Positions 1 to 39,017 of a stretch of 39,017 nt of DNA are shown here, one piece after another (position 1 is the stretch's first letter; each line of letters opens with the position of its first letter). Below the pieces are notes generated by a model, which worked only from the letters and a program-made list of their open reading frames with translations, did not search any database and was not told the DNA's origin. The position numbers were made by a program, and so were the translations under genes. Origin of the DNA: Gammaproteobacteria bacterium (lineage in GTDB: Bacteria > Pseudomonadota > Gammaproteobacteria > Thiohalobacterales > Thiohalobacteraceae). The stretch covers positions 1-39,017 of the forward strand of contig JACREG010000061.1 of assembly GCA_016218375.1 (NCBI GenBank), written 5' to 3'.

Positions 1-35
1 TACGTGCCGGTCTATTCCATTAACGAAAGACATTG

Positions 36-2150
36 GTGGATACACACACCGGTGTTGTAAATCCAGCCATTTCCGGAGCGACCTTGGATAATACACACTC
101 GCGCAGACCCATCCTGATCGGCCTCGCCGTGCTGTTGGCAGTCATTCTCGGTGGAGTGAGGCTGATCTTCTCCTATCTCGATTTGGAGCACGAACGCGAT
201 CTCGGCGACTGGCGCATCCGTCTCGGGCTGATCGCCGACGACCGCGCCGCCGGCATCGAACACTGGCTGACGCGCGAATTCGCCAACCTGGGCGAACTGG
301 CCAACAACGCCTCGCTGCAACTCTACCTGAGCCAGCTTTCCACCCAGACGGATACCCCCGCGGACGTCGAACCCGCGCAGCTCGGCTATCTGCGCAACCT
401 CATCAACGCCGCGGCCGAACGCGGCGGCTACCGCGCCCTCGGCGAAGCCGAACCGCTGGTGCGCGCCAACCTGCCTACGGTCGGCTATCGTGGCCTGGCT
501 CTGCTGGATCGCGACGGTCGCGTGGTGGTTGCCACGCCAGGCATGCCGGCGCTGGATGCGGAAGACCGCGCGCTCGCCCAACGCGTGATCGGCACCGGCC
601 AACCGGCCTTGCGCGACCTGCGCGTTTCCGCACAGGGCCAGGCCACGCTCGGCTTCATCGTGCCGATTGCCGCTGTTCAAGGCATGCAGGACACCGCCGG
701 TCAGTCGCGTGTCGGTGTATTACTAGGTATCAAACCGGCGGCGACGGAGTTGTATCCGCTGCTGGCCAACCGTGGCGGCCTGACCGAGCACGACGAAACC
801 GTGTTGGTACGCGCCGAGGGCGACATGGTGGTCTATCTCTCACCCTTGGCCGACGGCAGCGCGCCGACCCAACGCAAGCTGGCGCTCAACACCCCCGATC
901 TGGATGCCGCGCACGCGCTCCGCGCACCGGGCGAATTCGCCCAGCATCGGGACTATCGCGGCGTTTCCGTCTTGATGACCAGCCGCCCGCTGACCGGCGC
1001 GCCCTGGTTATTGATTCAAAAGACCGATGCGCGTGAGGCCTTGAAGGAAGCCAATGACCATCGGCGTTTTCTGCTGACCGCCTTTCTGCTCACGCTGTTC
1101 TTCATCGGCGCCAGTCTGATCGCCGCCTGGCGTCACGGCAGCAGTGTGCGCGCGCAGGCGATGACGGCGCGCTTGCAGGAAAAAACGCGTCTGCTCGAAG
1201 GCCAGACACGCCTGCTGCACGGCGTGACTAACACGTTGTCGGATTATCTGTTCCTGCTCGATGCCGGCCATCGTCTGTTGTTCGCCAACCGTGCCTTCGA
1301 GGCGGCCATCGGCGTCCCGCAGGCCGATCCGTTCGGCAAAACTCTGGCCAGTATCTTTGGACCGGACACGGCGCAGCGCATGGAACTCTGCATCCGCAAT
1401 TCGACCGGGCCGACCAGCCAACCCGAAAGCCTCACGCTCAACGACCGCGCAGGTCTGTTCCAATGCACCGCGCTACCGTTGCCCAATCCCGCCGGCAGCG
1501 GGCATGCCATCCTGGTCGTGCTGCACGATGTCACCGCCTTGCACGAATCCGAACGCAAACGCGCCAACCTGCTGCGCCAGTTGATCGCCGCGCTGATGCG
1601 CGCCGTGGACAAACACGATCCGCATTCCGCCAATCACTCCTCGCGCACCGCCGCGGTCGCCGTCGCCATCGGCCGCGAACTGCAATTGCCGGCCAGCGAT
1701 CTCCAGGCGCTGGATCTGGCCGCGAACCTGGCGAACGTCGGCAAAATTTTTATCCCCAAAGAAATCCTCACCAAGTCCGGCGCGCTGTCGGATGCGGAGC
1801 AGGACATGCTGAAACAGCATGTACAGTACGCGCTGGATATCCTGTCCAGTTTGGAATTCGAGGGTCCGGTGGTCGCCACCGTCGCGCAGAAACAGGAACT
1901 CATGGACGGCAGCGGCTATCCGCACGGCCTGCGCGGCGATGCGATCCTGCTAACCGCGCGCATCCTGGCGGTCGCCAACGCCTTCGTCGCGCTAGTCAGT
2001 CCGCGCGCTTACCGCGATGCCGTGCCGATCGCGCAGGCGTTGGATCAGTTGTTGGCGGAATCGAAGGACAAATACGACCGGCACGTGGTCGCTGCGCTGT
2101 TCCACATCGCCGAGAACCGCGGCGATCTCGCCGACTTCACGGGTAATTAA
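36..2150 (+). CDS. Membrane sensor with PAS domain and degenerate HD-GYP domain
   Basis: About 704 residues. A first membrane segment lies near residues 27-48, followed by a roughly 300-residue extracytoplasmic region (Cache-like by layout) and a second membrane segment near 345-366. A PAS-like domain follows (about 400-500), then an HD-GYP-type domain (about 525-690). HD-GYP proteins normally hydrolyse cyclic di-GMP. Here the metal-binding HD is replaced (ANVGK instead of HDxGK, near residue 567) and HHE has become KQE (near 620), although the DGxGYP motif and an upstream NHSSR histidine survive. Catalysis is therefore doubtful, and a binding or scaffold role is an inference. The start is uncertain: TTG at 33 or GTG at 36. 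An AAAGA at 26-30 fits GTG at 36 better. The gene is convergent with msrQ. Confidence 0.8.
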   Translation: MDTHTGVVNPAISGATLDNTHSRRPILIGLAVLLAVILGGVRLIFSYLDLEHERDLGDWRIRLGLIADDRAAGIEHWLTREFANLGELANNASLQLYLSQLSTQTDTPADVEPAQLGYLRNLINAAAERGGYRALGEAEPLVRANLPTVGYRGLALLDRDGRVVVATPGMPALDAEDRALAQRVIGTGQPALRDLRVSAQGQATLGFIVPIAAVQGMQDTAGQSRVGVLLGIKPAATELYPLLANRGGLTEHDETVLVRAEGDMVVYLSPLADGSAPTQRKLALNTPDLDAAHALRAPGEFAQHRDYRGVSVLMTSRPLTGAPWLLIQKTDAREALKEANDHRRFLLTAFLLTLFFIGASLIAAWRHGSSVRAQAMTARLQEKTRLLEGQTRLLHGVTNTLSDYLFLLDAGHRLLFANRAFEAAIGVPQADPFGKTLASIFGPDTAQRMELCIRNSTGPTSQPESLTLNDRAGLFQCTALPLPNPAGSGHAILVVLHDVTALHESERKRANLLRQLIAALMRAVDKHDPHSANHSSRTAAVAVAIGRELQLPASDLQALDLAANLANVGKIFIPKEILTKSGALSDAEQDMLKQHVQYALDILSSLEFEGPVVATVAQKQELMDGSGYPHGLRGDAILLTARILAVANAFVALVSPRAYRDAVPIAQALDQLLAESKDKYDRHVVAALFHIAENRGDLADFTGN

Positions 2151-2156
2151 GAACGG

Positions 2157-2765
2157 TTACGGGGACAGATTCGAAATCTGTCCCCGGTTTGACCCGCGCA
2201 GCGACACCGGCTTCCAACGCAACAGCATCAGCACCACAAACAGCAGCGCATAAACGAACGGCGTGCGCACATCCGCTTTCACCAACCACCAGAAATGCAG
2301 CACGCCCAACGCGGGGACGACATACGCCAACCGGTGCAGCCGCGTCCAGTTGCGTCCGAGCCGGCGCATCATGGCATTGGTCGACGTCGCCGCCAGCGGC
2401 ACCAACAACACAAAGCCCAGCATGCCGACAGTGATGAACGGCCGCTTGAGAATGTCCCGCCCGATCTCGCCCCAGTCGAAGAACTGGTCCAGCCAGAGAT
2501 AGGTGCTCAGATGCACGCAGACATAGAAGAAAGCGAACAGCCCCAGCATGCGGCGGATACGGATCGGCCAGATCCAACGCGTGGCCTTGCGCAGCGGCGT
2601 CATGCACAGCGTTATCAAGAGCCAGCGCAACGTCCATTCACCGGTCTCGCGCGTCAGCGCCTCGATGGGATTGGCGCCGAGCCGATCCGCGAGCAAGGCG
2701 AACACCAGCCATGCCAGCGGCAATAGACACAACACGAAAACGGTCGGTTTTATCCAGGGTTTCAT
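2157..2765 (-). CDS. msrQ: Heme-binding membrane subunit MsrQ
   Basis: 202 residues with about six hydrophobic segments. It matches the MsrQ/YedZ family (ferric-reductase-like transmembrane fold): conserved histidines occur in the FAFFYVCVHLSTYLW, RLHRLAYVVP and LHFWW segments and are the expected heme b ligands. MsrQ passes electrons from the quinone pool or cytoplasmic reductases to periplasmic MsrP. It starts 3 nt after the msrP stop codon, so the two are one transcription unit. The C-terminal dozen residues (RGSNRGQISNLSP) are encoded by the GGGGACAGATT palindrome, so the natural C-terminus was probably extended by insertion of that repeat. Confidence 0.93.
   Translation of the reverse strand: MKPWIKPTVFVLCLLPLAWLVFALLADRLGANPIEALTRETGEWTLRWLLITLCMTPLRKATRWIWPIRIRRMLGLFAFFYVCVHLSTYLWLDQFFDWGEIGRDILKRPFITVGMLGFVLLVPLAATSTNAMMRRLGRNWTRLHRLAYVVPALGVLHFWWLVKADVRTPFVYALLFVVLMLLRWKPVSLRGSNRGQISNLSP
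2160..2186. repeat. Perfect 12-bp inverted repeat (GGGGACAGATT family)
   Basis: The two arms, CGGGGACAGATT and its complement, flank a 3-nt loop. The element sits between two convergent genes and runs into the 3' end of msrQ, supplying its last few codons. It could act as a bidirectional terminator. Short palindromes with GGGGACAG ends resemble REP-type elements mobilised in trans by RAYT transposases; that link is inference, since no transposase is in the window. Confidence 0.75.
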
Positions 2766-2768
2766 GTT

Positions 2769-3713
2769 TCAAAAATTCTTGCGCAGATCCATGCCCGCGT
2801 ACAGCGACGCCACCTGTTCGGCATAGCCGTTGAACATGAGCGTCTTGCGCTTGAGGAATTCGCCGATACGCCGTTCGCTACGCTGACTCCAACGCGGATG
2901 ATCGACCTCGGGATTCACGTTGGAATAGAAGCCGTATTCATCCGGCGCCGCGCGCGTCCAACTGCTGAGCGGCTGCTGTTCGACGAAGCGGATCTTCACG
3001 ATGGACTTGATGCTCTTGAAGCCGTATTTCCACGGCACCACCAAACGGATCGGCGCACCGTTCTGTTTCGGCAAGGCCGCGCCATATAGACCCACCGCCA
3101 TCAGCGTCAGCGGATGCATCGCCTCGTCCATGCGCAGGCCTTCGACATACGGCCAGTGCAACACCGACCGGCGCTGACCCGGCATCCGCTCGGGATCGCG
3201 CAAGGTTTCGAACTCGACATACTTGGCATTACCGGTGGGTTCGAAGCGTTTGATCAGATCGGCGAGCGGAAACCCGATCCACGGAATCACCATCGACCAG
3301 CCTTCCACGCAACGCAGGCGGTAGATGCGTTCTTCAAGGGCATGCGGCTTGAGAATATCTTCGAGCGTGTAGGTGCCGGGCTTGGCGCATTCGCCCTCGA
3401 CCGTCACCGACCAAGGCGACGTGCGCAGCGTATGCGCATTGGCGGCCGGGTCTTCCTTGCCGGTGCCGAATTCGTAGAAATTGTTGTAGCCGGTGACATC
3501 CTTGTATTCAGTCTGGCTCTCGTCGACGCTAAAAGCGCTGCGCGTCAGCCCCGTGAAAGGCGTGACCGTGGCCTGTGCGAACGGCGCCTCGCCCAGCAAC
3601 GCCGCACCCGACAGCGCCAGTCCCGCCTGCATGAACCGGCGCCGCTCGCGGTAGACCGACTCCGGCGTGATTTCCGATGGATCGATGTCGGACGGCGTGC
3701 GGATCAGTGTCAT
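2769..3713 (-). CDS. msrP: Protein-methionine-sulfoxide reductase catalytic subunit MsrP
   Basis: 314 residues. MsrP (YedY) is a periplasmic molybdopterin enzyme of the sulfite oxidase fold that reduces methionine sulfoxide in oxidised envelope proteins. The Tat signal is visible ([17 protein letters not shown], from residue 24). The molybdenum-ligand cysteine is Cys135 in RLRCVEGW. The start is fixed by GGAGGAA eight bases upstream of the ATG; an open frame running further upstream lacks protein-like content and was left out. It is followed at once by msrQ, and the upstream neighbour 85 nt away is a histidine kinase gene on the same strand. This resembles E. coli, where msrPQ is controlled by the HprRS (YedWV) system. 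Confidence 0.95.
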
Positions 3714-3798
3714 GACGGTGTTCCTCCGAAGTGTGGACGTATACTGTGACAAACCTTTCGCCCCGGGTGTTCCCGGCAGGCAAACGCGTCGAGCGAAC

Positions 3799-5325
3799 TC
3801 ACAAGGAAACTGCCGACGATAGGGCAACGGCGTCCTCGTGCCGCAGCCGGTCGCCATCCGCTTGCCACGTCGAGAGACGGAAGCGGAATAGCGCCCCCTG
3901 ACCCGGACGGCTGACGACCTCGATGGCCTCGCCATGGAGATGCATGATGCGCTGCGCAATGGCCAAGCCGAGACCCGCATGATACCCGCTGCGTGCCTGC
4001 CCGCCGCCCCGATAGAAGCGGCTGAAAATATGTGGCATATCCTCCGGTGCGATGCCGTCGCCATCGTCGCGTATGCCGATCTCCACGTTCGTATCCTGCC
4101 GTCGCAGCAGCAGCACGATTTCGCCACCTTGGCCGGTGTGGCGTAGCGCATTGCCGATGAAATTCTCCAGCACGCGTTCGATCAGACCGATGTCCGCGAT
4201 CACCAACGGCAGCGGCTCACCGCATTCCATCGCCAGACGCACACCGCGCTCCGCCGCGGCGAGCTGAAATTTCAGCACGACATCCTGTACCAGTTCGGCC
4301 ACTGAAAACGGCTCGGGCCGGAGGTGTATCTCGCGCGCGTCCAGCTTGGCCAGTTCGAACAGTTCGCCGACCAGCCGGGTCAGACTGCGGCTGTGCGCCA
4401 GCGCGATATCGAGATATTGCACGCGGATTTCCGAACTGAGATCCGCCGCATCGATCTTCAAGGTTTCGATATATCCCTGGAGCGCGGCCAACGGCGTGCG
4501 CAGATCGTGCGAAACATTGGCGACCAGTTCGCGCCGCACCTCGTCCTGCCGCTTCAAGTCCTCAAGCTGAGTGCGTATGCGCTCGGCCATGTGATTGTAG
4601 TGCCGGCCCAACCGATCGATCTCGTCGGCCTTCCCGCGGCGTTCGTCTATCGGCATGTAGTCGTCGAAACCGCTGTCGCAAAAGCGGTTCATCAATTCGC
4701 TGAGACGTTGCAGACGCCGGGTCAATGCCCGCGCCAGCAGCAAGCCCACTCCCAGCCCGACGCCGAGACTCGCCAACACCGCGGCGCCGGACAACCGCGC
4801 AAGCACGTCGTTCTGAAACAACCGTTCGATCCGGTCGTACTCCTCGCCGCGCAGCACAACATACAGATAGCCGGGCGCCCTGCCGGCCGACGGCAGCGGT
4901 GCCGCGGAAAACACCTTGCGCCGATCATGACTGCGCGGATCGTCGCCCAGCAATGGGAAACCGTGTCCGGAAAGAAACTCACGTACCGGCTCAAGATCGA
5001 CGTGTCTGCGTTTGACATCGCCGGGATCTGCGGAATAGGAGACGATGCGGCCGTTCGCATCGAGCAGATAGATCTCGATGCTCGGATTGACGAGCATGTA
5101 ATGATGAAAGGTCTCCCGCAGTGCCGCCTCGTCCAGGCGGCCGCCGTTGACGAGGTTGCGATCGAGAATGAGATTCCGCGCCAGATCCCGATTGAGGTTT
5201 TGCAGGAAGACCTGCTGATAGTGCCGGGACAGCGAGGTGCTGAGCAGAATATACAGCAGACCGATGCCCATGAGCAGGGCACCGAGTGTAATGGCCAGTT
5301 TGGAAAACAGCGTGCGCGGGATCAT
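3799..5325 (-). CDS. Sensor histidine kinase
   Basis: 508 residues. The order is: membrane segment near 10-32; a periplasmic sensor region of about 140 residues; a second membrane segment around 175-200; HAMP; HisKA with the phospho-acceptor in [12 protein letters not shown]; and HATPase_c with an N box ([10 protein letters not shown]), G1 (DDGDGI) and G2 (GLGLAIA). It autophosphorylates and passes phosphate to the response regulator encoded immediately upstream. Its ATG overlaps the regulator stop as ATGA (5322-5325), which implies translational coupling. The next gene downstream is msrP, so the signal may be envelope oxidative stress; this is inferred from position only. The periplasmic region has no cysteine and few methionines. 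Confidence 0.92.
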
Positions 5326-6080
5326 GGTATGCGTTCGCAGAAACGGTAGCCCACGCCCCACACGGTGAGGATGTATTGCGGGTCATTGGGATTGCGCTCG
5401 ATCTTGGCACGCAAGCGATTGATATGGGAATTCACCGTGTGCTCGTAGCCCTCATGCTGATAGCCCCACACCCGTTCCAGCAACTCGAGCCGCGAATAGA
5501 CCCGGCCGGGATGCCGCGCGAAATACACCAGCAGATCGAACTCGCGCGCCGTCAAGGCGATATCGCGGGCGTCGACAGAGACACGATGTTTGTCGATCTC
5601 GATGAGCAGCTCGCCGCAACGGATACGCGTTGCACCGTCGCCGCTCGGCGCGCGCAGGGCGGCGCTGCGCCGGAACTGCGCCTTGATGCGGGCCTTCAAT
5701 TCCGGAATACTGAACGGCTTGGTCAGATAGTCGTCGGCGCCGACCTCCAGCCCCAACACGCGATCGATCTCGGAGGATTTCGAGGTCAACATGAGGATCG
5801 GGACGTAATGCGACTGGGCACGCACCCAACGACAAACATCGAGCCCGTCCAGACCCGGCAGCATCAGATCGAGAACGATCAAATCATAATCCCGCTGCTT
5901 GAACATCTGCGTGGCCTGCTGTCCGTCCCCGACGATGTCCGCGTCGCAACCGAGCGCACGCGCATGAAACGCCACCAGCCGCGCGATATCCGCGTTGTCT
6001 TCGACGATCAGCAGATTGAGCGGCATGGGACTCCCGTACAGATGCGACCGCAACTCGTGTTCAAGACCGGGTTCTGCCAT
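5322..6080 (-). CDS. OmpR-family response regulator
   Basis: 252 residues. The N-terminal receiver domain has the acidic pair in LLIVEDN, the phospho-acceptor Asp in LIVLDLMLPG and the conserved Lys in YLTKPF. The C-terminal winged-helix DNA-binding domain ends in the family-typical HINRLRAKIERNPNDPQYILTVWGVGYRF region (read in two parts). Two starts are possible. ATG at 6080 has GGGAG seven bases upstream. ATG at 6026, directly before the receiver fold, has GGGAG about four bases upstream and gives the usual family N-terminus. It forms an operon with the kinase (ATGA overlap). Target genes probably include msrPQ, by position. Confidence 0.92.
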   Translation of the reverse strand: MAEPGLEHELRSHLYGSPMPLNLLIVEDNADIARLVAFHARALGCDADIVGDGQQATQMFKQRDYDLIVLDLMLPGLDGLDVCRWVRAQSHYVPILMLTSKSSEIDRVLGLEVGADDYLTKPFSIPELKARIKAQFRRSAALRAPSGDGATRIRCGELLIEIDKHRVSVDARDIALTAREFDLLVYFARHPGRVYSRLELLERVWGYQHEGYEHTVNSHINRLRAKIERNPNDPQYILTVWGVGYRFCERIP

Positions 6081-6235
6081 GGTTCATCTCCCGCGGAGAT
6101 ATCCTTGCCGCAATGAACGGCGGCGTGCTTCGATGACCTCGAGAACACGCCTGTATGCCATGGCGCGGCCAGCCTAACGTCTCGCTGTCACGCCCTCTTC
6201 ACGGATCGATCACAAGTTCATCACGAACGCCGCGA

Positions 6236-6769
6236 TCAACCTTCGTTCAGCAGTTTCTCGATCAAACGCTCCATGCTGCCGGCCCGGCCGTCATAGGCAT
6301 GCGTCTCGCCGACGAATCGACCCGCAATCCTTCCGTGCCGGTCGACGATATAAAACGCTGGCCAGTAACGGTTCCCCAGAGCCGTCCAATACCGAAGCCC
6401 GTTGTCCAACATGACCGGCCAGCCGATGCCATGCTCCTCGACGGCCACCGCCACCGCCGACCGGGAGCGTTCCCACGGAAATTCCGGGCTGTGCACAGCG
6501 ACGATTTCGAATCCACGCAGGCGATATTTCGCGCGCACGGAGCTGAGCCAGGGCAGCGACCGCTGGCAATTGCCGCAGCCGTAAGTCCAGACATTGAGCA
6601 GCACGACCTTCCCTTCCAGAGCCGGCCAATCGAGCGGCGCCGAGTTGATCCAGACATCCGGGTGAGGGTCGAGCGCTGGCGCGTGCCCGGCCGCGAAGGT
6701 CTCCACGGCAGACAACCGCGACGTCGTCGCCGACAGGAGGATTGCAAACAAGGTATTGATAATCCGCAT
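6236..6769 (-). CDS. Thioredoxin-like (TlpA/DipZ-type) exported protein
   Basis: 177 residues. A short hydrophobic N-terminus (about residues 4-21) suggests a signal peptide or anchor. The redox-active pair is Cys65 and Cys68 in WTYGCGNCQRSLPWL, a context typical of the TlpA-like and DipZ C-terminal thioredoxin domains rather than of cytosolic thioredoxin (WCGPC). The cis-proline region is visible in RYWPAFYIVDRHG. It would act as a periplasmic thiol reductant or oxidant. It is encoded 155 nt upstream of the two-component system and msrPQ on the same strand, so a shared role in repairing oxidised envelope proteins is possible but inferred. The start has AGAGG about six bases upstream. Confidence 0.85.
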   Translation of the reverse strand: MRIINTLFAILLSATTSRLSAVETFAAGHAPALDPHPDVWINSAPLDWPALEGKVVLLNVWTYGCGNCQRSLPWLSSVRAKYRLRGFEIVAVHSPEFPWERSRSAVAVAVEEHGIGWPVMLDNGLRYWTALGNRYWPAFYIVDRHGRIAGRFVGETHAYDGRAGSMERLIEKLLNEG

Positions 6770-7052
6770 ATCTGACCTCTTTCACGCGAAGGCATGCCAC
6801 GCCGGGGATGGACGCGACTGGAGATTGGTCGGCGCCGACACGGGTTCCTGACAACTTTCGTTCCCAAACATCGCTCCGGAGGTCGCTCGCAAAACGGTGT
6901 CAGGACCGCGCGTCGTCATCGACTAACCGTGGACGGCGTTGCCACCACAGCAACCCAACGTCATGGCCCGCGGTTCTCAGCACCCTCTCTGCCGAGTGGA
7001 ATCCACGGAACCGCCATGGAGATTCACAGATATGCCAACCAAGGAGTAGCCG

Positions 7053-7733
7053 ATGTTTCAACCCCTGATTCTCGTTTCCCATCACCTCTGCCCCTATGTG
7101 CAGCGCGCCGCCATTCTGCTGGCCGAGAAGCGCGTTCCGTCCGAGCGCCGCTACGTCGATCTCGCCAGTCCGCCCGATTGGTTCTTAGCCATATCGCCAC
7201 TGCGCAAGGTACCCGTGCTGCTGGTCGACGATCGGCCGATCTTCGAATCGGCGGTCATTTGCGAGTATCTGGACGAGACCATCGGACCGCGTCTGCATCC
7301 GGCCGACCCACTGGAACGTGCGCGGCATCGCAGTTGGATGGAATTCGGGTCCGCCGTGCTGGACAACATCTGGCGTTTCTACACAGCAGACGATGCGCGC
7401 ACTCTGCGACACCACATCGACGACCTGACGGACAGGATGTCGCAGTTGGAATCCGAACTCGGGAGCGGTCCCTATTTTGCGGGCGCGCAGTTCAGCATCG
7501 TGGATGCCGTGTTCGGGCCGATCTTCCGCTATTTCGATGTGTTCGACACTGTCGCCGATTTCGGCGTGTTCCGGCATACGCCCAAGGTCCGGGCCTGGCG
7601 GCAGAATCTCGGTGAGCGGGATTCCGTGCGCGACGCCGTCGATGCGCATTATCCGGAACGGTTGCGTGAATTTCTGTTGCAAAGAAACTCGGCGCTGGCC
7701 GAACGCATGCGCCGGATGCAGGCCGTGACGTGA
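7053..7733 (+). CDS. Glutathione S-transferase family protein
   Basis: 226 residues with the two-domain GST layout. An N-terminal thioredoxin-like domain (about 1-80) has the motif SHHLCPYVQRA, the conserved cis-proline in KVPVLLVDD and the glutathione-gamma-glutamyl-binding motif ESAVICEYLDE. An all-helical C-terminal domain follows (about 90-210). The N-terminal CPY motif suggests an omega/beta-like, thiol-transferase type. The substrate is unknown. The start is supported by AAGGAG seven bases upstream. The 283-nt gap before it, divergent from the thioredoxin-like gene, shows no further gene. Confidence 0.88.
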   Translation: MFQPLILVSHHLCPYVQRAAILLAEKRVPSERRYVDLASPPDWFLAISPLRKVPVLLVDDRPIFESAVICEYLDETIGPRLHPADPLERARHRSWMEFGSAVLDNIWRFYTADDARTLRHHIDDLTDRMSQLESELGSGPYFAGAQFSIVDAVFGPIFRYFDVFDTVADFGVFRHTPKVRAWRQNLGERDSVRDAVDAHYPERLREFLLQRNSALAERMRRMQAVT

Positions 7734-7739
7734 AGCGCG

Positions 7740-7771
7740 ACGTCCGGGGCCGTGGGTTCGACCCCGGACGT
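7740..7771. terminator. Bidirectional hairpin between convergent genes
   Basis: Two perfect 10-bp arms (ACGTCCGGGG and its complement) enclose a 12-nt loop in the 45-nt gap between the convergent GST and lactonase genes. No U-tract follows on either strand, so termination is likely but not certain. Confidence 0.5.
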
Positions 7772-7778
7772 TGCTTCC

Positions 7779-8894
7779 TCAGCGTGCCGCCAGACCGTTG
7801 GTCCCGTCCGGCAGACTCACGCCCGACAGCGCCTGCAAACTGCCGTCGGCCTCGACCCGAAACGCACCGACCGTATCGCTGCCGGCATTCAGCGTGTACA
7901 GATAACGGCTGTTGTTGGACATGGCCATGTCGATCGGCGTGCTGCCGGCGCCGGTCACGCCGCTGCGGCCGTCCGGATTCAGCAGGGACAAACGACCGTC
8001 GCGCCCAATCGCATAACCGGCCAACGAACCCGAGCCGGCATTGGTGGTGTAGGCATAGCGTCCGTTGCCGGTAATCACCACCCAACAGGCCGCGGTCTCG
8101 GTGGTCGGCACCGCCGCGCTGATCGGCTGCAAGCCGCCGTCTTCCGTCACCGTGTACGAGCTCACCGAACTGGCCTCGAAGGCACCGCCGGCGGCCTCGG
8201 ACACCAGTAGCCGGCCGCGCCGATCGAAGGCGAAGCCGAACGGCGTCTGACCGACCGAGGCATGCACGGACGGCCCTGTCGCCAACCCATCCTCGCCCAC
8301 CACGTAGATGTCGATGCGGTTGGTGGCCTTTTCCGTCACCGCCAGCAGATCGCCGTCCGGACTGAAGGAGATCTGCGCGGGCCCCGTGCCGGCGCCGCTG
8401 AGCGGTCGCGTGGACGCGGGCAGCGGCGTCAGTTTACCGCGGCGATTGAGCTGATAGCCGGTGATGTTGTCGCTGCCCGCGTTCAACACATAAAGCACAT
8501 CGCGATCCGCCGTCACGCTGACCGGGCGAACGCCACCCGAATCGACCGTGTCCACCAACACCAGCCCGTTGCGCCGCACGGCGAATACGGACACTTGATT
8601 GCTGCCGGCGTTGACGGCGAACAACCAGCGGCCGTCTTTGCTCAAGACCACCGCGTTCTGATTACCGAGACCGGCTCCGGAACCCAGTCCACCCGTGGCA
8701 TATTCGCCGGCGGGGCGCAGTGAACCGTCGTCGGCACGGCTGAACGCCAGTATCTTGTTGCCGTCCACGGCATTGGACATGGTGTACACCGCACCCGCCG
8801 CGTCCTCGCTGTCATCGTCATGCGCCTGCACGGCAGGGCTCGCCAGGCACGGCAGCAGCGCCGCCCACAATACAGTACGTCGGAATATGTTCAT
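7779..8894 (-). CDS. Secreted lactonase-type seven-bladed beta-propeller protein
   Basis: 371 residues. A signal peptide ends near AVQAHDDD (about residue 24). The rest is a run of about 45-residue beta-propeller repeats with recurring phrases such as SKDGRWLFAVNAGSNQVSVF, VLNAGSDNITGYQ, YTTNAGSGSLAGY and YTLNAGSDTVGAF. This is the 6-phosphogluconolactonase-like/3-carboxymuconate cyclase-like lactonase family (Pfam Lactonase). Being exported, it is unlikely to be the cytosolic Pgl of the pentose phosphate pathway; its substrate is unknown. The start was chosen at the ATG preceding the signal peptide, with AGGA about eight bases upstream. It is transcribed alone. Confidence 0.85.
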   Translation of the reverse strand: MNIFRRTVLWAALLPCLASPAVQAHDDDSEDAAGAVYTMSNAVDGNKILAFSRADDGSLRPAGEYATGGLGSGAGLGNQNAVVLSKDGRWLFAVNAGSNQVSVFAVRRNGLVLVDTVDSGGVRPVSVTADRDVLYVLNAGSDNITGYQLNRRGKLTPLPASTRPLSGAGTGPAQISFSPDGDLLAVTEKATNRIDIYVVGEDGLATGPSVHASVGQTPFGFAFDRRGRLLVSEAAGGAFEASSVSSYTVTEDGGLQPISAAVPTTETAACWVVITGNGRYAYTTNAGSGSLAGYAIGRDGRLSLLNPDGRSGVTGAGSTPIDMAMSNNSRYLYTLNAGSDTVGAFRVEADGSLQALSGVSLPDGTNGLAAR

Positions 8895-9166
8895 TGAATT
8901 CGTCCTCGCTCGTTGTCGTCGTATGGCGGAAATCCCTAAATGCGGAAGCCGCCGGTTTCGCATATGCAACGGTCGTCATGCAGACAAGACGCCGCGTTAT
9001 GCGCAGACAATTTGTACACGACGGGACGACGGGAGTTATCACGAAAGCATAACGTTTCATTAACGCTTTCAGATCGCGCGGCACGGCCGATGGATTTTCG
9101 TTTTTCCGGCTGCTAGATTTCCCGCGCACAGACGAATTCATTGGCGACACAGGACCGAAGAGCCTT

Positions 9167-9577
9167 ATGCAGAACCAAGCCGTCAAATCGGGACTCGTCG
9201 GCATCGTCGTCTGGCTACTTGTCTGCACGGTCGGCGGATTCGTCGTGCTCGCGCAGTTGCGCGATTACGGTTCCATACTGCAACCCGTGGTCGGCATGGC
9301 GATGGGATTCCTGGGCGCGGGGACGCATGCACTGCTGTGCTTTTCCGGCCGGTTTCGTGCGCTGGGTTTCCTGCGTCGCGCATTCTTGAACTGGCTGACC
9401 GCCTATCTGCTCTTCACGGCACTTGCTATCTTGCTAACCAACTTCGGAGCGGCGCGATTCAATCCGGATTTCTGGCCCGAGTTCTTCCGCTTCATGGTGC
9501 TGTACACCGGCGGCCCCATGTTGCTGGTCGCCGTGCTAGTCGCCCTGGTCACCGGCATCGAGCGTTTGCGCGCATGA
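9167..9577 (+). CDS. Small four-helix membrane protein of unknown function
   Basis: 136 residues with four hydrophobic segments: about 9-29, 38-58, 70-91 and 108-130. No catalytic motif or known family was recognised. GAAGAG about six bases upstream of the ATG supports the start. It is divergent from the lactonase gene (272-nt gap with no other gene seen) and convergent with purL (41-nt gap). The hydrophobicity pattern and good ribosome-binding site argue for a real gene. Confidence 0.7.
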   Translation: MQNQAVKSGLVGIVVWLLVCTVGGFVVLAQLRDYGSILQPVVGMAMGFLGAGTHALLCFSGRFRALGFLRRAFLNWLTAYLLFTALAILLTNFGAARFNPDFWPEFFRFMVLYTGGPMLLVAVLVALVTGIERLRA

Positions 9578-9618
9578 AACATGACACCGGCAAACAGAAC
9601 CGGCCATGAGACAGACCG

Positions 9619-12600
9619 TTACCCCACCCACACCCGCGCGTTGCGGAACATGCGCAGCCAGGGGCCGTCTTCACCCCACTGATCCGGGTGCCAGGAATGC
9701 TGCACGGCGCGGAACACGCGTTCGGGGTGCGGCATCATGATAGTGAAGCGGCCGTCGCCGGTGGTGAGGCCGGTGATGCCGGCGGGCGAGCCGTTGGGAT
9801 TGAGCGGATAAACTTCCGTGGCGCGGCCGTAATGGTCCAGATAGCGCGCCGTAACCAGACGCGCGTTCAATGCCTGTTGCGCGCCGTCGGCAGCGGCAAA
9901 CTCGGCGCGACCCTCGCCGTGCGCGACGGCGATGGGCATGCGCGAGCCGTGCATGCCGGCGAAGAACAGCGACGGCGTCGGTAGGATTTCCACCAAGGCG
10001 AAGCGCGCCTCGAACTGTTCGGACAGATTGCGCCGGAAGCGCGGCCACTGTTCGGTGCCGGGAATCAGTTCTTTCAATCCCGACATCATCTGGCAACCGT
10101 TGCAGATACCCAGACCGAAGCTGTCGCTGCGCGCGAAAAAGGCGGCGAATTCGTCGCGCGCCTGCGTGTTGAACAGAATCGACTTGGCCCAGCCCTGACC
10201 GGCACCGAGCACGTCGCCGTAGGAAAAACCGCCGCAGGCGACGAAGCCTTTGAAGCTGGACAGCGACACGCGTCCACTGAGGATATCGCTCATGTGTACG
10301 TCGACGCTATCGAAGCCGGCACGGTGGAAGGCCGCGGCCATTTCGATCTGGCCGTTGACGCCCTGCTCGCGCAGGATGGCCATGCGCGGTCTGGCGCCGT
10401 GGTTTATGAAGGGCGCGGCGACGTCTTCTTCGGGCTCGAAATTGAGTTTGATCTTGATGCCCGGATCTTGCCGGTCCAGCAGCAGATCGAATTCCTGCCG
10501 CGCACACGCGGGGTTGTCGCGCAACGCCTGCATGCGATAGGTCGTCTCGCTCCAGGCACGTTGCAGATCGACGCGCGACTCGTCGAGCAGCGTGTCGCCG
10601 TCACAGCCGATGCGGATACGGTCGTCGTCTTCGTGCGTGCCGATGACATGGCTGTGACGCGCGAAGCCATAGCCGCGCAGGATGTCCAACACGGTGTCGG
10701 TGTCGCAGTGCAACACTTGTAACACCGCACCGAGTTCTTCGCTGAACAACGCCGCGACCGGATCGTCGCCCGGACCGTTAACCAGTTCGTCGAGCTGGAT
10801 GTCGATGCCGGCATGCCCGGCGAAGGCCATTTCGCACAGCGTCGCGAACAGGCCGCCGTCGGCGCGGTCGTGATAGGCGAGGATCAGCTCTTCGTGGTTG
10901 AGTTCGTGGATGGCGGCGAAAAACGCCTTCATGGCGTGCGCATCGTCGAGATCGGGCGCGTGATGGCCGACCTGCTTGTACACCTGCGCCAGCGCCGAAC
11001 CGGCCATGCGATTACGACCCTTGCCGAGATCGATGAGGATCAGATCGGAATCGCCGAGGTCGGTGCGCAACTGCGGCGTGCGCGTGCGGCGCACATCGGC
11101 GACCGGCGCAAACGCCGTAACGATCAGCGACACCGGCGCGGTGACTTCGCGCGACTCGCCGTGCTCTTGCCACACCGTCTTCATCGACACCGAATCCTTG
11201 CCGACCGGAATGGCAATGCCGAGTGCGGGACACAACTCGCGACCGACCGCGCGCACGGTGTCGAACAGGTTGGCGTCTTCGCCCGGATGGCCGGCCGGCG
11301 CCATCCAATTCGCCGACAGGCGGATGTCTTCGATGCGTTCGATATCGGCGCAGGCGATGTTGGTGATCGCTTCGCCCACGGCCATGCGCCCGGAGGCGGC
11401 AGCATCGACCAGCGCGATGGGTGTGCGCTCGCCCATGGCCATGGCCTCGCCGGTGTAGCCGCGATACTCCGTCGTCGTCACGGCAGCATCGGCCACCGGT
11501 ACCTGCCACGGCCCGACCATCTGATCGCGCGTGACGGTGCCGGTGACGCTGCGGTCGCCGATACTGATGAGGAAGGTCTTGTTCGCCACCGCCGGCAGAT
11601 TCAACACGCGATAGGCGGCGTCACGCACATCGACCGCGCGCGTATCGAACTCGGGCTTGGTAAAGGTGCGGTGATGCACATCGCGCAGCATTTTCGGCGG
11701 CTTGCCCAACAGCAGCGCCATCGGCATGTCGACGGGCAGATTCTCGAAGTGCGCATCGCCGACCACCAACTGTTGTTCCTCGGTCGCCTCGCCGACGACC
11801 TCGAACGGGCAGCGTTCGCGTTCGCAGATTTCCTGGAAGCGTTCGATGCGATCCGCCGCGACCGCGAGCACATAGCGTTCCTGTGATTCGTTGCTCCAAA
11901 TCTGCATCGGCGTCATGCCGGGATCGTCGTTGGGCACCGCGCGCAGCTCGAAACGCGCGCCGCGACCGCTGTCGTTGACGAGTTCCGGCAGTGCATTGGA
12001 AATCCCGCCGGCGCCGACGTCGTGGATGGAAACGATGGGGTTGTCCGCACCCATCGCCCAGCAACGGTCGATGACTTCTTGCGCGCGGCGCTGCATTTCC
12101 GGATTGCCGCGCTGCACCGAGGCGAAATCCAGATCCTCGGCGCTGCTGCCGCTGGCCATACTCGACGCCGCGCCGCCGCCCAGACCGATGAGCATCGACG
12201 GGCCGCCGAGCACGACGATTTGTGCACCGGGCGGGATGTCGTTTTTCTCGATGTGTTCGCCGCGAATATTGCCGAGGCCGCCGGCGATCATGATCGGTTT
12301 GTGATAACCGCGGATCTCGTCGCCGGTTGGACCCGGCACGCGTTCCTCGAAGGTGCGGAAATAGCCGCACAGATTCGGTCGGCCGAATTCGTTGTTGAAC
12401 GCCGCCGCGCCGAGCGGGCCTTCGATCATGATGTCGAGCGCGGAGACAATGCGCGCCGGTTTGCCGAAATCCGTTTCCCAGGGTTGTTCGAAACCGGGGA
12501 TGCGCAGATTCGACACCGAGAAGCCGCACAGACCGGCCTTGGGTTTGCTGCCGCGCCCGGTCGCGCCCTCGTCGCGGATCTCGCCGCCGGAACCGGTGGC

Positions 12601-13527
12601 CGCGCCAGGGAACGGCGAGATCGCCGTCGGGTGATTGTGCGTCTCGACCTTCATCAGAATGTGCACGTCTTCGCTGTGTTCGGCATACACGCCGTGCGCA
12701 TCGGGGAAGAAACGCTGGGCCGCGAAGCCCTGCATCACCGCTGCTTTGTCCTTGTAAGCGGTCAGCACGCCCTCGGGACTGGCGCGGTAGGTCTCGCGGA
12801 TCATGCCGAACAACGAGGCGTCCTGCGGTTGGCCGTCGACGATCCAATCGGCGTTGAAAATCTTATGTCGACAGTGTTCGGAATTGGCCTGCGCGAACAT
12901 CATCAGTTCGACGTCGGTGGGATTGCGTTGCAGACCGGTGAAGCTCTCGACCAGATAGTCGATCTCGTCGTCGGACAGTGCGAGGCCAAGCGTGCGATTG
13001 GCTTCGACCAGCGCGGCGCGACCGCCGCCAAGGATGTCGACCGTGGTCAGCGGCGCGGGCGCGGCGGTTTGAAACAGCGTGACGGCCTCGTCGGCACTGG
13101 TCAGCACGGTTTCGGTCATGCGGTCGTGCAGCAGCGGCAGCAGCGCACTGCGCTCATGATCGGTGCAGACGCGACCGCCCTGCAAACGCAGCCGGTAGGC
13201 GATGCCGCGCTCGATGCGATGAATGCGTTGCAGACCGCAGTTGTGCGCGATGTCGGTGGCCTTGCTGGCCCAGGGCGAAATCGTGCCCAGACGCGGCACC
13301 ACCAGAAACATCTGCGCGCTCTCGGGCGGTGGCGGGCTGACGATCCCGTCGTCCAGCAAACGTTCCAGCGTGGCGCGGTCGGTGGCATCGAGTTGCTGTT
13401 CGAGATCGACGAAATGCCAGAATTCGGTGTGGATTGTTTCGATGTCCGGAACCCGCTCCCGGGCGCGGGCCAGCAGTTTTTCACTGCGGAAACTGGAAAG
13501 GGCGGGACCGCCGGGAATGTGCAGCAT
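9619..13527 (-). CDS. purL: Phosphoribosylformylglycinamidine synthase (FGAM synthetase)
   Basis: 1302 residues, close to the roughly 1295 of the large gammaproteobacterial PurL. It catalyses ATP- and glutamine-dependent conversion of FGAR to FGAM, the fourth step of purine biosynthesis, in the cytosol. Visible parts are the N-terminal domain, two AIRS-like synthetase halves (motifs [33 protein letters not shown] and [18 protein letters not shown]) and a C-terminal class I glutamine amidotransferase with the nucleophile Cys in [13 protein letters not shown]. The His/Glu partners are in PHPERVFRA. The start was set at the ATG before LHIPGG; its ribosome-binding site is weak. A large open frame antisense to it is a GC-codon artefact. 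Confidence 0.97.
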
Positions 13528-13588
13528 GAGTCCGTCTCGATCAGATTGGGGTGTGGTGGTAGTCGCTGGAAAGGTGCACATGATACCG

Positions 13589-13674
13589 AAAAATGGGGGT
13601 CAGAGACGAATTAAGTCCCGCCTTCCCCAAGCCCCACGCAATGGCGGTGGAATTCGTCTCTGACCCCGATTTTT
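13589..13674. repeat. Inverted-repeat element (GGGGTCAGAGACGAATT family)
   Basis: A 24-nt left arm (13589-13612) and a 24-nt right arm (13651-13674) are complementary at 23 of 24 positions and separated by 38 nt. The ends read AAAAATxGGGGTCAGAGACGAATT from both sides. The layout matches small non-autonomous elements (MITE/REP doublets). It lies about 60 nt upstream of purL and may form a long hairpin in its leader or promoter region. Confidence 0.8.
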
Positions 13675-13700
13675 CTTAGGTCGTCAGACCGAAATCCGGG

Positions 13701-13736
13701 GCATTCCCGGATTACGCTGCGCTCCATCCGGGCTAC
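13701..13736 (-). repeat. GTAGCCCGGAT repeat unit, copy A
   Basis: On the minus strand this reads GTAGCCCGGATGGAGCGCAG followed by CGTAATCCGGGAATGC. It carries an internal CCCGGAT/ATCCGGG dyad and closely matches the units at 19205-19238 and 19252-19291. It is a dispersed REP-like family, located just downstream of the MBL-fold hydrolase stop codon. Confidence 0.75.
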
Positions 13737-13754
13737 ACGGATTCACAGCCGAAT

Positions 13755-14519
13755 TCAGCCCACCTGTCGCCATGCCAGACCCGCGGCCTGATCGGCAATG
13801 CCGATCCAGTCGGGCGCGCAGCCGAGCACACCAGCCAGCGCCGCGCGCGCCAGTTCGGGGCGGTTATTCTTGTCGCTGAGGTGCGCCGCCACGAGGTGTG
13901 CCAGCGTCGAGGTATCGAGTGCCGCCAGCAACTCCGCCGCTTGACGATTGCTCAGATGGCCGAGACGACCGCCGACACGCTGTTTGAGGCTCGGCGGATA
14001 CGGGCCGGCGGCGAGCAGGGCGGTGTCGTGATTGCACTCCAGCAGCAGCGCCTGACAACCGCTCAATTGCTGCTGGATATGCGCGGTGATGCTGCCGGTA
14101 TCGGTGAGTATGCCTAGACGCACGGCACCGTCGCTGAAGACGAACTGGCAGGGCTCGCGGGCATCGTGCGGCACCGGAAACGGCGTGATATGCACATCGC
14201 CGACGGCGAACGGCGTGTGACCGTCGAACCCATCGAGGCTCGGGATCTCGGTGTCGTTGTGCATGACCGAGGTGCCCGCGGTCATCCACACCGGCGTCGC
14301 GAACCGCCGCGCGAAGGCCGCCACGCCGCCGATGTGATCGCTGTGTTCGTGGGTGACGAGAATGGCGTGGATGTCGCCGGGGGATTTGCCGAGTCGCGCA
14401 AGGCGCCGCTGGGTCTCGCTGACGGAGAAACCGCAATCCACCATTACGCAGGTGTCCCCCGCCTCCACCAGTGTGGCGTTGCCGCGACTGCCACTGCCGA
14501 GGGAGGCGAAACGGAGCAT
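13755..14519 (-). CDS. MBL-fold metal-dependent hydrolase (YycJ/WalJ-like)
   Basis: 254 residues. The metallo-beta-lactamase fold is clear: the metal-binding motif THEHSDHIGG (HxHxDH) lies near residue 57, further ligands are in PVPHDAREP and GILTDTGS, and the C-terminal His is in VAAHLSDKNN. The opening RFASLGSGSRGNATLV is typical of the YycJ/WalJ subgroup, thought to be nuclease-like. The substrate is not known. It is cytosolic (no signal peptide). On the minus strand it follows bamC after a 144-nt gap filled by an inverted-repeat element, so it may be transcribed separately. The start is the ATG at the beginning of the fold. Confidence 0.9.
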   Translation of the reverse strand: MLRFASLGSGSRGNATLVEAGDTCVMVDCGFSVSETQRRLARLGKSPGDIHAILVTHEHSDHIGGVAAFARRFATPVWMTAGTSVMHNDTEIPSLDGFDGHTPFAVGDVHITPFPVPHDAREPCQFVFSDGAVRLGILTDTGSITAHIQQQLSGCQALLLECNHDTALLAAGPYPPSLKQRVGGRLGHLSNRQAAELLAALDTSTLAHLVAAHLSDKNNRPELARAALAGVLGCAPDWIGIADQAAGLAWRQVG

Positions 14520-14530
14520 GTCGACATCCC

Positions 14531-14655
14531 GTAGCCTGGGTTGGAAGAATGCCGTTACGGCATTCTTACGGCAAGGACCTGAATTGTTTATAAAGCTTTT
14601 GCCGCCATTTCATAGCGTCAAAAGCGACCGTTCGCTACCGCTCAACCCAGGCTAC
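14531..14655. repeat. MITE-like element with GTAGCCTGGGTTG ends
   Basis: Perfect 13-bp terminal inverted repeats (14531-14543 and 14643-14655) bound a 125-bp element that nearly fills the gap between bamC and the MBL gene. Inside is a second dyad (AAGAATGCCGT/ACGGCATTCTT at 14545-14567). The right end continues as a GTAGCCTGGGTTGAGCG unit. No coding sequence is inside. Confidence 0.75.
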
Positions 14656-14663
14656 ATAATCAC

Positions 14664-15797
14664 TCACTGCATCTGCTCCTGCACCAGCGTGAGGATGCGC
14701 TTCGCCGTGGGCGAATTGTCGCGCTGACCTTGCGCGTCTTGCACGGTCACCTGGGTCTTGTCGCCTTCGCCGGTCAGCAGAATGCGGTACTGCTCCGCGG
14801 CGCTGGGCTCGTCGTCGCCCCAGAATTTCAGCTTGGACAGGAAGCCCTTCTTCTTATCTTCCTTGAGCGGATCGTTATAGCGCACGAAATACAGGCCGCC
14901 GCTGCGATCGCGGTCCTCGACAGTAAAGCCGACACGATCCAGCGCCAGACCGACTTCGCGCCAGGCGCGCGATATCCCATCGTCGACAACGAGCGTGCTC
15001 TCGCCGGCGGCGTTCACCACCAATTGCGAACGCGTTGCGGTCGGTGCGGAAGAGGTCTGCGCGACCTGTGCCGCGGCACGCTCCCGATCGGTGCCCATGA
15101 ACACCATCAGGCGCTTGAGCATTTCGGCTTCGAGTTCGGGGTCGCTGGGACGCGGCTTCCAGATCGTGCCGGTATCGGAACCGGGTTGGCCCTGCACCAC
15201 TTCTTCCATACCGCGATGGCTGATGAAGATTTCGGTGCTGTCCGCGCCCGCCCGTTCCAGACGCACGCGGAAACGGTCGCGGGTGGCCGAGGAATACAGG
15301 AAATCGAGCGCCTTGCCGATGGTGCCGCGAATGAAATCCTGCGGGATGTCGGCGCGGTTTTCCGCCCAGTCGGTTTCCAGAATACCGACGCCGGGATCGT
15401 CCATGGTCAACAGAAACCCGTTCTGCAACCAGAAATCGTGCACCTTCGGCCACACCGCTTCGGCCGAGGCCTGCGCCACCAGCCATTGCTTGTCGCCGTG
15501 ACGTTCGATGCGCAGATGCTGCGGTTGCACCAATACACCGCTGGTACCCGGCGCAGATTTGCCCTGTTCGCCGGAGGCATATTCGGAATAGGTCGTGGGC
15601 GTACCACCCGGCACCGTGACGGCGTCCTCGATGTTTGCGCTGCTCAGATCCGGCGGAACCTCCAGCGGCTCTTCGGTGCGGCTTTGTTTGTAGTCCACCT
15701 TCTTACCGGTCACTTTTTCCCAGGTGCTGCAACCGGCCAGCGAGCCGACCGCAAGCAACAGAAGCAGACCGTGCAGAGGTGTTGCATATTTTTTCAT
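14664..15797 (-). CDS. bamC: Outer membrane protein assembly factor BamC
   Basis: 377 residues. It is a lipoprotein: the signal peptide ends in the lipobox LAGC with Cys23, followed by STWEKVTGKKVDYKQ, typical of BamC (NlpB). Two helix-grip domains are expected after an unstructured N-terminal stretch containing EVPPDLSS. BamC is a lipoprotein subunit of the BAM complex, which inserts beta-barrels into the outer membrane. It lies 32 nt downstream of dapA on the same strand, the conserved gammaproteobacterial order. No good ribosome-binding site precedes the ATG; a six-codon frame (MDTYLP) ends on it with an ATGA overlap, suggesting coupled translation. The long open frame extending upstream is antisense-like noise across dapA. 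Confidence 0.93.
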   Translation of the reverse strand: MKKYATPLHGLLLLLAVGSLAGCSTWEKVTGKKVDYKQSRTEEPLEVPPDLSSANIEDAVTVPGGTPTTYSEYASGEQGKSAPGTSGVLVQPQHLRIERHGDKQWLVAQASAEAVWPKVHDFWLQNGFLLTMDDPGVGILETDWAENRADIPQDFIRGTIGKALDFLYSSATRDRFRVRLERAGADSTEIFISHRGMEEVVQGQPGSDTGTIWKPRPSDPELEAEMLKRLMVFMGTDRERAAAQVAQTSSAPTATRSQLVVNAAGESTLVVDDGISRAWREVGLALDRVGFTVEDRDRSGGLYFVRYNDPLKEDKKKGFLSKLKFWGDDEPSAAEQYRILLTGEGDKTQVTVQDAQGQRDNSPTAKRILTLVQEQMQ

Positions 15798-15829
15798 GGG
15801 AGATAGGTATCCATGTTCGTGGTGAATGT

Positions 15830-16705
15830 TCACAGGATGCCTGCCTGACGCAGCGCATCCCGGACCGTTTCGCGATAGCATTCCGAGAGGGGCGTCAGCG
15901 GCAGCCGGATACCGGGTGGAATCAAACCCATTTCCTGCAACGCCCATTTCACCGGGATCGGGTTCGCCTCGACGAACAGATCGCGGTGCAACGCCTGCAG
16001 CGGCAGGTCGATGGCCTCGGCACGCGCGCGGTCGCCAGCCATGGCCGCGACGCACAAGGCGTGCATGGCCGCAGGCGCGACGTTCGCCGTCACCGAGATC
16101 ACGCCCTTGCCGCCTTGCAGCATACATTCGCAGGCCGTGGCATCGTCGCCGCTGTACAGATCCAGGCGCTCGCCGCAGCGTTCGAGAATCTCTCGCGCGC
16201 GTTCCAGATTGCCGGTGGCTTCCTTGATGCCGACGATATTGGAGATCGACGCCAAGCGTGCCACGGTGTCCGGCAACATGTCGCAGGCGGTGCGGCCGGG
16301 CACATTGTACAGAATCTGCGGGATCGGCACGGCCTCGGCGACGGCCTTGTGGTGCAAGTACAAACCTTCCTGGGTCGGCTTGTTGTAATACGGCGTGACC
16401 AGCAGGCAGGCGTCGGCGCCGGCTTTCAGGGCGCAGCGGGTCAGGCTGATGGCTTCGGTGGTGGAATTCGCGCCGGTGCCGGCGATGACCGGAATCCGTC
16501 CGGCGGTCAGTTCGACGACCCTGCGGATAACGTCGCAATGCTCGTGCTCGTCGAGGGTGGCCGACTCGCCCGTCGTGCCCACGGCGACGATGGCGTCCGT
16601 ACCCTGGCGGATATGGAATTCGATCAGCCCCGCAAGACTGTCGTCGTCGACCGCACCGTCCGCCCGCATCGGCGTGACCAGCGCGACCATACTGCCGTGG
16701 AACAT
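15830..16705 (-). CDS. dapA: 4-hydroxy-tetrahydrodipicolinate synthase
   Basis: 291 residues, normal for DapA. It condenses pyruvate with aspartate semialdehyde, the first committed step of lysine and diaminopimelate synthesis, in the cytosol. The TIM-barrel signatures are present: GTTGESATL, the catalytic Tyr region [20 protein letters not shown], and the Schiff-base Lys in GIKEATGN near residue 161. GGAGAGG about five bases upstream supports the start. A sigma70-like promoter lies just upstream (16739-16767), and bamC follows in the same operon. Confidence 0.97.
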
Positions 16706-16738
16706 GCAACCTCTCCGGGGGATCGAAAAATCCCGGAC

Positions 16739-16767
16739 ATACTACTGGTCCGGTCCGACACTGACAA
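16739..16767 (-). promoter_or_regulatory. Sigma70-type promoter for dapA-bamC
   Basis: On the minus strand TTGTCA is followed by exactly 17 nt and then TAGTAT. This gives a predicted transcript start about 27 nt before the dapA ATG. It lies in the divergent gap between dapA and the GalT-like gene. Confidence 0.6.
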
Positions 16768-16868
16768 GCGAACCCAGGATAGGTTCTGGAGGTGGCCGGC
16801 GGCCGGCCGATTGCAGTAGTATGCGGCCCGCATCCACCGTTGCAGACAGCCCCCGACCCCGTACCGTC

Positions 16869-17966
16869 ATGACCGACACCGAAATCAAAGCCATCCGCGA
16901 AATCCGCATCAATCCCATCGTGCCCAGCGAGTCCGTGCTGGTCGCCACCGCGCGCTCCATGCGCCCGCGCAAGGCCGAAGACCCGGCGCCGCGCGACACC
17001 CGCCGGCATGTCGATACCTGCCCGTTCTGCACCGGCAACGAACATATGACGCCGCCGACCATCGCCTCCTATCCCGACGGCGACAATTGGCAGGCGCGTA
17101 TCGTCGAGAATCTCTATCCGGTGCTCGGCGACGACCGTTCCACCGGCAATCTGGTGTTCGGTTTACAGCAGGCCATCGAAGGCTACGGCCGCCACGAGGT
17201 CATCATCGATCACCGTCAGCACGGCATCGCCCTGCATGAAATGAGCGAGGAACATCTGTTCCTGCTGTTCGGCGCCTATCAAGAGCGCATGACCCAGATC
17301 TACGCCAACGACGCACGTATCCGTTACGTGCTGGTGTTCAAGAATTTCGGTCCAGCCGCGGGCGCCAGCATCGCGCACACCCACAGCCAGATCATCGCCA
17401 TGCCGGTGGTGCCGGAGAACGTCTACAACGAAGTCACCCACAGCCGCACGCACTACCAGAAGCAGCACCAGTGCATCTTCTGTTCGCTGATCGACGAGGC
17501 ACTCACCTTCGAGGCGACCATCTACGACCGTGCCTCCGGGCAGATCCGCCGGCGCATCAACGTCGGCCAGTACGTGGTCGAGCGCGGCGAACGCTTCATT
17601 GCCATCAAGCCGTTCGCCAGCCGTTACGAATGGGAGGTGCACATCCTGCCGCTCCAGCACCAGAGCAATTTCCTGGACATCACCGAGCACGACCGGGCCG
17701 ATCTGGCGCGGGTGCTCAAGCGCACCATGGGCCGCCTGGACGCGGTGATCGGTGGCGCGCAGTACAACTTCTTCCTGCATTCCCAACCGCGCGGCGACGA
17801 CTTCGCCGACTGCGACGCCAGCTATCACTGGCATCTGGAAATCTGTCCGCGCACCAGCATCCCGACCGGCTTCGAACTCGGCTCCGGGCTGTTCGTCAGC
17901 ACCCTCAGCCCCGAAGAGGCCGCCGAGCGCCTGCGCTCGGTCGATCTCGATTCGCCGGCGGCCTGA
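16869..17966 (+). CDS. Galactose-1-phosphate uridylyltransferase-like nucleotidyltransferase (HIT superfamily)
   Basis: 365 residues. Features of the GalT/HIT fold are a zinc-type CPFC at residues 51-54, a second CIFC near 203, the active-site-like H170-T-H-S-Q174 in GAAGASIAHTHSQ, and a C-terminal HWHLEICPR. Canonical GalT has an HPHxQ site. The HxHSQ form recalls the ADP-glucose phosphorylase-like branch, so the sugar nucleotide used is unknown and the name GalT should not be applied. No ribosome-binding site is visible before the ATG at 16869; the upstream open frame has no conserved content. It sits between dapA and gcvR, genes that are direct neighbours in E. coli. The gcvR gene follows after 94 nt. 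Confidence 0.82.
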   Translation: MTDTEIKAIREIRINPIVPSESVLVATARSMRPRKAEDPAPRDTRRHVDTCPFCTGNEHMTPPTIASYPDGDNWQARIVENLYPVLGDDRSTGNLVFGLQQAIEGYGRHEVIIDHRQHGIALHEMSEEHLFLLFGAYQERMTQIYANDARIRYVLVFKNFGPAAGASIAHTHSQIIAMPVVPENVYNEVTHSRTHYQKQHQCIFCSLIDEALTFEATIYDRASGQIRRRINVGQYVVERGERFIAIKPFASRYEWEVHILPLQHQSNFLDITEHDRADLARVLKRTMGRLDAVIGGAQYNFFLHSQPRGDDFADCDASYHWHLEICPRTSIPTGFELGSGLFVSTLSPEEAAERLRSVDLDSPAA

Positions 17967-18060
17967 TCCCGCTGACCACGCCCGCCGCAAAGGTGCTACA
18001 CTGCCGCGCACCGGGAAATCCTGCCCTGGCATCCATTTCCATGCACTGTCCCGATCGGTT

Positions 18061-18603
18061 ATGAACACACCCAAACAAAACTTTCTCGTCATTTCCGCCC
18101 TGGGCGAGGATCGCCCCGGCTTGGTCAACGACCTGTCCCGCTGCGTACTGGAAAGCGGCTGCAATATCGCCGACAGCCGCATGACCGTGCTGGGCGGCGA
18201 CTTCGCCATCATCCTGCTGATCTCCGGCAACTGGAACGCCGTCGCCAAGCTGGAAGACCAACTGCCGCCGCTGGCCGAACGTCTGGGCATGACCATCACC
18301 AGCCGGCGTACTGCCTTGCGCGCAACGCACGGCGACATGTTGCCCTACGCCGTCGACGTGGTGGCGCTGGACAACCCGGGTATCGTGCACAATCTGGCGA
18401 ATTTCTTCTCCAGCCGGCAGATCAACATTCAAGACCTGTCCACCAGTTGCTATGCGGCGGCGCACACCGGCACGCAGATGTTCTCGGTACACATGCGCGT
18501 GGACATCCCGGCGCGGCTGCACATCGCCACGCTGCGCGACGAGTTCATGGATTTCTGCGACCAGCTCAACCTCGATGCCATCATCGAGCCGGTCAAAGGC
18601 TGA
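18061..18603 (+). CDS. gcvR: Glycine cleavage system transcriptional repressor-like ACT protein
   Basis: 180 residues with two ACT domains: the first (about 8-85) opens FLVISALGEDRPGLVNDLS, the second (about 98-175) YAVDVVALDNPGIVHNLA. In E. coli GcvR binds glycine and blocks the activator GcvA at the gcv operon. The assignment rests on the double-ACT layout, the length and the position next to bcp and near dapA, as in E. coli. No gcvA was seen here. The bcp gene follows after 22 nt, probably in the same transcript. Confidence 0.88.
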   Translation: MNTPKQNFLVISALGEDRPGLVNDLSRCVLESGCNIADSRMTVLGGDFAIILLISGNWNAVAKLEDQLPPLAERLGMTITSRRTALRATHGDMLPYAVDVVALDNPGIVHNLANFFSSRQINIQDLSTSCYAAAHTGTQMFSVHMRVDIPARLHIATLRDEFMDFCDQLNLDAIIEPVKG

Positions 18604-18625
18604 TACACCCCGCGGAACACACCCC

Positions 18626-19102
18626 ATGAGCAGCCTCGTCCTCGGCAAAAAGGTTCCGGATTTTCGTCTGCCCGCCACCGGCGATCAGGAGATCCGCCTC
18701 GCCGATCTCAAGGGTACGCACGTCGTGCTGTATTTCTATCCCAAGGACAGCACCCCGGGCTGCACCCTCGAAGGCCAGGACTTCCGCGACCAGCACGCCA
18801 AGTTCAAGCGTCTGAACACGGTGATCCTCGGCGTGTCGCGCGACAGCCTGGCCGCGCACGCGAAGTTCAAGGACAAACAGAACTTCCCCTTCGAGCTGCT
18901 GTCGGACGGCGAGGAAACACTGTGTCGTCGGTTCGACGTCATCAAAGAGAAAAACATGTACGGCAAGAAAGTTCTGGGCATCGAGCGCAGCACTTTCCTG
19001 ATCGATGCGGCCGGCGTACTGCGCGCCGAGTGGCGCAAGGTCAAAGTGCCCGGCCATGTGGACGAGGTGCTCGCGGCCGTGAAGGCGTTGGGCAAGTCAT
19101 AG
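18626..19102 (+). CDS. bcp: Peroxiredoxin of the BCP/PrxQ type
   Basis: 158 residues. A thiol peroxidase that reduces H2O2 and organic peroxides in the cytosol. The peroxidatic Cys46 is in YPKDSTPGCTLE. The resolving Cys normally five residues later is Gln51 here, and the alternative helix-3 resolving position is Lys82. A third cysteine, Cys100 (ETLCRRFDV), matches the place of Cys99 in E. coli BCP. The enzyme may therefore work as a 1-Cys type or use Cys100. A strong hairpin repeat follows the stop codon and may terminate the gcvR-bcp transcript. Confidence 0.93.
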   Translation: MSSLVLGKKVPDFRLPATGDQEIRLADLKGTHVVLYFYPKDSTPGCTLEGQDFRDQHAKFKRLNTVILGVSRDSLAAHAKFKDKQNFPFELLSDGEETLCRRFDVIKEKNMYGKKVLGIERSTFLIDAAGVLRAEWRKVKVPGHVDEVLAAVKALGKS

Positions 19103-19118
19103 AGTGTCCGATGCTCCC

Positions 19119-19183
19119 GTAGGAGCGGCCTCTGGCCGCGAACAAATTGCGCTAAACCTTTCGCGGCCAGAGGCCGCTCCTAC
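19119..19183. repeat. REP-like perfect inverted repeat (GTAGGAGCGGCC family)
   Basis: Two perfect 24-bp arms (GTAGGAGCGGCCTCTGGCCG followed by CGAA, and its complement at 19160-19183) surround a 17-nt loop. The consensus is like the REP sequences common in Pseudomonas and relatives. Located 16 nt after bcp, it could also stabilise or end that transcript. Confidence 0.85.
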
Positions 19184-19204
19184 AGAGTAGACGCCCAGCA
19201 GTAA

Positions 19205-19291
19205 GTAGCCCGGATGCAGCGCCAGCGTAATCCGGGAAGCAGGGGCATCGACATTCCCGGATTACGGCACTGCGTGCCGCCATCGGGCTAC
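19205..19291. repeat. Pair of opposed GTAGCCCGGAT repeat units, copies B and C
   Basis: Unit B (19205-19238, plus strand) and unit C (19252-19291, minus strand) face each other about 13 nt apart. Both read GTAGCCCG-GAT-n-GTAATCCGGGAA and match copy A at 13701-13736. This is a typical REP doublet, placed 38 nt upstream of the phoH-family gene. Confidence 0.8.
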
Positions 19292-19328
19292 GCAATGCCG
19301 GCTTTCGGCCGTTGAAGCAGAGGTCATC

Positions 19329-20741
19329 TTGAGCAAACAAACCATCGCCGGCAAACGTCTCTTCGTGTTGGACACCAACGTCCTGATGCACGACCCCACG
19401 GCCTTGTTCCGTTTTCACGAACACGATGTGTTCCTGCCCATGGCGGTGCTGGAGGAATTGGATAACGCCAAGGTCGGCATGAACGAAGTGGCGCGCAACG
19501 TGCGCCAGACCAACCGTTTTCTGGACGAACTCACCTGCAACGCCAGCCACGGCGACATCGAGGCCGGCCTGCCGCTCAATACCCGCTCCGCGGCGCTGGG
19601 CAACGGCCAGGCGGCCGGCAAGTTGTACATCCAGACCCGCATCCTCAACGCCGATCTACCGGCCGGCATGCCCGGCAGCAAAAAGGACAACAGCATCCTC
19701 AGCACGGCGCTGGCCATGCAGGCGGAGCGTGTCGATACCACCGTCACGCTGGTCACCAAGGACATCAATCTGCGCATCAAGGCCGCCGTTCTTGGCGTTC
19801 ATGCGGAAGAATATTTCAACGATCAGGTGCTCGACGACGTCAGCCTGCTGTATTCGGGCCGCGCGGAACTGGGCGACGATTTCTGGAGCAGCCACGGCGA
19901 CAGCATGGACTCGTGGCAGAAAGAGGGTTGCACCTTCTACCGCGTGAAAGGCCCGCAGGTCGAGGCATGGCATCCCAATCAATGTCTGGCGTTGGGCGGC
20001 GAACGGCCGATGGAAGCGATCGTGCGCAGTCGCGACAACGACAGCGCGGTGTTGGAAGTGATGACCGATTTCCGCAAGCCGAGTCATTCGGTGTGGGGCA
20101 TCAACGCACGCAACGTCGATCAGAATTTCGCATTGAATCTCTTGATGGACCCGGACATCGACTTCGTCAGCCTGGTCGGCCAGGCCGGCACCGGCAAGAC
20201 GTTGCTGGCACTCGCCGCCGGTCTCGCGCAGACGCTGGACGATAAACGCTACAGCGAAATCATCATGACCCGCGTGACGATTCCGGTCGGCGAGGACATC
20301 GGCTTTCTGCCTGGCACGGAAGAGGAAAAGATGACGCCGTGGATGGGCGCGTTGATGGACAATCTGGAAGTGCTGACCAAATCGGATCAGGGCGGCGACT
20401 GGGGCCGCGCCGCGACCAACGATCTGATTCAGAGCCGCATCCGCATCCGTTCGCTGAACTTCATGCGCGGCCGCACCTTCCTCAACAAATACCTGATCCT
20501 CGACGAGGCGCAGAACCTGACGTCAAAGCAGATGAAGACGCTGGTCACGCGCGCCGGTCCCGGCACCAAGGTAATCTGTCTGGGCAACATCGCGCAGATC
20601 GACACACCGTATCTGACCGAAACCAGTTCCGGTTTGACCTATGTGGTCGATCGCTTCAAGGATTGGGAGCACAGCGGCCACATTATCCTGCGTCAGGGCG
20701 AACGCTCGCGGCTGGCGGATTTCGCGTCGGGGAATTTGTGA
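19329..20741 (+). CDS. PIN domain plus PhoH-family ATPase (YlaK type)
   Basis: 470 residues. The N-terminal PIN-like nuclease domain (about 7-145) starts KRLFVLDTNVLMHDP, with acidic residues continuing in SILSTAL and LVTKDINLRIKA. The C-terminal PhoH ATPase (about 245-460) has Walker A GQAGTGKT near residue 285 and Walker B KYLILDEAQNL. PIN-PhoH (PhoH2) proteins are reported RNA helicase/RNases; the cellular target here is unknown. It begins with TTG, supported by GAGG six bases upstream and by the immediate start of the PIN fold. The gene is transcribed alone on the plus strand. Confidence 0.92.
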   Translation: MSKQTIAGKRLFVLDTNVLMHDPTALFRFHEHDVFLPMAVLEELDNAKVGMNEVARNVRQTNRFLDELTCNASHGDIEAGLPLNTRSAALGNGQAAGKLYIQTRILNADLPAGMPGSKKDNSILSTALAMQAERVDTTVTLVTKDINLRIKAAVLGVHAEEYFNDQVLDDVSLLYSGRAELGDDFWSSHGDSMDSWQKEGCTFYRVKGPQVEAWHPNQCLALGGERPMEAIVRSRDNDSAVLEVMTDFRKPSHSVWGINARNVDQNFALNLLMDPDIDFVSLVGQAGTGKTLLALAAGLAQTLDDKRYSEIIMTRVTIPVGEDIGFLPGTEEEKMTPWMGALMDNLEVLTKSDQGGDWGRAATNDLIQSRIRIRSLNFMRGRTFLNKYLILDEAQNLTSKQMKTLVTRAGPGTKVICLGNIAQIDTPYLTETSSGLTYVVDRFKDWEHSGHIILRQGERSRLADFASGNL

Positions 20742-21029
20742 GTCCTACGCAGCGTACGACGGCATCCACACAGACTTAACCCTATATCGATTAGATCGAT
20801 CTCTCCAGATATCCACAGCTCTTGGTGCCGCATGTGCCAGGAACCCGTCGCGCGGCCTTGAAACCGCGTATCGCCGGTACTGCTCAAATCTGCCAAAATG
20901 GCCGCTCGCTGGATGCTGGCTTCCGCCCGTCAACCCGCGCTATCTCGTTCATGGATTGTCATTCAATAACAACATCACGGAAGCGTGACGCGGCCATCCA
21001 CCCCCGCGCAGCTTCACTACAGGGAGTGT

Positions 21030-21884
21030 ATGTCGATGGAAACTCAATTCCACGCACCTGGAAAGGACGCGGCGCTCGCGAGAAAAACACCTGCCGAACA
21101 TCGCCACGTTGGCGTCGACGTAGCGGGAAATTTTCCCGTGCGTATCTACGCACTCGGCCGCTTCACGCTGCTGGTTCAGGATTCGGCACCGCGGGCCTCG
21201 CGTAAATCGCAGCATAAACCACTTGAACTGCTCAAGGCGCTGATCGCGCTGGGCGGGCGCGACGTCTCCATAGAAGGACTTGCACATGCGCTCTGGCCCG
21301 ACGCGGAGGGCGACAAGGCGTTGGTCGCATTCGATACTACACTGCACCGCCTCCGCCGCCTGCTGGGCATACCTGGCGCACTGATTCTCACCGGTCGCAA
21401 ACTCACGCTCAACGCGAATCAGTGCTGGGTAGACTGCTGGGCGGTCGAAAGAATTATGCGTACTCTCGATTCCGCTTTGAAGGAACACCGCGCCACGGAA
21501 GCCGACGTCGCCGCACTCGGCGAAAGTATCGAGAATCTGTACCACGGCATGTTCCTCGGCACCGACACGCCGACGGCATGGTCATTATCCCTGCGCGAAC
21601 GGTTGCGTAGCCGCTATCTGCGTTACATCACCAACGCCGGGCGTTTCTGGGAAACGGCCGGACAACATGCGCACGCCATCGACATCTATCGCAAGGGCAT
21701 CGAAACGGACAATCTGATGGAACATTTCTATCAGCGGCTGATGCATTGCCATTTGCAGCTCGATCAACGCGCGGAAGCCCTGTCGGTGTACTACCGCTGT
21801 GAGCGGGTATTGTCCAGACTGCACGGCATTCGTCCCAATCAGATCACCGAAACATTGCGCATCCGCGCTCAGTTCCCCAGTTAA
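21030..21884 (+). CDS. BTAD/SARP-type transcriptional regulator
   Basis: 284 residues. An N-terminal winged-helix DNA-binding domain (about 35-125: PVRIYALGRFTLLV, KPLELLKALIALGG, GLAHALWPDAEGDKA, TLHRLRRLLG) is followed by an alpha-helical bacterial transcriptional activator domain built of TPR-like helices (about 130-280, ending LSRLHGIRPNQIT). No NTPase or sensor domain is attached. ATG at 21030 follows AGGGAG by only 3 nt; ATG at 21036 is nine bases from it and may be the true start. The small gene and the four VPLPA-CTERM genes downstream run on the same strand, so it is a candidate local activator; this is inference. The 288-nt gap upstream holds no gene. Confidence 0.85.
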   Translation: MSMETQFHAPGKDAALARKTPAEHRHVGVDVAGNFPVRIYALGRFTLLVQDSAPRASRKSQHKPLELLKALIALGGRDVSIEGLAHALWPDAEGDKALVAFDTTLHRLRRLLGIPGALILTGRKLTLNANQCWVDCWAVERIMRTLDSALKEHRATEADVAALGESIENLYHGMFLGTDTPTAWSLSLRERLRSRYLRYITNAGRFWETAGQHAHAIDIYRKGIETDNLMEHFYQRLMHCHLQLDQRAEALSVYYRCERVLSRLHGIRPNQITETLRIRAQFPS

Positions 21885-22088
21885 CCTCCGCTTCTCATCA
21901 CGCGCCACATAGTGCCGGCCGGATATTGGTCCGGCGCTGGGCGCCTGTGCGCGCCTCATTCTTCCTATCCATCCGGTTTGTCACGCGCATAAACCGCGCA
22001 CCTATCGCTCCGCGAATCCGTCAGTCATCTGTCAGTTGCCTATCCGCAGTATGCGTAACCGTAGGCGGAACTAACAGGATCAAGCAAC

Positions 22089-22307
22089 GTGGAGAACTAC
22101 ATCGTACGCATATACCGGAGGAACAACTGCGGTCCCGATGAGATCGTCGGGAATGTGGAGTGCGTCGAGAACGGGGAAACCTTGCCCTTCAGAGGCATAC
22201 CGGAATTCGTCGCGATTTTCTCGACACCCCGCGAAGATTCGGCTCCAGACCGGGATTTAGCCGATCGGACGCGAGGTAAAGCAGTGCACATGAAACACCG
22301 CCAATAG
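22089..22307 (+). CDS. 72-residue protein with YIVRIYRR start, unknown function
   Basis: 72 residues, GTG start with AGGA about nine bases upstream. The opening ENYIVRIYRRNNCGPDEIVG and the following VECVENGETLPFRGIPEFVAIF look like a compact beta-rich small protein: alternating hydrophobic strands, then a polar turn, then a helix. I recognise the YxVRIYRR opening as recurring in small uncharacterised proteins but cannot name a family. It lies between the BTAD regulator and the first VPLPA-CTERM gene, on the same strand. The tail after residue 50 is low in structure. The remaining parts of the gap (21885-22088 and 22308-22345) contain no other gene. Confidence 0.55.
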   Translation: MENYIVRIYRRNNCGPDEIVGNVECVENGETLPFRGIPEFVAIFSTPREDSAPDRDLADRTRGKAVHMKHRQ

Positions 22308-22345
22308 GCATCGACAAAACAACCAACAAAGCATTCGGAGGAGTC

Positions 22346-22930
22346 ATGAAATCAATACTAATAGCCATAAGCATGGCAGTACTCGGCATGGGAACGGCCC
22401 AGGCGGCATCCACCACCTATTTCCTCGACCAGTCCAGTTTGCTGCCGGATGACAACGCCTACCTCAAAGTCACCCTCACCGAGACCAGCCGTGGCGTCAA
22501 CTTCAAGGTAAATCCCCTGGAGCCGTTCGATAGCATCGCCGGCGCGAATTTCGGCATCGACGGTTTTGGCCTCAATTTCACGTCCAACACGCCGTATAAG
22601 ATCTCCGGCCTATCGAAGAAATGGAGAGTGAAGCCGGACGGGAAGATAAGCGAGTTCGGACGCTACGACATTCAGCTCAAATATAAAGGGCTATCGCATG
22701 AAAACGCGTTGAGCTTCCGCGTCCTCGGCACGTCCCTGGACGACTTCGACGACTTCTTCGCCGCACACGTTCACGGCTTCGGCATGAACAGCAATGGGAA
22801 GAAGAATCGCAGCGCCTATTTTGGCGGCAGCTCCACCATCACAGCCGTGCCCGTACCCACCGCCCTGTGGTTGTTCGGTTCCGGACTGCTGGGCATGGTG
22901 GGGATTGCGCGCCGCAAACAAACGGTCTGA
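22346..22930 (+). CDS. VPLPA-CTERM sorting-domain protein 1
   Basis: 194 residues. A signal peptide (residues 1-20, ending AQAAS) leads into a beta-rich body of unknown function. The C-terminal sorting tail reads VPVPTALWLFGSGLLGMVGIARRK: a VPxP motif, a hydrophobic helix and a basic end. Such tails mark proteins that an exosortase cuts or anchors during export, in bacteria with exopolysaccharide systems. GGAGGAG five bases upstream fixes the start. It is the first of four consecutive genes with this tail. The body has no recognised domain. Confidence 0.88.
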   Translation: MKSILIAISMAVLGMGTAQAASTTYFLDQSSLLPDDNAYLKVTLTETSRGVNFKVNPLEPFDSIAGANFGIDGFGLNFTSNTPYKISGLSKKWRVKPDGKISEFGRYDIQLKYKGLSHENALSFRVLGTSLDDFDDFFAAHVHGFGMNSNGKKNRSAYFGGSSTITAVPVPTALWLFGSGLLGMVGIARRKQTV

Positions 22931-23039
22931 TGCAATAACCGCTTATCGCATACCAGGCAGAAGGCATGGTAGCGACCGACACACGCCAACATGACGCGGC
23001 GTGAGATGCATACACGGAAAATCGACAGGAGGCAGCACA

Positions 23040-23834
23040 ATGCATCGTATAAAACAAATATTCGCCGCAATCGTCCTGGCATCGGGATTTACCGCAACAT
23101 CGTCCCAGGCGTCCCCGATTCTCTGGATTGACGATGCAAGCGGCCATCTCGGCACGGTAGACGTAGCGACCGGCAACGTCACGGTCATCGGCAGCATGGG
23201 CGTAGTCATGACCGACATTGCCTTCGATCCAACAGGTATCTTGTACGGTATCTCGTTCTCTTCGCTCTACCGAATTAACACGGAAACCGCCGCATCCACC
23301 CTTGTCGGAAACACAGGCATCAGCTCCAACTCGCTGGTGTTTGGCGCGGACGGCACACTGTACACAGCGAGCCGATCGCTCTACACGCTCAACCCGAGTA
23401 CAGGCACAGCGACATTGATTGGGAATGGAGGCACCGCTTACAACTCCTCCGGTGATCTCGCCTTCATAGGGAACGACCTGTATCTGAGTTCCGTCAGCGC
23501 CGACTACCTCATGCGTCTCGACAGGACGACCGGTGTTGCCACGTATGTCGGCAGCATCGGCGTCGGAGCCGTGTATGGCATGGCCACCAACAATAATGTC
23601 GATCTCTATGGCGTCGCCGGCACATCGATATTGTCCATCAATACCGCAACCGGGGCCGGGAGCACACTCCTGAATTACGCAGGACACGGGCTCGGTGCCG
23701 CATATGGCACATCCTTCATCGAGGAGGCCGCGCCAGCGGTACCACTACCTGCTGCCGCATGGCTATTCGGCTCAGGGCTGTTGGGGATGATCGGCATCGC
23801 GCGCACAAAGATGCACGCCGGATCGACACACTGA
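23040..23834 (+). CDS. VPLPA-CTERM protein 2 with propeller-like repeats
   Basis: 264 residues. A signal peptide ends near SSQASP (about residue 23). The body is made of about five repeats of the form LYxINxxTGxxTLxGxxG: LGTVDVATGNVTVIG, LYRINTETAASTLVG, LYTLNPSTGTATLIG, LMRLDRTTGVATYVG and ILSINTATGAGSTLL. They suggest a beta-propeller. The sorting tail is VPLPAAAWLFGSGLLGMIG followed by IARTK. AGGAGG seven bases upstream supports the ATG at 23040; an earlier in-frame ATG at 23001 lacks this and would put residues ahead of the signal peptide. The gene lies 109 nt after protein 1. Confidence 0.87.
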   Translation: MHRIKQIFAAIVLASGFTATSSQASPILWIDDASGHLGTVDVATGNVTVIGSMGVVMTDIAFDPTGILYGISFSSLYRINTETAASTLVGNTGISSNSLVFGADGTLYTASRSLYTLNPSTGTATLIGNGGTAYNSSGDLAFIGNDLYLSSVSADYLMRLDRTTGVATYVGSIGVGAVYGMATNNNVDLYGVAGTSILSINTATGAGSTLLNYAGHGLGAAYGTSFIEEAAPAVPLPAAAWLFGSGLLGMIGIARTKMHAGSTH

Positions 23835-23885
23835 AGCAGATGGCTGCGTGACATCTCGGCTGTAACGACAAAATCAGGGAGCACC

Positions 23886-24626
23886 ATGAACATGCGCCTA
23901 AAAACACTGACACTCATCGCGGCACTCGGCTTCTCGGGAGCGCTTGCAACGAACCACGCGTTCGCGGCACCGATCCCGGTATTCGAAACCGATTTCGACG
24001 GTGCATTACCTACCGAGTTTACGCCCGGAACCGCACTGCTTACCGGTGTACAGGGATATGCCGGGCTCGGCCCCGCCGGTAATCAGTTCGGCGGGAATTT
24101 CCTGCGCAGCGCGACCGGAAACACGGTGAATCTGCATCTGGACAACCTGCCGGCCCACGACACGATTACACTTGAGTTCCTGTTCGCCGCGATCGATTCG
24201 CTCGACGGCACAGGCACATTCCCGGCCGGCGATTATTTCCGTATCGTGTTCGATGGGACGATTCTCTTCAGCGAGTCGTTTGCCAATGCGCTACCGTCCC
24301 AGATCCAAAGTTATGTTCCTCCGCCGGGCGTGGAACTGGCGCGCCATGTTGACCTGGGATTCCAGGGTCCGGGCGGATACTACACGGACAGCGCATACAA
24401 CCTCGGTGCCGACCCGCGGTTTCTTAACTTCGCTCACACGGGTTCGTCGGTAAACATCGACTTCTTTATTTTTGGCGAGGGCAACCAGAGTCTCGACGAC
24501 GAATCGTGGGCCATGGATAACCTGCGCGTAAGCGTCACGACGAGTGCGGTTCCTGCCCCCGCTGCCGCGTGGCTGTTCGGTTCGGGTCTGCTGGGACTGG
24601 TCGGCGTGGCGCGGCGCGAAGTTTGA
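23886..24626 (+). CDS. VPLPA-CTERM sorting-domain protein 3
   Basis: 246 residues. The signal peptide ends ATNHAFAAP (about residue 28). The body opens with PVFETDFDGALPTEF and has alternating strands and a late WAMDNLRVS motif, which is common at the end of jelly-roll, carbohydrate-binding-like domains of PEP-CTERM proteins. A binding role is inference. The sorting tail is VPAPAAAWLFGSGLLGLVGV followed by ARREV. GGGAG five bases upstream marks the start, 51 nt after protein 2. It belongs with its three neighbours by tail only; the bodies do not resemble each other. Confidence 0.88.
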   Translation: MNMRLKTLTLIAALGFSGALATNHAFAAPIPVFETDFDGALPTEFTPGTALLTGVQGYAGLGPAGNQFGGNFLRSATGNTVNLHLDNLPAHDTITLEFLFAAIDSLDGTGTFPAGDYFRIVFDGTILFSESFANALPSQIQSYVPPPGVELARHVDLGFQGPGGYYTDSAYNLGADPRFLNFAHTGSSVNIDFFIFGEGNQSLDDESWAMDNLRVSVTTSAVPAPAAAWLFGSGLLGLVGVARREV

Positions 24627-24685
24627 ACCGGGGAAAGTTGACCATTCTTACAACCATAAACTCCAGGCATCAACGGGAGAAAAAC

Positions 24686-25600
24686 TTGAACAATAATTCA
24701 AACAATCATCGCATTTGGGTTCCGCTCTCTGGGTTGCTGCTCATAGCCGCAAGTCCGGTGCAGGCAACAGTCATTGCCAATTCTGCGGTGGTGTATGAGG
24801 AACCCGACAGTAGCCGTGAAGTCATTTACGGCCCATCAGGTGCTGTGAGCGTAGCGAGCTATATCAATGCTGCATCGAATGGGATGGCCGCTGCCGGATA
24901 CGGACAGGCCGCGTATGGCGCATTGCATGCGAGTGCATTCTCTGCTGCTATTGCTGGGCCACGTAACGAGACGCGCGGACAGGGCGGGGCCACTTGGATC
25001 GACCAAGTCACGTTCTCCGATGCCGCATTGACAGGGACGTCGGCCTTCGCTCGCGCCAGCTTTTCGTTATCGGGCGGTTTAGCGTCCTACTCCCCGGCGG
25101 TGGGTGTTGGAGTCGGCAATTCGACGGTAGCGGCGTCGGTGCGAATTAACGGTGGGTTGGTTTATTCAACCTCGGGGCAACTCGTGTCGTGGAATGGCGT
25201 CATCACGACCGATGAAATTATCCGCGGTCAGGCGCTGAATGGGGTGTATCAAGCCGATCCCGCCGCCAGTTTAACCGGCACCTTCTCGTTCGATATCCCC
25301 TTTGTGTTCGGCACTGCATTCCAGATGTCGGCCGATCTGACTGCCTTCACTCAGGCGCAGTATGAGGCGAGTGCCTACAGCAACTTTGGCTCATCCGGTT
25401 ACTGGGGTGGAATCAGCGAAGTGCATCTGGCCGATGGGACGATATTGAGCGGTTATAGCCTCAGTTCCGCATCGGGCTTTGACTGGGCTAACGCCTATCC
25501 GACCTCCGCGGTCCCCATCCCCGCCACCGCATGGTTGTTCGGCTCAGGTCTGCTGGGGCTGATCGGCATAGCACAGAGGAAGGTGGAACGCCCAGCCTAA
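24686..25600 (+). CDS. VPLPA-CTERM sorting-domain protein 4
   Basis: 304 residues, starting at a TTG with CGGGAGA about seven bases upstream. Starting further upstream would overlap protein 3 and put about 39 residues ahead of the signal peptide. The signal region is NHRIWVPLSGLLLIAASPVQA. The body is rich in Ser, Ala, Gly and Tyr (for example AASNGMAAAGYGQAAYGALH) and predicted beta-rich, with no named domain. The sorting tail is VPIPATAWLFGSGLLGLIGI followed by AQRK. It closes the array, 59 nt after protein 3, and is convergent with the permease gene (35-nt gap). Confidence 0.85.
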   Translation: MNNNSNNHRIWVPLSGLLLIAASPVQATVIANSAVVYEEPDSSREVIYGPSGAVSVASYINAASNGMAAAGYGQAAYGALHASAFSAAIAGPRNETRGQGGATWIDQVTFSDAALTGTSAFARASFSLSGGLASYSPAVGVGVGNSTVAASVRINGGLVYSTSGQLVSWNGVITTDEIIRGQALNGVYQADPAASLTGTFSFDIPFVFGTAFQMSADLTAFTQAQYEASAYSNFGSSGYWGGISEVHLADGTILSGYSLSSASGFDWANAYPTSAVPIPATAWLFGSGLLGLIGIAQRKVERPA

Positions 25601-25635
25601 CCGCTTGCAACAGTGCGGACTTCATGACTGGCGGA

Positions 25636-26688
25636 TTACGCCGCGAGCGTACGCGGCCAGGCCTTCAGCACCGCCTGCACAAGCGTCGCCAACGGGATAG
25701 CGAAGAACACGCCCCAGAAACCCCACAGGCCGCCGAACAACAGCACGGCGACGATGATGGCAATGGGATGCAGGTTCACCACTTCGGAGAACAGCAGCGG
25801 TACCAGCACATAACCGTCCAGCCCCTGGATAATCAGATACGCCGTCACCAGCCAGGCGAACTCGCCGCTCCAGCCCCATTGGAAATACGCAATGACGACC
25901 ACGGGAAACGTGACTACCAGCGCGCCGATGTAGGGAATGATGACCGACAACCCCACCAGCGTCGCCAGTAACACGGCGTATTGCAAGCCCATCAGTCTGA
26001 AGACGACATAGCTCGCCACGCCGACGACGAGGATCTCCCAGACCTTGCCCCGCACATAATTGCCGAGCTGACGATCGACGTCGTGCCACACCAGCGCCGA
26101 CAGCGCACGTTCGCGCGGAAGATAGCCGCTCAGCCAATCGAGAATCTCGGTCTTGTCCTTGAGAAAGAAGAACACCAGCATCGGCACTAGGATCATGTAC
26201 ACCAACACCATCATGAAGCCCATCAGCGACGCCACCGACCAGGACAATACCCGCTGACCGAGGCCGCCGAGCTCGGTGCGCAGCGCCGCGAACACCTGAC
26301 TGATCTGTTCTTCGCTGATGAAGTTCGGATATTTTTCCGGCAGCAGCCGCAAGGCCTCCTGGCCGCGCGCGACCATGTCCGGGAATTGCTGGATGAGTTG
26401 CGTGAGCTGATTGGATAAACGCGGCAGGATGCCGAACACTGTGAACATCAGCGCCGCGAGAAACATCAGGAAGACCAACGTCATCGCCAGGGAACGCCGC
26501 ACCCCGCGCCGCCCCAGCGCATCGACCAGTCCGTCCAGCAGATAGGCGATCACCAGGCTGGCCAGCACCGGCGCGAGCATGTCGCCCACCGTCATCACTA
26601 AGGCAAAGCCGACGACCAGAACGATGCCCAGCGCGACGACTTGAGGATTGCTGAAATGCCGGCGGAACCAGTCGCGGATGCTGTCCAT
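25636..26688 (-). CDS. AI-2E family transporter (PerM-like permease)
   Basis: 350 residues, with about seven or eight membrane segments in the usual AI-2E exporter arrangement: two near the N-terminus (about 18-55), one at about 65-90, a large soluble loop (about 90-150), then the C-terminal bundle. Family motifs include LIQQFPDMVARGQE, IPYIGALVVTFPVVVIAY and LFGGLWGFWGVFFAIPLAT. Substrates of this family vary and are unknown here. It is the last gene of a three-gene minus-strand operon with a small hypothetical (13-nt gap) and a LysR regulator. Confidence 0.9.
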   Translation of the reverse strand: MDSIRDWFRRHFSNPQVVALGIVLVVGFALVMTVGDMLAPVLASLVIAYLLDGLVDALGRRGVRRSLAMTLVFLMFLAALMFTVFGILPRLSNQLTQLIQQFPDMVARGQEALRLLPEKYPNFISEEQISQVFAALRTELGGLGQRVLSWSVASLMGFMMVLVYMILVPMLVFFFLKDKTEILDWLSGYLPRERALSALVWHDVDRQLGNYVRGKVWEILVVGVASYVVFRLMGLQYAVLLATLVGLSVIIPYIGALVVTFPVVVIAYFQWGWSGEFAWLVTAYLIIQGLDGYVLVPLLFSEVVNLHPIAIIVAVLLFGGLWGFWGVFFAIPLATLVQAVLKAWPRTLAA

Positions 26689-26701
26689 TGAGCCCCTGGC
26701 T

Positions 26702-27073
26702 TTATTCTTTTTCTTTCAACTGGGCGTAGTAGCGCTCGAACACGATTTCCAACTCGTCGATGACCTCGACCGCGTCGCGGCCCTGAATGACATGCTGCAT
26801 GACCAGCGTCGAGGTGTCGTTGAGCATCTTGCTCTTGTCCAACATGGGATAGGTCTGCGCCAGGCGCTTCACCGCCTTGACCACGGATTCCTGCGCGGGA
26901 CGCGGAACCGGCACGGGATCCGGGATGACCACGGGTTCCGGCGGCGTGGGCTCGCGCACGGGCACAGCACCACTGCGGCCAAGCAGGAATTCCGCGAAGG
27001 CGACCAGACTCGCCTGCTCCGCGGCGGGCAGTTTCCGGAACAGATCTACAAGCTGCGTTTCAAGATTGGCCAT
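26702..27073 (-). CDS. Conserved hypothetical protein with proline-rich linker
   Basis: 123 residues, cytosolic. An N-terminal helical part (ANLETQLVDLFRKLPAAEQASLVAFAEFLLGR) is joined by a proline-rich linker (about 45-65, with repeated PVP and PEP) to a C-terminal helical part (about 66-123) ending in IDELEIVFERYYAQLKEKE, which may form a coiled coil. No catalytic motif is seen. It lies between lysR (54 nt) and the permease gene (13 nt) and so is probably co-transcribed. The ATG at 27073 was preferred to a TTG at 27109 because the helical domain begins there. Confidence 0.75.
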   Translation of the reverse strand: MANLETQLVDLFRKLPAAEQASLVAFAEFLLGRSGAVPVREPTPPEPVVIPDPVPVPRPAQESVVKAVKRLAQTYPMLDKSKMLNDTSTLVMQHVIQGRDAVEVIDELEIVFERYYAQLKEKE

Positions 27074-27127
27074 GGTCGGTTCGCTCGATCTGCATGCGTC
27101 GCCGGGCAATCTGCCTGCGACACACGC

Positions 27128-28033
27128 TCACATATCCTGGTGGGTGAGACAGTATTTCTGCGCGAAATCCAGCAGCTCGTCCATGGCACGGTGGCGGAAT
27201 TTCTGCTTTTGATGCACGAAGGAAAACGGCCGCTCCAGATTCGGATCGAGCGTGAGCGCCACCAGCGTACCGAGCTGCAATTCTTTGTTGATGGTCGCGC
27301 GCGAGACGATGGACACACCCATGCCCGCTTCCACCGCGCCCTTGACCGCCTCGGGACTGCCCAGCTCCATGCAGATGGACACTTCGTTGATGTTGATGTT
27401 GCAGGCGTTGAGATATTCGGCGATCACCTCGCGCGTGCCCGACCCTTCCTCGCGGCAGATATACGGATGCTTGAGCAGTTCCGCGATCTTGACCTTCTTC
27501 TGCCCCGCCAGCGGATGATTCTTCGGCACGATGGCGACCAGATGATCCATGCGGCAGACGTCGACGACCAGATTCTTGTTCAGCACCGGCGCCTCGACCA
27601 CGCCCAGGTCGATGCCATTGTTTTCGACCATGTGCACGATGCCTTCGGTGTTGGACACCTTGAGGCGCACGTTCACTTCCGGATATTTTTGCCGGAAGTC
27701 GCCGAGCAACGCCGGCAGCATGTATTCGGCGATGGTGGTGCTGGCGCCGATCATGACCACGCCGCTGATGTCGCCGGTCATTTCGCGCACAGCGTTTTCC
27801 ATCTCCGAATACAGATCGAAAATCCGGTCGGCATACTGGAACACGCAGTGACCGGCCTCGGTGAGACTGATGCGGTTGTGGGTGCGATCGAACAGACGCG
27901 TGTTGAAATGTTCCTCCAACTGACGCACTTGGAACGTCACGGCCGGTTGCGTCATATGCAGCGTCTCCGCCGCTTTGGTGAAGCTCAGCAGGCGAGCAAC
28001 CGTGTGGAACACCTGGAGTCTGCGATCAGCCAT
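27128..28033 (-). CDS. LysR-family transcriptional regulator (YeiE/CysL-like)
   Basis: 301 residues. The N-terminal winged helix-turn-helix (RLQVFHTVARLLSFTKAAETLHMTQPAVTFQVRQLE in two stretches, about 4-62) is followed by a periplasmic-binding-protein-like effector domain. The segments TTIAEYMLPALLGDFRQKYP, REEGSGTREVI and GSPEAVKGAVEAGMGVSIVS resemble E. coli YeiE and Bacillus CysL, regulators tied to sulfite or sulfur metabolism. That would fit a sulfur oxidiser, but the effector is inferred. It heads the operon with the hypothetical and perM-like genes. No divergent target gene is adjacent; the 243-nt gap to the chemotaxis gene is otherwise empty apart from a terminator. Confidence 0.9.
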   Translation of the reverse strand: MADRRLQVFHTVARLLSFTKAAETLHMTQPAVTFQVRQLEEHFNTRLFDRTHNRISLTEAGHCVFQYADRIFDLYSEMENAVREMTGDISGVVMIGASTTIAEYMLPALLGDFRQKYPEVNVRLKVSNTEGIVHMVENNGIDLGVVEAPVLNKNLVVDVCRMDHLVAIVPKNHPLAGQKKVKIAELLKHPYICREEGSGTREVIAEYLNACNININEVSICMELGSPEAVKGAVEAGMGVSIVSRATINKELQLGTLVALTLDPNLERPFSFVHQKQKFRHRAMDELLDFAQKYCLTHQDM

Positions 28034-28226
28034 ACACGTCTCGATATCTCTTAATGTAACGCGGGAAGACGCCCTGCCTGTGGGCGCTGACGGTCATCTA
28101 GGAACAACCCGATCCGAACCGGCGCCAATGCTACCAGTTCGTGGCCCAACATAAAATATTCTGATACGGATATGCGGCGACTTGCGCGCCGGCAGGACGG
28201 GAATCGTTCCAGCCGCGCCAGAAACG

Positions 28227-28252
28227 ACAGACCCGCCGGGCGGCGGGTCTGT
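28227..28252 (-). terminator. Rho-independent-like terminator after the first chemotaxis receptor gene
   Basis: A perfect 11-bp stem (ACAGACCCGCC and its complement) with a 4-nt loop lies 25 nt downstream of the minus-strand receptor gene. Only a short T-rich stretch (CGTTTC) follows. Confidence 0.6.
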
Positions 28253-28276
28253 TGAGTCCATCTCAAATGGAATGGC

Positions 28277-29452
28277 TTACATGCGGAATCGCACCATCAA
28301 TCCCTGAAGCTGCGACGACAACCGCGCCAGCTCTTCGGACGCGGACGCGGTCTGCTGCGCACCGGCGGCGGTCTGATCCGCCACATGCCGGATATTGCTG
28401 ACGTTGGCATTGATCTCGGCGGCCACCGCGCTCTGTTCTTCGGCGGCACTGGCGATCTGCGTGTTCATATCGTTGATCTGGGAAACCGAGCCTGCGATCT
28501 CGGCCAGGGATTCCGCGGCCTTCTCGACCTGATCGGAACTGTCCTTGGCCATGCCGCGCGCCTCGTTCATGACGCGCACCGCATCGCCCGCGCCAACCTG
28601 AAGACGCTCGATCATCTGCTGAATTTCCTGCGTGGATTGTTGCGTCCGACTGGCCAGGGTGCGCACTTCGTCGGCGACCACCGCGAAACCGCGGCCTTGT
28701 TCGCCGGCACGCGCCGCTTCGATGGCCGCGTTCAACGCCAACAGATTGGTCTGCTCGGCGATGCCGCGAATCACGTCCAACACCATGCCGATATTCTCGG
28801 ATTCGTTTTCCAGCTTCTGGATCACGCCGGAGGCGCGTTCCATTTCGTTGACCAGATTGTCGATGCCGCCCAGCGCCTCGGTGGCGACCAACGCACCTTT
28901 CTTGGCGTCGCCGTCGGCCTGTTGCGCCGACTGCGCGGCCAACGCGGCATTGTGCGCCACTTCCTGAACGGTCGAGGTCATTTCGTTCATCGCCGTGGCG
29001 ACGTGTTCGATTTCGGTCTGCTGATGCTGCACACCGCGACTGGCCTCGTCGGTCACGGCCGACATCTCTTCGGCAGCGGAGGCCAACTGCGTGGTCGCGC
29101 CGCTGATTTCGTTGATGATGTTGCGCAGGTTGTCGCGCATCTGATTGAAGCTCGTCACGATCTCACCGATCAGGTCGTGACTCACCACCTCGCAGGCCAC
29201 GTTGAGATTGTTCTGGCTGATGGCGTTGGCCACTTCCGAGATGCGCTTCAGGTGGCTCAGTAGAATGACATTGACCAGCCAATAGTTGGCAAGACCCAGC
29301 ACTGGACTGAGCACCAAAACCACGGCACTCCACGCCAACAGGCCCGGCTCCCAGTCCGCAACCACCTGGGTAACGCTGGGGAAAAGTGCACCCACCAACA
29401 CCCAGAAGCCAATGGAAGCCATTAGAAGATTGCGCAAAATACTTGGTTTCAT
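28277..29452 (-). CDS. Methyl-accepting chemotaxis protein 1
   Basis: 391 residues. Two membrane segments (about 8-28 and 37-60) are joined by only about ten residues, so there is no periplasmic ligand domain. A HAMP-like linker follows ([13 protein letters not shown] onward), then the long coiled-coil signalling domain with the invariant hairpin tip [20 protein letters not shown] continuing [12 protein letters not shown]. It signals to CheA/CheW at the cell pole. AGGTGA about five bases upstream supports the ATG at 29452; upstream in-frame starts add no conserved residues. It follows the other receptor gene (160-nt gap) on the same strand. Confidence 0.93.
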
Positions 29453-29611
29453 ATGCTCACCTGCCAAGTTAAACAGAGACAGGCTGTCTGCCCGCCGGAT
29501 CAATATAACGATTGTTCTTGCGCATCGACCCTGACGCCCCTCACGCCGGTAATCCGGCACTTATCCGTTTACAAGAACCCAAAGCAAGACTTGTACCAGT
29601 ACCTACGAAAC

Positions 29612-30742
29612 TCACCCTAGCCGTGCACTCACCCCGTCCAGGGTGTCGGCAATTTCCGCAAGATCTTCCACCGTCCGTTCCAAGGCCGCTCCCCGCGTGC
29701 CGCGGGTCGAAAGCATACCGTGGATGGATTGCACGGCTGCATGTTGCTGTTCGGCGGCACTGGCGATTTGGGTATTCATACCGTCGATGCTGGTGACCGC
29801 GCCGCCGATTTCCGCCAGGGAAATACAGGCGTTCTCGATCAGCTCCTCGACCACGGTGGCTTGACGGGTGCCTTCGCCCATCACGCCGACCACGCTCTGC
29901 GCCTCGCCTTGCAGGCGCTCGATCATCTGGCGGATCTCCTGAGTGGAACGTTGGGTGCGACTGGCCAGAGTGCGGACTTCGTCGGCCACCACGGCAAAAC
30001 CACGCCCTTGTTCGCCGGCGCGCGCCGCCTCGATGGCCGCGTTCAACGCCAGCAGATTGGTCTGTTCGGCGATGCCGCGGATCACATCCAGCACTGCACC
30101 GATGTTCTGCGTCTCTTTACCCAAGCGGGTGACCGCATCGCTGGCACGTCCGATCTGGTCACCCAAACTGGACATGGCACCCATGGCCTCGGTCATCGTC
30201 ACTTTGCCGTTATCCGCTTCCTTGGCGGCCTGATGGGTCGAATCCGCTGCCTCGACCGCACTGCGCGCAACTTCCTGAACCGCCTGGACCAGCTCGTTCA
30301 CGGCCACATCGGCTTCATGCGTACCGCTCGAGGTCGACTCAAGCGCGTTGCGGCAGCGTTCCGATACGGCGTTAACCTGCTCGATAAGCGCGTTTACCGA
30401 GGGCATCAGGGAATGCGTGATCTGGTGCTGCGCATGTAGAGCGGAAGCCACGTCACCGAGAACCTCGACCGCCTCCGGACCTGCGTCCGCGGCCGTCAGT
30501 TGGGCTGTCTCCGCACCGGCCATCAGCCGCTCCAGCCCAGCGAACAACGCCTGTTGCCGTTTATCCAGCGATCTGAATTTCCACCAGCCGGCCACGGCCA
30601 GCGCAGCACCCGCGGCCAGCGCGAACCCCGGGGCAACCCCTTGCAAGATCTCAAGCAAGGCGCCATCGATAAGTCCCAAGCCCGTTAACGCAACTGCGAC
30701 TACAAACCCGCCCAGCGCCAGCTTGGATTCCCGCATCACCAT
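29612..30742 (-). CDS. Methyl-accepting chemotaxis protein 2
   Basis: 376 residues. Two N-terminal hydrophobic segments (about 10-28 and 35-55) with almost no loop, no clear HAMP domain, a helical stretch, and then a signalling domain with the hairpin tip [20 protein letters not shown] continuing [12 protein letters not shown], nearly identical to receptor 1. Lacking a periplasmic sensor, it probably responds to an internal, membrane or energy signal, or works with a partner. Of three clustered ATGs, the one at 30742 is six bases from AGAGG; the one at 30748 touches it. A sigma28-like promoter lies upstream. Confidence 0.92.
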
Positions 30743-30837
30743 CGTCATCCTCTATGGCCAGATTCCTGCCTGGCACCCATTAAAATTCTTTCCGCCCCGC
30801 CCCCTCGCGTGACGATCATTGCGCACTACCAGCCTCG

Positions 30838-30865
30838 ATAGCGACTCCGACACCGTGAAACTTTA
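30838..30865 (-). promoter_or_regulatory. Sigma28 (FliA)-like promoter for chemotaxis protein 2
   Basis: On the minus strand TAAAGTTT, the full -35 consensus, is followed after 12 nt by GTCGCTAT, matching 5 of 8 bases of the GCCGATAA -10 element. The usual spacing is 11. It lies about 95 nt upstream of a receptor gene, the expected kind of target. Confidence 0.4.
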
Positions 30866-30892
30866 AGCTTTTCCACCGCCTTAAACGCGAAA

Positions 30893-30912
30893 ACCCCGGC
30901 AGGTGCCGGGGT
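30893..30912 (-). terminator. Rho-independent terminator
   Basis: An 8-bp stem (ACCCCGGC and its complement) with a 4-nt loop, followed on the minus strand by TTTT. It lies 29 nt downstream of the periplasmic-protein gene. Confidence 0.7.
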
Positions 30913-30941
30913 CTTCGGGAGGTACTGACGACAGAGGGTTT

Positions 30942-31862
30942 TTACTGTGTGCCGCCGACCGCTTCGGTCAATGCCTTACGGATCGCTTCGGGGCTCGGCA
31001 TCACATTCATAAAGCTGTTTGCACCCATCATTTTCAGATCCGGGTAGTGAACAGCGGTGCGGAAGCGCATATGCAGCGCAACCACACGGTTGCCGGTAAC
31101 CATGACTTCATACGGCAGATAAGGCGTGCCTTTCAGTTCGGCGAAATCGAATACGCTCATCTGGAACTTGTCGTCCATGTATTTATCACCGCCTTCCGGG
31201 GCATGCATGGACACGCCATAGACGCTTTCTTCCTTGCCGGGGATATCGATGCGATAGAGCTGGCGGACACCGACCTTGTTGGAAGCCAAGTTCTTTTCCA
31301 CAGCCTTCTGCGCCTCGGCGTAGCTACCATAGCTCGCGAGTTCGTAGACGTCGCCGAAATACTCCATACCGAAGGTATAGTGGTACTTGGTCAGTTTACG
31401 TTCGGTCAAGCCCTTCGCGGAACCAAATTCCTCCACCTTGCCCAGTGCCTTGGCCAAGGATTCGGTCGTGTTGGCCAGGTTGTCGTCCAGGTGATAGGCA
31501 TAAGCCATGTAGGTTGGGTTCACGTAGCTCACCTGAAGGTCATCTCCGACCTTCGTCACAGCCACGCGCTGCGCCGCGCCATAACCGCCGTACTCGGTCT
31601 TTGAGGCGACGCTTTTGAGTGCATCGTTGGTGAAGATCACGACATGTGCGTTTTCGTAGGGCTCGTAGTCACCGACGAGTTGGAAACCGGCGCCCGTCAG
31701 CGCGGCCTTTACTTCGCCCACCTTGGCCGCCACATCGCCCGCGCCGCGCGAGGCGAGGACGAACGGTTTGTAGACATCGGCCGCCTGCACGCTGGCTGCC
31801 ATCGGCAACAGCGTCAACGCCGCCGTCAGCAGGCTCGCAAAGATTTTCGTCACTTTCAACAT
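30942..31862 (-). CDS. Exported protein of unknown function, DUF302-like
   Basis: 306 residues. A signal peptide ends ASVQAAD (about residue 27), so the product is periplasmic. The mature part has two regions: VGEVKAALTGAGFQLVGDYE with ENAHVVIFTNDALKSVA (about 48-95), and a C-terminal part with LPYEVMVTGNRVVALHMRFRTAVHYPDL, which resembles the DUF302 type of small alpha/beta domain. No cysteine or heme motif is present in the mature protein. It is set off by a terminator at its end. The codirectional upstream neighbour is a FadL-type channel gene 165 nt away, separated by a strong terminator. Confidence 0.8.
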   Translation of the reverse strand: MLKVTKIFASLLTAALTLLPMAASVQAADVYKPFVLASRGAGDVAAKVGEVKAALTGAGFQLVGDYEPYENAHVVIFTNDALKSVASKTEYGGYGAAQRVAVTKVGDDLQVSYVNPTYMAYAYHLDDNLANTTESLAKALGKVEEFGSAKGLTERKLTKYHYTFGMEYFGDVYELASYGSYAEAQKAVEKNLASNKVGVRQLYRIDIPGKEESVYGVSMHAPEGGDKYMDDKFQMSVFDFAELKGTPYLPYEVMVTGNRVVALHMRFRTAVHYPDLKMMGANSFMNVMPSPEAIRKALTEAVGGTQ

Positions 31863-31953
31863 TATTGCCTCCTAATCCTTAACCCAGTGGTTGTTGGTGT
31901 GCCGTCATTCTAGACGAAACGTTTGGCACTCGCACAAATTAAATGGTGAAAAA

Positions 31954-31980
31954 AAAGGGCCATGTCAACCATGGCCCTTT
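31954..31980 (-). terminator. Strong rho-independent terminator after the FadL-like gene
   Basis: An 11-bp stem (AAAGGGCCATG and its complement) with a 5-nt loop, followed on the minus strand by a run of eight T. It lies 48 nt after the stop codon and separates the FadL-like gene from the exported-protein gene. Confidence 0.85.
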
Positions 31981-32027
31981 GTGTACTGCGCTGGACGTAA
32001 CGCTCTCTTCTCTCGAATCGGCTACGG

Positions 32028-33521
32028 TTAGAACTTCATGCCGTAGCTGACTTCGATGGAGTTCTGATCCATGCCGATCTTGGTGTCGTAACTGAACGGC
32101 GCGAATCCACCAGTACCTTGATGGGTGTACGACTGATCTTCGTAAAAGGCATGCACGTAGGTCATGCTGATTTCGTTGTATTGGCTCGGCGCATAGGTAA
32201 AGCCCAACGCCAAATGTTTCTCAACCAAACCTGGCGCCAGGATATTGAACAGATTCTGGTCGCTATCGATCGGGTTGCCGCCGACGTTCACACCACCGCG
32301 CAGCGTCCACTGACTGTTGAGTTCGTGATTGATACCCAATTTGTAGATGGTGATATCCTCCCAGCCGAAGCCCCAGCCATTATCATCACCCAGCCGACCT
32401 GCACCGGTATAAGCCCCGGTTTGCAGCACTTCCGTCAGTGCAGCAAAGAACTGGTCAGCCGTCGGCCCCTTATTGGCAATCGCGGCCACATCGCCGTACA
32501 GAATTCGCTGCACGTCGAAGGCCACCGTCGTCTGTGGATTCATCTTGACCGCGATACCCACACCGAAGTTGGCCGGAATATCGAAATCGCCCTGTTCGGC
32601 GAACAAGCCCTCGTAACGTTCAAACTCCTGCATATAGATCTTGGAGGAAGCCTGCGCGCCCAATGTGATGTTGCTGGCGACATCACCGGTCCAGCCCAGG
32701 CGCACGCCGGCACCCCAGGAATCGTCGTCACCTTTATTGGTTACATGCGCCGAGCTCGAAGAAAGCGGCTGGAACAGGCCCAGACCATAGGAACGAAAAC
32801 GCTGATAACCGATCAGCAACGACGCGACGATGGAATGATCCTGGTTGAGTTTGGTTGCAACCGTCGGGGAGATAATGACCTGCGCGAGATTCACGCCGAG
32901 CGCCGGATTCAGATTGCTGTTCGTATACAACCCGCCAAGAACCGGATCAGTCATTGCCGTAGTCGCGCCAGTGAGTTCAAGCATACCGGCGAAACCCGAC
33001 TGGAAGCCGCCGCATATGGCCGCAGTACTGGTACAACCGACTGCGGGACCAAAAGCGTCAGAGTAGAGGTTGCTGTTGTAGCGAGTATTCATGCCGCCGT
33101 TGGCTGCGATACTCAGGCCCGCTGTGATATTGCCCATGTTGAACGCGAAGCCTGCATGCGGAATCGCAAACAATGTCGCACCACTGTCGACCTTTCCGGT
33201 ATCCCGGCTCAACGGCATATTCGGCACCGCTCCACCCGTTGCTGCATCGACATCCAAACCTGTCGCATCCAAGTGCCCATCACGTAGCGGACCGAACAAT
33301 TCGATACCGCCGTCCAAGCGATTACCAATGAGCGCGATACCCGAGGGGTTGGTCGCCGGGGCCAACGAATCCTGCGCGAACGCGATACCCGCACCCGCCA
33401 TACCGCGGTTCTTGGTGCCGTAACCGATTTTGAAATAACCGTTGGTGGCATGGGCCGCCGGGGCTGCGATAGCGGCCGCGACTGCGGCAGCAACCAGTGA
33501 ACGTTTCACGCTTGCTTTCAT
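32028..33521 (-). CDS. OmpP1/FadL family outer-membrane channel 1
   Basis: 497 residues. The signal peptide ends PAAHATNG (about residue 25), and the mature protein begins with the family-type NGYFKIGYGTKNRGMAGAGIAFAQD and NPSGIALIG, which form the hatch/N-terminal region of FadL channels. The remainder alternates polar and hydrophobic residues as in a beta-barrel, and the chain ends in an aromatic (SYGMKF), the normal outer-membrane targeting signal. The family imports hydrophobic compounds; the substrate here is unknown. A good ribosome-binding site (GGAGGG) precedes the ATG. It is divergent from a second, distantly related FadL-type gene. Confidence 0.9.
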   Translation of the reverse strand: MKASVKRSLVAAAVAAAIAAPAAHATNGYFKIGYGTKNRGMAGAGIAFAQDSLAPATNPSGIALIGNRLDGGIELFGPLRDGHLDATGLDVDAATGGAVPNMPLSRDTGKVDSGATLFAIPHAGFAFNMGNITAGLSIAANGGMNTRYNSNLYSDAFGPAVGCTSTAAICGGFQSGFAGMLELTGATTAMTDPVLGGLYTNSNLNPALGVNLAQVIISPTVATKLNQDHSIVASLLIGYQRFRSYGLGLFQPLSSSSAHVTNKGDDDSWGAGVRLGWTGDVASNITLGAQASSKIYMQEFERYEGLFAEQGDFDIPANFGVGIAVKMNPQTTVAFDVQRILYGDVAAIANKGPTADQFFAALTEVLQTGAYTGAGRLGDDNGWGFGWEDITIYKLGINHELNSQWTLRGGVNVGGNPIDSDQNLFNILAPGLVEKHLALGFTYAPSQYNEISMTYVHAFYEDQSYTHQGTGGFAPFSYDTKIGMDQNSIEVSYGMKF

Positions 33522-33594
33522 CTTTTCATCCCTCCTGGGTAGAATTTAGTGCAACTCGTTGCTTTTCAGCGACAACCGCTAGGGCGCTCGCAAC

Positions 33595-33623
33595 AGAATG
33601 GCAACGAAGCCACAAATTGTCAA
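33595..33623 (-). promoter_or_regulatory. Possible sigma70 promoter of FadL-like gene 1
   Basis: On the minus strand a perfect TTGACA is followed by 17 nt and CATTCT, a weak -10 (3 of 6). A small GCAAC/GTTGC dyad lies further downstream in the leader (33551-33562). Confidence 0.4.
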
Positions 33624-33774
33624 ATAGAATCCGGTAGCAAAGGCTATGCCAGGGGTTAGCGTCGCAAATGCGTTGTATGGCCGCAACGTATTTGGCCTTG
33701 AGTATATGAAATCTCCCTCGCTTTCACCGATACTGTGCTTCAATTCAGCCCAACACCCCACAAGGAGCGTCCAC

Positions 33775-35139
33775 ATGCCAAACCCCACCCGCTTCAGCCG
33801 TCAATATCCAACCGCGCTTGCCACCTTATTGACGGTTGCCGCCAGCCAGACCCACGCGGCCGGCTTTGCGCTCATCGAACAGAGCGTCAGTGGTTTGGGC
33901 AATGCGTATGCGGGTGCCGCGGCCAGTGCCGAGGATGCCTCCACGGTGTTCTACAACCCGGCCGGGCTGATGTTCCTCAAAGGCAACCAGGTGGTCGGCG
34001 CGGGACATGTCATCGTACCGAGCGCGAAATTCACCGACTCGGGATCGACGATCAATCCGCTTGTCGGTGGCGGGGCCTTGTCCGGCGGTAACGGTGGCGA
34101 TGCGGGCAGTGCATCGCTCATTCCAAATTTCTATTATGCCAATCAGTTGTCCAATGGTTTAGTACTGGGCCTCGGCGTGAATGCGCCGTTCGGCCTGAAA
34201 ACCGAATACGACAGCAGCTGGGTTGGACGTTATCATGCCATCGAATCCGAACTCAAAACCGTCAGTATCAACCCCGTCATCGCTTACAACGCAGGTGACG
34301 ACATCGCCGTCGGTGTGGGTGTGCTCGCACAATACGCAGACGCCACACTGACCAACGCCATCGATTTCGGCACGGTCTGTCTGGGTAGCGCGCTTGCAGC
34401 GACCTGTCCCGGCGCCGGCGTTCTACCTCAGACGGCAGACGGCACAGGTAAAGTCGAAGGCGACGATTGGGGATTTGGATTCAACTTCGGCATCATGTAT
34501 TCCATCACCGATGCGAGCCGGGTGGGATTCAACTATCGATCCAAGATAAAACACACGCTCGAAGGCGATGCCGATTTCACCGTGCCCACCAGCTTCGCAA
34601 CACTCCTGGCCCTTGCGGGGAGCACGCAGTTTTCGAATACCGGCGCCGAAGCCAGTGTAACCCTTCCAGAGTCGGCATCGCTCAGCCTGTATCACGAACT
34701 CGACGATCGCTGGGCCGTTCTCGCCGACGCGACTTGGACACGCTGGAGCCGTTTCGAAGAGCTGCGCGTCAAGTTCGACAATCCCGTCCAGGCCGATAAC
34801 GTCACAGCCGAAAACTGGGATAACAGTCTGCGCTACTCGCTGGGCGTGAATTATCGGTATGACCCCCAATGGCGGCTACGCGCGGGTATAGCCTATGACG
34901 AGACGCCGGTATCCAGCGCGGCAGACCGCACCCCACGCATTCCGGACAACAGCCGGCGTTGGCTGGCCGCGGGCGCAAGTTACCGTTCGTCAGACACCCT
35001 GCATTTCGATATCGGTTATGCGCATCTGCTCGTCAGCGATGCGGCCACAAACAACACCAACTCTCTCGGCCACACGCTCATGGGTAAATATGAGTCTTCC
35101 GTCGACATCCTCGGCGCACAGGTCAACTGGATGTTCTAG
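33775..35139 (+). CDS. OmpP1/FadL family outer-membrane channel 2
   Basis: 454 residues. A signal peptide ends QTHAAGFAL (about residue 23). The mature start AGFALIEQSVSGLGNAYAGA and YNPAGLMFLKG, together with FGLKTEYDSSWVGRYHA, are close to classical FadL (long-chain fatty acid transporter). The protein ends VNWMF with a terminal Phe, as barrel proteins do. AAGGAG seven bases upstream fixes the start; in-frame codons further upstream are not protein-like. It is more FadL-like than its divergent neighbour. It may import fatty acids or other hydrophobic molecules. A terminator follows. Confidence 0.92.
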   Translation: MPNPTRFSRQYPTALATLLTVAASQTHAAGFALIEQSVSGLGNAYAGAAASAEDASTVFYNPAGLMFLKGNQVVGAGHVIVPSAKFTDSGSTINPLVGGGALSGGNGGDAGSASLIPNFYYANQLSNGLVLGLGVNAPFGLKTEYDSSWVGRYHAIESELKTVSINPVIAYNAGDDIAVGVGVLAQYADATLTNAIDFGTVCLGSALAATCPGAGVLPQTADGTGKVEGDDWGFGFNFGIMYSITDASRVGFNYRSKIKHTLEGDADFTVPTSFATLLALAGSTQFSNTGAEASVTLPESASLSLYHELDDRWAVLADATWTRWSRFEELRVKFDNPVQADNVTAENWDNSLRYSLGVNYRYDPQWRLRAGIAYDETPVSSAADRTPRIPDNSRRWLAAGASYRSSDTLHFDIGYAHLLVSDAATNNTNSLGHTLMGKYESSVDILGAQVNWMF

Positions 35140-35170
35140 CGCGCGCAATATGCGCCACGCACCACACCAC

Positions 35171-35196
35171 ACGCCCCGGTCAACCGGGGCGTTTTA
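35171..35196 (+). terminator. Rho-independent terminator after FadL-like gene 2
   Basis: A 9-bp stem (ACGCCCCGG and its complement) with a 4-nt loop, followed by TTTT, located 31 nt after the stop codon. Confidence 0.8.
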
Positions 35197-35225
35197 ATAT
35201 TGGCCTGTAGTACCGGCCACAAAAA

Positions 35226-35252
35226 AACCGCCCGGCACTTGGCCGGGCGGTT
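35226..35252. terminator. Bidirectional rho-independent terminator
   Basis: An 11-bp stem (AACCGCCCGGC and its complement) with a 5-nt loop. A T-tract follows on both strands: seven on the minus strand, four on the plus. It ends the tusA transcript from the right and backs up the FadL terminator from the left. Confidence 0.85.
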
Positions 35253-35339
35253 TTCGAAGCTGTCCGAACGCCTTAGATCCTCGACTACCCGCAGAACAGC
35301 GGATGGATCAGATCAGGGCATCGAGGCAAGCGTCTAAGA

Positions 35340-35570
35340 TCAGGACTTCTTGATCAGGAAGTGGTACTTGCCACCCGCTTCCTTGGACTCCAACAAGGTA
35401 TTGCCGGTCTGCTTGGCAAACGCCTCGAAGTCCTTCACGGAACCCGGGTCGGTCGCGATGATGTGCAGAACCTTGCCGCTGGTGAGACCACCGAGGGCCT
35501 TCTTGGCACGCAGGATGGGCAGCGGGCAGTTCAGGCCGGATGCATCCAGCTCCTCGTCGAAATTAGCCAT
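35340..35570 (-). CDS. tusA: TusA-family sulfur carrier protein
   Basis: 76 residues, the usual size. TusA proteins carry sulfane sulfur on the cysteine of the CPxP motif, here Cys15 in GLNCPLPILRAKKAL. They serve tRNA thiolation and, in sulfur oxidisers, persulfide transfer to the sHdr or rDsr pathways. AAGGAG eight bases upstream supports the start. A single-domain rhodanese gene lies 151 nt upstream on the same strand, a pairing common in sulfur-oxidation clusters. No dsrE or hdr gene is in the window. Which pathway it feeds is therefore inferred from the neighbouring rhodanese and sox genes. Confidence 0.88.
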   Translation of the reverse strand: MANFDEELDASGLNCPLPILRAKKALGGLTSGKVLHIIATDPGSVKDFEAFAKQTGNTLLESKEAGGKYHFLIKKS

Positions 35571-35721
35571 GTGTAAGACTCCTTCAGATTCTCAAATTTT
35601 ATGACGTGAGTGTCCCGTGGGGGAACATATACGGGAACGGTGGAATTTAGCAGCGCTCTTATATGCCAACTGCCTGCCAAACGCAACCCTGGACAGTAGT
35701 AGCGTTGCGTCGCCGAGATAC

Positions 35722-36075
35722 TTAAGCGATGGCACTGCTCGCCGGCGGCACAACCGCACCCACGCCTTGCTGAACCCAATCCAGGATGCCGCCGCGGAGA
35801 TTGATGTACTGCCGCGTTCCGTCGCGTGCTGCCAGGAAGGCGCAAGCTTGAGCCGAACGCGCCCCGGTACGACAGTAAATCACCATCGGCCGGGTCTCCT
35901 GCTTCCAGTCCTCCGCCTTCAGCGGAACCAAATGCAGTGGGACGGTATCCGCGCCCGGAATGATGCCCTGTGACATTTCCTGGGGGGTACGAACATCCAC
36001 CAAGTGAATGCTGTCCGGAGCTTCCGCAAGGATTTTGGCCAACTCGCGCCCATCGATTTCCGGAATACCAAACAT
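35722..36075 (-). CDS. Single-domain rhodanese (thiosulfate sulfurtransferase family)
   Basis: 117 residues with no signal peptide, so cytosolic. The active-site Cys68 lies in the loop CRTGARS; the CDC25-like opening IHLVDVRTPQEM and the late YINLRGGILDWVQQG are typical of rhodanese domains. It moves sulfane sulfur onto acceptors such as the TusA protein encoded just downstream. AGGAGAGG about five bases upstream supports the start. A 20-bp AT-rich dyad lies 26 nt upstream of the ATG and could be a repressor site. It could also be called GlpE-like; the precise donor is unknown. Confidence 0.9.
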   Translation of the reverse strand: MFGIPEIDGRELAKILAEAPDSIHLVDVRTPQEMSQGIIPGADTVPLHLVPLKAEDWKQETRPMVIYCRTGARSAQACAFLAARDGTRQYINLRGGILDWVQQGVGAVVPPASSAIA

Positions 36076-36100
36076 AGACCTCTCCTACCGTAAAAATTGC

Positions 36101-36120
36101 ATATTAGGCTATCCTAATAT
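36101..36120. promoter_or_regulatory. Palindromic operator-like site upstream of rhodanese
   Basis: ATATTAGG and CCTAATAT form perfect 8-bp arms around a 4-bp centre (CTAT). The site lies 26-45 nt upstream of the rhodanese ATG, where it would overlap or follow the promoter. AT-rich dyads of this size are typical of ArsR-type repressors, some of which (BigR/SqrR) sense sulfide or persulfide; the match to that group is inference. Confidence 0.5.
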
Positions 36121-36275
36121 ATGAGCTATGTCATCCCGAGAACTTAAGCGGAAATAGCGCGGCCGGCAGATTTCTTCACCCCACACGCGCCAAAACCAAA
36201 CGCCGTCATCGTCTGCTGGCGCAGGGAACGGGCCTCGCATATTGTGGTCTTAAGCTCGCAAATCCATTCGTTGCC

Positions 36276-37757
36276 ATGAGTTTCTTTCACCGCATGCTTT
36301 CATATCCACGCCGTTTGCTGCTGCTTGGCCTGCTGTGCCTGAGTCCTTCCCTTCCAAGCCTCGCGCTGGATCTCCCCAACATCGGCGACCCCGCCGAACG
36401 GCTGATTACGCCGGATCAGGAACGCCAATTGGGCGAGGCCTTCATGCGCCGCCTGCGTCAGCAGGTTCCATTGATCGACGATCCGGAACTGAACACGTAT
36501 ATAAGCACGCTCGGCAACCGGCTGGTGGCCAACAGCGACACCCCCGGGCAACGCTTCACCTTCTTCATCGTCAAGGACTCTGCGATCAACGCCTTCGCGG
36601 CCCCGGGCGGGTTCATCGGCACGCACAGCGCGCTGATCCTGGCGGCACGCAACGAAAGCGAACTGGCGGGTGTGCTGGCCCATGAAATTGCGCACGTCAC
36701 GCAGAAACATCTGGTGCGCGCCTACGATTCCGCCAGCCGCATGGGCCTGCCGATGGCGGCGGCGCTCCTGGCGGCGATTCTGATCGGCACGCAAGACACC
36801 GAGGCCGGTCAAGCGGCGCTCATGTCGGTCCAGGCCGGCGCCATTCAGCAACAGATCAACTTCACGCGCGCCAATGAAAGTGAGGCCGACCATATCGGCA
36901 TGCAGACCTTGGCGCGATCCGAGTTCGACCCACGCGGTATGCCGGGATTCTTCGAACGCCTCCAACAAAGCACGCGCCTGTATGGCGATGGCCTGCCCCC
37001 GTTTTTAAGCACGCACCCGGTCACCACCGACCGTATCGCCGAATCCATGGCGCGCGCCGAACAAACGCGCCCGCAACATATCCAGGACAGCCTGAATTTC
37101 TACCTTGCGCAAGCCAAGCTGCGCGCACTCACCACGGCGGATGCCAAACAGGCCGTTGCCTATTTCAACCAACCCAAAACCGATCCCCCGTTGCCGGAAG
37201 CCGCGCGCGAATACGGACATGCCTTGGCGCTGGCGCGTGCCGACGACTATGCGGCGGCCCGGACCATCCTCACCCGTCTCGGCAAGACCGATCCCGACCG
37301 GATCGCCTATCCACTGGCCTTGGCACAACTCGATCTGAGCGCGGGTCGCAACGATGCGGCGCTGGAACAGTACCGCACGCTGCTGCGCCTCTACCCGACC
37401 AACGCCGTGCTGGTGGAAGGCTATACCCAGGCACTGTTGAATACCGGCCGCCACGGCGAAGCCCGCCAACTCCTGGAAGAGGCGCGCCGCCGTCAGGCAC
37501 AGCCCGACCCGGGCCTGTATCTGCTCCTGGCCAAGGCCGCCACCGGCATGAAACGGGAAGCCGATGCCCATGAGGCCATGGCCGAATACTATTATCTGAA
37601 CGGCCAGACCTTCGAAGCCGTCGAACAACTGACGCTGGCCAGCCGCATCCCCGGCCAGGATTTTTACCAAGCCTCGCGTATCGAGGCCCGGTTACAAGAA
37701 CTCGAAGCGATCGCACTCGAAGAAAAGGCCAAGGCAGACGAAAACGAGCCTCGCTGA
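36276..37757 (+). CDS. bepA: BepA-type periplasmic M48 metalloprotease with TPR domain
   Basis: 493 residues. A signal peptide (RRLLLLGLLCLSPSLPSLA, ending near residue 31) directs it to the periplasm. The M48 protease domain (about 45-265) has the zinc motif HEIAH at residues 136-140 and the third ligand Glu in NESEADHIG. The C-terminal half (about 270-480) consists of TPR-like helical repeats. In E. coli BepA (YfgC) works with the BAM complex in LptD folding and quality control. No ribosome-binding site is evident before the ATG at 36276; a second ATG at 36294 would still give a full signal peptide. It is transcribed alone. Confidence 0.9.
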   Translation: MSFFHRMLSYPRRLLLLGLLCLSPSLPSLALDLPNIGDPAERLITPDQERQLGEAFMRRLRQQVPLIDDPELNTYISTLGNRLVANSDTPGQRFTFFIVKDSAINAFAAPGGFIGTHSALILAARNESELAGVLAHEIAHVTQKHLVRAYDSASRMGLPMAAALLAAILIGTQDTEAGQAALMSVQAGAIQQQINFTRANESEADHIGMQTLARSEFDPRGMPGFFERLQQSTRLYGDGLPPFLSTHPVTTDRIAESMARAEQTRPQHIQDSLNFYLAQAKLRALTTADAKQAVAYFNQPKTDPPLPEAAREYGHALALARADDYAAARTILTRLGKTDPDRIAYPLALAQLDLSAGRNDAALEQYRTLLRLYPTNAVLVEGYTQALLNTGRHGEARQLLEEARRRQAQPDPGLYLLLAKAATGMKREADAHEAMAEYYYLNGQTFEAVEQLTLASRIPGQDFYQASRIEARLQELEAIALEEKAKADENEPR

Positions 37758-37847
37758 GCCCGCCGCGCGCACCTTCCACCGTCCGATGGAATGAAATTCC
37801 ACCCTCCGTCGTCTTACCCCTGAAGTTATCAGGAAGCAGTCATGGCT

Positions 37848-37876
37848 TTGACTAGCGCCCGGGGCACTACTATATT
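37848..37876 (+). promoter_or_regulatory. Sigma70-type promoter of the sox operon
   Basis: TTGACT (5 of 6), a spacer of exactly 17 nt, then TATATT (5 of 6). Transcription would begin near 37883, leaving a leader of about 110 nt before soxX. Confidence 0.7.
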
Positions 37877-37927
37877 CCGATCTCGTGCAGTCGAAATCTG
37901 AATGCTTTATCTCGTGTGGTCCACTGT

Positions 37928-37952
37928 GTAGTTGCAAGATACGTAGTTACAA
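37928..37952 (+). promoter_or_regulatory. Direct repeat in the soxX leader
   Basis: GTAGTTGCAA at 37928 and GTAGTTACAA at 37943 match at 9 of 10 positions with a 15-bp period. They lie downstream of the predicted start site. Possible protein-binding site; the binder is unknown. Confidence 0.35.
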
Positions 37953-37993
37953 ACACAACCCTTAAGCAATAAACCACCACTGAGGAGGCAACG

Positions 37994-38377
37994 ATGCGGC
38001 AATTCTCGAGCATCCTATCCACCGCCACTTCCGTAGCCGCGCTGTTGGGTAGCCTGATGCTGGCACCCGCAATGGCGACTGCTGCCGAAGAAGCGAAAGC
38101 AATGACCCCCATCGAGGAAGGCAAGGAAATCGCGTTCGATCGCAAGAAAGGCAATTGCCTGGCCTGCCATCAGATCGCCAAGGGAGAACTTGCGGGCGAC
38201 ATCGGCCCGCCGCTCGTGGGCATGCAGACCCGCTTCCCGGACAAGACCAAACTGCGCGCGCAAATCTGGGACCCCACCAAGGCCAACCCCAACAGCATGA
38301 TGCCGCCGTTCGGCCGTCACAAGGTTCTGTCGGAAGACGAGATCGACAAAGTCGTTGAATTCATCTACAGCCTCTAA
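37994..38377 (+). CDS. soxX: Sulfur oxidation c-type cytochrome SoxX
   Basis: 127 residues. A signal peptide ends AMATAAEE (about residue 30). Heme c is bound by CLACH (Cys55, Cys58, His59), and the distal Met ligand is Met103 in SMMPPFGRH, the usual SoxX arrangement. With SoxA it forms the SoxXA cytochrome that joins thiosulfate to the carrier protein SoxYZ through a disulfide. GAGGAGG six bases upstream supports the start. It is followed by soxY after 33 nt; a promoter lies about 120 nt upstream. soxA is not in the window and may lie beyond soxZ. Confidence 0.95.
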   Translation: MRQFSSILSTATSVAALLGSLMLAPAMATAAEEAKAMTPIEEGKEIAFDRKKGNCLACHQIAKGELAGDIGPPLVGMQTRFPDKTKLRAQIWDPTKANPNSMMPPFGRHKVLSEDEIDKVVEFIYSL

Positions 38378-38410
38378 GCACCGGCATAGGCACACCGAGG
38401 AGAAACAGCA

Positions 38411-38887
38411 GTGACTGACATGAAACGCAGAACGCTCCTGAAAGGCACCCTGGCGCTAGGCGCATTGGGTATGGCATTCAGTGCCGGCCTGTTAACACCG
38501 CGTGCGGCGCTCGCCGCCTGGCCCAAAGACGCCTTTGACGCCAAGACCGTCGACGACGCGCTGAAGAGTTTGTTCGGTTCCGCGCAACTCGAAGGCAGCG
38601 ACAAGATCGTATTCAAACAACTGCCGGAAATCGCCGAGAACGGCGCAGTGGTCCCGGTATCCGTCGAAGTCGCGATGGACGGTGTCGAATCGATCAGCAT
38701 TATCGCCGAGAAAAATGCCACGCCGTTGACATCGTCCTATACGCTCGGCGCCACGACCGAACCCTTCGTCGCCACCCGCGTCAAGCTCGGCAAAACCACC
38801 AGTGTGATCGCGGTCGTCAAGGCCGGCGGCAAACTCTACAGCGCCGGCAAGGAAGTCAAAGTCACCATTGGCGGTTGCGGCGGCTGA
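38411..38887 (+). CDS. soxY: Thiosulfate oxidation carrier protein SoxY
   Basis: 158 residues. The Tat signal is KRRTLLKGTLALGALGMAF, with cleavage near ARAALAAW (read as PRAALAAW). The C-terminal swinging arm GGCGG carries Cys156, to which sulfur intermediates are covalently attached during the Sox cycle. GTG at 38411 is eight bases from GAGGAG and is preferred; ATG at 38420 would be too far from it but gives an equally good signal peptide. SoxY pairs with SoxZ, whose gene follows after 54 nt. Confidence 0.95.
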   Translation: MTDMKRRTLLKGTLALGALGMAFSAGLLTPRAALAAWPKDAFDAKTVDDALKSLFGSAQLEGSDKIVFKQLPEIAENGAVVPVSVEVAMDGVESISIIAEKNATPLTSSYTLGATTEPFVATRVKLGKTTSVIAVVKAGGKLYSAGKEVKVTIGGCGG

Positions 38888-38941
38888 TCTGGATCGTCCG
38901 ATCGCGCATCCACAACGAATCAGGCAAGAGGAAGCAGCAAC

Positions 38942-39017
38942 ATGGCCAACAAAATGAGAGTCGTCGCCAAACTGGCGGGCGATGTCACCACAGTGAAGGC
39001 ACTGATCAAACATCCGA
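38942..39017 (+). CDS. soxZ: Thiosulfate oxidation carrier protein SoxZ (5' part only)
   Basis: Only the first 25 codons are inside the window. They read ANKMRVVAKLAGDVTTVKAL then IKHP, matching the start of SoxZ, the partner of SoxY that forms the heterodimeric carrier. AGAGGAAG lies about ten bases upstream of the ATG. The gene continues past the right edge. Confidence 0.88.
   Translation, partial: MANKMRVVAKLAGDVTTVKALIKHP

Follow-up and report, generated by a model that had tools for sequence, protein, structure and literature searches.

SqrR of Rhodobacter capsulatus is an ArsR-type regulator with two conserved cysteines, and its box is quoted as ATTC-N8-GAAT in the available part of PMC9774250. 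According to the same part, YgaV of Escherichia coli has a footprint near the ygaV start site and also binds at katG, where no such box is present. SoxR and sHdrR of Hyphomicrobium denitrificans are ArsR-type repressors of sulfur oxidation. They respond to sulfane sulfur, have two conserved cysteines, belong to an alphaproteobacterium and act on sox and sHdr genes; a consensus box for them was not found in the available parts of the two reports (PMC10451225, PMC12423496). For SqrR, SoxR and HlyU, the accessible text of PMC10451225 and PMC10509353 describes that sulfane sulfur bridges two cysteines and that the DNA is then released. BigR is a further relative, known from Xylella, Agrobacterium and Acinetobacter; a BigR box was not found in the available part of PMC5823870. 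The type of regulator is already known. How sulfur-oxidising bacteria sense the arrival of oxidisable sulfur is little known, as the abstract of PMC10451225 states.

A palindrome upstream of a rhodanese gene is read here as the operator of a dimeric BigR/SqrR/YgaV-like ArsR repressor, most likely of the protein ArsR-A, for which we infer repression and a sulfane-sulfur signal (probability about 0.75). The site has an ATTA-N8-TAAT core with the spacing of the SqrR box as quoted; the letters beside the spacer differ. Unlike in the SqrR system, the gene behind the site serves sulfur transfer in sulfur oxidisers, and the candidate regulator has its gene at another place in the genome. The likeness to YgaV lies in the ygaV promoter, which holds the two best matches of a matrix for the site within 10 kb, in the region where the available text places the YgaV footprint. 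In contrast to ygaV, the gene of ArsR-A has no good copy in its own promoter. BigR is the best match of ArsR-A in the PDB and a strong match in NCBIfam, and bigR-like operons of relatives bear the motif (L040, L315, L322), whereas that of L318 has no good copy. ArsR-A differs from BigR in a score below the model's cut-off and in a predicted regulon that is dispersed, not one operon.

The window is the whole stretch of DNA that was analysed, with a length of 39,017 nucleotides. Its features are listed in Table 1 together with those of comparison loci.

Table 1. Positions of features in the window and in comparison loci (given as locus:positions)
Feature	Position	Strand	Remarks
FadL-like outer membrane protein gene	32028-33521		
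FadL-like outer membrane protein gene	33646-35139		
tusA, sulfurtransferase	35340..35570	-	Pfam PF01206, 6.8e-24
Single-domain rhodanese, 117 aa	35722..36075	-	CRTGARS loop; Pfam PF00581, 1.6e-14
Candidate palindromic operator, ATATTAGG-CTAT-CCTAATAT	36101..36120	.	Core ATATTAG-N6-CTAATAT; kept 5' of rhodanese in relatives
M48 peptidase	36276-37757	+	
soxX	37994-38377		
soxY	38411-38887		
Candidate operator before ccoN, family genomes	L003, L094, L095, L100, L107, L109, L116		
Single-span membrane protein, 29-30 aa	L002:1383-1472, L098:1377-1469, L099:1379-1471, also L121, L128		MFTF.NF..VIVIAL...; operator just 5'
DsrC-like proteins of unusual length, 214 and 263 aa	L101:833-1477, L092:540-1331		3' of operator
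Protein of ~150 aa	L259:744-1190		3' of operator
ArsR domain fused to rhodanese domain	L007:1429-2088		By eye

The preliminary description had named a 20-bp AT-rich dyad with perfect 8-bp arms and a 4-nt spacer, 26 nt before an ATG. Both statements were confirmed by reading the positions back. The segment reads ATATTAGGCTATCCTAATAT, with perfect arms of 8 bp and a spacer of 4 bp. On the minus strand, the rhodanese starts with its ATG at 36075; the dyad is separated from it by 25 nt and comes closest at -26. The dyad is intergenic, between the rhodanese and the divergent M48 peptidase. Perfect 8-bp dyads with a spacer of 0-8 are unremarkable alone: the window has 12, compared with 8.3 +/- 3.3 in 20 simulations. 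AT-rich arms make such a dyad rare, with 0.15 expected and this one present. ATATTAGG-N4-CCTAATAT has a single match in the window at up to three mismatches, compared with an average of 0.01 over 100 shuffles. That the dyad goes beyond chance is decided by its conservation, not its symmetry. The conserved motif is ATATTAG-N6-CTAATAT and leaves out the G and the C at the inner ends of the dyad arms. Its core agrees with the ATT[A/C]-N8-[T/G]AAT spacing of BigR/SqrR/YgaV-type operators. A search for a sigma-70-like promoter at the dyad found none; repression is therefore proposed by analogy.

The rhodanese is most likely the gene controlled by the candidate operator. The M48 peptidase is probably no more than an additional target because the distance between site and rhodanese stays similar in most of the 80 genomes treated below. 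tusA follows the rhodanese at a distance of 151 nt, in the same orientation, and may or may not be co-transcribed with it. The minus strand of the gap between both genes (35570-35722) has a TTGCGT ... TATAAG-like stretch, which recurs in relatives and by eye resembles a promoter of its own for tusA. Thiohalobacter MAGs are among the best named matches of the rhodanese, and a Thiohalobacter strain (FOKN1 locus tags) has a rhodanese/TusA pair after soxBAZYX, according to the accessible part of PMC6504805. The sox genes, earlier said to be a few kb away, are indeed close: soxX and soxY begin 1.9 kb from the dyad. An operator function for these sox genes was dismissed, with no further copy in the window at up to three mismatches.

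Conservation upstream of the rhodanese was examined within the family and beyond. Among 11 family genomes, the best match to the motif within 200 bp 5' of the rhodanese had no mismatch in three, one in one, two in four, three in one, four in one and six in one. L017 and L018 are the family loci with four and three mismatches. G006 has no site within these 200 bp and one about 330 bp upstream. In a wider scan of the collection, the best 80 named loci, many of them from MAGs, were compared. The motif occurred at up to three mismatches within 150 bp 5' of the rhodanese in 65 of 80 named genomes versus 2 of 80 for the reversed control, so that the conservation in related species raised in the preliminary description was found. 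The best match had no mismatch in five of these loci, one in 18, two in 27, three in 15 and four or more in 15. In most of the 80 genomes, it starts some 30-75 bases 5' of the stretch by which the rhodanese was matched; for distances here and at the ArsR genes, such matched stretches serve as the reference, not proven start codons. The titles include Thiobacillus, Sulfuricella, Thiothrix, Sedimenticola and Allochromatium, which are sulfur oxidisers. The 80 loci are not independent, since several appear to be nearly the same; for L163, the upstream sequence is limited to about 37 bp. The rhodanese alignment omits L024, which has an internal stop, L026 and L027. Two Allochromatium, one Thiocystis and two Thiohalocapsa genomes encode ArsR-A, yet have 5-6 mismatches before this rhodanese.

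The motif recurs across the genomes. A genome-wide scan and a look at co-occurrence with sulfur genes had been suggested, and both gave a positive result. At up to two mismatches, the 11 family genomes had 78 matches compared with 11 for the reversed control (69 versus 10 in eight chosen genomes, 9 versus 1 in the other three), the sites lying before ccoN, soeA/sat and DsrC-like genes, among others. A ccoN-type site was present in 8 of the 8 chosen family genomes; ccoN itself was confirmed alongside by tblastn in seven, all but G010. A site before ccoN would put the cbb3 oxidase under sulfur control. Five of the 8 genomes have a site before a SoeA-like molybdopterin oxidoreductase, the gene being confirmed in all five, with sat on the other side in L097. 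A site before the membrane protein of 29-30 aa occurred in 6 of 8; the peptide was found in five and not in L110. The neighbourhood of this site includes rpoH or, in L110, a copper-ATPase-like gene. The protein may resemble CcoM and may be a small cbb3 oxidase subunit. DsrC-like proteins are encoded downstream of the site in G004 (two), G008 and G010. The 263-aa DsrC-like protein holds two DsrC stretches.

The genome of the window has nine motif matches with a plausible target for six: the rhodanese, ccoN, the 29-aa protein, an 84-aa membrane protein also present in G001, an NnrU-like protein and a YfhL-like ferredoxin. The NnrU-like and YfhL-like proteins were named by eye, with a YfhL model match in L243. 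No clear target gene was found for the sites on contigs C80, C130 and C196. In other families, 40 chosen regions from 10 genomes had sulfur globule proteins, SoxX, YfhL and CoxB near the site, as well as FadL-like porins, rhodaneses, a weak sulfur-oxygenase-reductase relative and genes without a known sulfur role; these are examples from the chosen regions and the matches listed, not a count. Ten representatives were scanned with protein models. CcoN, SoxX, YfhL and CoxB pass the NCBIfam cut-offs, and the sulfur globule protein, two DsrC-like proteins and Sat pass those of Pfam or NCBIfam. The SoeA-like representative scores only as a molybdopterin oxidoreductase, and the last of the ten reaches 21 bits with the sulfur oxygenase/reductase model, compared with a cut-off of 400. 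Target genes beyond these ten were named by eye. The protein of ~150 aa in L259 has this 21-bit match and no Pfam family; proteins of L262 and L132 were matched to it by eye.

The identity of the binding protein is approached through the promoters of the ArsR genes themselves. A matrix was built from rhodanese sites only, using 64 of the 65 with up to three mismatches; one was dropped for being too near the end of its locus. Among 15 BigR/SqrR/YgaV-like ArsR genes of relatives, which form a group with 32-41% identity to ArsR-A, 11 have an upstream copy scoring at least 13.9, located ~40-170 bp 5' of the ArsR domain. Several genes of this group are followed by rhodanese, MBL, SQR-like or CoA-persulfide-reductase-like genes, as named by eye. 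Paired copies 15-16 bp apart stand before five of the BigR/SqrR-like genes (L312, L313, L322, L051 and L314). In 10 kb around ygaV of E. coli K-12, the two best matrix matches fall within the ygaV promoter, at a distance of 16 bp; their overlap with the YgaV footprint in the accessible part of PMC9774250 is by position only. The earlier assignment to a BigR/SqrR-like ArsR regulator thus largely holds, with the motif at these promoters and the spacing of the SqrR box, and the dyad is very probably an operator of this family.

The window was said to encode no such regulator, and on its contig neither HTH_5 nor HTH_20 gave a match at E <= 0.001. A search for a BigR/SqrR homologue yielded one, ArsR-A, elsewhere in the genome (L006, contig C161). 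It has 106 aa from the start chosen, with Cys37 and Cys103, and lies before another rhodanese gene. By eye, it is the only HTH_5/HTH_20 match of the genome with the BigR-type cysteine pair, in which one cysteine is ahead of the helix-turn-helix and the other close to the C terminus. The best PDB matches are the biofilm growth-associated repressor 3pqj (3.9e-18), YgaV and HlyU, and in the three alignments both cysteines align with those of BigR, YgaV and HlyU. The NCBIfam BigR model NF040642 gives 2e-22 and 79.1 bits, below the equivalog cut-off of 155, so ArsR-A is related to BigR without being filed as BigR. The gene neighbourhood is conserved: of 57 distinct loci, 54 have a rhodanese after ArsR-A, 33 have grx, 39 secB and 35 a divergent gpmI, the loci of ~3 kb each undercounting farther genes.

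Other candidates in the genome were set aside by eye. L005 adjoins an arsenate-reductase-like gene, L007 is a fusion with a rhodanese domain and L008 has no cysteine near the C terminus. The HTH_20 match L335 is an Rrf2-like protein, and L337, another such match, is NtrC-like. Since the genome is 86% complete, another regulator may be absent from the assembly. Autoregulation of ArsR-A via the motif was judged weak, with no good copy in its own promoter: the matrix score is 3.3 in this genome and the median over 57 loci is 6.6, higher than shuffles at -2.5 and well below the 21.2 of the rhodanese sites, with 6 of 57 reaching 13.9. Many ArsR-A promoters (L058-L087, L281-L310) have a conserved block TTATTATTGTATAATG, which is not a good operator copy.

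Motif excess and ArsR-A go together among 95 relatives, in a correlation in which kinship and the sulfur-oxidising lifestyle are not factored in. In the 46 with ArsR-A at 69% identity or more, the motif at up to one mismatch had 158 matches versus 14 in the control. It had 7 versus 0 in the three genomes with a 52-62% match, 19 versus 4 in the ten with only a 32-39% match and 32 versus 15 in the 36 without a match at E <= 1e-12. Four of the 46 had no motif match at this threshold. Among the 80 rhodanese-bearing genomes, 46 of 50 tested have ArsR-A at 72% identity or more; co-occurrence within this set is uninformative because nearly all tested genomes have the regulator. It is present at that identity in 14 of the 15 genomes with four or more mismatches at the rhodanese, and 3 of 35 tested genomes with the rhodanese site, all MAGs, are without it, so that within this set the regulator does not follow the site.

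ArsR-A probably is the binder of the dyad. It is unlikely, though worth weighing, that a second and closer BigR/SqrR paralogue binds the site while ArsR-A binds the other block in its own promoter and has a different role. Strong autoregulatory copies are far more frequent in the 32-41% group than at ArsR-A at the same score (11 of 15 versus 6 of 57), and a paralogue could be missing from the incomplete assembly. Against this, G000-G004, G006 and G008 have the ArsR-A orthologue as their single match at E <= 1e-12, yet the motif exceeds the control in each, and the motif excess is seen in genomes with ArsR-A. The recognition helix of ArsR-A, SQSNISQHL, also resembles by eye SQSALSQHL and SQSSISQHL of motif-bearing members. 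Paralogues with 46-61% identity to ArsR-A (L324-L330) were rejected as binders, the site being found at one of seven. These proteins share some of the same genomes, and six of the seven that were read have the cysteine pair. An unrelated regulator of sulfur and respiratory genes, e.g., for oxygen or redox, with a motif that resembles the BigR/SqrR box by accident, is quite improbable. Terminal oxidase genes are often under oxygen regulators, and ccoN and coxB are among the targets of the site; most ArsR-A promoters lack the site and the genome also encodes the Rrf2-like protein mentioned above. The position of the site directly 5' of BigR/SqrR-like genes, the doublets at five of them and the copies in the ygaV promoter speak against such a coincidence, as does the spacing shared with the SqrR box as quoted in PMC9774250.

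Least credible, to the point of near dismissal, is a dyad that acts as RNA, i.e., as terminator, attenuator or riboswitch-like hairpin, or that is a chance palindrome. Such readings have in their favour that the two arms match perfectly and that perfect dyads of 8 bp are no rarity in the window. Rfam gave no match in 35500-36400 and no terminator-like site was found in 35550-36320. The arm letters are kept while the pairing is often broken, e.g., in ATATTAG..CTAATTT. Conserved arms with broken pairing are the behaviour of a protein-DNA site, and a terminator or other RNA element was rejected on these three grounds. A chance palindrome is excluded by the conservation.

With ArsR-A as repressor, the following mechanism can be proposed. 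A dimer with its cysteines as thiols would sit on ATATTAG-N6-CTAATAT just 5' of the rhodanese start and would keep the RNA polymerase off the rhodanese promoter. When sulfane sulfur rises, as polysulfide or persulfide, sulfur atoms would bridge Cys37 and Cys103, and the dimer would release the DNA. The rhodanese, perhaps together with TusA, would then be made and carry sulfur into oxidation. In this genome, ArsR-A may also control the other genes with a site, that is ccoN and the genes for the 29-aa membrane protein, the YfhL ferredoxin and the NnrU-like protein. In relatives, its control may include soeA-like, DsrC-like, soxX and sulfur globule protein genes.

A wider claim has in our judgement slightly better than even odds: in Gamma- and Betaproteobacteria, ArsR-A would be a conserved master regulator that responds to sulfane sulfur and governs lithotrophic sulfur oxidation through one dispersed 20-bp operator. 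If true, sulfur transfer by rhodanese, TusA and DsrC-like proteins and storage in sulfur globules would be coupled to cytoplasmic sulfane sulfur. The same would apply to the oxidation of thiosulfate and sulfite by SoxX and Soe/Sat and to the cbb3 and CoxB oxidases, so that respiration by the cbb3 oxidase would be tied to the sulfur supply. The site may thus mark a common control switch of sulfur-oxidation and respiration genes in related sulfur oxidisers. The full-text literature covered, which includes few subscription papers, yielded no dispersed regulon of sulfur oxidation and respiration for this ArsR group. The operator is legible from DNA, which makes the regulon predictable for each genome, and it gives context to small unknown genes that bear it.

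Two divergent FadL-like outer membrane protein genes adjoin tusA in the window and are without the operator. Unlike this pair, FadL-like genes of G058 and G092, identified by eye, have an operator nearby.
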